DNA of 64,000 nt from Synechococcus sp. ROS8604 (GTDB lineage Bacteria > Cyanobacteriota > Cyanobacteriia > PCC-6307 > Cyanobiaceae), in the NCBI RefSeq assembly GCF_014279655.1, contig NZ_CP047946.1, positions 1,426,001 to 1,490,000 of the forward strand, in the 5' to 3' direction. The number at the start of each line of letters is the position of its first letter. Positions within the stretch are counted from its first letter, which is position 1. This document shows, piece by piece, positions 1 to 64,000 of the stretch. Position numbers and translations under genes: made by a program. The notes under the pieces were generated by a model that saw only the letters and a list, made by a program, of their open reading frames with translations, did not search any database and was not told the origin of the DNA.

Positions 1-722
1 TTTGGACCGGTGCACTCGGGGGCTTGGAGTCCTTTGCTACCCGACTTTCCGCTAAGAGCTTGCTGACGCTGATCTCTGATCTGACGAAGTTGACTCAGAT
101 TGACCTTGTAAAACGATTGAAGATTGGCGAAACGCTTCACAGGCTGGCCGTAGTAGCTGCTGCCACGAAGGGTTGGGAACGAAGCCCACTCAGGGGCCAA
201 CTTGGCCGCCAGCAAGGGAGTCATCACACCAACATCAGTGAGGCGTAAGGCTTTTCGTCTTTGGACGAGAAACAGGGCGCCCTGGTCTTGGACTTCAGGT
301 CCAAACCCTCTAACCCCCAAACTGCGCTTGACCAGGTCCCATGTGAAGGGCATGAACTGATAGGCACCGGCCGCAGCACTCGCGTAGCGAGAAGAATAAA
401 TGACGCGATCGGGATGGCGATCCATCGAGCCCATCAGACTGCCGCCAAACATGACGCGATAACCCACGTCGTGTCCGTTTTTCCAAGTTCCTTCAGCGAA
501 CCTGATCGTATTAAGAAGGGCGCGACGCTCTGGGGTGATGATATAGGGCAGAGCACTCGTTTGAGACTCTTCAGTGGAAGTAATCAGTCCCGAACGTGAG
601 CTTTGAAGCGTGGGCAGTGCAGCAACAGCAGCTTGAGCTGACTGAGACGACACCAACAATGTGACCACACTTGCGAGAGCCGCTGGAAGGAGACGACAGA
701 CGTTTTTCGCAAGGAAAGTCAT
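1..722 (-). CDS. Secreted muramidase-like glycoside hydrolase, C-terminus outside window
   Basis: Predicted exported peptidoglycan hydrolase. The frame opens at ATG 722 and stays open for 240 codons to the left edge, so the C-terminus is not seen. About the first 32 residues form a signal peptide, with a hydrophobic stretch and then SAQAA. The catalytic part begins near residue 74 with RFAEGT, followed by the glycine-rich FGGSLMG and by SAAGAYQFMPFTWD. This is the pattern of the lambda endolysin / COG4678 muramidase group, in which the Glu of the AEGT segment is the expected catalytic acid. No phage genes lie beside it, so a role in wall turnover is more likely than prophage lysis. The family is well supported; the role is inferred. 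Confidence 0.75.
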   Translation of the reverse strand, partial: MTFLAKNVCRLLPAALASVVTLLVSSQSAQAAVAALPTLQSSRSGLITSTEESQTSALPYIITPERRALLNTIRFAEGTWKNGHDVGYRVMFGGSLMGSMDRHPDRVIYSSRYASAAAGAYQFMPFTWDLVKRSLGVRGFGPEVQDQGALFLVQRRKALRLTDVGVMTPLLAAKLAPEWASFPTLRGSSYYGQPVKRFANLQSFYKVNLSQLRQIRDQRQQALSGKSGSKGLQAPECTGP

Positions 723-993
723 ACGTGGAAGAAAAGTTTGACCGGAGGAGGAGATCAACAAACCGCAGAGGAGGCGGCGTTCGAGATATCAGACAAAAAC
801 GAAATTGAACACATCAGGCTCAAAGGATGGAACTTTGACGAACGGTTCCAGGCGACCCAAGAGCAGGTGTGCCAGATGGGTAAATGTCCTCAGGCCATGG
901 CAAGATTCAGATGGGACCCAAATTGCGCCAAAGCCAGAAGGGGTGGAGCGTCTCGGTTGAGATAACAAAAAGTAATTGCAGTGATCAGCCGTC

Positions 994-2079
994 TTAAACA
1001 GTGCTCGTTGCCACCATCGCCAAAGCGTTGGCCGCCTCTTCAGCACCTTGTTTGGAAGCGACCGGACGGACTGCATCGACAAGTTTTTGATCAAGCTCCC
1101 ATTCCCCTTTGTTCAAGGCATCACGACTGAGAACTCTGTGGTGTCCGTACAGGCGAAGGCCATCCATGAGTACGGACGCTTCGGCGAAGCCATCGCGCTC
1201 CACAACGTGCATTCCTAAGTTTTGGCTGAGAGCCTCACAAAACGTGCTGTAACCAGGCTTGCCTAAAAGTCGATCACAAAAAGGCATCACATCAAAAGGA
1301 CGCACGTTGTCAGGCAAAAGAGTGAGGTTGGCCAACGCCTCAAAATCAGCAAAAAGGTGAGGAGCCACAGGGGCTGACATCAAAAAATGATGATTGGGCC
1401 AGAGACGAAACAAGGCAGGGTCGATGGCAACACCTAAGCCCCCAAAGCCAACAAGGATCAGAGGCTCTTGAATCTGTTCCAAATGAAGTCGCCATGGCTC
1501 AGGAAGATCACGCAGGGGGGACACGGTGACCCCTAGCTGCTGCTCACTTAAACCCCACTCCATTGGGAGTGAAAAAGGACAACGCAAAAGCAGATCACCC
1601 TGCTGATAGTTCGCTTTTGCAGCAGCTGCATACTCGCTAAACAGCCCACCGAGGGGTTTATAAATGTCATCCCAACCGAAATTACCCATCCAAACCAACG
1701 GCGCGTTGAGTCGCTTAGCGAGAACGGCTGCCGCCGGTGGGATGTCAGCAACAACCAGGACTGGAGTGTTCTGCTCGGCAAGCCAGGCCATCTCCTGATC
1801 AAGATGCTGAGGGAGCTGCGTCTCCAGAGCCTTGAGAGCCTCCAGGGTTCTCTCCTCATCAACTCCGAGTGCATCGGCCTGGATCATTCCCACATCCCAG
1901 CCGACAAAGCGGTGCTCAATGGGGATTGACCCACAGACAAGCTTGAGAAACTCTGCTGAGACCCGAGAGCTGACGACGAGCCTCCAGGACGGCTGAAGGC
2001 GATGCAAGGCACTTAAAACAGTTGCCTGTCGCGCAACATGACCAAACCCATGGCTGCTTAGGCACAAATAGATCAGCAT
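994..2079 (-). CDS. Glycosyltransferase-like protein (UDP-glycosyltransferase/MurG fold)
   Basis: Protein of 361 residues. The N-terminus SSHGFGHVARQ is the glycine/histidine loop that opens GT-B fold glycosyltransferases of the MGT/MurG type. A second glycine-rich stretch (LVGFGGLG, near residue 210) marks the start of the C-terminal domain, and GKPGYSTFCEAL near residue 275 resembles the nucleotide-sugar binding region of such enzymes. No signal peptide or membrane segment is seen, so it should be cytoplasmic. The start at 2079 overlaps the end of the upstream phosphoesterase gene by 7 bp, so the two are probably cotranscribed and translationally coupled. The sugar donor and acceptor cannot be read from the sequence. 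Confidence 0.6.
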   Translation of the reverse strand: MLIYLCLSSHGFGHVARQATVLSALHRLQPSWRLVVSSRVSAEFLKLVCGSIPIEHRFVGWDVGMIQADALGVDEERTLEALKALETQLPQHLDQEMAWLAEQNTPVLVVADIPPAAAVLAKRLNAPLVWMGNFGWDDIYKPLGGLFSEYAAAAKANYQQGDLLLRCPFSLPMEWGLSEQQLGVTVSPLRDLPEPWRLHLEQIQEPLILVGFGGLGVAIDPALFRLWPNHHFLMSAPVAPHLFADFEALANLTLLPDNVRPFDVMPFCDRLLGKPGYSTFCEALSQNLGMHVVERDGFAEASVLMDGLRLYGHHRVLSRDALNKGEWELDQKLVDAVRPVASKQGAEEAANALAMVATSTV

Positions 2080-2930
2080 GACGATGCGCTTTCACTGGGT
2101 TGCCGCAACAACGTTTGCTCGTAGGCAAGCGTTCCATTGGGATGGAACCAGCGATGACTCACAAGGCTGAGATGACGCCCCTCAAATTCAACCCAGGTGA
2201 AATGAATCAAGGTCTGTCCTGCTTCGTCTGATCCAGAACGTGGAACGCAAGCGGCATTGACATAGGCGGTGCCATAGCGATCGCGATGGAACGTCAAACG
2301 TTCACCCTTCCCACCACGAAGGCTGTGGTGCATGTGCCCGAACACAACAAGATCAGCACCACGACGACGGCGCATGGTTTCAACAGCGATCGCAAGATCG
2401 CGATCACCCCAATCAATGTGGGGATGCTTCCAATCCCGACCACAGATGCTGGACGCATCAGATCCAAGACCGGTTGGACCGCTATGGGCTAAGAGCACCA
2501 AGGGCCAAGTGTCGGGTGCGTCAGTCGCCGCTTGGACGATGCGATCGACCGACTCTTGCTCCGTAACAGGTCCGAAAACGCTCTGAACAGCTTCCGAAAG
2601 GTGAAAACCACCTCCTGAACTACATGGACGAGCGCCCACAATGGCGACGGCTGGAGACGACCAATTGCGCATCTTCCAGGAGCAATCGAGATCTCCCAAC
2701 ATGGAAATCTGCTGACGCAGCCGTTCTCCGCTGCGGTCTCTGCCGCGATCGTGATTGCCAAGAATCACGGCGCAGGGAAGCTTCAAGCGGGTGATCGCCT
2801 TCACTAAGCGCAAATCACCATCACTCAAATCGCCTACGAACAACAGGGCATCAGGACGCAGCTGATCGAGCAGCTGCTCGTCATGACAGGTCCAATCACC
2901 ATGAAGGTCACCGGCTATGGCGAGGCGCAA
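2073..2930 (-). CDS. Calcineurin-like metallophosphoesterase, TIGR04168 type
   Basis: Protein of 285 residues with the full metallophosphoesterase signature in order: GDLHGDW at residue 7, FVGDLSDGD, LGNHDRGRD near residue 58, a central LLAHSGPTGLG, and VFGHMHH near residue 197. These residues bind the two metal ions and the phosphate. Length and the AHSGPTG segment match TIGR04168, a family known mainly from cyanobacteria and plants with no settled substrate. It is the first gene of a two-gene minus-strand unit with the glycosyltransferase-like gene and is divergent from nadA across a short gap. The general activity is well supported; the substrate is unknown. Confidence 0.8.
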   Translation of the reverse strand: MRLAIAGDLHGDWTCHDEQLLDQLRPDALLFVGDLSDGDLRLVKAITRLKLPCAVILGNHDRGRDRSGERLRQQISMLGDLDCSWKMRNWSSPAVAIVGARPCSSGGGFHLSEAVQSVFGPVTEQESVDRIVQAATDAPDTWPLVLLAHSGPTGLGSDASSICGRDWKHPHIDWGDRDLAIAVETMRRRRGADLVVFGHMHHSLRGGKGERLTFHRDRYGTAYVNAACVPRSGSDEAGQTLIHFTWVEFEGRHLSLVSHRWFHPNGTLAYEQTLLRQPSESASSC

Positions 2931-2982
2931 TCTGGTCAGGAGTGGTGCCTAGGCTTTGAACATCCTGCCCGATGTGGCCAGA

Positions 2983-3960
2983 ATGTCCGAAATCAACACC
3001 GAGACAGGTCTAGGGGTCAGGATCATGAGCGACACACCCGATGACTTCGTCAGCGCCATCCACAAACTACGGAAGGATCGCAACGCCATCATTTTGGCGC
3101 ACTATTACCAGGAACCTGAAATACAAGATATTGCTGATTTCATTGGTGATTCATTAGAGCTTTCACGCAAAGCGGCAAGCACGGATGCAGATGTGATTGT
3201 GTTCTGTGGAGTGCATTTCATGGCAGAGACTGCAAAAATATTGAGTCCAGAAAAAATTGTGATCTTGCCTGATATCGAAGCTGGATGCTCACTTGCCGAT
3301 GATTGTCCTGCCGAGGAATTCAAAGCATTTAGAGCTGATCATCCTGAGCATTTTGTTGTCAGTTATATAAACTGTACTGCAGCCGTAAAAGCCCAAAGCG
3401 ACTTAATTTGCACCAGCAGCAATGCTGTTGATCTTGTTAATCAACTTCCAACAGACATCCCAATTTTGTTTGCTCCTGATCAAAATCTTGGTCGATGGGT
3501 CCAGCGGCAGAGTGGACGCGAACTTACTTTATGGCAGGGTCGCTGCATTGTTCATGAGACATTTAGCGAAGAGGCTTTATTGAAACTGAAGCTTAAATAT
3601 CCAGATGGTGAGGTGATCGCACACCCAGAGTGCATGGAAAATCTCCTGGATCTTGCCGATTTCATCGGCTCAACAAGCAAACTTCTGTCCCATGCACAGA
3701 CGAGCAATGCATCAACCTTCATTGTGTTAACAGAGCCCGGAATCATGCATCAAATGCAGAAAATGGTACCAAATAAGCAATTCATTGATGTTCCTGGTCT
3801 CGATGGATGTAGCTGCAATACATGTCCCTACATGCGCTTGAACACGCTCGAAAAACTATGGAAGTGCTTGGATACACTCGAACCAAAAATTGAGATGGAT
3901 GAAGACATAAGAATCAAGGCCTTAGCTCCCATTCAGCGCATGCTTGAAATGAGCAAGTGA
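2983..3960 (+). CDS. nadA: Quinolinate synthase
   Basis: Makes quinolinate from iminoaspartate and dihydroxyacetone phosphate, an early step of NAD synthesis. Seen in the protein: [20 protein letters not shown] near the N-terminus, [10 protein letters not shown] with a cluster cysteine, [18 protein letters not shown] with a second cysteine, and [11 protein letters not shown] carrying the C-terminal cysteines. Three conserved cysteines hold the [4Fe-4S] cluster in this family. The frame extends upstream to a TTG at 2956, but I prefer ATG 2983; ATG 3025 is also possible because the conserved part begins just after it. Third-position bases become AT-rich in this gene, as in the genes that follow. 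Confidence 0.93.
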
Positions 3961-4182
3961 ATCCTTCGGACAAACAGAAGTTTCTCGTTAATGAGCAATT
4001 GAATGGTTATGGATCAGCGATTTGAACGGTGCCATGTAGCGCAAAAATTTCCGACGATCCATCAAGCCGGGTTGGATCGAAGGACGGATACCAAAGGCTT
4101 GTCTGCTCCTTTTCCAAAGATAGACGTAATGCAAGGAAGTGAAAAACTCACATCTTGAGCTTTGCTACGACAAAATGCACTG

Positions 4183-5160
4183 ATGCCAGTGCTTCAACGT
4201 CACAAACAGGGCTTGTATTGCCCAGCAGCTGATGCATGGATTGATCCAAGCTGGCCAGTAGAAAGAGCATTGATTACCCATGCTCATGCAGATCATGCCC
4301 GAGCAGGGAGTCGAGAATATTGGGCGATTGGTCAATCAGCAGGTGTGCTGCGACAACGTCTCGGCCAAGACATCAAACTCCACTCCGTCACCTATGGAGA
4401 AGAATTCACACTTGGTCAAGCAACACTTTCCTTTCATAGTGCGGGTCATGTCTTAGGAAGTGCTCAGATTCGCGTTGAGGTGGAGGGAGAAGTTTGGCTT
4501 GTGACGGGTGACTACAAACGTTGTCATGATCCAAGTTGCGAACCCTTTGAAAGTGTTAAATGCGACGTGATGATCACTGAATCAACGTTCGGATTGCCGA
4601 TCTATCGGTGGGAGTCAGGTCAAGACGTCGCAAAAAACATCCATGCCTGGTGGACTGCGGCTAACGAACGTCCATCGTTGTTGTTTTGCTATGCCTTTGG
4701 TAAGGCTCAAAGGGTGCTGGCAGAACTCAAAGCAATCGGTGTAGAGGATGAAGTGCTGCTGCATGGAGCCGTTCAAACAATTACGAAGCACTACCAAGAA
4801 GCGGGAGTCGACATGGTTCAAACGCGACCAGTGAGTGAGCTCGACCGTAAAGATCCTCTGAAGGGAAGACTGATCATCGCTCCACCCTCGGCCTATCGCT
4901 CGGCATGGATGCGACGATTTAAGGAGCCGCAAACGGCTTTCGCATCAGGATGGATGACCGTGAGGGGAGCTCGCCGAAGAAAGGGATATGAACGGGGATT
5001 TGTTTTAAGTGATCATGCTGATTGGAATGGATTATTGAAAACAATTAAAGAAAGTGAAGCCAAACAAGTGTATGTCACGCATGGACAAGATGATGTTGTC
5101 GCAAAATACTTGCGAGAGATAGAAGGAATCAAAGCCGATCCTCTTAAAAGTTTGAGCTAA
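4183..5160 (+). CDS. Ligase-associated exonuclease, metallo-beta-lactamase fold
   Basis: Predicted DNA-end processing nuclease of the CPSF/SNM1-like branch of metallo-beta-lactamase proteins, the type found beside ATP-dependent DNA ligases in bacterial repair clusters. It has THAHADHA near residue 31 (metal-binding HxHxDH), SAGHVLGSAQI, VTGDYKRC with the metal-bridging Asp, and a C-terminal LSDHADW histidine motif. The frame opens at TTG 4162, but ATG 4183 gives the usual short N-terminus (MPVLQRHKQGLYCP), so I chose it. It lies 10 bp before the ligase gene and is clearly in one operon with it. Family and context agree strongly; the exact nuclease polarity is taken from the family. Confidence 0.88.
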   Translation: MPVLQRHKQGLYCPAADAWIDPSWPVERALITHAHADHARAGSREYWAIGQSAGVLRQRLGQDIKLHSVTYGEEFTLGQATLSFHSAGHVLGSAQIRVEVEGEVWLVTGDYKRCHDPSCEPFESVKCDVMITESTFGLPIYRWESGQDVAKNIHAWWTAANERPSLLFCYAFGKAQRVLAELKAIGVEDEVLLHGAVQTITKHYQEAGVDMVQTRPVSELDRKDPLKGRLIIAPPSAYRSAWMRRFKEPQTAFASGWMTVRGARRRKGYERGFVLSDHADWNGLLKTIKESEAKQVYVTHGQDDVVAKYLREIEGIKADPLKSLS

Positions 5161-5170
5161 GAGATCTGTC

Positions 5171-6868
5171 ATGAAAGGAACTAGCTTAAGACAATTTGGC
5201 GACCTTATTACAAAATTAGATCAATGCAATGGAACCAATAAAAAAATTGAAATTATTGCAGGTTTCATTAAAGATATTGATCCAAAAGATGGTTGCTGGA
5301 CGATTAGCTTATTAATAGGTAATCGGCAAAGAAGACTGATTACTGGCAGGAAACTCAGAGACATCCTACAAACAAGAACAAAGATGCCATCATGGTTATT
5401 TGATGATTGCTTTGCACATGTAGGTGATTCTGCAGAAACAATAAGCTTACTTTGGCCTCAAATAAAGGATGAAATTGCAAATACCTCTCCAAAATTCTGT
5501 AGCAATAGCGATTTTGTACCACTACAGATAGACCACAACAAACCACTTCATTGGTGGATGGAACAAGTCCTACCGAAGATAAAAGATTTACCTGATAGGC
5601 AGCAAAATGATGTGATGATTATACTGTGGCAAAAAACCCCAGAGAAAGGTCATTATTTGATCAATAAACTGATTACAGGTGGATTTAGGATTGGGGTATC
5701 AAAGGGAATTGTCGTCAAAAGCATTGCACAAGCTTATGAACTGAATGAAAGCATCATTATTGAACGACTCATGCAAACAATTGAAGTGACAAGAGAATGG
5801 TTCGAGCAACTCACAAAACCACAGGAATTAAAGCAAGGTGATCGTGGAGCCATCCCTTATCCATTTTATCTCGCAAGTCCAGTTCAACTCAATAAAATAA
5901 AAGAGACTGCGGTTGATGATTGGAGGTTAGAATATAAATGGGATGGAATACGTGGTCAATTGATCCGTAGAGAAACAGGATCATATCTATGGAGTAGAGG
6001 TGAAGAGTTAATCAACTCCGCTTTTCCTGAAATAATCAAAATGGCTGACAAGTTACCAATAGGCACGGTGTTGGATGGAGAAATCATTTGTTGGAGAGAG
6101 GGTGAAGGTAAACCAATGACTTTTGGCTCATTACAGAAACGTCTTGGCAGGAAGACGGTGAGCAAATCACTTCTTAGTGAATACCCCGCTAAATTTCTTG
6201 CTTATGATCTTCTAGAATTCAACATGATTGATTTAAGAAGTAATGAACTAAGCAACAGAGTAAGCATGCTATGTATGTTAACCAAACAACTCAAAAATGA
6301 AGCATTAATGATTAGCGAAAGCAAAGACATTCATAGCTGGAATCAATTGGATGAACTCAGACAGCAAGCTGGACAGGAAGGGGCAGAGGGGCTAATGATT
6401 AAGAAGCTTAATTCGCCCTATTTATCTGGCCGAAAGAAAGGTAGTTGGTGGAAATATAAACATGAGCCAATGACACTGGATGCTGTATTGATCTATGCCC
6501 AGGCTGGTACAGGAAAACGTGCAAACCTATTCACAGACTATACGTTTGCATTGTGGGATAAATCCGAAAAAAGGGGAGAAGCGCGGAAATTAGTTACCTT
6601 TGCTAAAGCATATTCTGGTCTTGATAATAACGAGATATTAGCACTAGATCGATGGATTCGAACTCATACAAAAGACCGGTTTGGACCTACACGAGTCGTG
6701 GAAGAAAAACAAGTCTTTGAAATTGCATTTGAAGGGGTATTGGAATCGAAGCGACATAAATGTGGACTAGCTGTACGATTTCCTCGAATCCATCGATGGC
6801 GAACTGATAAATCAATTAACGATGCTGACTGCATTGAGAGAGCTCATGCTTTTTGTAGAAAAGATTAG
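5171..6868 (+). CDS. ATP-dependent DNA ligase
   Basis: Protein of 565 residues that seals DNA nicks through an enzyme-AMP intermediate. The adenylation motif LEYKWDGIRG has the nucleotide-accepting Lys at about residue 256. Further nucleotidyltransferase motifs are visible: LWSRGEE, GTVLDGEIICW, EGLMIKK and SWWKYK. About 200 N-terminal residues form the DNA-binding domain and an OB-fold follows the catalytic core. Cyanobacteria replicate with an NAD-dependent ligase, so this is an extra repair enzyme. Codon use is very AT-rich compared with the 19-60 kb genes, which suggests acquisition together with its neighbours. It is preceded at 10 bp by the exonuclease gene. Confidence 0.93.
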   Translation: MKGTSLRQFGDLITKLDQCNGTNKKIEIIAGFIKDIDPKDGCWTISLLIGNRQRRLITGRKLRDILQTRTKMPSWLFDDCFAHVGDSAETISLLWPQIKDEIANTSPKFCSNSDFVPLQIDHNKPLHWWMEQVLPKIKDLPDRQQNDVMIILWQKTPEKGHYLINKLITGGFRIGVSKGIVVKSIAQAYELNESIIIERLMQTIEVTREWFEQLTKPQELKQGDRGAIPYPFYLASPVQLNKIKETAVDDWRLEYKWDGIRGQLIRRETGSYLWSRGEELINSAFPEIIKMADKLPIGTVLDGEIICWREGEGKPMTFGSLQKRLGRKTVSKSLLSEYPAKFLAYDLLEFNMIDLRSNELSNRVSMLCMLTKQLKNEALMISESKDIHSWNQLDELRQQAGQEGAEGLMIKKLNSPYLSGRKKGSWWKYKHEPMTLDAVLIYAQAGTGKRANLFTDYTFALWDKSEKRGEARKLVTFAKAYSGLDNNEILALDRWIRTHTKDRFGPTRVVEEKQVFEIAFEGVLESKRHKCGLAVRFPRIHRWRTDKSINDADCIERAHAFCRKD

Positions 6869-7042
6869 TTTAGTTGAATATTCATCGCGTTTAAAGATTC
6901 AGTCTTAGGCATTAAAGATTCACAATAATTTTTAATTTGCACGTATGTGAATCGCAACCACACCTGATGCTTGATTGAAACTAGAATTAATCGATCAAAG
7001 ATACTTCTACAGACGAACCTAATCGTCATAGCCAGTAGACAG

Positions 7043-9487
7043 ATGGTGTCCCTTAAACCAGTCGAAGCGTGGTTTGCACAGCAAGGTTGGAAACCGGCCT
7101 TGTTTCAAAGACAAACTTGGAACGCATCTCTTAAGGGAGCTAGTGGCCTGATACAAGTCCCTACTGGATCAGGAAAAACATACGCAGCAGTGCTCGGACC
7201 CGTAGCAAAGATGCTCGCAGAGAAGACCTCTAAGAGGGGGGTTCGGCTGTTGTACATCACTCCATTAAGGGCTTTAAGCCGCGATTTGGCAGTATCTATT
7301 CAATTACCAATTTCAGAAATGAATTGGCCTATACGTGTAGGAACTAGAAATGGAGATACCACAAGTGCAGAAAGAAGTAAGCAATTAAGAAACCCACCCG
7401 AAATTCTAATAACAACCCCTGAATCACTGAGTGTATTGATCGGAAATTCAAATGTTTTGGATCTATTCAAAAATCTTGAAACAGTGGTTCTGGACGAATG
7501 GCATGAACTCATGGGTAGTAAACGAGGAAGTCAAACTGAGTTGTGCCTAAGCTGGCTAAGAACACTGAATCCATCATTACAAACATGGGCTTTAAGCGCA
7601 ACAGTTGGGAATCCTGATGAGGCAGCTAAACATGCATTAGGTTTACATGAAAGATGCATTCATATCAATAGTGCCAAGCCTCGTTCAACCACAATTCGAA
7701 GCATTATCCCGGACACAATTGATGGGTTTCCATGGGCAGGTCATCTTGGACTCCGTATGTATGAAGAATTAGTTGCCAAACTAGATCCAGGAAGAAGTAC
7801 CCTATTATTTACCAATACACGCAATCAATCTGAACGCTGGCATCAATGCCTGCGCTTTGCTTGTCCTGAAATGGAGGGTTTATTGGCTCTTCATCACAGT
7901 GCAATCGATCGAGCAGAGAGAGAAGCCATTGAAGAGAATATGAAAGATGGACGATTAAAATGGGTTGTCTGTACAAGTTCGTTGGATTTAGGTATTGATT
8001 TTCAACCAGTAGAACAAATTGTTCAAATTGGAAGTCCTAAAAATATTGCTCGTTTACTACAACGTGCTGGTCGTTCTGCTCATACTCCTGGTGGTACCTC
8101 AGACGTACTATTCATGCCTACAAATGCCCTAGAACTCCTTGAACTAAGTGCATTAAGACGTGGACTACAAAACAATATTATTGAACACAGAAAATCTCCA
8201 GAGAAACCACTCGATGTCTTACTTCAACACCTTACAACCTTGGCTTGTGGTCCAGGTTTAAAGTCCACAGAGACCTTAGAAGCCATTCGTAAGACAGCAA
8301 CATTTGCAAGCCTTACCGATGATGAATGGAAATGGTGCCTATTGTTTCTCGAAAAAGGAGGGGTCTGTTTAAATGCATATCCTCGCTATCGGAAAATAGA
8401 ATGGGATGCTGAAAATCATCATTATATTATTAACAATCAATCCATTGCACGTCTACATAAACTAAATATCGGAACAATCACCTCTGCCCCATCAGTACGT
8501 GTAAAATTTAGTAGGGGTTCATATTTAGGACATGTTGAAGAATATTTCATCAGCCAATTAAAACCCAAGGATGTGTTCTTTTTTGCAGGACGTCAATTAG
8601 AACTCATAAGGTTCAAAGATATGACAGCCTATGTAAAAGCTACTAAACGCAAGAGCAACACCGTGCCTGCTTGGGTGGGAGGACAAATGTCTTTATCAGA
8701 TTTATTGACGACCCAACTGAGAGAGGAGCTAGGGCAAGCTTCTAAATTTATTTTAGATACTCCAGAATTACAAGCTCTAAAACCACTGATTGAACGGCAA
8801 ATGGAATTATCAGTTGTTCCGAATAAAAATGAACTATTAATAGAAACATGCCTTACGAGAGAGGGTCAACATTTATTCGTCTATCCATTTGAGGGACGCT
8901 TTGTACATGAAGGTCTCGGATTTTTATGGGCTTCAAGGCTCGCAACTAAACAGAGATCAACAATCACCGTGTCAATCAATGACTATGGATTTGAGTTGTT
9001 GGCACCACGCCATTATCCGTTGGAGTGTTTACTAGAGGAAAATCTTGAATATCTACTTGAAGATAGTGATTTAGAAAAAGATTTAGAAAATGCGTTGAAC
9101 TTATCAGAATTATGTAAAAGACGGTTTCGTAGCATTGCTCAAATTTCTGGACTAATGGTACAAGGGTATCCAGGAAAAAACAAAACGAGTGGTCAGTTAC
9201 AAATTAGTAGTTCTCTTCTGTGGGATGTATTTAATAGGCATGAACCAAATAACTTGTTGCTATTGCAAGCTAGACGTGAAGTCCTTCAAGATCAACTTGA
9301 AATGCCGAGGTTAGTAAAGGCGTTATCGCGAATGCGCACCGGGAACATTGTTCATAGCCGCATACCAAGACCGGGTCCTTTAGCATTTCCACTCCTGGTT
9401 GAACGCTTAAGATCTAGGTTAAGCAATGAAAGTATTGTCGATAGAGTTTCCAGGATGCAACAAGATGCATTAAAGCATGAATACTGA
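7043..9487 (+). CDS. Ligase-associated DEAD/DEAH helicase, Lhr-like
   Basis: Superfamily 2 helicase of about 814 residues, of the type that accompanies bacterial ATP-dependent ligases. Walker A is VPTGSGKT near residue 40, the DEAH-like box is LDEWHEL near 150, ALSATVGNP is motif III, and CTSSLDLGIDF plus LLQRAGRSAHTPGG are the C-terminal RecA motifs. The long C-terminal part is the Lhr-type winged-helix and DUF4145-free extension. The frame opens at TTG 6971, but ATG 7043 (MVSLKPVEAWF) begins the conserved region and is preferred. It is AT-rich like the ligase, from which it is separated by about 170 bp. Expected role: unwinding of damaged DNA for the exonuclease/ligase pair. Confidence 0.9.
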   Translation: MVSLKPVEAWFAQQGWKPALFQRQTWNASLKGASGLIQVPTGSGKTYAAVLGPVAKMLAEKTSKRGVRLLYITPLRALSRDLAVSIQLPISEMNWPIRVGTRNGDTTSAERSKQLRNPPEILITTPESLSVLIGNSNVLDLFKNLETVVLDEWHELMGSKRGSQTELCLSWLRTLNPSLQTWALSATVGNPDEAAKHALGLHERCIHINSAKPRSTTIRSIIPDTIDGFPWAGHLGLRMYEELVAKLDPGRSTLLFTNTRNQSERWHQCLRFACPEMEGLLALHHSAIDRAEREAIEENMKDGRLKWVVCTSSLDLGIDFQPVEQIVQIGSPKNIARLLQRAGRSAHTPGGTSDVLFMPTNALELLELSALRRGLQNNIIEHRKSPEKPLDVLLQHLTTLACGPGLKSTETLEAIRKTATFASLTDDEWKWCLLFLEKGGVCLNAYPRYRKIEWDAENHHYIINNQSIARLHKLNIGTITSAPSVRVKFSRGSYLGHVEEYFISQLKPKDVFFFAGRQLELIRFKDMTAYVKATKRKSNTVPAWVGGQMSLSDLLTTQLREELGQASKFILDTPELQALKPLIERQMELSVVPNKNELLIETCLTREGQHLFVYPFEGRFVHEGLGFLWASRLATKQRSTITVSINDYGFELLAPRHYPLECLLEENLEYLLEDSDLEKDLENALNLSELCKRRFRSIAQISGLMVQGYPGKNKTSGQLQISSSLLWDVFNRHEPNNLLLLQARREVLQDQLEMPRLVKALSRMRTGNIVHSRIPRPGPLAFPLLVERLRSRLSNESIVDRVSRMQQDALKHEY

Positions 9488-9672
9488 TCTCTACCAGAAT
9501 ATTTAATCTCGTACAGTTGCAAGCTATAAGCAGTAGAAGAGTATTCATTATTGAAACAAGTGACAGGAGAAACTATCTCCACAATCACTGCTGTTGGATT
9601 AGTACCAAATAATTAGACTACCCAACCACATAAGCCATTAGAATAACGTCAGCTTAAAGGCATTAGAGATTT

Positions 9673-10155
9673 ATGCATTCAAAAGAAATAGTCTCAAACT
9701 ATCCAAGGCCCCCTAAGATTGAAATGATCAATGGTGCTGTTTCAGTCATTGTTGGAAATGAAACGATAGCCGAGGGTTCACGCTACATTCGAATCTGTGA
9801 AACGTTCCATCCACCTACCATTTATCTTCATCAGAGTGCATTTAAAAGCGGCACTCTTCATCAGACCTCGGGACCAGCATCCTATTGTGAATGGAAAGGG
9901 GTAGCAAGCTATTGGTCCCTAAGCAAAACAGATGGGAGTGATCGCAGAGTGCGAGCTGCCTGGAGTTATCCAAACCCAACGGAACGTTATGCAATGCTGG
10001 CGGATTCGATTAGTCTTTACCCTCAGAGAGTTGATGCATGCTTTCTAGAAGGTGAGGCGGTAAAACCACAACCAGGGACCTTTTATGGTGGGTGGATTAC
10101 GAGCTGGACCATTGGTCCATTTAAAGGGGACCCTAATCATCCAGAATTAATCTAA
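9673..10155 (+). CDS. DUF427 domain protein
   Basis: Protein of 160 residues matching the DUF427 fold, a small beta-rich domain of unknown function. Typical parts are the N-terminal GAVSVIVGNETIAEG, a central YCEWKGVASYWSL (the WKG tryptophan segment is diagnostic), VRAAWSYPNP, and DACFLEGEAV near the C-terminus. No signal peptide or membrane segment. Its stop overlaps the start of the next gene (ATGA-type overlap at 10155), so the two are translationally coupled. It follows the helicase on the same strand after about 185 bp and may or may not belong to that transcript. No function can be assigned. Confidence 0.8.
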   Translation: MHSKEIVSNYPRPPKIEMINGAVSVIVGNETIAEGSRYIRICETFHPPTIYLHQSAFKSGTLHQTSGPASYCEWKGVASYWSLSKTDGSDRRVRAAWSYPNPTERYAMLADSISLYPQRVDACFLEGEAVKPQPGTFYGGWITSWTIGPFKGDPNHPELI

Positions 10156-10685
10156 TGAATTGCCAAGAAGAGCTCGTTGAACGCCTTGAATTAAATCCTA
10201 AGGACCCAACCATACCCTTATTGATTAAGGATATTGAGGCATTAGCAAAAGTTGATCTATCAACCGACGTAGCCTTATTGAGAGGTGTATGGGAATTGAG
10301 ATGGAGTAGTTCAACACAACCATGGCTTAAGCAGGCGCGGTGGCTAGAAAATCTACAGATCCTTGACCCAGTCCAACAGAAAGGTTTGAACGTGCTCCGT
10401 TTAACCGGTCCCCTTGGATTCTTGGCAGGTATTGCGGTTGAAGCCGAACTATCCGTTAATGGATTGAATCAGGTTGGTGTGAAATTCAAAAAAGGGGGAT
10501 GGTTAGGCCCCACTTTTGGTAATGGATGGAGACCAACATTACTAACCGCCATAAACCAAACATTTCCTGCCTGGCTTGACATTACGGCACTTAACGACTC
10601 AATGCGAATATGTCGTGGAAATGCTGGAACATGCTTTGTTTTGCTGAGAAGAAAAGACATGTCTGTTGAAGATTGGATTCGTTAG
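10155..10685 (+). CDS. PAP/fibrillin-like plastid-lipid-associated protein
   Basis: Protein of 176 residues. The segment LLRGVWELRWSSS near residue 42 is the lipocalin-like opening of the PAP/fibrillin family, which in plants and cyanobacteria associates with thylakoid or plastoglobule lipids. The rest (an extended beta-rich stretch with LRLTGPLGFLAG and a C-terminal FVLLRRKD) fits the barrel. No signal sequence is seen, so a cytoplasmic or membrane-surface location is expected. It is translationally coupled to the DUF427 gene. A role in photoprotection or lipid handling is inferred from the family and not shown here. Confidence 0.7.
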   Translation: MNCQEELVERLELNPKDPTIPLLIKDIEALAKVDLSTDVALLRGVWELRWSSSTQPWLKQARWLENLQILDPVQQKGLNVLRLTGPLGFLAGIAVEAELSVNGLNQVGVKFKKGGWLGPTFGNGWRPTLLTAINQTFPAWLDITALNDSMRICRGNAGTCFVLLRRKDMSVEDWIR

Positions 10686-10826
10686 TTTAACCAATAGTAG
10701 AAATTAGCTTCTTGTATAATGTTAGTGATATACTTTATTCTCTAATAGTTTGATCTTCTCTAGGATTAACCCAAGGCACCAGCGGTGGTTTTCTGTTGAG
10801 TGTCTATGTAGAATGAGGAATTCTGA

Positions 10827-11351
10827 TTGAGGCCAATGAAATTGAGTTCTACCTTTCTTACCATTGTAATCAGTTTGACGATCTTACTTACATCTCCTTT
10901 TGCTACTAATGCTGATTCAAACTTAGACCTTGGATTAGACAAACTTCGGACTGGAGATTACACAGGTGCGATCAATGCATTTACTGATAAAATAAAGTCT
11001 AACCCTTATGATGCCACTGCCTATGATTATCGTGGGGTTTCAAAAGCAAAAAGAGGAGATTTTAGTGGGTCCATCATTGACTATACAAGTGCGCTAGAAC
11101 TAGATCCCCAAAACAACTCTACTCTTTCTAATCGAGGGATTGCCAAAGCAAGAGTTGGCGATCTTGAGGGAGCGATCAATGACTTGGCAATGGTCATTTC
11201 TCTTGATCCAGAGAATGGACAAGCCTTTTTCAATCATGGAGTTGCAATGGAAATGTCTGGTGATTTAAATACAGCATGCGCAGATTGGGACAAAGCAGGT
11301 AAGCTTGGTGATGAATCCGCAATAATATTTGCAAGAAAAAACTGCGACTAA
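10827..11351 (+). CDS. Exported TPR-repeat protein
   Basis: Protein of 174 residues. The first ~28 residues are a signal peptide (STFLTIVISLTILLTS, then ATNADS). The mature part is three to four tetratricopeptide repeats, visible as recurring GDYTGAINAF, GDFSGSIIDY and GDLEGAINDL, each followed by a proline-containing turn (LDPQN, LDPEN). TPR arrays mediate protein-protein contacts, so this is probably a periplasmic scaffold. The length and a final degenerate repeat (GDLNTACADW) are typical of small cyanobacterial TPR proteins. No partner is evident from the neighbours. Confidence 0.75.
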   Translation: MRPMKLSSTFLTIVISLTILLTSPFATNADSNLDLGLDKLRTGDYTGAINAFTDKIKSNPYDATAYDYRGVSKAKRGDFSGSIIDYTSALELDPQNNSTLSNRGIAKARVGDLEGAINDLAMVISLDPENGQAFFNHGVAMEMSGDLNTACADWDKAGKLGDESAIIFARKNCD

Positions 11352-11801
11352 TCACTAATAGTTTAATCTTTGTTTTGATTCAACATCAATAAAAGAGATG
11401 AATCAATAAAGCAGCGTTGGCGATTTTATCTAAATACAATTAAATCTATCTGTAATAATTCATCTTCCAGGATCATAACTTTGATGTCGTTGAAATTCAT
11501 CATTATGATTGGATAGCGAGCTGTCGGAAGTATCTATCTAAGACAAAAGAAATAGTCATCAGTATCGATTAAAGCGTCAGTTGATGGCTGCAGAGAGACA
11601 GATTCAACCAAGAGTGACCAAAAGCAAACACCGTTATCGAGTAAATAACGAACTCTTGATCACAGAGGCGATGACCTTCTTGTAGAATCTTTACACTCCG
11701 TAATGTTCCTTGCGAGCTCTCTACATCACAACCGATCGGTCGTGGCAACGATGCTCCAATGACTTCATTTCCTACCTTCGCTCCTATTTGAGTCAGCAGC
11801 C
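11352..11801. other. Gap of 450 bp without a recognisable gene
   Basis: AT-rich stretch. I see no convincing coding frame, tRNA or strong terminator hairpin. It may hold the promoter of the small gene at 11802. Confidence 0.5.
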
Positions 11802-12008
11802 ATGACCATTGACAAACTCTGCAAAAAGCAGCAAGCGTTTGCTGACAAGCTTTTTATGGACTTTAAATACACCAAACCGGGATCTGATGAGCAGCATCGC
11901 GCTCTTGAGACATTTCATACCTTAATCAGTGCATGGTCCTTCTATTTCACTGCATACGAGTCATTAGATGTGTCATCTGATCCGGTAGTTTCTCCTGTTT
12001 ATTGCTGA
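11802..12008 (+). CDS. Small hypothetical protein
   Basis: Short protein of 68 residues that I do not recognise. It starts with ATG after a purine-rich stretch (gagtcagcagcc). The sequence is amphipathic and helical (KLCKKQQAFADKLF, then a Tyr/Phe-rich SAWSFYFTAYESL) and has no signal peptide. It sits alone between two gaps, with a hairpin terminator downstream at 12091-12120. Reading as a real gene rests mainly on its clean frame and protein-like composition. Confidence 0.45.
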   Translation: MTIDKLCKKQQAFADKLFMDFKYTKPGSDEQHRALETFHTLISAWSFYFTAYESLDVSSDPVVSPVYC

Positions 12009-12090
12009 ATTATTCCTATTATTATTTCTAGATTAAGCTCGCAAGAAATTTTGTTTTTAGTATATTTAGATTTAATATTAGTTTTTGACC

Positions 12091-12120
12091 ATCAAACAGT
12101 TGGCTGCTTGATAGTTATTT
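12091..12120. terminator. Bidirectional hairpin terminator between convergent genes
   Basis: Inverted repeat ATCAAACAG / CTGCTTGAT (9 bp, one G-T pair) with a 4-base loop, followed by agttattt on the plus strand and preceded by a T/A run for the minus strand. It lies between the convergent small gene at 11802 and the SemiSWEET gene. Confidence 0.55.
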
Positions 12121-12381
12121 TCTGAAGCTTGAAAGTTTAAGACCAAGAACAATGACTGCTGGTACTAAAGTGATCAGGTTGGCGATGAGTACAGGTCCAT
12201 CGTTCACCAACCAACCATACAGTGACCAAAAAGCCACTCCTGCTGTAAACAGCAGGTACATCCGTAGTGAAATGGCGCGAGTATCCCTACTTTTAAGGGT
12301 CTTGAGTGCCTGAGGGAAGAAGCTAACTGTTGTAAGCGTTGCCGCTATATATCCAAAGACGTCAGCTGCCATTTTATGCAT
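12115..12381 (-). CDS. SemiSWEET-type sugar transporter (PQ-loop)
   Basis: Small membrane protein of 88 residues with three predicted transmembrane helices, the size of a bacterial SemiSWEET protomer. Typical features are VFGYIAATLTTVSFFPQALKT with the FPQ motif of the PQ-loop, then DTRAISLRMYLLF, then a third helix IANLITLVPAVIVLGLK. SemiSWEETs work as dimers and move sugars across the inner membrane by facilitated diffusion. An alternative start is the Met at residue 4. No sugar metabolism genes adjoin, so the substrate is unknown. Confidence 0.85.
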   Translation of the reverse strand: MHKMAADVFGYIAATLTTVSFFPQALKTLKSRDTRAISLRMYLLFTAGVAFWSLYGWLVNDGPVLIANLITLVPAVIVLGLKLSSFRK

Positions 12382-12495
12382 GAATGGTTTGCTTTAATCT
12401 TTACAGTATATTGCGCGAAATTTTTTCCTTGAATTATATCTTATAATTGATAGGACTCAATAGCTGTATATAGTTAAAGTATCTTTTCGAATTAG

Positions 12496-12957
12496 TCAGT
12501 TTCTGCCCTCATTGGAAGGAGGGGACGCCAGTAGCAGATCAGCTTTTAATTCACCCAATTGGACAATTAGCATCTTACGTGGATTTTTATTATAACCAGC
12601 CTGGGCAATATCTATCGCTTTGATAACATCATTTACGGTACAAAATTTCTCAGAATAGAAACGATTATTACACTTTTGCAGCTCACTAAAAAAAGTAAAC
12701 ACTTCAGTATCGCTTAGCTGCTGCATTTCAGCCTGTACTGCTTCGCCTCCTCGCGTAATGACAAGTTCCATGTAATTAAACAACAATTTCTTCGACAACA
12801 TTAATGGAATATCTATATGATTTGTCAGTCCCCAAAGTGTGGTTTCATACAAATCACCATCTTTATTGATGGCGACACATGGAACATTCAAATTAAATGA
12901 TGACTGATCACGAAGTTTGATCCAGTGCTGTTCAATATTTTTCCATGAACCTGACAT
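12496..12957 (-). CDS. Hypothetical protein, 153 residues
   Basis: I do not recognise this protein. It is soluble in appearance, with no signal peptide or membrane helix. It contains a beta-rich first half (VPCVAINKDGDLYETTLWG) and a helical second half with LVITRGGEAVQAEMQQL and a Cys/Asn-rich KCNNRFYSEKFC. The base composition is AT-rich like its neighbours. It is followed at about 115 bp by the SemiSWEET gene on the same strand, but the spacing does not demand a shared operon. Confidence 0.6.
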   Translation of the reverse strand: MSGSWKNIEQHWIKLRDQSSFNLNVPCVAINKDGDLYETTLWGLTNHIDIPLMLSKKLLFNYMELVITRGGEAVQAEMQQLSDTEVFTFFSELQKCNNRFYSEKFCTVNDVIKAIDIAQAGYNKNPRKMLIVQLGELKADLLLASPPSNEGRN

Positions 12958-13180
12958 GACAGAAGCTGCAGAAATGATTGAGAAAAATTGTCTAAAAATC
13001 GTTGGAAAACACTAAAGAGGTAAATCGACTCGTAGTCATGAATACTGACTTTGAGCCAAAATCTTCGACAGGGGGGAGATTTGACTGATTTAGAAACTTT
13101 TCTTACTCTGATATTTTATGACATATTGTCAAATTGTATTCAAATGTTAGATTATTCACACATCGGGTTTGTATGCTTGA

Positions 13181-13588
13181 TTGCTTCTTGTTGGGATTAA
13201 TATTTGTGATCAGAGCTTCGTCGGGCTATTATGGCTATACAGCTACATTCATCCTGTGATCTTTCCATACTTAATTGTATTTGTTATTGCCTCATCATTC
13301 TCCAAGCCTTTTTTTAATTTTTACCGTCTAATACTACATTGGACATTTTTACTTGTACTATCTCCTTGGATTGTTGGAAAAGCATTAAGTGCACGTTGGG
13401 CAGAGGATGATTATGGAAACGGTCCTAGACTCATTGCTCTTCCTATTGCCGTAGGTGGGTATTGGTTGCTATATGGTTCATACGTGCATCCTGAATATTC
13501 ACTGTTTCCTCTATTTATCTATTACTTTGTAGCTTGGCCAGCTTTTCGGCATAGCGATGCATGGGAGAAATTAAATAGGAAATCATAA
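13181..13588 (+). CDS. Hypothetical membrane protein
   Basis: Protein of about 135 residues with three or four predicted membrane helices: PVIFPYLIVFVIASSF, LILHWTFLLVLSPWIVG, ALPIAVGGYWLLYG and SLFPLFIYYFVAWPAF. Starts are uncertain: the frame opens with TTG 13181, there is no clear Shine-Dalgarno, and a nearby ATG at 13173 is in another frame. I do not recognise a family. It is convergent with the flotillin-like operon and ends 20 bp from it. Confidence 0.55.
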   Translation: MLLVGINICDQSFVGLLWLYSYIHPVIFPYLIVFVIASSFSKPFFNFYRLILHWTFLLVLSPWIVGKALSARWAEDDYGNGPRLIALPIAVGGYWLLYGSYVHPEYSLFPLFIYYFVAWPAFRHSDAWEKLNRKS

Positions 13589-13607
13589 TCCTTTGTTTTC
13601 AATTCTT

Positions 13608-14843
13608 TTATTCAATTGTATGATCAGTCTCCTGTTGAGTTAATGAATCTGGTAAACGAAAACCTGTGCTCGCCTTGAGCTGTTTTAACAGAGTGGCAAT
13701 AGAAAGATTCGTTTGCCCCTGACGTTCACCAATGAGATTCACTTCTTCTACTTCTATTGATTGTACAGTATCACTCAACATTGTCAGAAGGGGTTCAAGC
13801 TTTTGGAGTAGAAATAATCTCTTGGCATCATCTCCAGAACGCTTGAGGGATTCAACAAGATCTCTTAATCCTTCTGCCTGTGAGCGCCCTTGCTCAATAA
13901 TCGTTGCTGCTTCTCCCTTTGCTTCCGCCATCATTGTTTGACATTCTGACTCTGCAGGTGCAATCACATCTGCTTCAAGTTGTTGAATCACTTGTTTAAT
14001 CCGTTGTTCTTGTACTGGGAGTTCTGCTTCCGCTCTAGCCAACTCTGCTCCAATTCGTGCTTCTTCCTCGGCAACTAATGCATCTCGTCTTGTTAGGGCA
14101 TCTTGTACTCTTTTATTGGCATTTGCCGTTGCAACAGCGAGGTCTTTATCGAGACGGCGTAAAGCCGTGATCCGTTCATTCTCTGCACGCTTGACTGCTG
14201 ATTGTGATTTGGCCTCGGCTTCAGCAATTCGTGAATCACGTTTTAATTCAACGAGCTGCTTCCTACCAATTGAATCTAAATATAAAACATCATCTGATAT
14301 ATTTTGTATCTGTAATGTATCGAGGACTAAGCCTAGTTTTTGAAGATCATCTTCGGCCTCTTCAAGAAGCGTGCGCGCAAACGTCACCTTATCTTCATTT
14401 AATTGTTCTGGTGTCAAACTAGCCATAACACCCCTTAAATTACCTTCAAGTGTTTCTTTTGCAATGTGACGGATCTCTTCCTGAGATTTTCCAATTAGAC
14501 GTTCAATAGCATTATGAATTCCAGGTTCATCCCCTGAAATCTTTATGTTTGCAACGCCAGAAACATTTAAAGGAATACCTCCACGTGAATATGCATTCTC
14601 AACTTGTAAGTCGATAATCATATTGCTCAAATCCAATCGCATGACTTCTTCAAGCAATGGAATTCGTAAGGCACTTCCACCACGGACCGTTCGGTAACCT
14701 ACTGTTTGCCCTGATCCAGTTGTCCGTTTCAGACCAGCAAAAATCAAAGCTTCACTCGGTTGACAGATGTAGTACAACTTTTTAAGGAGCAGTACGAAGG
14801 CCAATAAGCCCGCTCCTCCTGTTAGAAGAATAGAAACAAACAT
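13608..14843 (-). CDS. SPFH/band 7 flotillin-like protein, second copy
   Basis: Protein of 411 residues. An N-terminal membrane helix (VSILLTGGAGLLAFVLLLKK) is followed by the SPFH domain (PSEALIFAG, then LDLSNMIIDLQVENAYS and VSGVANIKI). A long Ala/Glu-rich coiled coil carrying many EAE and RAE repeats fills residues ~210-330. This is the flotillin plan, a protein that oligomerises at membrane microdomains. It is a diverged paralogue of the preceding gene, and its ATG shares one base with the preceding stop, so the two are translationally coupled. A different partner role from the first copy (hetero-oligomer) is plausible. Confidence 0.85.
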   Translation of the reverse strand: MFVSILLTGGAGLLAFVLLLKKLYYICQPSEALIFAGLKRTTGSGQTVGYRTVRGGSALRIPLLEEVMRLDLSNMIIDLQVENAYSRGGIPLNVSGVANIKISGDEPGIHNAIERLIGKSQEEIRHIAKETLEGNLRGVMASLTPEQLNEDKVTFARTLLEEAEDDLQKLGLVLDTLQIQNISDDVLYLDSIGRKQLVELKRDSRIAEAEAKSQSAVKRAENERITALRRLDKDLAVATANANKRVQDALTRRDALVAEEEARIGAELARAEAELPVQEQRIKQVIQQLEADVIAPAESECQTMMAEAKGEAATIIEQGRSQAEGLRDLVESLKRSGDDAKRLFLLQKLEPLLTMLSDTVQSIEVEEVNLIGERQGQTNLSIATLLKQLKASTGFRLPDSLTQQETDHTIE

Positions 14844-16162
14844 TACTGATTACCTCTGTTGGAAAGAGTGTCGATGAGATCAATGCCGAAGATTTCTTTG
14901 ACTTGATCAAAGAACTGACGTACGACAACGTGATTGAGAGCTACAAGGCTTGCAAGACTGGATGCGTCATTGCCATCCAACGTTGTAATTCTCTTCAAAT
15001 GAAGCCGTCCTGGTAGACGCGTGGCATGGTCCAGAACCATTTCAATTTGCTGGAGCAGAAAGACAAGTTCAGCAGTGCTGCCGGCTTCTTCCCATACCTC
15101 AGTCAGCAAGTCATTCACGAGGGCGCTTGCTTTTACATCTTCAGCTGTTGCAGCAGCCATTCCTCGAGCTCTCAGCTCTTTTGCTTTTTGGTTGGCTTCA
15201 GCTGGAAGTACTTTTTCAGCTTGTAACCGCAAGCGCTCGAGATCAGCTCGTACCTTTTGCAATTTCTGTTCGGCTATCGCCCTTGCTTCCAACTCTGCTG
15301 CTTCTGTGCGTTGCTCCTCAGATCGGGCCTTCTTTTCCATTAGAGCCACTTTGGTCCGCACTCCATTATCTTTTTCAAGCACAACCGTTTGTGCGTCGGT
15401 ACTGACCACCTCGGCTTTTTCCTCCATTTCCGCTTCGATGCGTTCGGCTTGGCCGATCGCCTCAGCTTCAGCAATTTCTGCGTCACGAACGATCTGAGCC
15501 ACCCTTCGTCGACTGATTGAGTTGAGATAATCAACCTCATCAGAAACACTTTGAATCTTTAACGTATCTAGTTGAAGTCCCAGACGCCTTAAATCATCTC
15601 CCACATCCTTGGCTATTTGCTCAGCGAATCGAAGACGGTCTTCATTGACTTCCTCCGGAGTGAGCTGGGCAAGAACACTTCTCAGATTTCCTTCTAGATT
15701 TTCTTGTGCTACTTGAATGATTTCACGAGGATCACGACCTAAAAAACGTTCAATTGCATTATTTCGCACATCTGGATCGGTGCTCACCTTTACATTCGCA
15801 ATTGCTTGAATATTGAGCGGTGTCCCTCCATTTGAATACGCATTTTTTACCTCTACTAAGACGGGTAGCAGCGTGACATCCATACGCCTTGCTGTCTCAA
15901 GAACTGGTTTCACAAATGTCCAGCCGCCATTGGCCACGACGCGGTATCCCTTTAAACCCTGACTTCCCTGATTCGAGCGTGATCCTGTGACCACCAACAT
16001 TTCATTGGGTCGACAGATACGAATCATCCATCGGCTGAGCAGCGTTAGCCCCACAAGACTGACGACAACGACGCCCACTCCCCCTGCGATTGTGTTGTTT
16101 TGATCTCTGGAAAGGAAACCAAGCGATGGTGCGGGCTGCTCGCGGAGCAGTCGTAATGACAT
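14843..16162 (-). CDS. SPFH/band 7 flotillin-like protein, first copy
   Basis: Protein of 439 residues with an N-terminal membrane helix (GVGVVVVSLVGLTLLSRWM), then the SPFH domain. Visible parts are CRPNEMLVVTGSRSNQG, VKNAYSNGGTPLNIQAIANV and FLGRDPREIIQVAQENLEGN. An Ala/Glu-rich coiled coil (residues ~230-350) follows. It is the middle gene of an NfeD-flotillin-flotillin operon, a known pairing in which the NfeD partner helps place flotillin in the membrane. Localisation is expected at the inner face of the cytoplasmic or thylakoid membrane. Confidence 0.87.
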   Translation of the reverse strand: MSLRLLREQPAPSLGFLSRDQNNTIAGGVGVVVVSLVGLTLLSRWMIRICRPNEMLVVTGSRSNQGSQGLKGYRVVANGGWTFVKPVLETARRMDVTLLPVLVEVKNAYSNGGTPLNIQAIANVKVSTDPDVRNNAIERFLGRDPREIIQVAQENLEGNLRSVLAQLTPEEVNEDRLRFAEQIAKDVGDDLRRLGLQLDTLKIQSVSDEVDYLNSISRRRVAQIVRDAEIAEAEAIGQAERIEAEMEEKAEVVSTDAQTVVLEKDNGVRTKVALMEKKARSEEQRTEAAELEARAIAEQKLQKVRADLERLRLQAEKVLPAEANQKAKELRARGMAAATAEDVKASALVNDLLTEVWEEAGSTAELVFLLQQIEMVLDHATRLPGRLHLKRITTLDGNDASSLASLVALNHVVVRQFFDQVKEIFGIDLIDTLSNRGNQ

Positions 16163-16219
16163 GGACTTACTAGTCTTTTTCCCTGGCTTAGCTCCGTCAG
16201 AGCCAATTGGCCACGGAGC

Positions 16220-16726
16220 TCACATCCGATCCACTCGCAAGGTGTGTTGGTCGCTCGCTACGACTACTACAGCTGTACCTTCTGCAAGCATTCCTGCATT
16301 GCTCAGTGCAGGCTTTCGGATCAAACTTCCTCGAACCCGCAATTCCACAAACCCACGTTGATTTTGGGAAACAGGCAAGGTCACCAGGGCTTGTTGACCG
16401 ATTAAATCGTCATTGCGGATGAGTGTGTCTGCCTCACGGCGGCTCATCAAGCGCAACACATGGGACGCCCCCCATCCCATTCCGAGGCCCATGGCCGATG
16501 CAACAAGCAGTGCAGGCAATCCACTGCCCTTCCGACTTAGCAAGGACATCAGCAAACCGCACAAGCCAAACCCACAGAGGCCAAACGACCAAAACGGAGT
16601 ACTGAACAACAGGCTTAAATTTCCGCCTGTACCGTCGCCATCAAATCCACCCCCCTCGTTATCCAGCGAGAAGGAAATCAAAACAACTCCTGCAACCAGG
16701 CAAAAGGAGTAGGTCCAAACCATCAT
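16220..16726 (-). CDS. NfeD-like membrane protein
   Basis: Protein of 168 residues. Three membrane helices occupy the first ~95 residues (YSFCLVAGVVLISFSL, FGLCGFGLCGLLMSLL, ALLVASAMGLGMGWG). They are followed by a small soluble OB-fold-type beta domain: LIGQQALVTLPVS, then GFVELRVRG, then EGTAVVVVASD. This is the short NfeD/YuaF-like plan that is encoded next to flotillins. It lies 57 bp upstream of the first flotillin-like gene on the same strand. The membrane-microdomain role is inferred from the pairing. Confidence 0.78.
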   Translation of the reverse strand: MMVWTYSFCLVAGVVLISFSLDNEGGGFDGDGTGGNLSLLFSTPFWSFGLCGFGLCGLLMSLLSRKGSGLPALLVASAMGLGMGWGASHVLRLMSRREADTLIRNDDLIGQQALVTLPVSQNQRGFVELRVRGSLIRKPALSNAGMLAEGTAVVVVASDQHTLRVDRM

Positions 16727-16886
16727 TCGTCATAGACTATATGCTCATCATGGACATCATGATCAATTCTGGAACGATGCCTCAATTGCCACCACTTTTT
16801 TTGGCCTCGATTGCTACGCCGAACTAGCATGGATGATCGTGATTCATCCTCACGTTTAAGCATGCACCTTGAATGGATAGTATGAA

Positions 16887-17678
16887 ATGATGAGTGAAAG
16901 ATCAGAAGCAATACACAATTGGAATGCATTTTGGGATTTCCACCTTGGAGCCTGGAGTGGACGATGGACGCGTTATCATCCAACAGGTGAATTATCGGAA
17001 ACCTTCCTAAGCAAGAGAATATTTAGATCAAGTCATGATAGAAAGATTATCAACCAATTAAATCAATATTTTTACCAGGATGGTCAGCAGGATGAAAGAA
17101 TTTGGCAATACACCATTGAAGATCACTGTCAAAGGGATGGATTTATGCATCCAGCAAGTGACTATATGAGGGGGTTGGCTTTTGCAAATGGAGCTGCTGC
17201 GTGGCTCGTTCCTCAGGCAAAGCCAGATCAATATTTTCCAATGGAACTGTTTCTTGCTAATCAAGATTCACGCCACAGCGTCGGAATGCTCTATGAGTTG
17301 AACGGAGAACTTCAAAGAACAGCTTGCATTCGAGAGCATCGCACTGATCTGGGTGCTTCTTGCTGGTCACAATCAGTGCGGTTAATTCCGTCCTGGGATA
17401 TTGGCAGCGGTTGGCACGGCAGGACCGAGGTGATTGATACTGATTTACATCGATCTTCATTTCAAGATACTTTCAATATGACATTACAAGCCGACGAGAG
17501 TGAATTCTTCTTCCCTGACAACATCATCTTACGTTGTCCAAAAAAACTAAGTCTAGGAAGACCATTCACAGTGAGTTCAATATGGCTTGAGTCTCAAAAC
17601 AAACTTAAAACCATTATGGCAACTTATGGGCATGATTCTAAATTGATTGATGTTCGCCTTCAGGATTTTTCTCGATAG
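16887..17678 (+). CDS. DUF3598-like cyanobacterial protein
   Basis: Protein of 263 residues. The opening NWNAFWDFHLGAWSGRWTRY is the tryptophan-rich signature of the cyanobacterial DUF3598 family, thought to form lipocalin-like barrels. The alternating beta-rich remainder fits two such halves, including GFMHPASDYMRGLAF and AWLVPQ, with SWDIGSGWHGRTEVI later. No signal peptide. ATG 16887 is followed by a second ATG. Some barrel proteins of this kind bind pigments or lipids, but nothing here shows that. The gene stands alone between the NfeD operon and the DnaJ gene. Confidence 0.7.
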   Translation: MMSERSEAIHNWNAFWDFHLGAWSGRWTRYHPTGELSETFLSKRIFRSSHDRKIINQLNQYFYQDGQQDERIWQYTIEDHCQRDGFMHPASDYMRGLAFANGAAAWLVPQAKPDQYFPMELFLANQDSRHSVGMLYELNGELQRTACIREHRTDLGASCWSQSVRLIPSWDIGSGWHGRTEVIDTDLHRSSFQDTFNMTLQADESEFFFPDNIILRCPKKLSLGRPFTVSSIWLESQNKLKTIMATYGHDSKLIDVRLQDFSR

Positions 17679-17716
17679 AGCTATCTCAACATAACTTGGT
17701 ATCCCTTCAGCATTGC

Positions 17717-18544
17717 CTATTCTTTCGTCATCAGCTGTTGATAGGCATCATTGATCTTACGAAATTCATCGGCTGATCCGCCTATGTCAGGATGATATTG
17801 TTTCACTAATCGGCGATAAGCTTTTTTAATTAACTCCTGAGATGCCCCGGGCTTAAGGCCCAAAATATTGAAGGCCTTTCGCATGAAGAACTCTGAGGAT
17901 TGACCACTTCTTCCGTAAGACTCAGAGTTGCGATCTGAAGCACGCTGATCAGTTCTCGTCCTACGACCTTGACGTGCGCTGTGTTGCCTGTTCTGTAATT
18001 CGAACACAACCCGTTGTGGGTCTTCATCCAGCCACTCTCGAGTCCGAATGCCATAGAGAGCAAAAGCAGCAAGAACAGCACAGCGTTTTTTCGTCAGCGG
18101 CTTGAGCGTCGCAGCAAACAGATCAGCTCCCAGCCCAGGCATCAACCGATCCAATCGTTGTTGAAGAGTCAGGTGAGGGTGAAAGCTTGCGCGATTCAAC
18201 CCATCGATCAGACACTCAAGTTCACGCAGGCGCAGGGAACTCCAGCCTTGTTGGTTTGAAAGAGCTTCCCCCCAACGGTCAACCTGATCTGCTGAAACAG
18301 TTGGGGGAGCCTCTTCACGCTCTTGCCTTGGCTCTTGTGATCGCTTTTGCTGTGTTGACCGTGATTGTGTCCACTCACGCTGACGGAGCAGATCAAGCTG
18401 CCGCTTCAGCTGAAGCACCTCCCGGCGAAGACTGTCATTTTCTGCTAGGAGTGCATCAACGTTGCTGGTAACGGTCTGACGACCATGCGGTTTGGTCGCT
18501 GACGACCAACGGCGAGGATCAAACCCCATTAGCTGGCAATACAA
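17717..18544 (-). CDS. DnaJ-domain protein with N-terminal coiled coil
   Basis: Protein of 275 residues. Residues ~29-60 form a coiled coil (LLAENDSLRREVLQLKRQL). A low-complexity Gln/Arg/Ser stretch and a helical middle follow. The last ~65 residues are a J domain: FNILGLKPGASQELIKKAYR, VKQYHPDIGGS with the HPD motif that stimulates Hsp70 ATPase, then KINDAYQQL. The J domain at the C-terminus is typical of cyanobacterial DnaJ-like co-chaperones. It is convergent with the DUF3598-like gene. The client or Hsp70 partner cannot be told. Confidence 0.85.
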   Translation of the reverse strand: MYCQLMGFDPRRWSSATKPHGRQTVTSNVDALLAENDSLRREVLQLKRQLDLLRQREWTQSRSTQQKRSQEPRQEREEAPPTVSADQVDRWGEALSNQQGWSSLRLRELECLIDGLNRASFHPHLTLQQRLDRLMPGLGADLFAATLKPLTKKRCAVLAAFALYGIRTREWLDEDPQRVVFELQNRQHSARQGRRTRTDQRASDRNSESYGRSGQSSEFFMRKAFNILGLKPGASQELIKKAYRRLVKQYHPDIGGSADEFRKINDAYQQLMTKE

Positions 18545-18760
18545 CCGACGGCATGCAATGCCATATTCATGCCATCACCATAGGGTGAAAGGATCTAACT
18601 CAATGTAGTCGTGATCAATGTCCAAGCCTCAGGGCCCTCAGGCGTTCAGCAACAACTCAGTGCAGCAACCGGGGTAATAGGCCTTCAGCCTGATAAGGAA
18701 AAACAATCAATGGATCATGAAAAGTAAAGTCAATCAACAGTGGCGGGATACTTTTACTGA

Positions 18761-19483
18761 ATGAATATTATTCTACTTCGAGATCAGGATTTTATCGACA
18801 ATTCAGAGTTCGCTATCATCCAAGATAATCGCCTTATCCATATCCAGAAGGTGTTAGATCCAACCATTGGTCAAGCACTCAAAGTTGGGCTATTGAATGG
18901 GAATTGTGGACATGGAATTGTCATATCGATCAACGAACAAGCTGTGATTCTTCAGGTAGTTCTCAATCATTCACCGCAAAAAAGACATAGTTTTGATATC
19001 GCTCTTGCATTACCTCGCCCTAAGATGCTTCGGCGTATATTGCGTACCATTGCGGAATACGGGGTAGAGAATCTTTATTTGATCAATAGCGCAAGAGTGG
19101 AAAAAAGCTATTGGCAAAGCCCTCTTTTACATCCAGATAAAATCCAGAATGCGTTGATAGCAGGCATGGAGCGATCAAAAGACACTGTGATGACGACTGT
19201 GCATCTTCATCAACGGTTTCGCCCCTTTGTCGAAGACCTATTACCCGATCTTTGCGAAAGCCGACGCTGCTGGATTACAGATATGGGTGCAAGCCAATCG
19301 GCTGCTGAAATTGATATCGCATCAAAACCTGCCGTCGTTTTGATTGGTCCTGAAGGTGGGTTCGTACCTTTTGAAGTTCAATTAGCAACCTCAACGATTG
19401 CTCAACCCATTAATTTGGGAACAAGAGTGCTTAGCGTTGATACGGCGGTTACTACGGTGTTGGCTCAGTCATTAGCACGTTGA
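18761..19483 (+). CDS. rsmE: 16S rRNA (uracil-1498-N3)-methyltransferase
   Basis: Protein of 240 residues of the SPOUT class. The knot region is clear: VVLIGPEGGFVPFE near residue 190, with LGTRVLSVDTAVTTVLA at the C-terminus (SAM-binding trefoil knot). The middle segment ALPRPKMLRRILRTIAEYGV matches the first part of the RsmE fold, and the N-terminus is the PUA-like RNA-binding domain. RsmE methylates U1498 of 16S rRNA late in ribosome maturation. It stands alone, with a short gap before the convergent znu operon. Confidence 0.92.
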   Translation: MNIILLRDQDFIDNSEFAIIQDNRLIHIQKVLDPTIGQALKVGLLNGNCGHGIVISINEQAVILQVVLNHSPQKRHSFDIALALPRPKMLRRILRTIAEYGVENLYLINSARVEKSYWQSPLLHPDKIQNALIAGMERSKDTVMTTVHLHQRFRPFVEDLLPDLCESRRCWITDMGASQSAAEIDIASKPAVVLIGPEGGFVPFEVQLATSTIAQPINLGTRVLSVDTAVTTVLAQSLAR

Positions 19484-19533
19484 TTCGATAAGGAACTGTT
19501 TATCATCTGAGGCAAAAGGGCATGATGCAACAA

Positions 19534-20370
19534 TCAGACTTGTGCACGATTGGCATGAAAACGGTTACTGAGAAGCATCGCGAGCAGAAATCCAATGAAT
19601 TGAACCATCACCACTGAAGGTCCTGAAGGCAGGTTGGTGAGTCCAGAAAAAAATAGTCCTAGCAATGCACATCCGCCACCAATAGCAGATGAGATCATCA
19701 CATACACTGGAAAACTTCGGCTAAGAAGTCGGCCTGCACAGGCAGGAATCACAACAAAAGCTGATATCAGCAAAACACCCACTGCCTTAATGGATATTGC
19801 AACAACAACTGCCAAAAGGATGACGAATGCCAAACCATGCCAGCGCGTATGAACTCCCATAGCAGCCGCTAAGTCTTGATTCAGTGTGAGCAATACTTGC
19901 GCCCGCATACTGAGACCAAGATAGATCACACTTGCAACTAGAAAAGCCGCAATAACAACTACATCCAAACGACTGATTCCAAGGATATCTCCAAACAACA
20001 ACTGTTGAATGCCCCCTCGGTAAGTCTCCACACAGCTAAGCGCCAGGATCGCTATGGCCAGTGAACTGGAATACACGATATTGAGAAGGGCATCAGTAGG
20101 CAGAGCACTACGCTCAACCAACTGATTCACTGACAGTGCAAACAGTACAGCAAATGGAATCAATACGAGCGTGGGATTCACTCCCAGCAGAATGCCTAAA
20201 GTGATACCTAAGAGAGATGAATGACCTAAGGCGTCGCTGAAGAACGACAACTGCCGAAGAACGGCAAAGCTACCGAGCACACCACCAAGAGCACCGGTCA
20301 ATATGCCGCCAAGCAAGGCCCGTTGCATGAAGGGCTCAGACAGGAGACTTAAAAAGTCTGATTCAGCCAT
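19534..20370 (-). CDS. znuB: Zinc ABC transporter, membrane permease
   Basis: Protein of 278 residues with eight or so membrane helices (for example GILTGALGGVLGSFAVLRQL and AFLVASVIYLGLSM). The segment SFFSDALGHSSLLG holds the coupling region seen in ABC-3 family permeases for zinc or manganese. Its start lies inside the end of znuC (8 bp overlap), giving translational coupling. It is the last gene of the porin-znuA-znuC-znuB unit. Zinc is favoured over manganese because of the partner binding protein and the Zur-like operator upstream. Confidence 0.88.
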   Translation of the reverse strand: MAESDFLSLLSEPFMQRALLGGILTGALGGVLGSFAVLRQLSFFSDALGHSSLLGITLGILLGVNPTLVLIPFAVLFALSVNQLVERSALPTDALLNIVYSSSLAIAILALSCVETYRGGIQQLLFGDILGISRLDVVVIAAFLVASVIYLGLSMRAQVLLTLNQDLAAAMGVHTRWHGLAFVILLAVVVAISIKAVGVLLISAFVVIPACAGRLLSRSFPVYVMISSAIGGGCALLGLFFSGLTNLPSGPSVVMVQFIGFLLAMLLSNRFHANRAQV

Positions 20371-21133
20371 GGCGTTGAGTCACCATATCGAGTCCATAAA
20401 GCTCGCCCACCCTCTCCTCACTGAGAGTTGACTCAGGACTGCCACTGCAGCGAAGACTGCGGTTTAAGCAGAGCACCTGATCGCTGCTTCGGCGAACCAT
20501 CTCAAGGTCATGAGACACCTGCAACACAGTCCATCCCTCCTGACGACGCAGGTCCGATAACTGTTGTTGAAACTGTTCGTTGGAATGAACATCGAGGCCT
20601 GCTTGCGCTTCATCAAGAACGAGTAAACGTCGGGGACGAACAAGGCAAAAGGCCAGCAAAACCCTTTTGAGCTGACCACCTGACAGTTCTGTCAGCAGAC
20701 GTTTGCGAAGATCACATGTATCCGTTCTCTCCAATGCAGTGAATACGGCATCCGTTCTCTGTTTCCCTGATCTCCACGGAAGACTTGGACCTGGCAGATC
20801 AAACCCGAAGCCAACAAACTCCGCAACACTCAGTGGAATCAAACCTTGAATCACAAGATTCTGGGGTACGTAGGCGATCTGGGCCCGTACGGAACGGGGC
20901 AAACAACCGTTGGCAGCAAGGGGCTGACCCAACAACTCAACTCTCCCAGAGGCAGGAGGAAGCAGCCCTAACAAAGCAGCGACAAGAGTGCTCTTTCCGG
21001 CTCCGTTGGGACCAACAAGGGCCGTATCACTTTCAGCAGGGAGGGCAAAGGAAACACCCTCTACAGCCAAACGCCCACGGCGTTCGACACTGAGATCATG
21101 AACTTGCAGGACTGCTTCTTTCACGCTCATCAC
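20363..21133 (-). CDS. znuC: Zinc ABC transporter, ATP-binding subunit
   Basis: Protein of 256 residues. Walker A is GPNGAGKST near residue 40, the ABC signature is LSGGQLKRVLLA, and Walker B is LLVLDEAQAGLD, in which the usual Pro of DEPxxG is replaced by Ala. The Q-loop is YVPQNLVIQG and the switch His is in VSHDLEMV. It drives ZnuB. The start overlaps the stop of znuA by 4 bp, so the unit is tightly coupled. Confidence 0.9.
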   Translation of the reverse strand: MMSVKEAVLQVHDLSVERRGRLAVEGVSFALPAESDTALVGPNGAGKSTLVAALLGLLPPASGRVELLGQPLAANGCLPRSVRAQIAYVPQNLVIQGLIPLSVAEFVGFGFDLPGPSLPWRSGKQRTDAVFTALERTDTCDLRKRLLTELSGGQLKRVLLAFCLVRPRRLLVLDEAQAGLDVHSNEQFQQQLSDLRRQEGWTVLQVSHDLEMVRRSSDQVLCLNRSLRCSGSPESTLSEERVGELYGLDMVTQRHG

Positions 21134-22101
21134 TTGCCGCCGAAGGACTTGATGAGGGACGCCACATTACTTCTCATCACCGAGAGATAAGTATCAGGCT
21201 TTTTCGAAGCTTCTTCCGACCCGGTTTCAAGGGGGTCAAAGGTCACTACGTTGACTCCAAGATCTTCAGCTAACGCGTTAAAGGAGCGGTTACCTTCCTG
21301 GGGTTCACTCAAAAGAGCCTTGAGTTGTGTCTGCTTAACTTTATTAGAGACCCGTTGCAGATCGGCTGGTGTGGGGTTCATCTCAGGAACGTCAACAACG
21401 AAATCGGCTTTGAGGCCATAACGCTCAGCGAAATAAGGAGCGAAATCGTGGAAAGCGATAAAAGTCTTGCCTCTGAAAGGGCGGAGCTGGGTGGCAAGCG
21501 TTGCATTCAACTCCTTCAACTGAGCGCTGTAAGAGGCAGCCCGTTCTGTGTAGCCTCTTGTGCAGTCTGGGTCTGCTTTCACCAGCCCGTCACGAATATT
21601 GTTGACCTGTTGAATCGCACGGAGAGGATCCAACCAAATATGGGGATTGACCACACCATGATTCTTATTACCATCGTTGGCGCCATCTGTATCATCATCG
21701 GTATCTTCATCTGACTTAATCACAGCAACACCACGACTCGTGTCTATGACTTGAAGCGATTCGTTGTTAGCTGACTTAGTAAGTTTATCGAGAAAATATT
21801 CCATCCCCAAACCATTCTTCACTAAGACTGCAGCATTACTAAGAGAGGCAATATCGGCAGGCTTGGCCTGAAAATCATGCGGTCCAAGGTTCGACGGTAT
21901 AAGTGCTGTCACTACGGCACATTCACCGGCAACCGCCTCAGTAAACAAAGTAATTGGTAGAAAAGTGGTAACAATCTTCAGTTTTGATTGGTCCTTGTGT
22001 GGAGCAGGTTGTTTAGGGTTGGCACAGGAGATAAGAGCCGTGACTAGGAACAGAGACCCAGAAACTGAGAGAAAGGATTTGAAACAAAGAGGAAAAGACA
22101 T
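21130..22101 (-). CDS. znuA: Zinc-binding periplasmic lipoprotein
   Basis: Protein of 323 residues. The N-terminus has a hydrophobic stretch ending in a lipobox ALISC, so it is a lipid-anchored binding protein. Metal-ligand candidates are visible: His in SNLGPHDFQ, His in VNPHIWLDP, His in IAFHDFAPYF and Asp in VVTFDPLETG. Zinc members of the family normally carry a His-rich loop before the second ligand; here this loop is Asp-rich (DEDTDDDTDGANDGN, a single His after it), which is unusual. It follows the porin gene by 36 bp and overlaps znuC. Confidence 0.9.
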   Translation of the reverse strand: MSFPLCFKSFLSVSGSLFLVTALISCANPKQPAPHKDQSKLKIVTTFLPITLFTEAVAGECAVVTALIPSNLGPHDFQAKPADIASLSNAAVLVKNGLGMEYFLDKLTKSANNESLQVIDTSRGVAVIKSDEDTDDDTDGANDGNKNHGVVNPHIWLDPLRAIQQVNNIRDGLVKADPDCTRGYTERAASYSAQLKELNATLATQLRPFRGKTFIAFHDFAPYFAERYGLKADFVVDVPEMNPTPADLQRVSNKVKQTQLKALLSEPQEGNRSFNALAEDLGVNVVTFDPLETGSEEASKKPDTYLSVMRSNVASLIKSFGGK

Positions 22102-22137
22102 TGGAGAGAGAAGTAGAGAGTTGAGTAAAAAAAATGA

Positions 22138-23700
22138 TTAAAATCTAAAAGTCGTTTTCACTAAGCCACCAAGCTGACTCAAAGTATTATCGTTTCCATT
22201 TAAATCAGTACTCTGACCGTCAGGACGACTTAAATAGAACAATGCGGGTGTCACACTAATGTTGTCGGTAACCTGGAATTGATACCACCATTCCCATATA
22301 TAATTGCCGTCAGCTGGAGTAGAATCACCCTTCAGGCTTGTTGCAAAAACAGGCTGTCCTACAGCCATACCTGCATTGTTGCCCTTCAGGAAAACGTCAC
22401 TCCATTCCAGCCCAAGGTTCCATGACTGACTTACCGTGACATCTCCATCATTTTTAGCGTAAAGAGAGTTATAACCAAATCCTGCAGAGATCGATGGTAT
22501 CCAACCACTGTCTTGTGGCTGCCAGGAGCCACCAATGCCCCAAGCATTCATAAAGGCATTGGAACCAGAAAAGTAGTTGTCTGCCGCAAATGCAGTACCG
22601 AATCCACCGACTAATTCAGATGGACTTTGGACGCCTGACCAAATTGCAGCGATGTTCCAGCTTTCAGATTCATAAGCAATTTGAACGGTTCCTGAAGCCT
22701 CAGAAAATGCGGTTCCCATACCACCAGCATTAGGGTCTGAACTCGAACCTTGTGCAGCAACATAGTTCGCAGAGACACTGAAACCATTCTCAGTAGACCA
22801 ACTAACACCAGCTCCTACTCCCAGGTTTTTGTTGTAAGCAGCTGGTGCACCATTCAGTGTTGTTACATCCAAAATTGGATCGCTTGGATATGCACTAGGC
22901 CAAACGGCAAGCATATCTTCCTGACCAACACGGGCACCAAACGTGAAAGTTAGTGAATTGCCGACGGGGAACTGGTAAAAGAGTTTGTCAATACCTAAAG
23001 AATTTGTACCAGAATCCTCCTGAAATGCTGTTTCTAAGGTTGACAAGCCATTGGGATTACCACCAAATGCAAAATTGCTAGCAAAATTTCCTGACCTCAA
23101 GACTGTCAGCAGTAAATCCTTACCAGTGAAACTCGTTTCAAGGCTTAATTGAAGGTCATAGTTAAATGTAGTGGCACCAAAATCTCTGTTCGCTGGATCG
23201 GCTTTAGATTTGGTTCCATAAAAATCATTCGCACCAACAACAAATGTTGCCAATCCAGAAAGCTTTGTAGTGGTGGAGAACTGAGTGGCTTCCAGTTCGC
23301 CAACGCGGGCCTCAAGTCCGTCAACACGGCCCTTGAGGATGGCGAGTTCCTTTTCAAACTCTTTCATCAGGCGCTTGAGCTCGTCGGTCACTTCGGTGAC
23401 GCGGTCGAGACAGGCGTTCAACAGAGCAGCCGCTTCAAAGCGGGTCATCGCCCTGTTACCGCGGTAGGTGCCGTTGGGATAACCAGCAACACAGCCGTAG
23501 CGCTCGATCAGGTTGCTGAGTGCCTGATAAGCCCAGTCGGTTGGGTAAACGTCAGAAAACTGAGTGATGCTGGTGACTTGCTCGCCAGTAGCGGCGTAGT
23601 CAGACACACCGTTGATGTTCAGCTCAGTGGCGTTAGCAGCCACAGGTGCCAAAAGGCCCAGGGCCGCTGGGGCCACCAGCAATTGATGCAATCGAATCAT
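22138..23700 (-). CDS. SLH-domain porin, OprB/iron-uptake porin type
   Basis: Protein of 520 residues with a signal peptide (LLVAPAALGLLAPVAANA). Next comes an SLH domain (VYPTDWAYQALSNLIERYG, then GYPNGTYRGNRAMTRFEAA), which binds the cell wall. A coiled coil (residues ~105-140) and an outer-membrane beta barrel end in FRF, with the terminal Phe used for barrel insertion. This is the general porin plan of cyanobacteria. It is the first gene of the znu operon, 36 bp before znuA, which suggests a porin that lets zinc or its complexes cross the outer membrane. The zinc link is inference from operon context. Confidence 0.85.
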   Translation of the reverse strand: MIRLHQLLVAPAALGLLAPVAANATELNINGVSDYAATGEQVTSITQFSDVYPTDWAYQALSNLIERYGCVAGYPNGTYRGNRAMTRFEAAALLNACLDRVTEVTDELKRLMKEFEKELAILKGRVDGLEARVGELEATQFSTTTKLSGLATFVVGANDFYGTKSKADPANRDFGATTFNYDLQLSLETSFTGKDLLLTVLRSGNFASNFAFGGNPNGLSTLETAFQEDSGTNSLGIDKLFYQFPVGNSLTFTFGARVGQEDMLAVWPSAYPSDPILDVTTLNGAPAAYNKNLGVGAGVSWSTENGFSVSANYVAAQGSSSDPNAGGMGTAFSEASGTVQIAYESESWNIAAIWSGVQSPSELVGGFGTAFAADNYFSGSNAFMNAWGIGGSWQPQDSGWIPSISAGFGYNSLYAKNDGDVTVSQSWNLGLEWSDVFLKGNNAGMAVGQPVFATSLKGDSTPADGNYIWEWWYQFQVTDNISVTPALFYLSRPDGQSTDLNGNDNTLSQLGGLVKTTFRF

Positions 23701-23834
23701 GATTTGGGTGGTAAAAAGTTTTAAGAAAATTCAAAATCTGTTCTTGAGCCATTGATGAACTCAACTTGCAAGCAAGCACGCTTAAAAATGCGCATCAAAA
23801 AACAAGCTGGATCTGAAATTGTCGTAAGTACATC

Positions 23835-23852
23835 CATTCCTTTTAAGGAATG
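23835..23852. repeat. 18-bp inverted repeat upstream of the porin operon
   Basis: CATTCCTT / AAGGAATG, 8-bp arms around two T bases. It lies about 135 bp upstream of the porin start. It could be an operator or a small hairpin; no known factor is implied. Confidence 0.5.
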
Positions 23853-24134
23853 CAGGATCGAGACCTGTGTTCAAATTGCTTCGTTCCCTCTATGGCTCCG
23901 CAAGAGCCGATTTCGTACAAAAGAGAACCAAAACATTTGGTCCTGTGCAAAAACGTTCGCACATCAAAAAAAGCATGTCGATCCTCGTCGGTTTGAGATC
24001 TGGCGGGCGTTCTGACTGACCTTTGCTTGGTGAAGCAAGGGCTTTACAGCTGCGGGACAGCGACGGAATCACACCGTTCTTTCCCCGTTTCCTTCTGAGG
24101 CTGACCCCTGAAAAACCAGAACTCAAATCGTAGC

Positions 24135-24163
24135 TCGTTTTCACCAAATGAGAATCGTTTTCA
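24135..24163. promoter_or_regulatory. Zur/Fur-like operator with doubled half-site
   Basis: TGAGAATCGTTTTCA at 24149-24163 is a near-palindrome with the TGAnAAnnnTTnTCA form used by zinc-type Fur-family repressors. The right half TCGTTTTCA recurs exactly at 24135, 20 bp away, so two dimers could bind on one DNA face. It lies about 450 bp upstream of the porin start and 370 bp upstream of the gene at 24536. The regulator assignment is inference. Confidence 0.5.
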
Positions 24164-24535
24164 ATTTTGAGTCTCTGGATTGGTGCTCGAGAGGCCACCA
24201 TCCGTCGAGCAATGATGAGAACCGCGATCCAGCGCACCACTCAAAAAGTGAGCCGTCATGAGAACAGGCATGTTTTGAAAGCTGGGCGTTGGTGTAGGCC
24301 ACAATCCAATCTGACTCCTCACTGCAACTACTTGTCTCGCCGATCAACTCTTCTGAGCATTCGAAAAAAAGCAAAGTCAGGAACACTCATGAGCGACCCA
24401 AAGCCCAATCATCAAGTTCAAGAAATCGAATGAACTATTGCCATTACGAATTGTCTGGATGTTTCAAGCTGAACGATTAGTTGTCATTGTCGTTTATGAA
24501 CATCAAGCCGAGACTAGATTAAAGCGATAGAATCA

Positions 24536-24949
24536 ATGAAAGGATCGGGAAAAGACGTGGATCTTGAGGACCTTAAGGACCTTAAACGCGATCTTTCCAG
24601 ACGGATTGGAACGCGGGTTACAGCGATTACGACCAGGGAGGGAGAACCTGTTCATGACTTAACTGATCTCTATCAACCCTCTCCAGCCGGATTTGCTGGC
24701 CAAGTCGTTTTGGTGCGTGGCTCACGGCACTCTTGGGAGTTGTGGCAAGAGGCCGAAGCAATGTGGAACTTTCAATCAACACACATCAATTGGGCCACGA
24801 TGTCTTATTTCGGTTGTATCTTTTCTAGTAGCAGTGAACTAATAAAGCCTGCCCAGGTTTTCAGAGATTATTCATTGCTCTCTTCTTCAGTCTTCCGTTT
24901 TATCCATTCTCTAGTCGTGCCGAGATGCCACTTCAATGCAGCGGTCTAG
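24536..24949 (+). CDS. Hypothetical protein, 137 residues
   Basis: I do not recognise this protein. The N-terminal half is charged and orderly (DVDLEDLKDLKRDL, then RRIGTRVTAITTREGEP), while the C-terminal half is Ser/Phe-rich and looks less constrained. It overlaps the start of the dipeptidase-like pseudogene by 25 bp in another frame. That overlap and the odd composition of its end suggest the frame may run past its original stop after a local change. Confidence 0.4.
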   Translation: MKGSGKDVDLEDLKDLKRDLSRRIGTRVTAITTREGEPVHDLTDLYQPSPAGFAGQVVLVRGSRHSWELWQEAEAMWNFQSTHINWATMSYFGCIFSSSSELIKPAQVFRDYSLLSSSVFRFIHSLVVPRCHFNAAV

Positions 24950-25477
24950 AGCTCGTATCCCTCAACAGAATTTCACCCAGGCCATTGTTTGAAATTCGCT
25001 ACGCCAGCTCAAACAATTTTTTAGGACGTACCCTTTATCCCAAGGTTGATCCTCAGCTTCGTTGTCCATTGGCCCTGGAATTACATAAAGTCCAACAAGA
25101 TCTCTCCAAGGAAGGGCTTGGATTGAAGGTTTGGGATGCTCATCGCCCTCTCGCTGTGCAGCAGTTGATGTGGGATGAGGTTCAAGATCCTCGCTATGTT
25201 TCGGACCCTTCAGTGAATGCAGGCCGACATTCCCGAGGCGCTTCAGTGGATGTGACTCTGGTTAATCAGCGAGGGAAGCCCTTACGCATGCCCACGGATT
25301 ACGACGATTTCTCCAAGTCCGCTCATGTCAATGCTGATGGAGTTCTCTCATCGAGCCGTCAATGCTCAACGATTACGCGAGGCGATGGAACGGAGAGGAT
25401 TTCGTTCGTTTGCTACTGAATGGTGGCATTTTGACTGGTATCACTGGAAATCAGTGCCGGTGATCCCTCCCTCCTGA
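24925..25477 (+). pseudogene. D-alanyl-D-alanine dipeptidase-like gene, frameshifted
   Basis: VanX/DdpX-type zinc dipeptidase. Frame one reads to FEIRYASSNNFLGRTLY, WDAHRPLAVQQLMW, SRGASVDVTLVNQRGKPL and DDFSKSAHVNAD, which include metal ligands (His and Asp of the GxHSRGxxxD region). It then leaves the family and stops at 25419. From about base 25339 the next frame carries the missing end: EFSHRAVNAQRLREAMERRG, then ATEWWHFDW with the third metal-ligand His, ending at 25477. A one-base gain (or two-base loss) between 25336 and 25342 explains this. Without it the enzyme loses an active-site residue and should be dead. A sequencing error is possible. Confidence 0.8.
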
Positions 25478-25513
25478 TTCTTGATCAAACTGATCTCTGA
25501 CTCAGAGGGTCCT

Positions 25514-26179
25514 TTGGCCACCTTTCTTGTAACAGGAGCGAACAGGGGAATCGGTCTCGAGTTCTGTCGTCAGTTGCAGGCTCGTCATGACCAGGTGATT
25601 GCTGTCTGCCGCCAAGCCTCTCAGGAGCTTGAGGCGACGGGTGTGGAGATTCAGTCAGGCATCGAACTCACCAGTGAAGCCTCCATTGCTGGGTTGCTTG
25701 CCAATCTGAATGGTCGGCCGTTGGATGGAGTCATCCTCAATGCTGGGACCCTGCAATCGATGGGTCTCGAAGATCTCGATATCGAAGGTGTCAAACGTCA
25801 ATTCGAAGTGAATGCTTTAGCTCCGTTGGTCTTGGCACAATCCTTGGTGGGACAGATGCCCTCAGGAGCAAAGCTGGCCCTGATTACCAGTCGGATGGGA
25901 TCCATCGACGACAACAGCTCAGGTGGGTCCTATGGTTATCGGATGTCCAAAGTGGCACTAAACATGGCTGGGCGATCACTATCCATCGATTTGAGAGCAA
26001 GGGGCATCTCGGTGGCCATCCTCCATCCAGGGCTGGTCAGCACCCGCATGATCAATTACAACCCCAACGGAATCAGCCCAGAGATTGCAGTCCAAGGCTT
26101 ATTGGCCCGGATTGATGCGCTTCAACTAGAGACCAGCGGCACGTTTTGGCACTCCAATGGGCAAGAACTTCCCTGGTGA
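25514..26179 (+). CDS. Short-chain dehydrogenase/reductase
   Basis: Classical SDR of about 221 residues. The Rossmann glycine motif TGANRGIG is near the N-terminus, LILNAG-like VILNAGT follows, and the active site Ser and YxxxK are ALITSRMGS and YGYRMSK. HPGLVSTRM after the active site is usual. The frame opens at TTG 25481, but TTG 25514 puts the start right before TFLVTGANRG and is preferred. The substrate is unknown. It follows the broken dipeptidase on the same strand and probably shares its transcript. Confidence 0.85.
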   Translation: MATFLVTGANRGIGLEFCRQLQARHDQVIAVCRQASQELEATGVEIQSGIELTSEASIAGLLANLNGRPLDGVILNAGTLQSMGLEDLDIEGVKRQFEVNALAPLVLAQSLVGQMPSGAKLALITSRMGSIDDNSSGGSYGYRMSKVALNMAGRSLSIDLRARGISVAILHPGLVSTRMINYNPNGISPEIAVQGLLARIDALQLETSGTFWHSNGQELPW

Positions 26180-26591
26180 ATTGATAAGCCGCGGTGATGA
26201 GCGAGCATGTAATTACTGATCCCCCTTGCCGAAAGCCTTTATTCTTCATATTCTTTGATTAGGAAATGCGTTGAGCTCTTCACAGCTGTGAGGGGTTCTT
26301 TTTTTTGGTTAGAAGGCCCAGCCATAGCTGATGCGCGGCAGAATGACTGCTCGACAACGGTAGAAGGGAAGGAGGGGTTTAGTTCTGAGATTTCAGCTCG
26401 AGAAAAAAACGCTCATACAATGGCATGCATAAAAGTGATGGAACAAAGTATCGTCCCATCACTGATATAGTGATACTTACATTTTTAATTGGATAGCATA
26501 AAGAATTTCAATTGAGATAGAATTCTCATGCAAGACAAACGAAAGACTTTAGCGGTTGATTATTTGATAACCGACCACATAAAAGCGGCAT
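26180..26591. other. Gap of 412 bp
   Basis: No convincing gene. At 26277-26303 CTTCACAG/CTGTGAGG is followed shortly by eight T, a possible terminator for the SDR gene. The rest is AT-rich and shows nothing clear. Confidence 0.45.
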
Positions 26592-27440
26592 TTAGACGGG
26601 TGTTGGCATAAGCATCGAAGGTGAACTGAGCAGAAATCCCTCTGATTTAATTTTTTCATTCGCAACTTTGGCATTCATTGCTCGTGCTCCAGGCGTATTT
26701 TCATTGGCCCAAATCACCGGAGGCAGTCCATCAATATCACAGATCTCATTTGACAGTTCACGTCGACTGAGCTGCATGTCATCGACTAAATTGTAGATAC
26801 CGACAAGCTTCTTGCTAAAAGCGAGGCTCACACCATTTGTGATATCAAAAATTCCACTCCAAGCAGGAATATCACTTCCGTTCTTGGGAATCTGTTCTCC
26901 AGCTGCCTGCTTGATCATGGCAACCATGTCGCGACCTGGACCATAGATACCGCCCAGCCGGAGGACGCAAATCTTCGTGTCAGGCCGATCAATGGTGAGC
27001 AGAACATTTTCTGCTTCTACCAACATGGCATTCACAGGATTCAAACAGTCGACAGTTGAATCTTCTGTCACCGTCTGGCCCTGATGGTCTCCGTAAACAC
27101 CCGCAGAGCTGATGTAAGTCACGTGCAGTGGCCGCGTGGACTGACGACAACGGATGGCTCGGGCAAGATTACGAATGCCGTTCGAAAACACGGATTGATA
27201 TCCTTCGCCATTTTGCGTCGGTGCCACGCTAATCAGAACACCCTCCTGATCCTCAAGGAATGAAAAGTCGCAATCTTGTTGAGCAAGGTCAAGAGCGATT
27301 GGTTCATTCACCACGTTGCGTAGCTCAGCAAACCGTTGTGGCGTACGCGTTGTACCAACAACGTAGTGACCCTGATTTTTCATACTTGCCGCCAAGAAGC
27401 TACCGACGTAGCCACAGCCAATGACTGAGTAGGTGGACAT
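26592..27440 (-). CDS. NAD-dependent epimerase/dehydratase-like SDR
   Basis: Extended or atypical SDR of 282 residues. The N-terminal SVIGCGYVGSFLA is a GxGxxG nucleotide loop. The middle has TYISSAGVYGDHQGQ, which carries Tyr but the spacing to Lys is not canonical, and RLGGIYGPGRDM follows. This matches YeeZ-like NAD(P)-binding proteins, whose substrates are poorly known. It is a single gene bounded by gaps on both sides. Confidence 0.8.
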   Translation of the reverse strand: MSTYSVIGCGYVGSFLAASMKNQGHYVVGTTRTPQRFAELRNVVNEPIALDLAQQDCDFSFLEDQEGVLISVAPTQNGEGYQSVFSNGIRNLARAIRCRQSTRPLHVTYISSAGVYGDHQGQTVTEDSTVDCLNPVNAMLVEAENVLLTIDRPDTKICVLRLGGIYGPGRDMVAMIKQAAGEQIPKNGSDIPAWSGIFDITNGVSLAFSKKLVGIYNLVDDMQLSRRELSNEICDIDGLPPVIWANENTPGARAMNAKVANEKIKSEGFLLSSPSMLMPTPV

Positions 27441-27763
27441 CAGAACAACAACAAGTCAATACCTTTTTACAACTCTTTACCCATCAACCGTGAGTCGGTC
27501 GATACCGTATCGATGATTCATGCCGCCATGGCCGGCGTTCAAAGGGGCGTAGCGGTGCCCAAGACTCGCTGTTGGGCAGCATCAGAGCATGGTTCTTACA
27601 GGCCTTGAAAGCTGAGTTTCCATCTCTGTAAGGCTGAGAATTCGGGTCTATGTTTGATCATTTCTCGGTATATAGTTGACAAGACATATCTTTCTCAATA
27701 CTCAATCATTTTCAGATGTAACACCAGAACGTCTGAATTAAATCAATGAGAAACCTGACATCA
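27441..27763. other. Gap of 323 bp
   Basis: Between the SDR start and the P450 stop, both on the minus strand. I see no gene and no strong hairpin; it probably holds the promoter of the SDR gene. Confidence 0.4.
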
Positions 27764-29029
27764 TTATCGTTGCCGTGAAGTCACAACAAGACCACCACGA
27801 GGAGTGGGGCTGGGAATTTGTTGCAATGTCAAATCCTGATTCGGTTCAAGTTTTAACTCGATCTTCTTCAACAAACCCACAGCCATCAAGCGAATTTCAA
27901 GATCCGCGAGAGCTTTTCCCAGGCATACCCTTTCCCCACCCCCGAAGGGCATCAAGGTTTGATGGAACGATCGATCCAAATGCCGTTGGGGGCGAAAAGC
28001 AGATAGGTCAGAATCATCGCCAGTTGCGGATGCCGTCAAAACCACTTGAATCACTCGATTGTCCGGAACTTCAATGCCAGCGAGCATGACCGGACCCTTG
28101 GTTCGCCGAAAGAACCCTCCCACCGGAGGGGTTAGGCGCATCACCTCCAATACGGTGGCATCCAGGCGAGGGTAGGAAAGGTCCGCAGGGGCTTCAGAAG
28201 ACGGATGATCCAACTCGGACAACAGCCAGTCGTGCACCGTTGGATTGGTTAACAATGCACGAAAAAGACAACTTAAGGACGATGCCGTTGTTTCATAACC
28301 TGCAAAAAGTAGAAGCAAGAGTTGCTCAGCGAGATCGTCATCGTTGAGTTGAATCCCGGCTTCATCCACCCCACCTCGGATCAGATCTAAGCCCCCTCGC
28401 AACGAGGTGTGATTGACGAGCACCAGTTTCAAGCGTGTAAGCAAGCGTGAGCGTGCCTGCATTGCTTTAGCGAAAGGGGAAGCCGGTATCGAGATCGAGA
28501 TCGAAAACAAAGCCTTCGTCCAAATCTCGAAATCAGCAAATAATTCGTCTTTGTCTTGATTATCGAGACCCAAGACAACGTTTGCGATCACGCTGAAAGC
28601 AAAGCGCCGCATCCGCGGGGCGAGTGGTAGAGCAGATTGGCTGTCCAGCAATTCTGCAACGAGTTCCTGTACGAGAGCTTCAATCTCTGGTGCATAGCGC
28701 CGGAGCGCTGCACTAGAAAACAATTGACCAACCACGCGCCGACGAGCCTTGTGCCCAGCACCATTGCGATTGGCCAAGGAGCGGCTGCCCAGCAACAAAC
28801 GAACACTTTTAGGCCACCACCCCTCAAGACAATCTCCTTGTGCCAACAAGTCAGCGATGGCCTCATCCCCTTGGATGAACACAATGCGCTGACCGAGAAG
28901 AGACGTCTCGAAGAGATCACCATGGGTCTCAAAGCGACGTTGAGCAAAACAGGGATCACGGAAAAATGCCAGTGCCTCTAAAACTCCGGTTACAGCCCCG
29001 GTGTTCGGCAGTTGTGCTTGCGAAATCAA
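27764..29029 (-). CDS. Cytochrome P450
   Basis: Soluble-looking P450 of 421 residues. The I-helix LLFAGYETTAS has the oxygen-activating AGxETT, the K-helix ExxR is VLEVMRLTPPVGG, and the heme loop FGGGERVCLGKALA has the ligand Cys. It belongs to the bacterial CYP120-like kind by length and loop. The gene is divergent from the methyltransferase of the polyketide operon across a 206-bp gap, so the two may share control. It could tailor the polyketide; that is inference. A ferredoxin partner is not seen nearby. Confidence 0.9.
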   Translation of the reverse strand: MISQAQLPNTGAVTGVLEALAFFRDPCFAQRRFETHGDLFETSLLGQRIVFIQGDEAIADLLAQGDCLEGWWPKSVRLLLGSRSLANRNGAGHKARRRVVGQLFSSAALRRYAPEIEALVQELVAELLDSQSALPLAPRMRRFAFSVIANVVLGLDNQDKDELFADFEIWTKALFSISISIPASPFAKAMQARSRLLTRLKLVLVNHTSLRGGLDLIRGGVDEAGIQLNDDDLAEQLLLLLFAGYETTASSLSCLFRALLTNPTVHDWLLSELDHPSSEAPADLSYPRLDATVLEVMRLTPPVGGFFRRTKGPVMLAGIEVPDNRVIQVVLTASATGDDSDLSAFRPQRHLDRSFHQTLMPFGGGERVCLGKALADLEIRLMAVGLLKKIELKLEPNQDLTLQQIPSPTPRGGLVVTSRQR

Positions 29030-29235
29030 TGTTGATGGGGGCTGATGGACTCATGGATCGGCTATCGATCTAACCAAAGCTGACTCCAGAATTCTGGAGA
29101 AACAGCTCATCACCAAAAAATTGCAGACTGGCTCATCAAAACAAGGCATCCACTTAGAGGTTCCATTTGTACGACTGCTCGTTACCGCTCTAGCCGATGG
29201 TTTTCTTAGCGTGTTGAGACATCAAGGCTCATTGG

Positions 29236-29955
29236 ATGATCTGGGGTGCTGCGCTCAACAACCGCGATCGTCAACCGGAAGTGATGGATCAACCTGGCCT
29301 TGACCCAGGGGAGCATGCAAAAGCATTGATGGGCTTGCGGCGAATTAATACGATCAGTCGCTGTTCCGCCGGTTTGTTTCGCCCCATTGAGGCCCTTGCA
29401 AAGACTCGGCTGACACAGCCACTTCGCGTTCTTGAACTTGCCTGTGGGGGGGGTGATACCGCCATCGACCTCGCGCTGATGGCCAAGCAAAAGGGGTTGG
29501 CACTGGATCTTCATGCCTGTGATCTCAACCCTGAAGCTGTTGAAATTGCTCGGATCAATGCAAGGACACGAAAAGCAGCGCTCACGGTTTTTACTGCTGA
29601 TGCCTTGTCAAAACCAACAGACCAAAGCAGCTTTGATGTGGTGTATTGCACGCTGTTTGCACATCACTTAGATGAGCTTGATGTGGTCCTTCTATTAGAG
29701 GGGATGGCGCTGCGATCACGACAACTCGTCCTGGTGGATGACCTCATTCGTAGTCGGCTTGGTTTTGGATTGGCCTGGATTGGCACCAGGCTTTTAAGTC
29801 GCTCCTGGGTGGTTCATACCGATGGCCCTCTGTCTGTACGCGGCGCCCTAAAACCCGATGAAATGATGGCCATCGCGAAGCGGGCAGGTCTTGAGAACGC
29901 GCAGATCAAACGCTCGTGGCCGGAGCGTTACCTCTTGAGCTGGGAACGAGATTGA
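29236..29955 (+). CDS. SAM-dependent methyltransferase of the type III PKS operon
   Basis: Class I methyltransferase of 239 residues. SAM motif I is VLELACGGGDTAIDLAL near residue 66, the acidic loop is LHACDLNPEAVEIA, and motif post I and II follow with FDVVYCTLFAHHL. The N-terminus (MDQPGLDPGEHAKALMGLRR) is the conserved helix seen in methyltransferases encoded beside bacterial type III polyketide synthases. The next gene begins 1 bp after its stop. It should methylate an oxygen or carbon of the phenolic or pyrone product. Confidence 0.85.
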   Translation: MIWGAALNNRDRQPEVMDQPGLDPGEHAKALMGLRRINTISRCSAGLFRPIEALAKTRLTQPLRVLELACGGGDTAIDLALMAKQKGLALDLHACDLNPEAVEIARINARTRKAALTVFTADALSKPTDQSSFDVVYCTLFAHHLDELDVVLLLEGMALRSRQLVLVDDLIRSRLGFGLAWIGTRLLSRSWVVHTDGPLSVRGALKPDEMMAIAKRAGLENAQIKRSWPERYLLSWERD

Positions 29956-29956
29956 G

Positions 29957-31117
29957 ATGCAAACACTGTGGGATGTTGTGATCATTGGTGGTGGGCCTGC
30001 TGGAGGTCTGGCTGCTTTGGATTGTGCACAACGAGGGTTGCGCGTGTTGCTCGTTGAACAACGCGCGTTCCCGCGTTGGAAAGTTTGTGGATGCTGTTTC
30101 AACAATCAGGCTCAAGCCATTTTGAGTTCGCGAGGTCAAAACAACTTGATTGTGGATTGTGGCGGGCAAGCACTGCAAAGCTTGAGACTTGGACTGCGTG
30201 GACGTGAAACATCATTGGCTCTACCAGATGGCTTTGCGCTTTCGCGGGAACGATTCGATCAAGCCCTCATCGATGCAGCCATGAGCGCTGGAGCATCAGC
30301 ACGCTTCGAGATGACAGCCCAAGTTGAGTCAGCAAGCCCTGGGTACAGGAGCGTGCGCCTAAAAAACCATCACAGTGGAACGAGCCGTTCTGTCAAAGCA
30401 CGGGTTGTGCTTGTGGCCGCTGGCCTGTCCCAGCGTTGCCTTCCCAAAAACGAAGCAGGACAAAGCAGGATTCGCAAGCAATCAAGACATGGTGCCGGCT
30501 GCGTCGTTGATGATGAAACCTCTCACTACCCCGCGGGAGCCATTCATATGGCGATTGGTGACCAGGGCTATGTGGGCTTAGTGCGCCGGGAAGATGGATT
30601 GCTCAATCTTGCAGGAGCCTTTGATCGCCACGTCCTCTCCAAGGGACAAGGAGCCGTTGATGCCGCTCAGAATGTTTTAAAACAGGCGGGATTTCCAGTG
30701 CCGGCGGCCCTGGAACAAGGTCAACGCTGGCAACTCACTCCAGCGCTCAGCCGCAGTTCAGACGAGGTAGCTGGAGAACGTTTTCTTGTGATGGGCGATG
30801 CCGCAGGTTATGTCGAGCCCTTCACCGGTGAAGGGATGGCTTGGGCCTTAACGGCAGGCGCAGCAGCAGTGCCATTCGTTCTGGAAGGACTGGAAGGTTG
30901 GAGCGACGATTTAGAAGCGCGCTGGAAAAAAGCTCTTCAATGGCACATCGGCAGGCGGCAATCGGTCTGCCGAGCCTTATCCACCGTCTTGAAACGCCCC
31001 GCCCTCACAACCGTGTTATTTGAACTGATCAGACGTTGGCCCTCACTGTCTGAACAGATCATCTCCAACCTGAACGAGGTCAAGCTGCCAACGCCTTTAG
31101 GTGAGCCATGCCACTGA
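29957..31117 (+). CDS. FAD-dependent oxidoreductase, geranylgeranyl reductase/UbiH-like
   Basis: Flavoprotein of 386 residues. The N-terminal dinucleotide loop is VVIIGGGPAGGLAAL, and ERFDQALIDAA is the usual second FAD contact. RFLVMGDAAGYVEPFTGEG is the GD motif near residue 280. A cysteine-rich WKVCGCCFNNQ sits where geranylgeranyl-reductase-like members carry a substrate-side loop. Its stop overlaps the polyketide synthase start by 10 bp. A hydroxylation or reduction of the polyketide or a prenyl-like chain is likely. Confidence 0.85.
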   Translation: MQTLWDVVIIGGGPAGGLAALDCAQRGLRVLLVEQRAFPRWKVCGCCFNNQAQAILSSRGQNNLIVDCGGQALQSLRLGLRGRETSLALPDGFALSRERFDQALIDAAMSAGASARFEMTAQVESASPGYRSVRLKNHHSGTSRSVKARVVLVAAGLSQRCLPKNEAGQSRIRKQSRHGAGCVVDDETSHYPAGAIHMAIGDQGYVGLVRREDGLLNLAGAFDRHVLSKGQGAVDAAQNVLKQAGFPVPAALEQGQRWQLTPALSRSSDEVAGERFLVMGDAAGYVEPFTGEGMAWALTAGAAAVPFVLEGLEGWSDDLEARWKKALQWHIGRRQSVCRALSTVLKRPALTTVLFELIRRWPSLSEQIISNLNEVKLPTPLGEPCH

Positions 31118-32202
31118 GTGTTCTCGGGCTCGCGACCGCAGTCCCTACGCAATCCGTCAATCAAACAGAGTCAACAACACTGTCTGAATGGGTCAGCGCA
31201 GATCATCCCGAGCGAGCCTCGCTCGTACGCCGCATTCAAAGGCGATCACAAGTGGAAACCAGGGGAAGTGTTTTATTAACTGGCGATCCACAGCAAACAA
31301 TCCATCAGCGCTTGCCGTTTTATGGGGTTGATAGCCCCAACACGGCCTTACGGATGGAGGCGTTTCGACTGCATGCCTCCTCATTGGCGCTCAAAGCATG
31401 CCAACGGGCACTGGATGAGTCACCAATCTCTGTTCAACAAATCACGCATCTGATCACGATCAGCTGTACGGGATTTCATGCCCCCGGCGTTGATTGTGAT
31501 CTCATTGATCAACTTCAGCTTCCGCCCGATGTCCAACGGACCCATGTGGGGTTCATGGGGTGTCATGCAGCAATCAACGGTTTACGCGTCGCCCACGCCT
31601 TTGTCAAAGCTGATCCCGAAGCGGTGGTTCTGCTTTGCGCCGTGGAATTATGCAGTCTTCATTTGCAATATGGCTGGAATCCTGAACATGTTGTGGCCAA
31701 CACATTATTTGCCGATGGTGCCGCCGCTTTGGTCGCGACGCATGCTGAATCCACCTCACCGGGATCGAGTTCAACAGGACTGTTGCTAGAGGCATCTGGA
31801 TCCACGGTGATTCCGGAAACCCGCGATTTAATGCATTGGCAGATTGGAGATCATGGCTTTTCCATGGGCTTATCCCCAAAAGTACCAAAGGCGATTGCGA
31901 CGACCTTGCAACCATGGCTTAGCCAATGGCTGGAGGCCCGTGGCATCGATCTCAATGCCATTCAACATTGGGCTATTCACCCTGGGGGTCCAAGAATTCT
32001 TCAAGCATGTGCTGAATCATTGACTCTCAGAGAGGATCAACTTGCTCATTCCAAACATATTCTTAGTCGCTATGGAAACATGTCTTCAGCCACTATTTTG
32101 TTTGTGCTTGACCATATGCGTCAAGATGATTGTCATGGACCAGGCGTCGCCCTTGCCTTCGGGCCAGGATTATGTGCTGAAGTCGCCTTGATGACGTTAT
32201 AG
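31108..32202 (+). CDS. Type III polyketide synthase (chalcone/stilbene synthase family)
   Basis: Homodimeric ketosynthase of 364 residues that extends an acyl-CoA with malonyl-CoA units and cyclises the chain. The catalytic triad is intact: Cys152 in VGFMGCHAAING, His291 in HPGGP and Asn324 in YGNMSSAT. The C-terminal ALAFGPGLCAE is the family's GFGPG loop. It forms a tight operon with the methyltransferase and FAD oxidoreductase, an arrangement known for bacterial alkylresorcinol/alkylpyrone type clusters. The starter unit cannot be predicted from sequence alone; an acyl/aryl-CoA ligase at 38592 could supply it. Confidence 0.92.
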   Translation: MPLSVLGLATAVPTQSVNQTESTTLSEWVSADHPERASLVRRIQRRSQVETRGSVLLTGDPQQTIHQRLPFYGVDSPNTALRMEAFRLHASSLALKACQRALDESPISVQQITHLITISCTGFHAPGVDCDLIDQLQLPPDVQRTHVGFMGCHAAINGLRVAHAFVKADPEAVVLLCAVELCSLHLQYGWNPEHVVANTLFADGAAALVATHAESTSPGSSSTGLLLEASGSTVIPETRDLMHWQIGDHGFSMGLSPKVPKAIATTLQPWLSQWLEARGIDLNAIQHWAIHPGGPRILQACAESLTLREDQLAHSKHILSRYGNMSSATILFVLDHMRQDDCHGPGVALAFGPGLCAEVALMTL

Positions 32203-32276
32203 AGGCCTTGCTATCAACGATTTAAGCTCTTTTCTTCCTTGGGATCCAGATCGTATCGAGGTGGTCGATCCTGATA

Positions 32277-32344
32277 TTGGTGTTCAAACCACATTGACAT
32301 TCAAAATATATTGATGTTCAAAATAAATTGATGTTCCATTTCGA
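32277..32344. repeat. Four 17-bp tandem repeats before the DUF411 gene
   Basis: Four consecutive 17-bp units start at 32277, 32294, 32311 and 32328. Each opens with TTGRYRTTC (TTGGTGTTC, TTGACATTC, TTGATGTTC, TTGATGTTC); the middle two continue AAAATA and the outer two differ. They lie 75 bp after the polyketide synthase stop and end about 120 bp before the DUF411 start. An operator array or iteron-like element is possible. Confidence 0.65.
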
Positions 32345-32466
32345 TGGACGTTCTGTTTATTCGGATATTAAGGATTAAGGACTGTAAAATAGCCTTCAAA
32401 ACAACGAGCGAGGATCATAGAAGAGCCTTCACTTATTATCATTGGAACGTTGCTGAGCAGATAGAG

Positions 32467-32961
32467 ATGGAACGGATTTGTTTAGGGTTTTTGATGGCTC
32501 TATTTTTCACCATCCTGCCAGTTCCTGCTGATGCTCAGCTGAGGGATGGCCTAGCAACACCATTGGCTGCGACGCCCCTCCCCGAGATCGCCATTTATCG
32601 ATCTGAGAGCTGTGGTTGCTGCACAAAGTGGGCTGAACACGTTGAAGCAGCAGGCTTCCCAATCCAAGACAAGGTGATCAATGCGATGGACGCCTTCAAA
32701 CAAGCCAATGGCATCACCGAGGAGCTGGCGTCTTGCCACACGGCCATCGTGGATGGCTATGTGGTGGAAGGGCATGTTCCCGCAGCATCCATCAAAAAAA
32801 TGTTGCACGAACGACCTGACATCAGAGGACTCGCAGCTCCTGGAATGCCCATGGGATCTCCTGGCATGGAAACAGCCGGCGTATCACCAGAAGCCTTTGA
32901 TGTTCTTGCGATTGCCCAAGACGGCACGACTACTGTTTTTGATCCAATCAGACCTCAGTGA
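32467..32961 (+). CDS. Exported DUF411 metal-binding protein
   Basis: Protein of about 164 residues. The frame runs upstream to 32344, but ATG 32467 gives a clean signal peptide (FLMALFFTILPVPADAQ), so it is preferred. The mature part is the DUF411 domain: IYRSESCGCCTKWAEHV with a CxCC metal-binding motif, a second cysteine in ELASCHTAIVDGY, and EGHVPAASIKKML plus a Met/Gly/Pro-rich PGMPMGSPGME. DUF411 proteins are periplasmic and linked to copper handling. The four tandem repeats upstream may control it. Confidence 0.85.
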   Translation: MERICLGFLMALFFTILPVPADAQLRDGLATPLAATPLPEIAIYRSESCGCCTKWAEHVEAAGFPIQDKVINAMDAFKQANGITEELASCHTAIVDGYVVEGHVPAASIKKMLHERPDIRGLAAPGMPMGSPGMETAGVSPEAFDVLAIAQDGTTTVFDPIRPQ

Positions 32962-33040
32962 AGCTCTAGGGGATCTCTTTCAAAAGGATCTTCATCACGA
33001 TCCCTCAACGATTATTTATCATCAGGTGATCTGTTCATCA

Positions 33041-33919
33041 TCATTTGTTCCCTTTACCCAATAAACCAAGCGCTCGCCCATGATGATCTAGGTGGCGATC
33101 AATCACGCTTGCGACGAAAAAATAGCTGTGGTCGTACCCCTCGTGAATCAATAACGCCAGTGGTTGGTGGTGGTTGGCGGCGGCACTCCTCAAATCCTCT
33201 GGACGTAACTGTTCTTGCAGGAAGGGATCAGCTGAGCCCAGGTCAACCAAAAGCTGATCCTTTCGGTGATAGCCATCCTCCAACAAGGCGACGGCATCCC
33301 AATGGCGCCATCGGGCTTGTGCTTCAGGGCTGGTGCCAAAAAAATAACCAAATGCTTTTTGCCCCCAGGGGCATTGGCTGGGATGGCAAATCGGAGCGAC
33401 TGCTGATATGGATTGAAAGCTGTCTGGATGCCGCAAACCAAGAACCAAGGCGCCATGGCCTCCCATCGAATGGCCGGATAGGCCTAGACGCTGACGATCA
33501 AGGGGCAATTCAGCGCAAAGCCGTGAAGGAAGTTCCTCCAGGACATAGCTATGCATGCGGTAGTGCTCAGACCAGGGTTCTTGGTCTGCATCAACATAAA
33601 AACCGGCGCCATCACCAAAATCCCATTGGCCCGAGGGATCGGCGGGAACATCCTCTCCCCTTGGGCTGGTATCGGGAGTGATCAAGGCCAGGCCTAGTTC
33701 AGCAGCTCGCCTCTGGGCTCCGGCCTTCTGCACGAAATTCTCATCACTACAGGTGAGTCCAGACAGCCAAATCAATGCCGGCACAGATGCCGCATTCTCT
33801 TTGAGAGCACTCGGAGGCAAAAACACACCCACGGTGCTGTTGCCCTTCAGCTGCGCAGACTGCAAGCGATAGCGGCGTTGTTCACCGTTAAAACAACGTT
33901 GGCTGCTGATCAATTCCAT
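33041..33919 (-). CDS. S-formylglutathione hydrolase
   Basis: Alpha/beta-hydrolase (esterase D type) of 292 residues that releases formate and glutathione in formaldehyde detoxification. The nucleophile elbow GHSMGGHGALVLG is near residue 150. The oxyanion part LIWLSGLTCSDENF is near residue 50, and the C-terminal His lies in HEGYDHSYFFVAS. It is 17 bp downstream of the dehydrogenase gene on the same strand, forming the standard glutathione-dependent pathway pair. Confidence 0.92.
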   Translation of the reverse strand: MELISSQRCFNGEQRRYRLQSAQLKGNSTVGVFLPPSALKENAASVPALIWLSGLTCSDENFVQKAGAQRRAAELGLALITPDTSPRGEDVPADPSGQWDFGDGAGFYVDADQEPWSEHYRMHSYVLEELPSRLCAELPLDRQRLGLSGHSMGGHGALVLGLRHPDSFQSISAVAPICHPSQCPWGQKAFGYFFGTSPEAQARWRHWDAVALLEDGYHRKDQLLVDLGSADPFLQEQLRPEDLRSAAANHHQPLALLIHEGYDHSYFFVASVIDRHLDHHGRALGLLGKGNK

Positions 33920-33936
33920 TCCTTTTCAACGCTCCG

Positions 33937-35070
<1,134 letters not shown>

Positions 35071-35216
35071 TCAACCATCATCGCGCTGATGATCTGCACG
35101 TCAGCAGGCGCAGTGCAATTCAGAACAGACCCGACAGAGCGAAGACAAGGCACCTTTCCTGCCTCCGTGAGCAGAAGCCTAAAAACCAGCTAGGGGAGAG
35201 GAATTAAAACCGATGG

Positions 35217-35588
35217 CTAACCTGATACATGGGACGAACGCATTAAATTACGCTCCCTATTAAACATAAAGAGTCCGAATGAAAAGGCGAAGGAAATTCC
35301 AAAAGTAGCTACAAAGTAAAGATACCAATATTTCATCTTGAGCCTCAATGCCTCAGCAACCATGAATGCAAAGGCAGCTATCAGAACGAGAGTCAGGTCG
35401 GCCGCGATGAAACCGGCGGAAGCATTCGCCCAAACGCCTTGAGAAAACAGGTCAACAATTGCAAGGGGGTCGGTTAGGCCTAAAGCTTCCGTTTCTTGAA
35501 TAAACTGGTAGATGCAATACCAGGGCCAAGCCACTCCAGCCAATGCGGTGGCGGCATAAATGAACAGGCGTAGCTTGGCCATACTCAC
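35217..35588 (-). CDS. DUF2834 membrane protein
   Basis: Small membrane protein of 123 residues with three helices: LRLFIYAATALAGVAWPWYC, AADLTLVLIAAFAFMVAEAL and WYLYFVATFGISFAFSFGLF. The layout and the WPWYC / DLTLVLIA segments match the DUF2834 family, which has no known function. It lies between the P450 at 35704 and the formaldehyde genes on the same strand but with gaps of more than 100 bp on each side. Confidence 0.75.
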   Translation of the reverse strand: MSMAKLRLFIYAATALAGVAWPWYCIYQFIQETEALGLTDPLAIVDLFSQGVWANASAGFIAADLTLVLIAAFAFMVAEALRLKMKYWYLYFVATFGISFAFSFGLFMFNRERNLMRSSHVSG

Positions 35589-35703
35589 AAAGAGACAACA
35601 TCTAATCTCTCATAGGCCGAGAACTTAATCAGTACATACGCTACAAAATATCCTGGCATCAAACAAACAAAACGATTCAACGAGAGTCCCTGAATGACAA
35701 CGG

Positions 35704-37080
35704 CTAGCGTGAAGATACAACGTTCAAGCGATAGGCATCTGTGGGAATTCGAATCGGAACAAGGGTGTAAGGAATCGCTGCAGTCTGCTCTGAAGCCCCC
35801 TCCCAATTCTGAATCGTTTGCATCCAGCGAACCAAAAACACCCTCACGCTCAGCTCAGCCAATGGCAAGCCTGGGCAACCATGTTTGCCGATCCCCCCAG
35901 GGAACCAACCCTCTTTGGGAAGGCGCAGGGCACTGCCTGCGAAAGGGCATCCACGGATGGGATTGAGGTTGTTGTTGCCATCTGGGTCACGCATCCAGCG
36001 TTCTGGAGTGAACGACTGAGGCTCCGGAAACAGTGCCGACATGCTGTTTCCGATCCGCGGGTCGGCCGTCACGACGGTGCCCGCAGGAATGCTGTAACCG
36101 GAAACCTCAATGTCCTCAGAGGTCAACCTGAAACCACCTCCGGCCGGAGGGATTAATCGAAGCGATTCGCGCAGCACTCCCTGAACGAAGGGAAGATCCC
36201 ATGCAGAGAGGTGGCTAGAGCTGGCAGGGTTCTCCAAATTGTGCATCGAGGCTTCCTTGAGAATCCGATCCCTCACATCGGGACGCTGTCTTGTTTGAAT
36301 CAAACAACTGGCCATTAGGGAGGCAACTTCGATGTAGGCCCCCCAAACCATCAACACCGTGGCGGTCGCTATGCGCTCGTCGCTCCATGGCTGGCCATAT
36401 TCATCGAGATTGTCAGTAAAAATCCTGAAACAAGCCCCGTCCAGTTCACCGCGTCGATGTTTTTCCAGGCGCCCGTGCATGCTCTGTTGAAGCTCAGCTA
36501 GCGCCTTCTCTCCCCGACGAAAGGATGGAAGCTGCTTGCTCAGACTTAAAAGAGCATCGTTGTAAGAGATAAAGGCTTCGATCTCCTTTGTTGTTAACGA
36601 TTCACCAGCAAAGAGTTCGGCATAGAGATTGAGACAAAGATGCTTTGCCTCCAGGGCTATAAAAGTGCTTTCGCGCTGAGCAATGTCGGCAGTGAACCGC
36701 ACCATGCTGCGGTTGATCCCAGGGAGGTACGACTCCAGATTGCTTGGGCTGAAAAGGGCGGCGTAACCACGCCGCGTGGAACGATGTTTCTCACCAGCCT
36801 GATTTAAAGCACCATCGGCGGTATGCAGTGCTGTGAAGGCAGGAGGTAAGGCGCTTTCACTGATGCTGCTCTCGAGACGAATGAACTGCTCCACCGCTTC
36901 AGGACCACCCAACACAGCCGTCGGTCGAAAGAAGAGGGTTGTTCCAAATACAGGACCAAATTGTTGATGGCGTTCTGCGATAAACCCATCAGGATCCCTC
37001 AGGTAGGCGATGGATTCGCGCACCCCGATCAACGGACCCGTTCTGCAGGGAAGCGGACGCAAGCCATTGGTGGTGCTCAT
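35704..37080 (-). CDS. Atypical cytochrome P450 lacking the oxygen-activation motif
   Basis: P450 of 458 residues. The ExxR of the K-helix is present (VLRESLRLIPPAGGG) and the heme loop GGIGKHGCPGLPL carries the Cys ligand. Gly replaces the usual Phe at the start of that loop. The I-helix reads VWGAYIEVASLMASC, without the acid-Thr pair used to activate oxygen. This resembles P450s that rearrange or dehydrate peroxides or catalyse non-monooxygenase reactions (CYP8/CYP74-type behaviour), but this is an inference. It follows the small lyase-like gene on the same strand. Confidence 0.82.
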   Translation of the reverse strand: MSTTNGLRPLPCRTGPLIGVRESIAYLRDPDGFIAERHQQFGPVFGTTLFFRPTAVLGGPEAVEQFIRLESSISESALPPAFTALHTADGALNQAGEKHRSTRRGYAALFSPSNLESYLPGINRSMVRFTADIAQRESTFIALEAKHLCLNLYAELFAGESLTTKEIEAFISYNDALLSLSKQLPSFRRGEKALAELQQSMHGRLEKHRRGELDGACFRIFTDNLDEYGQPWSDERIATATVLMVWGAYIEVASLMASCLIQTRQRPDVRDRILKEASMHNLENPASSSHLSAWDLPFVQGVLRESLRLIPPAGGGFRLTSEDIEVSGYSIPAGTVVTADPRIGNSMSALFPEPQSFTPERWMRDPDGNNNLNPIRGCPFAGSALRLPKEGWFPGGIGKHGCPGLPLAELSVRVFLVRWMQTIQNWEGASEQTAAIPYTLVPIRIPTDAYRLNVVSSR

Positions 37081-37155
37081 TCGCTTCGATCGCTTACCAA
37101 GGGATCATCAGTAGCAGATCGACTGCACTCGGACTCGATTCCTGGAGGGAATGAA

Positions 37156-37719
37156 TCAATCCAACTTCAGGCTGATGGGAGCAGCAAGAGCATGAAAATT
37201 ATGATCGGTGAGATTGGTATCTCCCAGCTCTAGGTTGTAAAACAAGGCCGTTGGGGCCTGAAAAAATGGCCCAGCGTGCCAAGTGCCCTGATGAAGCTGC
37301 ACAGCTTCACCCGGGAGGACCTCCACCAATTGCACAGATGCAGCACAGAGCTCTTCAGGTTGGAGCGCTGGAGCGGCTACGGCCAACCACCAAGGCTGAG
37401 CATCGGCTGAACCTAAACACTGGGTGGCCCGCTGATGGCGGGTCATGCTCGCCAACACCGCCGGTCTTTGACGTACACGCATGACGTAGTAGCGCAGGTC
37501 AGACCCCTCAAATTTGAGCGTTGCGTCGGTGTCGCGATGGGGCGTCATGTCATCCACCGGGATGATCGCAGTGCCAAACCGCTCAAAACTGCAGTTCTGC
37601 AAGGGGAGTGAGGCCAGTGTCGCTGCAGTCATGACGCGTTGCTCTCTCCTCAGTAGCTCTAGCTCATTCTCGATCTTTTCTGATGGATTCAGCCAAAAAC
37701 TGGTGAGGAGGGCGGCCAT
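37156..37719 (-). CDS. Ureidoglycolate lyase-like protein
   Basis: Protein of 187 residues. The segment VQLHQGTWHAGPFF, followed by FYNLELGDTNLTDHNFH, is the cupin-like core of the ureidoglycolate lyase/hydrolase family, with several likely metal-binding His and Asp residues. No other allantoin-degradation genes are seen in the window, so the true substrate is uncertain. A later start at the Met of MTAATLASLPLQ is possible. It is upstream of the atypical P450 with a gap of about 75 bp, so the two may be cotranscribed. Confidence 0.7.
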   Translation of the reverse strand: MAALLTSFWLNPSEKIENELELLRREQRVMTAATLASLPLQNCSFERFGTAIIPVDDMTPHRDTDATLKFEGSDLRYYVMRVRQRPAVLASMTRHQRATQCLGSADAQPWWLAVAAPALQPEELCAASVQLVEVLPGEAVQLHQGTWHAGPFFQAPTALFYNLELGDTNLTDHNFHALAAPISLKLD

Positions 37720-38018
37720 TCAGCCAAACCTAAAATGATTACGAATTTCTCTGATCTAAACATTCCAACAATCCAAATCAATCCTGATGCAGAGGAAGGA
37801 TCTTCCCTGTCATGAAACACAAACTTTCATCAAAATCTTGACAGTGACGCTCCAAGTGTTGGTCCTACGAACCAGGCTTACGGCTTGAAGATCCAAGTCG
37901 TGATCGCATTGTCTCCGCCTTGGATGGATTTGTCAGACATTGCGAACAAAATATTTCTGAAACATCAAGGCAAAGCCTGGGTTGATGCATTATTAATAAA
38001 TGATCTGACTGGTTTCAA

Positions 38019-38402
38019 GTGACCACAAAACAAGAGGCTCATTCCATTATCAAGGGCTGCCTAGAAACCAACAGTGCCTGGGTTGAAACCTTCAATGAAC
38101 TCGGCTGTGTACTGGTATTTGATCTCGACCCAATGCTTGAAGGGACCGTTACGGTGGACTTGATCGTTAAAGACTTGTGGGACAAAGGGATTAGGGCCAC
38201 TCAAGACGAAGTTGTAAAAAGTATTTGTAGCTATGCCATTGAAAATGATTATATCTGGTCGGTAGAAACCATTTTTGATAACTATGACTATACGGCGAAG
38301 ACCCTTGAAAATCTCGGTGAAGACAGCAAAGCACTATTGACAGAGCTCGCCGATGAGTCGGGCAATGAGGCATTTAAAGCGATGGTTACATCGGGCTCGT
38401 AA
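38019..38402 (+). CDS. Hypothetical protein, 127 residues
   Basis: I do not recognise this protein. It starts with GTG and is acidic and helical with no signal peptide (VTVDLIVKDLWDKGIRATQDE, split by turns, then KTLENLGEDSKALLTELADE). It sits between convergent genes and is followed within 40 bp by the TTTA repeat tract. The clean frame and protein-like composition support a real gene. Confidence 0.55.
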   Translation: MTTKQEAHSIIKGCLETNSAWVETFNELGCVLVFDLDPMLEGTVTVDLIVKDLWDKGIRATQDEVVKSICSYAIENDYIWSVETIFDNYDYTAKTLENLGEDSKALLTELADESGNEAFKAMVTSGS

Positions 38403-38437
38403 CACAACAATTTAAAAAGCTCTTAAAGGATACGGGT

Positions 38438-38475
<38 letters not shown>

Positions 38476-38591
38476 TAGACTAAGATACTTCTGATCAATC
38501 AATCTTAAAGAAAAGAAGATATTCGACCCCTGTTATCGACTTCCTGCAGACAGGCGAGAAACCATTAAGGAATGGGTTCTAGATCTTAGTC

Positions 38592-40124
38592 TTAATGCTT
38601 AGAAATGAGGGCATGAAGAGCCACGCGGTTGATTTTTCCCACAGAATTCAGGGGAAGGGTAGGGAGAACCTGCAAGACTTCCGGAGCCTTGTATCCCACG
38701 CGATCACGGGTGAAGGAAATTAAATCTGGAATAGTGGGTACTGAACATCCCGTTTTGAAGGACACATAAGCATGCACATTTTGTCCATGCACGTCGTCTT
38801 CAATTCCGATCACACCTGCCTGGTCCACAGCTGGATGCTCCATCAAGGCTTCCTCCACATCTTGGGGACAAATATTGGATCCATCGTGAACGATGATTTG
38901 TTTTCGACGTCCGCAGAACCAGAGATAGCCATCATCATCGAGACGCATCGCGTCTCCAGTATTGAGCCAACCCTTCTGAATGGTTTCTGCGGTAGCGGCA
39001 GGATTATTCCAATATCCGACGGTCAACGTTGGTGACTTCACCCAGAGCACACCCTCCTCACCAAAACTCAGCTCTCGTCCATCGGATGAGCGGATGCAGC
39101 CTTCAAAACCAGGGCACATTTTGCCCACAGACCCAATCCGATTTTCACCATCAATCGGGGAGAGGCTTGCAAAGCCAATCTCACTCATGCCGTAACACTC
39201 ATCAATCCGCTGTCCAGTGGCCTGTTCAAACTCCACATGCAACTGATGGTTGACCTTGTCTCCACCACTGATGCAAAGGCGAACCGATGAAAAGTCGCTG
39301 CGCTGTAAACGCTCATCGCGCACAAGACTGAACAACGTGACAGGTAAGGCCAACACAACCTGGGGATGGTGCTGGCGCAGCAAGGTTTCGAGGCAGCTAC
39401 AACTGAGATTGTTAGGCACCAGAACAGAGGCACCACGGCACAACGCAGCTAAAGCAAACGTTGATGAAGCGATATGGGATAAGGAACTACCAGCGAGATA
39501 TTGCTCACCAGGCTGTAAGCCAGTGACATCAAGAACAGAAGAAAACATCCAGCCCAAGCTTTGCCGTGTGTGGGTAACACCCTTCGGTTTTCCGGTGCTT
39601 CCTGAGGTAAAAAACAGGAAGCAAGGCTGATCGGGATCATGCTCTGTTTGTGGTAAGGAAAGGTCAGCAAAGTCTTGACTCAACTCTGATACGAATCCAT
39701 AATCATTCGTCGTGATGCATCCAAGATCGCAGGCCGTTGGAACATTGCTGGCATCAACATCAGTCTGACGTTCGCAGTGATAGATCAGACATCGAGCACC
39801 ACTCACATCAAGAGCGTGGTTGATTTCGGGAACGGTATAGCGATAGTTTAGTGGCGTTAAAACAAGTCCACAGCGCAAACCGGCTAAATAATGAATCAAC
39901 AACTCCAAACTATTAGGCATCAGTGAAGCAATTCGGTCACCAGAGCAAAGTCCAATGCTCAAATAATGCTTGGCTAGAGCATGACAAGACTGCTCAAGTT
40001 CAGCCCAGCTCATGCTGCGGTTTAGATCATGCAGAGCCACTGCATCTGGATCCCGGCTCAAAGCTGGCCGGAGGGGATCGTTGAGTACGATTGGTTCAGC
40101 AAGGAATCGACCGGAGACTTTCAA
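38592..40124 (-). CDS. AMP-dependent acyl/aryl-CoA synthetase-like enzyme
   Basis: Adenylate-forming enzyme of 510 residues. Motif A3 is FFTSGSTGKPKGVTHTR near residue 170; ISGGDKVNHQLH and ECYGMSEIGFAS follow in the middle. The motif GDAMRLDDDGYLWFCGRRKQ ends near residue 410, and the C-terminal KINRVALH contains the catalytic Lys. It loads a carboxylic acid as an acyl-AMP, usually onto CoA. It could prepare the starter of the type III polyketide synthase 6 kb away, but nothing in the sequence proves that. Confidence 0.85.
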   Translation of the reverse strand: MKVSGRFLAEPIVLNDPLRPALSRDPDAVALHDLNRSMSWAELEQSCHALAKHYLSIGLCSGDRIASLMPNSLELLIHYLAGLRCGLVLTPLNYRYTVPEINHALDVSGARCLIYHCERQTDVDASNVPTACDLGCITTNDYGFVSELSQDFADLSLPQTEHDPDQPCFLFFTSGSTGKPKGVTHTRQSLGWMFSSVLDVTGLQPGEQYLAGSSLSHIASSTFALAALCRGASVLVPNNLSCSCLETLLRQHHPQVVLALPVTLFSLVRDERLQRSDFSSVRLCISGGDKVNHQLHVEFEQATGQRIDECYGMSEIGFASLSPIDGENRIGSVGKMCPGFEGCIRSSDGRELSFGEEGVLWVKSPTLTVGYWNNPAATAETIQKGWLNTGDAMRLDDDGYLWFCGRRKQIIVHDGSNICPQDVEEALMEHPAVDQAGVIGIEDDVHGQNVHAYVSFKTGCSVPTIPDLISFTRDRVGYKAPEVLQVLPTLPLNSVGKINRVALHALISKH

Positions 40125-40765
40125 AGCAACAACTCAATATGTGGCATTAATAGCATGCGTCATAGTTTCAACAAACAGAATCTGCGCTGATCGCGGCTGT
40201 AGACGACCAATTTCAGTCAAGACCTTATTTTAAATTTATCATTGCATCGATCCTCTCCCGATCATCGAGATTCAAGATTAAATCGACCTGAAACACTAAG
40301 AAATTTAATATGAACACTCTCTAGATTGCAAAGTGTGTCATTCTCCCCGGAGCCAAAACCAATCAAACAACACTGTATCATTGAAATCAATTACTTTTAG
40401 TCAAGCTAGATTTGTATCCCAGCAATCAGTACCCTACTTCTAACGCATGGCTTAAGACTATTCTCAACAATGAACATAAATACAAATAAAGCCTTAACGA
40501 CACTTATCGAAATCCAAGACTTTCCTGAGTATTTGCAGAGTTTTTGATTAGAGCAGAGAGCTGTCTCGATGACTGCGTCAATGGTTGCAACCATGAAAAC
40601 CGCAACTAAAATTCGAATGCAACAACAGCTGAAAGCATTGACGCCTATCAGCTGTCTGCATACTGATGCACTGGCAACGGAGTTCTGATCAAAACCTGCC
40701 TAATGCAATTTAAGATGACAGATTGAACTCCAATAGTCACATCTGCAACCTCTACATAGTACTAA
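40125..40765. other. Gap of 641 bp
   Basis: Lies between the divergent ligase-like gene and a P450. I see no convincing gene; the short frames have no protein-like composition. It is likely to contain the two promoters. Confidence 0.45.
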
Positions 40766-42184
40766 ATGAACCAATCAGTCATTGAAGGTCATTCTCAAAG
40801 CGAGGAGATAAATAAAATTCCGACACTCTCAATTGCTCCCCATTGGCAGATGCTGGAAGCAATTCTTAAGCCGATTGCCTACTACCGTCGTTGTTTTACG
40901 CACAATAGCGGTGTCATACGCGTGAAAATGTCTCCAACATTGCCTCCTCAGCAGGTTTTGATCAGCGATCCATCAGTCATTAAGGATCTCATCAACGAAG
41001 ACGGCGGTCGCTGTATCAGTGCACCAGGCCAATTAAACGGCCTGCTGTCTCAAGTGGTCGGCCAACACTCGATTATTTTGCTCGCACCTGCGATACACCG
41101 CCAGCGAAGAAAATTGCTTACTCCTCCATTTCATGGAGAACGCCTTAAGGCCTACGGACAGCTGATTTCTGCCTTAGCAGAGCAAACCCTTAAGGATCTG
41201 AAAGACGGCGACGCCTTTGACGCACGTGAACGAATGCAAGGCATCACCATGAGAGTGATCCTGACCGCCGTTTTCGGCCTGTATGAAGGGGAGACGTTTC
41301 GACGAATTGAGCACTCACTGGCATCAAGCATCAGTATTCGCTCCGGACCATTTGGATCTTTGCTGTTGTTCTTCCCTTTTCTGCGCAAAAACCTTGGTCC
41401 ATGGAGTCCTGGAGGAAGGATCAAGGCTGCAGATGCCACCATCCGACGGCTATTGCTTGCAGAGATCGCCTCACGGCGCAGAGCCGTTGCTCAATGTAAT
41501 GAAGAAAATATGCCGGCTGACATTCTCAGCCTGCTGTTGTCTTGCAGGGATGAGCATGGCCAAGGGCTCAACGACGATGAATTACACGATGAATTGCTGA
41601 CGCTTTTGTTTGCAGGACACGAAACCACCGCGACTGCTCTGACCTGGGCGCTCTACTGGATCCATCGAAATCCCTTGGTCCTGGAACGGTCGATGGATGA
41701 ACTCAATGGTTTAGCCGACCGCTCCGATCCAGAAGCGATTGCGAAGCTTCCTTACCTCTCCGCAGTCGTCAATGAAGTGCTGCGTATTCATCCGGTAGCG
41801 ATGCTGACGTTTCCTCGTCGAATCGAAGCCCCGATCACTCTGGGAGGGTATTCCTTCCACTCGGGTGATGTCGTGATGGCATGTATTCAAGCCGTCCATG
41901 AACGTTCTGATCTTTATCCCAACCCAAGAACATTCGATCCCGATCGTTTCATGAATCGAACCTATGGGCCCCATGAATTTCTAGCTTTTGGCGGAGGATC
42001 TCGACGCTGCATCGGTGCAGCTCTAGCGCTCTATGAAATGAAATTGATTTTATCAAAGTTGCTACTCAATAATCAATTCAAACTCACTCTAAGCAGTGAT
42101 CGTACAAACAAACCACGACGGCGTGGCTTCACACTTGGGCCTTCAATTCCTGTGAGATTGAAAATAGTTTCACGTCGTCCTTGA
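40766..42184 (+). CDS. Cytochrome P450
   Basis: P450 of 472 residues with complete motifs: LLFAGHETTATALTW in the I-helix, VVNEVLRIHPVAM (ExxR) in the K-helix, and FGGGSRRCIGAALALYE as the heme loop with the ligand Cys. The general build resembles bacterial CYP110/CYP120-like fatty acid or carotenoid-type hydroxylases. It begins with ATG and is followed after 15 bp by a small membrane-protein gene, so the two form one unit. The substrate is unknown. Confidence 0.9.
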   Translation: MNQSVIEGHSQSEEINKIPTLSIAPHWQMLEAILKPIAYYRRCFTHNSGVIRVKMSPTLPPQQVLISDPSVIKDLINEDGGRCISAPGQLNGLLSQVVGQHSIILLAPAIHRQRRKLLTPPFHGERLKAYGQLISALAEQTLKDLKDGDAFDARERMQGITMRVILTAVFGLYEGETFRRIEHSLASSISIRSGPFGSLLLFFPFLRKNLGPWSPGGRIKAADATIRRLLLAEIASRRRAVAQCNEENMPADILSLLLSCRDEHGQGLNDDELHDELLTLLFAGHETTATALTWALYWIHRNPLVLERSMDELNGLADRSDPEAIAKLPYLSAVVNEVLRIHPVAMLTFPRRIEAPITLGGYSFHSGDVVMACIQAVHERSDLYPNPRTFDPDRFMNRTYGPHEFLAFGGGSRRCIGAALALYEMKLILSKLLLNNQFKLTLSSDRTNKPRRRGFTLGPSIPVRLKIVSRRP

Positions 42185-42199
42185 TTTCCGCCAATTCTC

Positions 42200-42580
42200 T
42201 TGCGAATCACTTTCTCTGCTCGACAACGCGGCATCTTTGACAACCTTTACCGCGCCTTGATCGGCTTTCTTTGGCTGGCTCCTCTCATCGGTGCAGCAGA
42301 AAACAAATCTGGATGGCCCCTATTGCTTCTGATCGTTCCCGTCGCCTGCCGGAGCCTTCCCAAAATTCACTCGGCGATCGAAGGGAGATGCCTGCAGCGG
42401 CCAATCGTCATGGCAGGCATTGCCGTATTGGCTGCACTCATTGGCATCCTGATCCATCTAGGACTCCACCCGGTTGGTGGAGTTTTAGGTCCAGGAGGCT
42501 GGTACCTGCCGCTTGCCATCGCCTGCATTCTGCTTTCGGTATGGAGATCAGCGCAAACACAAACGACCTTCGATACATGA
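42200..42580 (+). CDS. Hypothetical membrane protein
   Basis: Protein of 126 residues with three membrane helices (RALIGFLWLAPLIGA, WPLLLLIVPVACRSL, IVMAGIAVLAALIGILIHLGL). The start is TTG 42200, 15 bp after the P450 stop, so it is probably cotranscribed with it. I do not recognise a family. It may be an accessory membrane anchor for the P450, but there is no direct support for this. Confidence 0.55.
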   Translation: MRITFSARQRGIFDNLYRALIGFLWLAPLIGAAENKSGWPLLLLIVPVACRSLPKIHSAIEGRCLQRPIVMAGIAVLAALIGILIHLGLHPVGGVLGPGGWYLPLAIACILLSVWRSAQTQTTFDT

Positions 42581-42779
42581 GGCTTCCCATCAGAGCTCGA
42601 AATTGGCAGCCTCATCCCTCTGGATGATGCGATAAGTCCACTGGGCCACGGGAGGGACTGCTCCAGCATCTCCAGGGAAAGCACTAGGAGAGTGCACGGC
42701 GTAACGGACAGGCTCGGTGAGAAGTTTTGCTTGAACCGGCGCTAGATCAAACAATCCAGGTCTCTGGAGGGAATGGCAG

Positions 42780-44075
42780 CTAGCTGCTGAGACCTTCGCT
42801 GATGGTGGTTTCAGTCTGTAAGCGACGCAACAGGGCCTCGCAGTCCTTCTGATTCATCAGGCGAGGGACTGGATAGGCAAGTCGGGCTTCCTTTAAGGCA
42901 CCGCGGGAAAGCGAAGAAACATCTTGGCTGCGCAGCTGGGAAATACTCGCCGGGATGCCCAGTTCGCGGTTCAAGCGTTCAATCCAGGCAATGAACTGAA
43001 GTGCAAGCTGCTGATTGCTCAGTCCAACAACATCGAGATCAATCGTTCGGGCCAAGTCAGCCAGTTGCCGTTCACAGGCCGGTCGCGACCAACGCAGCAC
43101 TTCGGGCAGCACAATCGCATTGGCAAGGCCGTGGGTGATTCCGTATTCACATCCAAGGGCATGGGCAATGGCGTGGGCATAGCCCACATTGGTTCGGGTG
43201 AAGGCTTCGCCTGCTTCATGGGCAGCAAGCGCCATCTGCAGCCGTGCCTCGAGATCGTCTCCCTGCTGGTAGGCGATAGGCAGCCATCGGGCAATACGAC
43301 TCAGGGCTGAGAGCGCCTTGCGCTCGCTGAAGGCAGATCCATTGCGGCCGATGTACGACTCCACCGCATGGGTGAGTGCATCCAGGCCACCAGCAGCGGT
43401 CACCGTTGGCGGCAGGCCACGCATCAGTTCGGGATCGAGCACCGTGACCTGGGGGAGAAGCTTGAGATCAGCGATAGCAATCTTGCGTCCACGTTCAGGA
43501 TCTGTGAACACAGCAGCAATCGTTGCTTCCGAGCCGGAGCCAGCGGTGGTGGGCACACAGGCCAACGGCGGCGGCGGGAGGAGCACACGAAACAACCCCT
43601 CCATCCACCGCAGGGTGAGCCAGGGATTGCCAACTCTTGCGCCGATGCCCTTGGCGCAGTCGATCACGGAGCCACCACCACAGGCGATCAGGCTGTCGCA
43701 ACCAGCATCGCGATAGCGCCTAAAACCCAACTCCACGCTTGCAAGAGTGGGGTTCTCAGGCACCTGATCGAACACAGTGATTGGAATGCGGCTGCGTTCC
43801 AAATCAGCAATCAAGTCCTGTGGCAAGCGCAGCTGCATTAGGTGCTGATCCGTCACCAGCAGAGGGCGGAGCCAACCTTTCGTCTGCAATACACCGGAAA
43901 GATCACGGCAACTGCCGGCAGCGATCAGCAACCGGGAGCGACGAAAAGGCAAGACCAGGGATAACCCATGGAGCAGGCGCTGGTAGCTGCGGATCAGGAC
44001 GATGGACAGTGAAGACAATCTCGGTGACTGACCTCGATCGCGAGCGTGGATCTGTTCATCGGCTTTTTCCGTCAT
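42780..44075 (-). CDS. Iron-containing alcohol dehydrogenase
   Basis: Group III metal-dependent alcohol dehydrogenase of 431 residues. The NAD-binding loop is IACGGGSVIDCAKG, and PTTAGSGSEAT follows. Metal ligands appear in GGLDALTHAVESYI and AHAIAHALGCEYGITHGLANA. It oxidises alcohols or reduces aldehydes; the substrate is unknown. It starts with ATG that overlaps the stop of the gamma-glutamyltransferase gene by 4 bp, so translation of the two is coupled. Confidence 0.9.
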   Translation of the reverse strand: MTEKADEQIHARDRGQSPRLSSLSIVLIRSYQRLLHGLSLVLPFRRSRLLIAAGSCRDLSGVLQTKGWLRPLLVTDQHLMQLRLPQDLIADLERSRIPITVFDQVPENPTLASVELGFRRYRDAGCDSLIACGGGSVIDCAKGIGARVGNPWLTLRWMEGLFRVLLPPPPLACVPTTAGSGSEATIAAVFTDPERGRKIAIADLKLLPQVTVLDPELMRGLPPTVTAAGGLDALTHAVESYIGRNGSAFSERKALSALSRIARWLPIAYQQGDDLEARLQMALAAHEAGEAFTRTNVGYAHAIAHALGCEYGITHGLANAIVLPEVLRWSRPACERQLADLARTIDLDVVGLSNQQLALQFIAWIERLNRELGIPASISQLRSQDVSSLSRGALKEARLAYPVPRLMNQKDCEALLRRLQTETTISEGLSS

Positions 44076-45847
44076 GGTTGCGACGCTCTGGGAAGAGCCA
44101 GGGCTGTTCCCTCCCTGCGAGGATCGGCAGCCCCATACCAGCGGCCATCAATGTTCTGCAACAGAGCAGTGCCGCTACCGAGGCGTTGAAAGCGGATCGG
44201 TTGATCCGCTGTTTTGAGTTGTTCAACGGGAACTGGCCATGGCAGAGGCGGGTCCTTTTCAACAACGAGCGTGGCGCCACGCTTGGAGAGAAGGGGCATA
44301 GCAACGGCTCGTTCCGGGGTCTCGTTCCAGATCAACGACGCGAGCAACACACGGCTGAGCACATGTGGAATCGTTCTCCCGCCTGGGCTACCGAGCGCCA
44401 GGATCGGCTCACCGTTTCGGAACACCATCATGGGTGCCATCGATGAGCTCGGCCGGCGACCCGGCAGGCGTCGGTTGGCGATTGGTTTTCCTTGGAGAGT
44501 GGGCTGAAAGGAGAAGTCGGTGAGCTGATTGTTCATCACCATGCCAGCCAGCAGATGCCGGCTTCCGAACACGGTTTCCACCGAAGCGGTGTAGCTCGCA
44601 AGATTTCCGGCCACATCCACAATCGAGACCTGGGTCGTGCCCTGTTCTTGGCCTTGTTGAGGAAGGGCATAGGGATAGTGAGCAATCCCTGGCGGCAAGC
44701 CAGGGAAAGGAGACGCTGAGGCTGAACCCTGAATGGTTGTGGCACGCTCCTGGATGTAAGCCGGAGCCAGCAGTGGCTCGGTTGGGATCGCTGCATCGAT
44801 CGGATCGTGAACCCAATACAGACGATCCGCATCAGCCCAGGCCTGAGCGGTCGCCAATTGCTGCCAGGTGTTCAGCTCGGTTTCGGCCGTGAGACCTCTT
44901 AGTGCATCGAGGAGCGCAAGGGTCTGCAACACGGCCAGCCCACCGCTGCTGGGAGGGGGAACCGTGCAGAGCTGCAAACGCTGAAACGCATTGCAAAGCG
45001 GTGCGCGGTGCACCACGGCATAGCTGGCCAGATCCGCCTGGCTCCAGCCTCGAAATCCAGGCTCCTGAGATTGCAGCTCTATGAGCTCGCCCAGGATGCG
45101 TTGCGCTAGCGCTCCTCGATAGAAGGAGGAACCGCCATCGCGAGCCAGATCTTGCAGAGTGCGCGCCAGGGCTGGGTTGCGAAACAAGCGATCGGGCTGA
45201 GGAGGTTGGCCACCCGGCAGATAAAGGGCTTGAAATGCCGGACTATGGGCCACACCGATCCGCTGGGCCAGACGGACGGCACGAAGCAGGCGCGGGCTTG
45301 GCCGGAAGCCATCTCGGGCCAGACCGATGGCCGGTTCCAAGAGGGTGGCCCAAGGAAGGCGTCCATCGCGTTGATGGGCATCCCAGAGCAGGGCCACCGT
45401 TCCAGGGATTCCAATGGCATCGAGCCGACTGGTGGCCTCCCGCCAGGAGAGAGGCTCTCCGGATGGCTTGAGCAAATCATCAGGCCGGCTGCGTTGTGGT
45501 GCCGTTTCTCGGCCATCAAACACCTCTAGGACTTGTTGGCTGGCATCCCAGTGCAACAGGAAGCCACCTCCACCGAGTCCGGAGCTCTGCGGTTCCACCA
45601 CAGCTAAGACAGCCTGGGCAGTGACCAAGGCATCCACGGCATGTCCACCAGCCTTGAGGACGGCGAGGGCCGCCTCGCTGGCGAGAGGATTAGCCGTCAC
45701 CACAACGGCCGCACCCGCTGCCGTGGAGACGCGCTTGCTGCCGAGATCCGCCTGCTCCGGATCGTCGCGGCTCACGGGAGCCGCTGAAGCAGCAGCAGCT
45801 GCGGTGCTGATGCAAACACTGAAGATCAGCAGCAGAGCGCGGAGCAT
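44072..45847 (-). CDS. ggt: Gamma-glutamyltransferase
   Basis: Exported N-terminal nucleophile hydrolase of 591 residues that transfers or hydrolyses gamma-glutamyl groups, for example from glutathione. The N-terminus is a signal peptide (LLLIFSVCISTAAAA). Family motifs include GGHAVDALVTAQAVLAVVEP, PQSSGLGGGGFL and RPSSSMAPMMVF plus LALGSPGGRTI. The maturing Thr is in QGTTQVSIVD near residue 404, where the protein self-cleaves. It is the first gene of a pair with the iron-type dehydrogenase. Confidence 0.92.
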   Translation of the reverse strand: MLRALLLIFSVCISTAAAAASAAPVSRDDPEQADLGSKRVSTAAGAAVVVTANPLASEAALAVLKAGGHAVDALVTAQAVLAVVEPQSSGLGGGGFLLHWDASQQVLEVFDGRETAPQRSRPDDLLKPSGEPLSWREATSRLDAIGIPGTVALLWDAHQRDGRLPWATLLEPAIGLARDGFRPSPRLLRAVRLAQRIGVAHSPAFQALYLPGGQPPQPDRLFRNPALARTLQDLARDGGSSFYRGALAQRILGELIELQSQEPGFRGWSQADLASYAVVHRAPLCNAFQRLQLCTVPPPSSGGLAVLQTLALLDALRGLTAETELNTWQQLATAQAWADADRLYWVHDPIDAAIPTEPLLAPAYIQERATTIQGSASASPFPGLPPGIAHYPYALPQQGQEQGTTQVSIVDVAGNLASYTASVETVFGSRHLLAGMVMNNQLTDFSFQPTLQGKPIANRRLPGRRPSSSMAPMMVFRNGEPILALGSPGGRTIPHVLSRVLLASLIWNETPERAVAMPLLSKRGATLVVEKDPPLPWPVPVEQLKTADQPIRFQRLGSGTALLQNIDGRWYGAADPRREGTALALPRASQP

Positions 45848-45968
45848 GAAGGGAAGGCGGTAAAGGCGCTATCGCCCACCAAGTCTGGCCAGGAAGACCC
45901 TTCATTGGATCAAGCGAGCAAAGGTGTGGGCGGTGATCGATGATTCACGCCATTGACCCTCAAAAACC

Positions 45969-46673
45969 GTGCCCTCGGCCCATCGGAATCTGCTGAAGCG
46001 ACTGGCGGTCGATCTGGCCGCTCTGTGCAGCAATCCGAACGATCTCGATCATGCCTTCGACCTTCTGAATGCCACCTACAGCACGGATGTGGCTCAAGCC
46101 GCTCGAGACCGCTTGAAGGCTGATCCTTCCATCCAGGCGCTTGTGAAGGATCAGTACTGGGGGCATTGGCCTACCGCGAAGGAGCTTGTGGACCTGCCCG
46201 CGGGATCCCTCGGGCATGTGTACGGGTTGTTTTTGACCTCTCAGGGACTGAGCGAGCTCCCCGCACCGGAGCTATCGAAAGAGATGGCCAGTGATGACAC
46301 CTACTTGCAGCTGCGCATCCGCTACACCCACGATCTCTGGCATGTGATCGCTGGTTTGCCGATCACAATGGCGGGGGAAGCTGCCGCCAACGGTCTTACC
46401 ACCGAACAGCTGCGCTGGCCAGGTAGTGCTCTCCTGATTGCTGCGGATCTGGTCCATCGCGTCAGCGATGCAGACGAGGTTACAGCGGTTGACGTGGGTG
46501 TGGCGATTGCCTACGGCCTCAACCTGGGGGCGACAGCGCAACCGCTTCTGGCCCAGCGCTGGGAGGAGGGCTGGGAAACCCCCCTACAAACCTGGCGGGA
46601 CGCGTTGGGGATCCGCGCGCTTCTACGCCAAAGCCCCTTTCCATTGCTCACAGGCGAGAACCCGCGCAGCTGA
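45969..46673 (+). CDS. Coq4-family protein
   Basis: Protein of about 234 residues. The Coq4 signature is seen as HDLWHVIAGLPITMAGE near residue 115: HDxxH followed by Glu 12 residues later, the zinc-binding motif of the family. The first residues (LDHAFDLLNATYS) and the last (SPFPLLTGE) also fit. In eukaryotes Coq4 acts in ubiquinone synthesis, but cyanobacteria make plastoquinone, so its role here is open. GTG 45969 is the start chosen. Confidence 0.85.
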   Translation: MPSAHRNLLKRLAVDLAALCSNPNDLDHAFDLLNATYSTDVAQAARDRLKADPSIQALVKDQYWGHWPTAKELVDLPAGSLGHVYGLFLTSQGLSELPAPELSKEMASDDTYLQLRIRYTHDLWHVIAGLPITMAGEAAANGLTTEQLRWPGSALLIAADLVHRVSDADEVTAVDVGVAIAYGLNLGATAQPLLAQRWEEGWETPLQTWRDALGIRALLRQSPFPLLTGENPRS

Positions 46674-46687
46674 CTCTGCCTAGCTCT

Positions 46688-47248
46688 TCAGCGAGTGCAA
46701 GACAACGCACACGCATGGAGCGTGGTGCAGGCTGCGATGTCGGCAGGACTGCTGATCGTGAGCGGGTGAGTCACTGCGCTGACGCGCCCAAACAGCAGCG
46801 GATCGCTCGGAAGCGGCAGCCGCCGGGCCAGCTCCTGCCTTAAGTGGAAGGGGTCTTGGCTGTAGAGCAGGGTCAGATGCGGATCCAGCCGGTAGCCGAG
46901 CTCAGCCCCTGAACGACGACGCAACTGGTTGAACCAGGGATGCAGTTGCGTCATCGCCTCGGCGTTGAAGCGCAGCACAAGACTCTGGGTGAACAACAGG
47001 CTCGCTTCGATGGCATTGGGCCTGAGCCGAACAGGTTGACGACAATCGGCAAGTTGCTGAAGTTGAGCGATGACCTGCTCCTGGCTGACGCCATGCTCTC
47101 CATCGAGATGCTCGCTGTAGAGCGTGATGTGCGGAGGCAATCTGCAAGCCACAAGCGCCTGGCTGGCCAGCGCCGAGAGTTGATCCAACACCGCCTGGGC
47201 CTCCGGGGCAGGGAGCAGCCAATAGGACACGGCTTGCGGAGACGTCAT
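46688..47248 (-). CDS. 2H phosphoesterase / 2',5' RNA ligase-like protein
   Basis: Protein of about 186 residues with the paired His motifs of the 2H superfamily: PPHITLYS near the N-terminus and DPHLTLLYS in the second half. These act together on 2',3'-cyclic phosphates of RNA or nucleotides. The frame extends upstream to 47311, but ATG 47248 (MTSPQAVSYWLLP) starts the domain and is preferred. It is convergent with the Coq4-like gene, 14 bp away. Confidence 0.8.
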   Translation of the reverse strand: MTSPQAVSYWLLPAPEAQAVLDQLSALASQALVACRLPPHITLYSEHLDGEHGVSQEQVIAQLQQLADCRQPVRLRPNAIEASLLFTQSLVLRFNAEAMTQLHPWFNQLRRRSGAELGYRLDPHLTLLYSQDPFHLRQELARRLPLPSDPLLFGRVSAVTHPLTISSPADIAACTTLHACALSCTR

Positions 47249-47651
47249 GCTGATGTCTGATCCCTCAGCGGTGTGATTCTCGTCCCAAACAGTCAGGCTG
47301 GAGGGCAGCATCGCCCGACGCTGCTGGATGGCGTGGCGATCGGAGTGTTGGCTCTCCAGGCAGGTAGCTCAATCCGCACGGCCACGTGCAGTTCCTGACC
47401 AAACTTCAGGTTAGGACGTTTCCAATTTCCAAAGGCCGTTTGCGGTAAGTCGTTGAGACCATCCCTTGGTCATGGGAAAGCCTCACCACAAGGGAGGGGC
47501 TTTCGGGGATGTGGCGATCGCTGTTGGGGCGGTGTGACGTCTTGCTCTTGTCCCTCACCGTGCCTTCACGATGGCCCGGCTGGCAGCTTGGATCTGTGTG
47601 CTGCATCTATGCAGCACATCTGCTCTAATTGATCGATCCGCTGCTTGGGCG
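47249..47651. other. Gap with a possible minus-strand gene remnant
   Basis: No intact gene is apparent. On the minus strand at about 47320-47460 a frame without a start reads DLPQTAFGNWKRPNLKFG and on to HVAVRIELPAW, which looks protein-like and could be a remnant. Frames upstream of 47652 in the next gene have poor composition. Confidence 0.3.
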
Positions 47652-48119
47652 ATGTCTGTCTCGGCTCCCTTCAAGGCCAATGCCCGGCTTTCGGTGACAC
47701 CCACCGCGCCGGCCCATGGCGTGTTGCTCTGGGCCTGGGCCGAAGTGACGGGCCGCTCCATGTCTGGCCTTGCAGCGATGCTGCTGGAAAACGGCATCAC
47801 CCAGGCACTGCGAGACGGTGATGTTCCGAAGGAAGCGGTGCAGGCCATGGAGCGCTATCAGTCGGCTCAGGCCGTGCGGATGGAGGAGGAGTTTCAGGCC
47901 TTCATGGCCGTGGAGGGGCATCCTCCCGCAAAGAGTCGCAGAACTGCAGCAGAATTGCTGCAGATGCTCGAGCCGCGTTTGCAACCGAAGCGGCTGCGTC
48001 ATCTCTTGCAGAACGCGACGCCTGAGCTGCGCCAGGCCCATAGCGACCTTGCTGACGACGACTTCAAGGCGATGGTGCTGATGGCACTGGATGAAGGTGT
48101 GGAGCTGTCGGCGGATTGA
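47652..48119 (+). CDS. Ribbon-helix-helix-like hypothetical protein
   Basis: Protein of about 155 residues. The N-terminal segment ARLSVTPTAPAHGVLLWAWA, continued by EVTGRSMSGLAAMLLENGI, has the strand-helix-turn-helix form of ribbon-helix-helix DNA-binding proteins (as in antitoxins). A longer charged helical C-terminus with ERYQSAQAVRMEEEFQAF follows. The frame reaches upstream to 47571, but ATG 47652 starts the plausible part. It is convergent with the module of HEPN/MNT genes and could be a repressor for them or a lone antitoxin; that is inference. Confidence 0.5.
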   Translation: MSVSAPFKANARLSVTPTAPAHGVLLWAWAEVTGRSMSGLAAMLLENGITQALRDGDVPKEAVQAMERYQSAQAVRMEEEFQAFMAVEGHPPAKSRRTAAELLQMLEPRLQPKRLRHLLQNATPELRQAHSDLADDDFKAMVLMALDEGVELSAD

Positions 48120-48215
48120 TCCGGCACCCAGATGGCAGCAGTGGCATCACCAAGCCCGGTAGTGCGGCCTTCGAGGTGTTCGATGCCGATCCAGGCGCAG
48201 ATCAGGGCATCAACC
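48117..48215 (-). pseudogene. Remnant of a DUF429 gene, C-terminal part only
   Basis: The minus strand here resembles the C-terminal coding part of the intact DUF429 gene at 49002: the segment ALICAWIGIEHLEGR can be read, then diverges. Within it, 47 bases at 48165-48211 are identical to 49141-49187. Only about 100 bp remain, with no start. It lies directly after the HEPN gene of the second module. Confidence 0.8.
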
Positions 48216-48295
48216 CTGCCTTAAATGAGGCCAGCGTTCTTCAAATCGCCGTTAAGCCACTTAATGATCATCAGTCGTTGTTTTTGTTTGAGCCC

Positions 48296-48669
48296 TCAGG
48301 TCTGCTTCTGAGCTTCTGATTCGAGCGTTCGAATGGCGCTTAATAAGCCGGGCAACGCGTCCTGGCAGATCAGCAACACCTGCTCCGCATCGAGATCGAA
48401 GTACTGGTGAGCGATCACATCGCGAAACCCCATGGCACCCTTCCAGTCGATCTCCGGGAAGTTGGTGGAGAGCAGGCCTGGTTTCAGTTTCTCCAGCCGC
48501 TTTAAGGCCTCACCGGCTGCCAGGAACTGCATGCAGATCACATCTAGGCGATCTTGGCCATCCTCTTGATCCAGCAGAGAGGGGTCCGCGAGAATGGTTC
48601 AGCCTTGCGTGCGATCCTCTCCAGTGCCTCCCGCAGAGGGGTGAGCAACAGAAGCCGATCAGCCATCAT
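48296..48669 (-). pseudogene. HEPN (HepT-like) toxin gene, frameshifted
   Basis: HEPN-type RNase of the HepT/DUF86 family, which is usually neutralised by the MNT partner. Frame one starts at ATG 48669 (MADRLLLLTPLREALERIA...AEPFS). It should continue as ADPSLLDQEDGQDRLDVICM, but that stretch is in the next frame. A one-base change near 48590 separates them; frame one stops at 48546. The second frame carries GEALKRLEK and the intact catalytic RDVIAHQYF (Rx4-6H). The ATG lies within the end of the MNT gene, the usual antitoxin-toxin overlap. Confidence 0.8.
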
Positions 48670-49001
48670 GCGCTGATGCCATCCTGCAGGATGGCGCGCT
48701 TCAGGGCGGGGTTCATGCCCTCACGCAAACGCACGAGATCCACCGGGCGCTTCAGTAGCTCTTCCAGTTCCTGCTTGAGATGCACGGTGGCGTAAGGGGT
48801 GAGGGGATCCAATTCGACCCACACATCCACATCGCTGCTCGACGTGGCCTGGTTGCGGGCGGTGGAGCCAAACAGGCCGATGCGTTTGAGTTGGTAGCGC
48901 TGCCGCCAGACGCCTTGGCGTTCACGCAGGAGTGGAAGCAACTGTTCGGGGTTGAGCGCGGGCAGGGGCGATGAGCTGTTCATGACGCCTGTCCTCTCCA
49001 T
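48666..49001 (-). CDS. MNT nucleotidyltransferase-domain antitoxin (MntA-like)
   Basis: Protein of 111 residues. The minimal nucleotidyltransferase motif GLFGSTARNQATSSSDVDVW holds the GSx10DxD catalytic set, with a third Asp in RPVDLVRLREG. Such proteins modify the HEPN partner by adding AMP units in known HepT/MntA systems. The frame is intact although its HEPN partner is broken. The ATG at 49001 is adjacent to the DUF429 stop at 49002, so all three genes were once one transcript. Confidence 0.85.
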   Translation of the reverse strand: MERTGVMNSSSPLPALNPEQLLPLLRERQGVWRQRYQLKRIGLFGSTARNQATSSSDVDVWVELDPLTPYATVHLKQELEELLKRPVDLVRLREGMNPALKRAILQDGISA

Positions 49002-49785
49002 TCAGTATCGGCTGGTTGAGCGGTTTTGTCGTTCACCTGGTTGACGCATTCGGTTTGTGATGGGCCTCACTCTGAATGAGTGGTTGGTCAGGGACTGCGG
49101 CACGCAGATTGCGGCGGTGTCATCCCCGAGACCAACGGTTCGGCCTTCGAGGTGTTCGATGCCGATCCAGGCGCAGATCAGGGCATCGAGCATGTCTTCC
49201 ACGGGCTTGAGCGACGAGAGCGTGCTCACCTCATGGGGTTGGGGCAGGGTGAGAGGGATGGCGCTGAACTCAGCGAGCAGACGTTTGACCCGCTCAGCAA
49301 TCGGAGGCCGCTCCGCCCTCCAGTACTGAGCCGAGCGGCTCACCTTGTAAGGCACGCGGTCGTTGCGGTTGAGCAAGGTCAGCAGGGCCACATGGGGATA
49401 ACACTCGATCAGGGCCGGCCCTTGGAGATGGGGTGTTGTGGTGTGCAGGGGAACGCCGAGCTCGGCGAAGCGTTCGCGCAATTGATCGGCGATGGCACCG
49501 GCGCGCCGGCTGGTGATCGTTGTTGTTGCCAGGGGCATGTCGACCGACACGCAGTCCACGGGTTGCCCCGCCAGTTGATGGCAGGCCTCCAGCAGCGCTT
49601 CGGGATCGGGTTCACTGCCCTGGGCTTTCCGGCTTCCATCCCAGGGTTGGCCGGCGGCTAGGGCTAGAAATGCCTCATAACTGGGGGCCAGGGCAAGGCA
49701 TTGCCAACCCTCAGCGGCCCGTTGCACCAGGGCCACACCACTGGGGTTGTTGGCCGTCCAGGCGGCGTCGATGCCGAGGACTCAT
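49002..49785 (-). CDS. DUF429 protein, possible frameshift at the start
   Basis: Predicted RNase H-like (DUF429) nuclease. The family opening VLGIDAAWTANNPSG is readable from GTC 49781, but it lacks a start: the only nearby ATG (49785) is one base out of frame, separated by a single A at 49782. Downstream the frame is whole to 49002: VDMPLATTTITSRRAGAIAD and CYPHVALLTLLN, then LDALICAWIGIEHLEGR at the C-terminus. Either a one-base insertion broke the start or translation begins at GTG 49736 and the nuclease opening is lost. It lies between two HEPN/MNT modules. Confidence 0.7.
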
Positions 49786-49801
49786 CCAGGTGCCATCAGG
49801 T

Positions 49802-50122
49802 TCAAGCCTGATTGAGGAGCCGTGCCACGGTTATTCTCAGATCGGGAAGATCAGTGGAGATGGTGAGCCAGACACGGGATCACTGACATTCAGATATGCG
49901 GAGGTGAGCAGATTTCGGAAATCAATGATTTGCCTCCCTTCTGGGATCGCGGCAAAGAGTTGTGGATTTCGCTGTGCGATCACCTTCAGGGCTTCCCCGG
50001 TGATGATGAACTCACGCTCACGACTGGCTGTAGCCAGCTTCTTCAATCGTGCTGGTTGCAACCTGAATGGCAGCTGCCGCCTCCAGGGTGTCGCTCAGGT
50101 AGGCCCGGGGGTCACGCTGCAT
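49802..50122 (-). pseudogene. Second HEPN (HepT-like) toxin gene, frameshifted twice
   Basis: Begins at ATG 50122 inside the end of its MNT partner. Frame one is [20 protein letters not shown] and reaches a stop at 50018. The family then continues in another frame as REREFIITGEALKVIAQ and QIIDFRNLLTSAYLNVS. Near 49880 the end shifts again to SRVWLTISTDLPDLRIT, ending at 49802. The catalytic Rx4H reads RNLLTS, so the His is replaced by Ser. The helix between the two HEPN halves is also shorter than usual. Clearly non-functional. Confidence 0.8.
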
Positions 50123-50390
50123 AGATCTGCTGCCGGCTGGTCTCGATGGTCTGCTTGAGGTAGGGGTTGCGGACGGCGTCGGCCATGACAAGGTCGACAC
50201 GCGAAGCCAGGCCAACGCGCAGGTCGTTCAGCAGCGCGAAGTAGGCCTTGTAGAGAGTGGAGGGGTCAAGGGGCTGGACCTCCACCAACAGATCAATGTC
50301 GCTTTCTCCAGGCCGGTAATCGGACCTCAGCACGGAGCCGAACACATCCAGCCGCGCCACGTGATGGCGCCGAACTGGGGCAAGGGTCAT
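50112..50390 (-). CDS. Second MNT nucleotidyltransferase-domain antitoxin
   Basis: Protein of 92 residues. [21 protein letters not shown] holds the GSx10DxD set, and [12 protein letters not shown] has the third Asp. It is an intact MNT unit of the MntA kind, but quite different in sequence from the one at 48666, so the two modules are not a recent duplicate. The stop overlaps the ATG of its broken HEPN partner. No other gene precedes it on this strand. Confidence 0.85.
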
Positions 50391-50756
50391 AGAGCCAGAC
50401 CGATCTGTTCAGTATCGGCCGAATCAGCAGTCTTCGCAGGCCTAGCTCGCCGCTTTCCGCCAGCAGGTTGGCGACGTCGTTGCTCTCGGCCCCACCAGCG
50501 AGATCGGCATAACGCGCCTGGCCGTCATCTCCAGTTCGATCCGCTTTCTGTTGGAAGACATGGGGGGCGAGGAAGCCGGTTGTGTATCAGCCGATGGCGG
50601 TTGGCTGTGCTGCTCATGGCATCGGGCTGAGACGGACTCGTTTCAGACCCGTCTTGCCTGGATCAAGCCAGGGCCGCCAGGTCATTGCGATTTGACGGGG
50701 CCATGCTCGAGCTCAAATCATCTTCTAATTTGAACCAAGTTTGAAGTTCGTGTGTC
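50391..50756. other. Gap of 366 bp, possible degenerate sequence
   Basis: No intact gene. A plus-strand frame reads QVGDVVALGPTSEIGITRL and continues protein-like for a short way, without a clear start or family. It may be a remnant or the upstream part of the Fic transcript. Confidence 0.35.
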
Positions 50757-52082
50757 TTGCCGACCCGGCTACCCCGCAGGCCCCCGCCTCTCCAGGCGTT
50801 GCTGGATCGCTGCGGCGGGCTGCAGGAGACACTGTCGCTGCTCTCCCTCCTGGCCACCTCGGAGGAAGGAGATCGCTATCTGCACTGGGATGAGCTGCGC
50901 CATCGCCCAGCCCCGGAGGGGCTGACCCATGAGCAGTGGTGGTTGGCGGAAAAGCTGTCCCGCAGGCTGACGCCTCTGCCGCTTCTGGCGAGTGAAGGCC
51001 TGGCCTTCGGCTTTTCGCAGCCGCCTGTACTGCTCAAAGGGCTGCATCAGATCGATATGGAGGCCGGTGCCAGCGTGGTGGCGCCTGAGGCCGTCACCAG
51101 GCGCTCCACCCGGGATCGCTACCTGCTGAGTTCGCTGATGGAGGAGGCCATCACCTCCTCACAGATGGAAGGTGCTGCCACGACGCGGGATGTGGCCAAA
51201 GCGATGATCCGCAGCCGCCGGCCGCCCCGCGACCGTTCCGAGCGGATGATTCTGAACAACTTCCTGACGATGCAGCGAATCCGGGAGCTTCGCAAGCAGC
51301 CGTTGACCCCGCAGCTGGTGTTGGATCTGCACAGGCTGGTGACTGAGGGCACGCTGGATGACCCTGCCGATGCTGGCCGGCTGCGCCCACCCGGCAAGGA
51401 GGTGGTGGTGGATGACCTCTACGGAACGGTGTTCCATGTGCCGCCCCCGGCGGACGAGTTGCCGCAGCGGCTGGAAGAGCTCTGCCGCTTTGCCAACGGC
51501 GAGACGCCGAAGGTGTTCATCCACCCGGTGGTGCGCGCCATCGCTCTGCACTTCTGGCTGGCTTACGACCATCCCTTCAGCGACGGCAACGGTCGAACAG
51601 CTCGGGCGCTTTTCTACTGGGCGATGCTGCAGCAGGGTTACTGGCTTTTCGAGTTCATCTCGATCTCTTCGGTGATCAATCAGGCCAGGGGACAGTACGA
51701 GCGTTCATTCCTGCTCAGCGAGAGCGACGACAACGACCTCACCTATTTCCTGCTGGCCCAGGTGAAGGTGATCCTGCAAGCCATCGGCAGCCTGCATTCC
51801 TATCTCGAGCGCAAGGCCGGCGAGGTGGGGGCGCTGCAGCAGCGTCTGGAGGGCATGGAGGGGCTGAATCACCGCCAGCTGGAGCTGCTGCGTCATGCCC
51901 TTCGTCATCCCGGCTATCGCTACACGGTGCTATCCCACCAGAACAGCCATGGGGTCAGCCATCAGACGGCCCGTAGTGACCTGCAGTCCCTATCGGCCCG
52001 AGGACTGCTGATCGCGGGTAAGGATGGCCGGCGAGAGATCTTCCGCGTCCCGGAAGATCTGACGACGCGGCTGCCTGGCTGA
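50757..52082 (+). CDS. Fic-domain protein with inhibitory helix
   Basis: Protein of 441 residues. The Fic active site HPFSDGNGRTARALFYW (near residue 270) contains the catalytic His and the Walker-like loop used to transfer AMP from ATP. An inhibitory helix SSQMEGAATT (near residue 133) carries the (S/T)xxxE(G/N) motif that keeps the enzyme off. The C-terminus is a winged helix (HQTARSDLQSLSARGLL). Fic proteins modify target proteins, often as toxins. The start is TTG 50757; no strong Shine-Dalgarno is visible. This gene is intact, unlike its neighbours. Confidence 0.88.
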   Translation: MPTRLPRRPPPLQALLDRCGGLQETLSLLSLLATSEEGDRYLHWDELRHRPAPEGLTHEQWWLAEKLSRRLTPLPLLASEGLAFGFSQPPVLLKGLHQIDMEAGASVVAPEAVTRRSTRDRYLLSSLMEEAITSSQMEGAATTRDVAKAMIRSRRPPRDRSERMILNNFLTMQRIRELRKQPLTPQLVLDLHRLVTEGTLDDPADAGRLRPPGKEVVVDDLYGTVFHVPPPADELPQRLEELCRFANGETPKVFIHPVVRAIALHFWLAYDHPFSDGNGRTARALFYWAMLQQGYWLFEFISISSVINQARGQYERSFLLSESDDNDLTYFLLAQVKVILQAIGSLHSYLERKAGEVGALQQRLEGMEGLNHRQLELLRHALRHPGYRYTVLSHQNSHGVSHQTARSDLQSLSARGLLIAGKDGRREIFRVPEDLTTRLPG

Positions 52083-52212
52083 CTCCCTGGCTGGTTGGGG
52101 AACGAGTGTCAGGGCGCCAAGGATCAGCAGCTGTCTCATCTGGTCCGGTGCCTTCGCTCCTGTTGGTCAACTATTCGGGGAATGCGAATCGTGGCCAGGT
52201 AAGCCACTTTGA

Positions 52213-53402
52213 TTGAAGGATCCCAATGGCTTCATAACCCCAACCCTTCTGTTCATCACCGGTGTGCTCGCCGGGCTGATCGCTGGCTTCATCCTCAGCC
52301 GGGTGTTCAGCAAGGGCCGCAGCAGTGCTGGCTCCGGTGAAGCGCGTTTGCTGGAGGAGCGACTGCTGAAGGCCGACCAGGGCCTGGCGCAATTCAGCCA
52401 GCAGTTGGAGCTGCAGAGCAGTGAACTCAAAGCAGCGCAACAACAGGCGCAACAGGCCAGTGAACAGGCAGCGGTGAGCCGCACTCAACTGGAGGGCGTA
52501 AGCCAGGAGCGGGATGCGCTCAAGGCCGGCCACGACACCGCCCTGGCAGCGATGGCGGAGGTGGCTGAGAAGCTGCGCAGCCAGGAAAGCCAGACCGAAT
52601 TCCTGGAGCAGGCCCGCACGGATCTGCTCACCCAGTTCCGCTCCCTGCTCAAGAGCACCAAGGAAACGGTGAGTGAGCCATTCGCCAAGGAGTTGCTGGC
52701 GGAAACTACCCGCGATCTGCCCCAACGCAGTGAAGGGCCAGTGGGGGGAGGTGAACCTGCGCCGGATCCTGGAGTTTGTGGGCTTGATCGCCTACTGCGA
52801 CTTCGACGAGCAGGTGCATGTGGGCCCCGATCGAGAGCTATCTCGATGCGTTGCAGGCCAATGATCAAGCCCAGCGGGATGCGGCACTTACGGATCACTT
52901 GAAGAAGGTTCGCAACCACATCGATCTGCTGAGCAAGAAGGATTACGCCGGCAAGCTCAGTGCCCTGGGCCAGGTGGTGGATGGGGTGGTGCTGTTCATC
53001 CCGGTGGAAGGTGCCCTGTCGATGGCATTGGAGCGGGATCCGCAGCTGCTGGAGTACGCCTTCAGCAAGACCATCATCCTCACCTTCCCCACCAGCCTGC
53101 TGGCGATCTTGAAGGGATTGGCGATGACAATCCAGCAGGCGGAGATTGCCAAAAATATCGATGAGATTCAGGCGCAAGCAGTGGAGCTGCACAAGCGCTT
53201 CTCCACCTTTATCGACAAGTTCAACGACATCGGCAACAACCTCACCCGCTTGAACAAGAGCTTCAACGCAGCGGTGGGATCAGCGCAGAGCCGGTTGCTG
53301 CCGCAGGGGAGGCGTTTTGCAGAGCTGGCGGGGCAAGGCGGTGAGATTGACCTGAGTGATCCAATCGATGAGGTGGTGCGGGAGATTCAGGCGGGGGAGT
53401 GA
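52213..53402 (+). pseudogene. RmuC-like gene, frameshifted and internally deleted
   Basis: RmuC is a membrane-anchored DNA-recombination limiting protein. Frame one starts at TTG 52213 with a membrane helix (LLFITGVLAGLIAGFIL) and a long Gln/Ala-rich coiled coil. Near 52715 it leaves the family; the next frame holds KGQWGEVNLRRILEFVGLIA and ends near FDEQVHV. Around 52822 the third frame resumes as APIESYLDALQAND and runs on through KVRNHIDLLSKKDYAGK to 53402. Roughly 30 residues between VHV and APIESY are missing. At least two frame changes and one deletion make it non-functional. Confidence 0.82.
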
Positions 53403-53710
53403 GGCCTGTGAATGACTGTGGCCTGCATCAAAACCTTGAAGCAAGACATGGCAGATAAATCTCCTTCGATCTCTTTGTTGCTGCCATCAAGTTCAAGCTG
53501 GCGCCTTGTTTTTTGATGCCTTGAATCAAAACAGATTCATCGACGCTGCATCAGATGTGTTGTTGAGGTGGGGAGCTGAGAGATCTTCAGCTTTCGCGCT
53601 CTCTCTGTCAGCCTGTGAACGTTGGTCAGGGAACTCTCAATCTGGAGGTTGGCTGCAGTCAATGAAGAGCTGGGTGATTCCATACAGACTTTGGATGACT
53701 GCTCTGACGG
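53403..53710. other. Gap of 308 bp before the HNH-HIT operon
   Basis: No gene or clear hairpin was found. It should hold the promoter of the HNH-HIT / DUF2075 / helicase unit. Confidence 0.45.
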
Positions 53711-54712
53711 ATGGAGCCTGCACGATCCAGTTCGTACGACCGCCTTGCCGCGTACATCAACCAGCGGATGCGGATGTCGCACATCTATCAGCCGCTGATG
53801 CTGATGGAGCTGCTCGGAAGAAGCAGCCCTGCACCTGCAGAAGACATCGCCCGGCGGATCCTTGGCGAGGACAGCTCCCAGATCGATTACTACACCGAAC
53901 GTGTGAAACGGATGGTGGGACGGGTGCTGACCTCCAACGGCATCACGTCTCATGCCGGAGGCGTCTACAGCCTGATCGGCGCGGACGACCTCAGCGAGAT
54001 CGAGCGGGATGCACTGCTTCAGCTCTGCCGGGAGAAGCTCGATGCCTTCCGCCTGAAGCGCGGTGACGAGGTTTTCGCCCATCGTTCACGCCATCGCACG
54101 GCCATCAGCGGATCGATCCGCTATCGGGTGTTCACCCGCGCCAAGGGCCGCTGTGAATGCTGCGGGGCCCATGAGCACCAAGCGGCGCTGGAGGTTGATC
54201 ACATCATCCCGAAGAATCATGGTGGTTCTGATGACATCTCCAACTTCCAGGCACTCTGTTTCCGTTGCAACGCCGGCAAGCGGGACAGCGACAGCACCGA
54301 CTTCCGCGGGGTGCTGCAGAGCTATGACCACAGGCAGGAGGGATGCCTTTTCTGTGAACTGCAGAATTCAGATCGGGGGCTGCTGAGGAACGAACTGGCG
54401 TTCTGCATCGCCGATGCCTATCCCGTCACCAAAGGCCACAGCCTGGTGATCCCCTGCCGGCATGTGGCGGATGGAATGGAGCTTCATCAGCCCGAGTGGA
54501 ATGCCGTCACTGCACTCCTGAAGCAGAGAAGGCAGGATCTTGAGATGGCGGATGCCTCCATCAGCGGTTTCAATATCGGCCTGAACAGTGGTGACTCGGC
54601 CGGGCAGACGGTGATGCATGCCCACTGGCATCTGATCCCAAGGCGCAAGGGTGACGTGGCTGATCCGCGGGGTGGTGTGAGAGGTGTGATCGCGCACAGG
54701 ATGAGGTATTGA
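53711..54712 (+). CDS. HNH endonuclease - HIT domain fusion protein
   Basis: Protein of 333 residues. Residues ~1-120 are helical and resemble a DNA-binding winged-helix region. An HNH nuclease follows: CECCG near residue 147, VDHIIPKNHGGSDD near 163 and CFRCNAGKRD near 182. Then a HIT domain: GCLFCELQNSDRGLL near 212 and VMHAHWHLIPRR near 302, with the HxHxH nucleotide-hydrolase triad. HIT enzymes cleave nucleotidyl groups from nucleotides, proteins or DNA 5' ends (aprataxin). The fusion suggests cutting plus removal of an adenylate. It is the first gene of an intact three-gene unit. Confidence 0.85.
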   Translation: MEPARSSSYDRLAAYINQRMRMSHIYQPLMLMELLGRSSPAPAEDIARRILGEDSSQIDYYTERVKRMVGRVLTSNGITSHAGGVYSLIGADDLSEIERDALLQLCREKLDAFRLKRGDEVFAHRSRHRTAISGSIRYRVFTRAKGRCECCGAHEHQAALEVDHIIPKNHGGSDDISNFQALCFRCNAGKRDSDSTDFRGVLQSYDHRQEGCLFCELQNSDRGLLRNELAFCIADAYPVTKGHSLVIPCRHVADGMELHQPEWNAVTALLKQRRQDLEMADASISGFNIGLNSGDSAGQTVMHAHWHLIPRRKGDVADPRGGVRGVIAHRMRY

Positions 54713-54841
54713 TCGCAGATCAGCTGACCAGTCATCCAGCCCACAATCCTGAAGCTCATCTGCACCCAGCTTCGAACTGCATTCCCAACAAGCAGACGCA
54801 GCCAGAATTCCTTCAGGTGGGTCCATTCAGCCCTTGCTTTC

Positions 54842-56710
54842 GTGATCATTTATCTCGCAACTCGAGAAGAGTTCCTGAAACACGTGCGCGAGCAGCGCAT
54901 TGAGGAGGAGGTGCGAGAGCGCTTCATAGCGATTACAGGCCACAAAGTCGCCGCAAGCGAGTTTCGAGCTTGGAAGAATTCACTTCAGTGCGTTGGAAAC
55001 GTATTGCAGTTCGAAGAGATCCCCTCAGAGCTAGGTGTGGCGATCGAATACCGCATTCACAACGCTGCGAAGCGCATCGACCTGCTGCTTTCAGGCTGTG
55101 ATGCTGTTGGCGAACCAGCTGCGGTGATCGTTGAGCTGAAGCAGTGGGAATCAGTCCAGTCCACTGAGCTGGATGGGGTGGTACGAACCTTCATCGGGAA
55201 GGGGCCACGCGAGACCACTTATCCTTCGTACCAGGCCATGAGCTACGGGCAGCTCCTGCGTGGGTTCAATACAGCGGTGGTTGAGCACAAGATTGCTCTG
55301 CAACCCTGCGCCTACCTCCACAACTGCACAGATGGCAGCGGCATCACCGATGCCCGCTATCGCCCGTACCTCGATCAGGCACCAGTGTTTCTCCGCCACG
55401 ACAACGCAGCCATGGCGGCCTTCTTGCAGCGCTGTCTGCAGGTTGGCGATCGGGGTCGCACGATCGAGAGGATCCGCGATGGCAAGGCCAAGCCCAGCCG
55501 TCAGCTTGCGGACTCTGTTGAGCGAATGTTGAAGGGCAATGCCGAGTTCGTGCTGATTGACGAACAGAAGGTGGTGTACGAAAAGGCGCTAGGCCTTGCA
55601 CGACGGCTACGAGAAGGGAGGCACTGTGTGCTGCTGGTGCAGGGCGGGCCTGGAACGGGGAAATCGGTGGTGGCGGTGAACTTGCTGGCTCGGTTGCTGG
55701 GCATGGGCCTCAATGCCCGCTATGTGAGCAAGAACGCAGCGCCGCGGGCTGAATATCGCGCCAAGCTCACCGGTTCTCTCCAGAAAGGGGAATACGACAA
55801 CCTCTTCTGTGGTTCGGCCTGTTTTGTTGGATGTCCGGAGGGCTTTTATGACGCCCTGATCGTGGATGAAAGCTACCGGCTGATGACCAAGACCATCTAC
55901 GACAAGGAGGGAGAGAACCAAGTCAAGGAGATCATCCACGCCAGCAAGCTGGCGGTGTTTTTCCTTGATGAAGACCAGCGCGTCACCTTCGACGACATTG
56001 GGAGTACGGCCGAGATCGAAAAGTGGAGCCAATTCCACGAGGCCGAGTTACATCGTGACGTGCTGCCGTCGCAGTTCCGTTGCAGCGGCTCTGACGGCTA
56101 CCTGGCCTGGCTGGATTCCACCCTCGGGATACGGGCCACGGCCAATGAGCAGTTGGACCCAGCCGCCAGCTACGACTTCAGGGTTTTTGATGATCCAGTT
56201 GAGCTGCATGAGGCGATTCGCAAGGCCAATCACGTCAACCAGGCACGGATGGTGGCGGGCTATTGCTGGAACTGGGATTCAAAAAAATATTCCAGCGCCT
56301 GGGACATCACGATCGAGCCCTGGGGCTACCGGGCCCGCTGGAACCTGAGCAAGGACGGCAGTGTGTGGATCATGAAGGCAGGCACTGTGGAGGAGGTTGG
56401 CTGCATCCATACCTGCCAGGGCCTGGAGCTGGAGACGATCGGTGTGATCATCGGGCCGGATCTTGCCTACAGGGATGGCCAGGTTGTGACGGTTCCTTCG
56501 GCCCGGGCGCGCACGGATCAGTCGTTGAAGGGATACAAGGTGGGCCTGAAACGGGACCCCCAGGCGATCCGCATAAAGGCAGACGCGATCATCCGCAACA
56601 CATACCGAACGTTGATGAGCCGAGGGACAAAAGCCTGCTGGGTTTTTGCGTGTGACCCTGAACTAAGTGCCTGGCTCAAGCAGATCTCAGAGAAGACCAC
56701 TGATCTCTGA
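54842..56710 (+). CDS. DUF2075 P-loop NTPase with nuclease-like N-terminus
   Basis: Protein of 622 residues. Walker A is GGPGTGKSVVAVNLL near residue 267, and the Walker B region is ALIVDESYR near 338 (Ser where DEAH/DEAQ types usually carry Ala). The helicase C-terminal part has GCIHTCQGLELETIGVII. The first ~110 residues contain AAVIVELKQWE near residue 91 and RIDLLLSG before it, a pattern compatible with a PD-(D/E)xK nuclease fold. Its stop overlaps the ATG of the helicase gene by 1 bp. Start GTG 54842. Role: likely DNA or RNA handling in one complex with its neighbours. Confidence 0.82.
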   Translation: MIIYLATREEFLKHVREQRIEEEVRERFIAITGHKVAASEFRAWKNSLQCVGNVLQFEEIPSELGVAIEYRIHNAAKRIDLLLSGCDAVGEPAAVIVELKQWESVQSTELDGVVRTFIGKGPRETTYPSYQAMSYGQLLRGFNTAVVEHKIALQPCAYLHNCTDGSGITDARYRPYLDQAPVFLRHDNAAMAAFLQRCLQVGDRGRTIERIRDGKAKPSRQLADSVERMLKGNAEFVLIDEQKVVYEKALGLARRLREGRHCVLLVQGGPGTGKSVVAVNLLARLLGMGLNARYVSKNAAPRAEYRAKLTGSLQKGEYDNLFCGSACFVGCPEGFYDALIVDESYRLMTKTIYDKEGENQVKEIIHASKLAVFFLDEDQRVTFDDIGSTAEIEKWSQFHEAELHRDVLPSQFRCSGSDGYLAWLDSTLGIRATANEQLDPAASYDFRVFDDPVELHEAIRKANHVNQARMVAGYCWNWDSKKYSSAWDITIEPWGYRARWNLSKDGSVWIMKAGTVEEVGCIHTCQGLELETIGVIIGPDLAYRDGQVVTVPSARARTDQSLKGYKVGLKRDPQAIRIKADAIIRNTYRTLMSRGTKACWVFACDPELSAWLKQISEKTTDL

Positions 56711-59700
56711 TGCCTGAGCAAAATTTCACACCCGGGCTCTACGACCACCCGCTCAGTGCCGCGATTGACCAGCTCCTGGCCGGTCAGGAGGAATCCTTAC
56801 ATCACCTCCAACCCCTGGATCCCGCCGAGGCGCCCCAGCGCCTGGCCCGCTACTTGCGCCAGCTAAGTGAGACAGCTCTGGCGTCATTGCCGGAGCCCAA
56901 GCGGCAACAGCAGCAATTGGCTCTGGTTAACCAGATCGTTGGGTTACTCCAGCAGTACAGCTCTGTCATTGACGCGGGAGATCTGCTGCATCCCAGCGCT
57001 CGTCTGCTTCAGGAGCTGCGGGATGCGCCGTTGCTACCGAACGAGACCCCCGTGGACCGGCCCCTCATCTCCCTGGCCGATGGCACCCTGCTGATCAATG
57101 CCCCCAGCGAGCCCAGTGTGGGGCTGGCCTTGCAGGCAGAAGTGCCCTCTGCAGATCGCATCGATTTGCTCTGCGCCTTCATCAAGTGGAGTGGCCTGCG
57201 GTTGCTGCAGCCGGTGCTCGCCCAGTACCTGGCGTCCGGGCGTTCCCTACGAGTGCTCACGACCACGTATCTCGGCGCCACCGATCGCAAAGCTCTCGAC
57301 TGGCTTGTGGAGCATGGCGCCGATGTGCGGGTCAGTACCGACACGCGCCGCACCCGGCTCCATGCCAAGGCTTGGCACTTTCATCGCGCGAGTGGAACCA
57401 GCACGGCCTACATCGGCTCATCGAATCTCTCCTCTGCAGCCCTGCTCGACGGGCTGGAGTGGAACGTGCGCCTGGCAGCCCTGGAGACGCCGGCAATGGT
57501 GGCCAAGTTTCAGTCCACCTTTGACGCTTACTGGGAGGAGGGCGAGTTCGAGTGCTATGCCGCCACGCCTGATCAACAGGATCGAATCGATCACCAGCTC
57601 GCTGTAGCCCGGGGCGTGGATGACGCCAGGGACGATTCGGCGCTGGCGTGGTTCAACCTGCTGCCCTACGCCTACCAGCGCGAGATGCTCGAAGCCCTGG
57701 GGGCCGAGCGCATGGTCCATAACCGCTGGCATAACCTGGTGGTGGCTGCCACGGGTACGGGCAAGACGGTGCTGGCCGCGTTCGACGTGGCCCGCCTGCA
57801 CAGCGATTTCCCTGAGCGGTTCCCCGCACCCGAGCCGCCGCCGCTGCTGTTGATCGCTCACCGCAAGGAAATCCTGCACCAGGCCCTGGCCACATTCCGC
57901 CAGGTGTTGCATGACCCAGCCTTCGGTGAGCTCTATGTGGATGGCGAACTGCCGCGCCAGTGGCGACATGTATTTGCCTCGGTCCAGTCACTCGCCCAGC
58001 TCGATCTTGCCGAGATCCCTCCTGATCGCTTCGCCGTGGTGATCGTGGATGAGTTCCACCACGCGGCAGCCTCGAGCTATCGCCGCTGGCTCGACCACTT
58101 GCGCCCTCAGCTTCTGCTTGGCCTCACCGCTACCCCCGAGCGCGCCGATGGGCTCGACGTCCTCTATTGGTTTGGCGGACGTATCGCTGCGGAGCTGCGA
58201 CTCTGGACCGCCCTCGATCAGGGCTTGCTCGCGCCTTTTCACTACTTCGCTGTCGCTGACGCCACGGACCTCTCCTCCCTGGAGTGGCGCCGGGGTGGTT
58301 ATGTGCCCGCTGAGCTCAGCAATGTTTACACAGGCGACCATCGTCGCGTCGCGCTGATCCTCAGCGAACTGGAGAAGGCGGTGGCTGAACCGCGACGAAT
58401 GCGCGCCCTGGGCTTTTGCGTGAGCGTGGAGCACGCCCGCTTCATGGCCGAGCGATTCCGCGCCGTTGGCCTCAAGGCCAAAGCCCTCGACGCGACCACC
58501 CCCGGTGATGAGCGCCGGGATGCCCTGCGCCGCCTACAAGTTGGCGAGCTGCAGATCCTCTTTGCCGTGGACCTGTTCAACGAGGGTCTCGACATCCCCT
58601 CGATCGACACCGTGCTTTTGCTTCGCCCCACCGAGAGCGCCGTGGTCTTCCTGCAGCAACTTGGCCGTGGGCTGCGCCTTTCGCCCGACACCGGCAAGAG
58701 TTGCCTCACGGTGCTCGATTTCATTGGCCAGCAACACCGACGCTTTCGTTTCGACCAGCGCTATCGCGCTCTGCTCGGCTGCACCCGCCGCCAACTGAAG
58801 GAGCAGCTTGAGCAGGGCTTTCCGTTCGTGCCTCCGGGCTGTCGGTTGGTCCTTGATCGGGTGGCGAGTGAGCGAGTCCTCTCCAATCTGCGCAAGTGCC
58901 TGCCTAGCCGGCGCCCACAGCTGTTGGAGGAGCTCCATACCCTTTCAGCTGAAGGGGTTATCAATGCCGCTAGTGGACTCGCCGATTGGCTTGAGGCGCT
59001 CGCGATGGACCCCGTCGATTTCTACGGCATTCGCGGCGTCTCATTCACAGCCCTTCGTCGTGAGCTGGGATGGCTTTGCGATGAGTCCCATCCGGAGGAA
59101 GAGCGGCTAAGCCGCTCCATCGGTTCTGGATTGCTCCACGGCGACGATCCTGATCGTCTGCGTGCCCTCGCCGCCGCCATGTCGGAGCCTGCTCCGCCGG
59201 ATCCGCTCACCATGGGGGTTCGCGAACGCCGACAGTGGTTGATGCTCACGGCCCAGCTATTCGGCACAGGCCGCCAGTGGCGTCCGCTTCTCGATGCCCT
59301 GGCTGTGCTTTGGCAGGCCGGCGCATTGCGCGACGAACTGCGCCAGCTGCTTCTCTTCCTTGCTGCCAGGGCCGATCACCGCCTGCACCCACTCCCTTGG
59401 GCGCTACCAGTGCCGCTTCGCGTGCACGGGCACTACAGCCGCGCCGAAATCGAAGCGGCGTTTGGCGTCCTCGGTGATGACGCACCGTGGATTCACCGTG
59501 AAGGCGTGCTCTGGCATGAACCCAGCCGGTGTGACCTGCTGTTCGTGACACTCAAAAAGAGCGAGGCCCTTTTCTCCCCGTCTACCCGTTATCGCGACCT
59601 GGCCCTCGGCCCACGCCTTTTCCACTGGGAAAGCCAAAGCACCACCACGGCTTCCTCTCCTACAGGCCAGCGTTACGTGAGTGGTGGTTCACGGGTGTTG

Positions 59701-59868
59701 CTCTTTGTGCGGGAACAGCGAAAACAGGGCTCTATTACCGAGCCTTTTGCGTGCCTGGGCTTTGCCGTCTACGAGAATCACGAGGGTGAGCGTCCGATGG
59801 CAATTCGCTGGCGGTTGGAGCGCGAGATCCCGGCGGCGTGGTTGCCGATTATGGGTGTGGCGATTTGA
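56710..59868 (+). CDS. PLD nuclease - SF2 helicase - DUF3427 protein
   Basis: Protein of 1052 residues with three parts. A phospholipase D-type nuclease domain has RLHAKAWHF near residue 218 (HxK) and YIGSSNLSSAAL. An SF2 helicase has AATGTGKT near 347, IVDEFHHA near 445, GLTATPERADG and QLGRGLRLSPDTGKS near 650. The C-terminal DUF3427 end reads LLFVTLKKSEALFSPSTRY and FHWESQSTTTASSPTGQRY. This multi-domain plan occurs in bacterial defence-like loci. It is coupled to the DUF2075 gene. The final codons meet a truncated nuclease gene on the other strand. Confidence 0.9.
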   Translation: MPEQNFTPGLYDHPLSAAIDQLLAGQEESLHHLQPLDPAEAPQRLARYLRQLSETALASLPEPKRQQQQLALVNQIVGLLQQYSSVIDAGDLLHPSARLLQELRDAPLLPNETPVDRPLISLADGTLLINAPSEPSVGLALQAEVPSADRIDLLCAFIKWSGLRLLQPVLAQYLASGRSLRVLTTTYLGATDRKALDWLVEHGADVRVSTDTRRTRLHAKAWHFHRASGTSTAYIGSSNLSSAALLDGLEWNVRLAALETPAMVAKFQSTFDAYWEEGEFECYAATPDQQDRIDHQLAVARGVDDARDDSALAWFNLLPYAYQREMLEALGAERMVHNRWHNLVVAATGTGKTVLAAFDVARLHSDFPERFPAPEPPPLLLIAHRKEILHQALATFRQVLHDPAFGELYVDGELPRQWRHVFASVQSLAQLDLAEIPPDRFAVVIVDEFHHAAASSYRRWLDHLRPQLLLGLTATPERADGLDVLYWFGGRIAAELRLWTALDQGLLAPFHYFAVADATDLSSLEWRRGGYVPAELSNVYTGDHRRVALILSELEKAVAEPRRMRALGFCVSVEHARFMAERFRAVGLKAKALDATTPGDERRDALRRLQVGELQILFAVDLFNEGLDIPSIDTVLLLRPTESAVVFLQQLGRGLRLSPDTGKSCLTVLDFIGQQHRRFRFDQRYRALLGCTRRQLKEQLEQGFPFVPPGCRLVLDRVASERVLSNLRKCLPSRRPQLLEELHTLSAEGVINAASGLADWLEALAMDPVDFYGIRGVSFTALRRELGWLCDESHPEEERLSRSIGSGLLHGDDPDRLRALAAAMSEPAPPDPLTMGVRERRQWLMLTAQLFGTGRQWRPLLDALAVLWQAGALRDELRQLLLFLAARADHRLHPLPWALPVPLRVHGHYSRAEIEAAFGVLGDDAPWIHREGVLWHEPSRCDLLFVTLKKSEALFSPSTRYRDLALGPRLFHWESQSTTTASSPTGQRYVSGGSRVLLFVREQRKQGSITEPFACLGFAVYENHEGERPMAIRWRLEREIPAAWLPIMGVAI

Positions 59869-60235
59869 GCGGAGCAAGCTGCTCGCGAAATCCTTTATCG
59901 CCTGCACTGCCGCGCATCTCGGCGTTGCAGAGCGATGCCTGGTGGATGAACTCCACCCCTTGGGCCATCGCCTCACGGGTGGCGGCGTAGTCGGCTTCCG
60001 TTTGCTTGCCAGGCAAACGGGCGATGCGATGCCCTTCCTTCTCCAGTTTCTCGAGCAACACATGCTCATGGCGCAGGCCATCGGCAAACAGCTGCTGATC
60101 CAGCTCACTCACCGCTGGCTTGCTGCCTTCAAACAGCTTGCGAGCTTCCAGCTCCTCCCACCAGGCCCCGATCACTGGGCTGATGCTGAACAGCGACAGC
60201 TGGCTCGGGGTGATCAGACGCATTGATATGGCCAA
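59849..60235 (-). pseudogene. Truncated RecB-like nuclease (TM0106 family) N-terminal fragment
   Basis: The minus strand starts at ATG 60235 or 60223 and reads MRLITPSQLSLFSIS, VIGAWWEELEARKLF and QQLFADGLRHEHVLLEKLE. These are the N-terminus of the cyanobacterial RecB-like nuclease TM0106 family. It breaks after NAEMRGSA near 59906 and ends in unrelated residues. The rest of the gene (several hundred codons) is absent. The break lies within 40 bp of the helicase stop, so it marks the right edge of the inserted operon. Confidence 0.8.
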
Positions 60236-60330
60236 GGCATATCAGGTTCATAGAGATCTAACTGTCCCCGACCCGAATGCCCCTTGCTTCAGCGGCGACG
60301 TGCTGCTCACGCAAGGACAGATGAGATTGG

Positions 60331-60357
60331 GGGCGGAGTGAGAAACCGCTCTTTTTT
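60331..60357 (+). terminator. Terminator-like hairpin, GCGG/CCGC
   Basis: GCGG then loop AGTGAGAAA then CCGC, followed by CT and a run of T. The same loop (AGTGAGARA) recurs at 63090. It closes the region after the truncated nuclease start. Confidence 0.55.
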
Positions 60358-60583
60358 TATGCACAGGCAAAAGAAAACCCCGCCAAAGGCAGGGTCTCTC
60401 GGCTTCTCGTTGGGCGTGTTGCCTAGTTTCCACTCCGAGAAGAAGCCCTCCTCACCAAGGAATCATGCCTCAGAAATCTCGCTGAGCAAGCCTCTACGGA
60501 TCAGTTTGTTGACTGTTCATTGGAATCTTCTAAGGATGTGAACGGCCAACTTCTCACAAGGTTTGGCTCCTCACACCCCCCGA

Positions 60584-60609
60584 AGAAGGCTTAGTCGCCT
60601 TCTTTTTTT
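60584..60609 (+). terminator. Strong intrinsic terminator
   Basis: AGAAGGC / GCCTTCT, a perfect 7-bp stem with a 6-base loop, followed by six T. It lies upstream of the secreted protein gene at 60683 and so ends an earlier short transcript. Confidence 0.75.
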
Positions 60610-60682
60610 ATGCCTTGGCTTACCCCCTCTCGGGTGCCCAGCCAGCAGTGCTTTGCAAGTAGTTAATGAATACGATGAATCC

Positions 60683-61009
60683 ATGATCCGCACCACATTC
60701 ACCACCGCAGCGCTCGCCTTCGCTGCGGCCGTTACATCAGCACCAGCGCAAGCTGAAATCGTCAAGGCTGAGTGCAAGCTCTCCAAGTATGGAGATGCTC
60801 CCCTCACTGCAATCTTCCCGTGTGAATTTCGTCAGTCCGCTGGCAACGCGCAGATCTGGAGCAAGAACTGGAACTTTGAATTCCTGGCAGTTGATCAGGG
60901 CAAGACTTATGTGCGGATCAATTCCAATCCGCTGTCGTTCCATCGCCTCGGCAAATACAGCCTCTTCGTCTTTCAGAACGGGATGCCCGCTCAAGAGTTC
61001 GAGCGCTGA
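60683..61009 (+). CDS. Small secreted protein, 108 residues
   Basis: Protein of 108 residues starting at ATG 60683 (the frame continues upstream but with poor composition). A signal peptide is clear: TFTTAALAFAAAVTSAPAQA. The mature part has two Cys residues (ECKLSKYG, FPCEFRQSA) that may form a disulphide, and beta-rich segments such as WNFEFLAVDQGKTYVRI. I do not recognise a family. It is probably periplasmic or exported. It stands alone after a strong terminator. Confidence 0.7.
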   Translation: MIRTTFTTAALAFAAAVTSAPAQAEIVKAECKLSKYGDAPLTAIFPCEFRQSAGNAQIWSKNWNFEFLAVDQGKTYVRINSNPLSFHRLGKYSLFVFQNGMPAQEFER

Positions 61010-61209
61010 TCCATCCTTCGAGACGAAATCGTTCACCCCATCTCTGGAGCCCAACCAGCAGTGCTTTGCCAGGTGCGTGCCCAGAGCTTGCAGATCTTGG
61101 TCAGATGTTGGCCCTGCTGCAGTTGCTGCTGCTGGATGTTGCATGCAACCAGCGTGTGGCAGTGCTGATCAACTCCATGCCTGAAGTGCTGACACGCCAC
61201 GCAAACAAG

Positions 61210-61386
61210 CGGCAGAGCAGCGATCGCCTGATCTTCATTACCGCCGTCTTCCCACACCAGCGCGCTGACGCTGATCAGTTGGGAGATGTAAGAAACCTGT
61301 TTGCCTTTGCGGCGCTGCTCGCGGTGCAGTTCGCAGTGCAGTGCGTCGGTCCACTGCAGGGCCTCGCCGTAGCGGGCAGTGATCAT
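61210..61386 (-). pseudogene. Remnant of an HD-domain hydrolase
   Basis: The minus strand from ATG 61386 reads TARYGEALQWTDALHCELHR, then QRRKGKQVSYISQLISVSAL and EDGGNEDQAIAAL. This is the N-terminal part of the RelA/SpoT-like HD-domain family. The family would continue LLHD..ED with its catalytic HD, but the sequence becomes unrelated. The remainder of the gene has been lost by deletion. Confidence 0.7.
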
Positions 61387-61469
61387 CGATCATCAATCAA
61401 AGGTTTCAACGCTGCGAAAGACACTGGATCTCCAAACAGTTTTTTCAAAGGGTTGAGGCTGATGCTGTC

Positions 61470-61793
61470 TTAATCCGGCAGCTTTCCGGTTGGCACCACC
61501 CAAAACTCCCAGTGATCGAGATCTTCTGGGGTGTGCCCTCGCATGAGGCAAAACAAATACAGATCAGACCTTTTCTGCCGCAGTGAGAACACGATCGATA
61601 AAGGCTGCTCTTTTGGCCAGCTCTACTCTTAGGCCGCCGATTTGATATCGATGGTGGTGCCGTTGTATGTGGCATCAACGGGAGCCCATTCCGCCATGCA
61701 CTCACTGCAGAGGTTGAGGGCGCGGTGCACAAGCCATTCAGCAAAGACTCCCCGCGTTCTGTTCTCCAACAGATGACCGCTGATCCAGCTGTG
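61470..61793 (-). pseudogene. PD-(D/E)xK nuclease-like remnant with two in-frame stops
   Basis: One minus-strand frame reads RTRGVFAEWLVHRALNLCSE, then MAEWAPVDATYNGTTIDIKS with the D...IDIK nuclease core, then AA, a TAA (61629-61631), one codon, a TAG (61623-61625), and on to SWPKEQPLSIVFSLRQKRSD. It ends in EDLDHWEFWVVPTGKLPD and a normal stop at 61470. The continuous frame on both sides of the stops shows recent inactivation. No start is seen. Confidence 0.7.
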
Positions 61794-62238
61794 CTAATCC
61801 CCACTCCCTTCTTTCGATTGATCTGCATTACCTCCCGCGTTCCAGGGGCTTATTCATTGCGGGCTCTCCCTCAACTGAAGGATGTGCAATCCATTGGCTT
61901 GTTGCTGAATAAGAGAGCGCGCCGCCGATGCCGCCAAGGCCTGTCGCCAGGGGCGTGAGCGCTATCCGGATTGCATTCAAGGGGTGGTCTTCCGAGACGA
62001 TCAGCACGTTCAACCAACCAATCGTGGCTACGACAACAACACAAAGGGTCGCTTGAGATGGAGTTGCGCCTTCAGTCGCGCACGGCGCAAAGAGCGATCG
62101 GCAAAATCGGCGACAGAGACCGCACCCAGCTCGCTGTGATGGCGATGGCCTAAGGATTGATCGATTCCATGGCCTGATCCAAAACCTGGAGTATTCATAC
62201 CGTGCGCCAAGATCACCGAAAAAAAGGGGGGCGCATCC

Positions 62239-62463
62239 ATGGGTCTGCAGCTTCAATCCGCTGAGTTCCTGCATGAGGACGGCATCACCTACTGCATTCG
62301 CCGCGACAACCTCAAGCAAGACTTCACCATCTACGAACGACGCGAGGGCGAATGGGTTGATTGCGGACTCGATCAAGCGGTGAAAGACCTGAACTTTGCT
62401 GAGTTCAAGCGCCTTGGCTTGCTGATCAAAACAATCATGGATGCCGATCAGTGGCTGGTGTAG
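62239..62463 (+). CDS. Small hypothetical protein, 74 residues
   Basis: I do not recognise a family. The protein is charged and compact: LQLQSAEFLHEDGITYCIRR, then a beta-rich FTIYERREGEW and a C-terminal helix with LDQAVKDLNFAEFKRLG. It starts with ATG after a purine-rich stretch (aaaaaggggggcgc). No membrane segment. It lies among remnants but has a clean frame. A small antitoxin or adaptor is possible; no evidence decides. Confidence 0.5.
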   Translation: MGLQLQSAEFLHEDGITYCIRRDNLKQDFTIYERREGEWVDCGLDQAVKDLNFAEFKRLGLLIKTIMDADQWLV

Positions 62464-62738
62464 CGCTCACGCTGAAGACGCCGAAGGTCTGGATCACGAA
62501 AGTTTCAGGCACACACTTGACCCAGGGACTGCGATTCGCCCCAGGAATACCAATGGCAAAACCAGGATCGGGATAGTCAGGATCATCCCCACGAAACAGG
62601 AAAGGGCGCCTTGATGAGCGATTCTTTATCTGCTTGATGGTGTTACGGCTGCCAGGGAGGGGAACCGCCCTTCCCCGCAAGAGAGACATCCATTACGATT
62701 TGTAACGAGGGGCTTCGGTGGAACGGAGAGCCTTTAAG

Positions 62739-62764
62739 GGAGGGGTTAGAGGCCCTCCTTTTTT
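62739..62764 (+). terminator. Terminator hairpin GGAGGG/CCCTCC
   Basis: GGAGGG, loop GTTAGAGG, CCCTCC, then six T. First of four in this region. Confidence 0.65.
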
Positions 62765-62792
62765 GTGGCTGCAAATGGGCACAGCGTAAGGA

Positions 62793-62844
62793 AGCGGTAC
62801 TGGATGCTCGCTGGAAAGGAACGTCAGGAGGACCGCTCTTTTTT
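62793..62844 (+). terminator. Terminator hairpin AGCGGT/ACCGCT
   Basis: Stem AGCGGT / ACCGCT with a long loop (about 33 bases), followed by a C and a T run, then ATG. Confidence 0.45.
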
Positions 62845-62942
62845 ATGCCTACTAAATAAAAATGGGTATGGATCTCTAGAGACATCAGCCCCTTCACTCG
62901 CTTGTAATGAGGAGGGTCGGGTGTTGGGGAACCCCTATCCGT

Positions 62943-62978
62943 AAGACGGTCGACGGAGAATACGACCGTCTTTTTTTT
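62943..62978 (+). terminator. Strong terminator hairpin with 10-bp stem
   Basis: AAGACGGTCG / CGACCGTCTT, a perfect 10-bp stem with a 10-base loop, then a T run and ATG. Confidence 0.75.
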
Positions 62979-63081
62979 ATGGAGGTCTGGCCTCAGACAC
63001 ATTTAGAAAGAGTTTGCTGAAGCTTCAGTCGTATCTGCATGGCTTGCTGGGCCGATCATCAAGAGGTCAAAACAAGACACC

Positions 63082-63110
63082 ATGGGAGGAGTGAGAGACC
63101 TCCCATTTTT
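63082..63110 (+). terminator. Terminator hairpin ATGGGAGG/CCTCCCAT
   Basis: Perfect 8-bp stem with loop AGTGAGAGA, then a T run and ATG. The loop nearly matches the one at 60335. Confidence 0.7.
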
Positions 63111-63384
63111 ATGCGCTTCGACCAATGAGCGCTGCATTTTTTTCCACGACCGAAATATTCAATCGCCAATCACATTCAAATTCGAGGACTTAAAGCAGGC
63201 AATCTGAGAGTTTCAGGCTCATGACGATGCTTCCAGCAACACTGAGAACCCTGAATAAGCAGCAGAACCTCAAAGAACAAAAAAAGTAAGCCACTAAGCA
63301 CAAAGTCCTAGGAACTATTTATTTCGCAATCATTAACTTGCCACCAAATAAAAACCGTTGTAATCATTTCTCAGCCGGATAAAA

Positions 63385-63576
63385 ATGATGAGAGCATTTA
63401 AAAATGAACACGACTGTGAATCAATCACAGAACGCTGGGAAGCGGTAGACGCTTACCTTGAATGCGTCACAAGTTGTGGGCTTGACGATGGCGTCTGCGT
63501 CACGACCTGCATCACCAAACATCTTGAACCGGGAACGGAATTAGAAGACGAAGTGAAATTCGAACGCAAGTATTAA
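63385..63576 (+). CDS. Small cysteine-containing protein, 63 residues
   Basis: Small acidic protein: HDCESITERWEAVDAYLECV, then TSCGLDDGVCVTTCITKHL. Five cysteines are spaced so that two or three disulphides or a metal site could form. It resembles small proteins seen in other picocyanobacteria, but I cannot name a family. It starts with ATG 63385 (a second ATG follows directly) and is convergent with the next small gene, overlapping by a few bases. Confidence 0.6.
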   Translation: MMRAFKNEHDCESITERWEAVDAYLECVTSCGLDDGVCVTTCITKHLEPGTELEDEVKFERKY

Positions 63577-63692
63577 TGCTTATCGCGATTTCCCAGTTGG
63601 CAGGCCTGATGGGTCTCCGCGTAAGAAATCCATGTGATCCCAGCGATCAAGACGATTAGAGCAAACGTTCCAAACCAATTAACTGGAAGCAT
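63573..63692 (-). CDS. Very small single-pass membrane protein, 39 residues
   Basis: Frame of 39 codons starting at ATG 63692: NWFGTFALIVLIAGITWISY is one membrane helix, followed by a short polar tail with a Cys and RDKH. A good Shine-Dalgarno (gagaaggtgag) lies upstream at the right spacing. It overlaps the end of the convergent small gene. Length and helix resemble small cyanobacterial membrane subunits, but no known subunit matches. Confidence 0.5.
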   Translation of the reverse strand: MLPVNWFGTFALIVLIAGITWISYAETHQACQLGNRDKH

Positions 63693-63747
63693 AATTACTC
63701 ACCTTCTCAACTAAGTCAATTAAAGCACAGGTAGAGCTTATTTTTAA

Positions 63748-63849
63748 TTAATTCATGACAAAACAGTAATTTTTTAAATCATCGGGATCGAAGCCAAATC
63801 CCACCCTGTTTTCACAAAAAGAGGATCGCCAATATTCCCTCTCGACCAC
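63748..63849 (-). CDS. Possible 33-residue protein
   Basis: Frame from GTG 63849 to 63748: VEREYWRSSFCENRVGFGFD then PDDLKNYCFVM. The composition is protein-like and has two Cys residues, but no Shine-Dalgarno is clear and the size is at the limit of detection. Listed as a weak candidate. Confidence 0.3.
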   Translation of the reverse strand: MVEREYWRSSFCENRVGFGFDPDDLKNYCFVMN

Positions 63850-64000
63850 GGCTGGCGACTCCCGTTGGGTGATGGGTGATGGGGATTACAAGGCCAGGCT
63901 GTACGGCTGTCGCTGACAACAGCGCGATCGCCTGTTTCCGATTGGTTTGATTCAGAGCAGGCTTCGCTATAAAGGAGGACTCGGTTCCGGTGGTGATCAG
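63850..64000. other. Right edge of window
   Basis: No complete gene. A HIP1-like GCGATCGC lies near 63924. A perfect AAGGAGG at 63973-63979 with GTG about 11 bases later may be the start of a gene that continues outside the window. Confidence 0.35.

Follow-up and report, generated by a model that had tools for sequence, protein, structure and literature searches.

The operon at positions 29236-32202 of the analysed stretch of DNA (64,000 nucleotides of Synechococcus sp. ROS8604, here called the window) is very probably the hierridin operon hidABC, with a hierridin B-like methylated 5-alkylresorcinol as its predicted product. We draw this conclusion because the gene order, the protein families and the diagnostic active-site residue match those of hidA-hidB-hidC. 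Hierridin B is the product of hidABC in Cyanobium sp. LEGE 06113, as stated in PMC10896814, and the link to the HidC of that strain was made through published descriptions. The two operons are alike in their three genes, in the families, order and strand of these, in the picocyanobacterial host, and in the Met in the gatekeeper column of the polyketide synthase; they differ in that the window operon comes from another strain and its product is predicted. According to PMC8086630 and PMC10896814, hid genes are widespread across Synechococcus and Prochlorococcus. The former describes 47 hierridin-like clusters in cyanobacteria, Prochlorococcus and Synechococcus especially, with hidA>hidB>hidC as the more conserved gene order. 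The latter cites Costa et al. 2019, whose title names prevalent alkylresorcinol biosynthesis in picocyanobacteria, and a genome note on Synechococcus sp. LA31 also lists a hierridin B region (PMC8928756). The preliminary description of this DNA took the product to be unpredictable from sequence, with a new phenolic or pyrone lipid as a possibility. Neither statement can be upheld, the operon matching hidABC with its known products (hierridins, alkylresorcinols), and the frequency of this operon in picocyanobacteria being already published (PMC8086630, PMC10896814).

The three genes are intact open reading frames on the plus strand and are tightly packed (Table 1). A single base (29956) separates the stop codon of hidA from the ATG of hidB, and hidB and hidC overlap by 10 bases (31108-31117), precisely the 1-bp spacing and 10-bp overlap that had been reported in the preliminary description. 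The open reading frames and the family profiles also confirm its account of a methyltransferase, an FAD oxidoreductase and a type III polyketide synthase (PKS) with an intact Cys-His-Asn triad (see below), and the picocyanobacterial host agrees with the nearest named loci, which, among the matches listed, are those of Synechococcus sp. SP2 (83%), sp. 8F6 (64%) and sp. AG-673-F03 (57%). The host genome is a single contig of 2,876,904 bases, in which the C-terminal domain of type III PKSs is matched once. A scan for promoters and terminators found none above chance (3 against 2.8 expected, and 1 against 3.9). It was also possible to spot by eye imperfect short direct repeats, TTGATGTTCAAAATA-like, in the gap after hidC, at about 32280-32337.

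Table 1. Genes of the hid operon and of its surroundings, in positions of the window.
Feature	Position	Strand	Description
hidA	29236..29955	+	239 aa, ATG; SAM-dependent methyltransferase; PF13649, NF004851; predicted alkylresorcinol O-methyltransferase
hidB	29957..31117	+	386 aa, ATG; FAD-dependent oxidoreductase; PF01494/PF01266; predicted ring hydroxylase
hidC	31108..32202	+	364 aa, ATG; type III polyketide synthase; PF00195, PF02797; Cys152-His291-Asn324; gatekeeper-column Met253
cytochrome P450 (neighbouring gene)	27764..29029	-	divergent from hidA; PF00067
DUF411 protein (neighbouring gene)	32344..32961	+	downstream of hidC; PF04214
second P450	35704-37080	-	about 3.5 kb downstream of hidC

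In the family profile search HidC matched PF00195 with 76 bits and PF02797 with 95.4 bits, against cut-offs of 27. Cys152, His291 and Asn324 did not vary among the 15 HidC sequences that were aligned, out of 20 in the genus. The solved structure nearest to HidC by sequence is PKS18 of Mycobacterium tuberculosis (1ted, E 1.1e-51). Structurally, HidC (model pLDDT 79.6) most resembles the type III PKSs of mycobacteria and plants, with PKS18 among the nearest by fold. HidC has the same fold and the same Cys-His-Asn triad as PKS18 and the plant chalcone synthases (CHS), but the latter mostly yield flavonoid precursors and PKS18 makes pyrones (PMC8086630). The gatekeeper column, that of CHS Phe265, was located through the alignment with PKS18 together with PMC8086630. 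In this column a Cys of PKS18 stands opposite Met253 of HidC, and all 15 aligned rows have this Met. As described in PMC8086630, Met is typical of the HidC clade (3.2222) and Cys of clade 3.1, which includes PKS18.

The closeness to PKS18, both by sequence and by fold, could be taken to mean that the operon, like PKS18, closes the ring by lactonisation to give an alkylpyrone, on which the other two enzymes act. PMC8086630 does not exclude cyanobacterial pyrones, and models a pyrone-sized pocket for a Prochlorococcus enzyme; it also states that no cyanobacterial pyrone had been isolated so far. HidC has the gatekeeper Met and not the Cys of PKS18, and the genes next to hidC agree with hidABC in kind and order. 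Furthermore, resorcinols came from all four productive planctomycete synthases of such operons or their variants (PMC10896814). We therefore rejected the reading of HidC as a pyrone synthase, on account of the misfit of both the gatekeeper residue and the operon context, and consider an alkylpyrone product highly unlikely. The predicted product class is a hierridin-type 5-alkylresorcinol, a phenolic lipid and not a pyrone, with chain length, cyclisation and class all taken from relatives.

The planctomycete work shows the same gene order, methyltransferase-oxidoreductase-type III PKS, in Planctomycetota (PMC10896814). The operons of Gimesia maris and Rhodopirellula baltica match that of the window in order and families, and their synthases were shown to be alkylresorcinol synthases by heterologous expression. 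Of the six planctomycete synthases that the same paper reports as expressed in C. glutamicum, the four that belong to this operon or to one of its variants yielded alkylresorcinols, and no product was obtained with the two that lack it. The PKS of the window is 38-49% identical to the planctomycete loci. Co-expression of the G. maris methyltransferase and FAD enzyme probably added a C-methyl group, and PMC10896814 leaves the role of the FAD enzyme open. The methyltransferase of G. maris is probably a C-methyltransferase, in contrast to HidA, which the same source reports to O-methylate phenolic hydroxyls, both of them. The window HidA is above the cut-off of PF13649 and reaches 289.2 bits with NF004851, whose cut-off is 243.

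HidB is above the cut-offs of PF01266 and PF01494, and below that of its best sequence family, the geranylgeranyl-reductase superfamily TIGR02032 (122.1 versus 158.8 bits). Its AlphaFold model (pLDDT 90.3) has a fold common to flavin aromatic hydroxylases, flavin halogenases and geranylgeranyl reductases, and the best 50 structural matches have Z scores of 33 to 38, the halogenases slightly above the hydroxylases. PltA, Bmp2, ChlB4, Mpy16, CndH and RadH are among the closest structures, and Bmp2 ranks second among the profile matches. It is conceivable from this that HidB is a flavin-dependent halogenase and that the operon yields a chlorinated hierridin; no source is known for the chlorine atom in hierridin C. 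However, aromatic hydroxylases, for instance PnpA (Z 34.6) and 3-hydroxybenzoate 6-hydroxylase (Z 34.4), and a geranylgeranyl reductase-like protein lie within about 3 Z units of the halogenases. Leu73 of HidB faces the Lys of the FPDK stretch of Bmp2, which we take to be the halogenase lysine. The column of Leu73 holds Leu in 32, Thr in one and Val in one of 34 rows and never Lys, which speaks against halogenation. WxWxIP and FxPxSxG, the motifs of flavin-dependent halogenases, are found in none of the 34 rows. With both the active-site lysine and the motifs absent, a halogenase role was rejected and is in our judgement extremely improbable. The structural comparison is consistent with a hydroxylase, and HidB is predicted to hydroxylate the ring, most likely at C-4. 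A 4-hydroxylated product is described in PMC10896814, unlike the account in PMC8086630, where hid tailoring is given as reduction and methylation.

In an alignment of HidB the blocks PR-KVCG-C and GD-Y-EPFTGEG are invariant or nearly so, from cyanobacteria to loci of Planctomycetota, Vreelandella and Elusimicrobia; these non-cyanobacterial loci carry the same three-gene operon.

From the gene order, families, active-site residues, co-occurrence and purifying selection seen in the window and in the genus, together with published work on relatives, the following pathway can be proposed. HidC would condense a long fatty acyl starter, borne by ACP or CoA, with three malonyl-CoA, and close the ring by a C2-C7 aldol reaction to give a 5-alkylresorcinol. 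The starter would be C16 for a pentadecyl chain; 5-pentadecylresorcinol is assigned a C16 starter for the planctomycete synthases in PMC10896814, a C14 starter is given in PMC8086630, and the latter proposes acyl-ACP, not acyl-CoA, as the donor for HidC. The flavoprotein HidB would then hydroxylate the ring, most likely at C-4, and HidA would O-methylate the phenolic hydroxyls, which would lead to a hierridin B-like compound.

The co-occurrence of the three genes within the genus is near all-or-none. Among 31 genomes, full-length HidC matches and hidB were found in the same 20 and hidA in 19 of them, and at the twentieth locus the contig starts 68 bases before hidB. The 11 hid-negative genomes gave just weak matches to other proteins (E 3.5e-8 or worse); with HidC, ten of them gave weak matches (E 6e-5 or worse), which are probably FabH-like proteins, and one gave none. 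A tblastn search at E 1e-3 of eight regions, picked around epimerase, DUF411 or P450 genes in eight of these 11 genomes, gave no match to hidA, hidB or hidC. The order A>B>C on one strand was observed at 19 of the 20 genus loci and at 72 of 90 further loci, which contain some repeats, of genus genomes (L022, L024) and of each other (L026, L140). Hence 18 of the 90 are without a detectable hidA and/or hidB, 12 of them despite at least 2.5 kb upstream of hidC. These 12 are all non-cyanobacterial (L044, L045, L047, L055, L057, L059, L060, L063, L079, L084, L090, L100), and therefore, beyond the cyanobacteria, the presence of a HidC-like PKS is not in itself a sign of the operon. In the family, a HidC match at E <= 1e-60 was obtained in 119 of 400 genomes, which represent 17 of 59 genera; for seven of these matches E is above 1e-100, and they may come from other type III PKSs.

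The hid genes are under purifying selection and are not chance open reading frames. Compared with five relatives, dN/dS for hidABC was 0.08-0.25 (15 comparisons), with dS near saturation for the most distant relative, and that of the neighbouring alcohol dehydrogenase gene was 0.03-0.10 (3 comparisons). The trees of HidC and HidB divide the 20 sequences of the genus identically, into three groups of 8, 6 and 6, and from this it follows that the two proteins share one history. The group of the window is sister to genus g30, with support of 98/95 for HidC and 100/99 for HidB, and another group joins genus g5 (100/100 and 100/99). As judged from these trees, the operon lineages do not follow the genus, and two of the three group with the operons of other genera. 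Two explanations would fit this pattern, transfer among picocyanobacteria and the sorting of ancient variants. We claim no direction of transfer between phyla because the deep parts of both trees are unsure from long branches.

The P450 gene that is divergent from hidA raises the question of whether the hid pathway is larger in this Synechococcus genus and in some relatives, with the P450 as a fourth enzyme and a further oxidised, undescribed hierridin as the product. We consider this unlikely, and the evidence points in two directions. In the 400 genomes the P450 is present in 87 of 119 with hid and in 95 of 281 without, an odds ratio of 5.3, but the test is inflated by shared ancestry, the 119 include the seven weak matches mentioned above that may belong to other type III PKSs, and the 95 genomes show that the P450 occurs without hid. 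The genus itself shows a weak association (18 of 20 versus 7 of 11, p 0.15). Distances were obtained, among the matches listed, for 64 of the 87 genomes with both genes, and 29 of these were testable, with both genes on one contig. A distance of at most 7 kb between the P450 and hidC was seen in 14 genomes, with several orientations: six belong to lineage A, which is the lineage of the window, five to lineage B1, and genera g10, g37 and g47 contribute one apiece. At locus L031, too, it is divergent from hidA. The neighbour AdhC, taken as a control, comes within 7 kb in 5 of the 31 genomes that have the pair on one contig, and these five belong to lineage A. Counting on one contig, however, favours near pairs in fragmented assemblies, and the P450 is 115 and 154 kb away in the two testable genomes of lineage B2 and more than 350 kb away in six g5 genomes. 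It also stands outside the operon, and its nearest solved relative, P450 120 (CYP120A1, 2ve3), hydroxylates retinoids (PMC7014017). Table 3 of that paper places CYP213A6 and CYP213A8 in type III PKS clusters, and the P450 passage of PMC8086630 deals with mycobacteria. In the parts of the literature on hierridin and P450, and on Synechococcus CYP120, that were available to us, we found no P450 assigned to hierridin.

Two further observations on these genes can be mentioned. In one genome (G007) a 37-residue P450 fragment with a stop is situated just upstream of hidA, and a full copy is found 38 kb away. The second P450 lies in the fetched stretch of four of the eight lineage-A loci, that of the window included.

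The DUF411 gene directly follows hidC at all eight loci of lineage A. Among the remaining 12 hid loci of the genus, which include some short ones, it was not seen. DUF411 genes occur also in genomes without hid. As a general fourth hid gene it was rejected, being confined to lineage A (8 of 20 genus loci) and present where hid is not. Translation of the DUF411 gene of the window probably begins further downstream than the listed ATG, ahead of a stretch that resembles a signal peptide.

The finding is an ordinary one, because the hierridin operon has already been described as common in picocyanobacteria; the pathway is known, the host belongs to a known group and the product is predictable. What remains of interest is what HidB catalyses, where hierridin C gets its chlorine, whether the P450 is involved and what role hierridin-type lipids play in picocyanobacteria. 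For this Synechococcus, what from the raw sequence was called an unknown polyketide becomes a described pathway with a predictable product.
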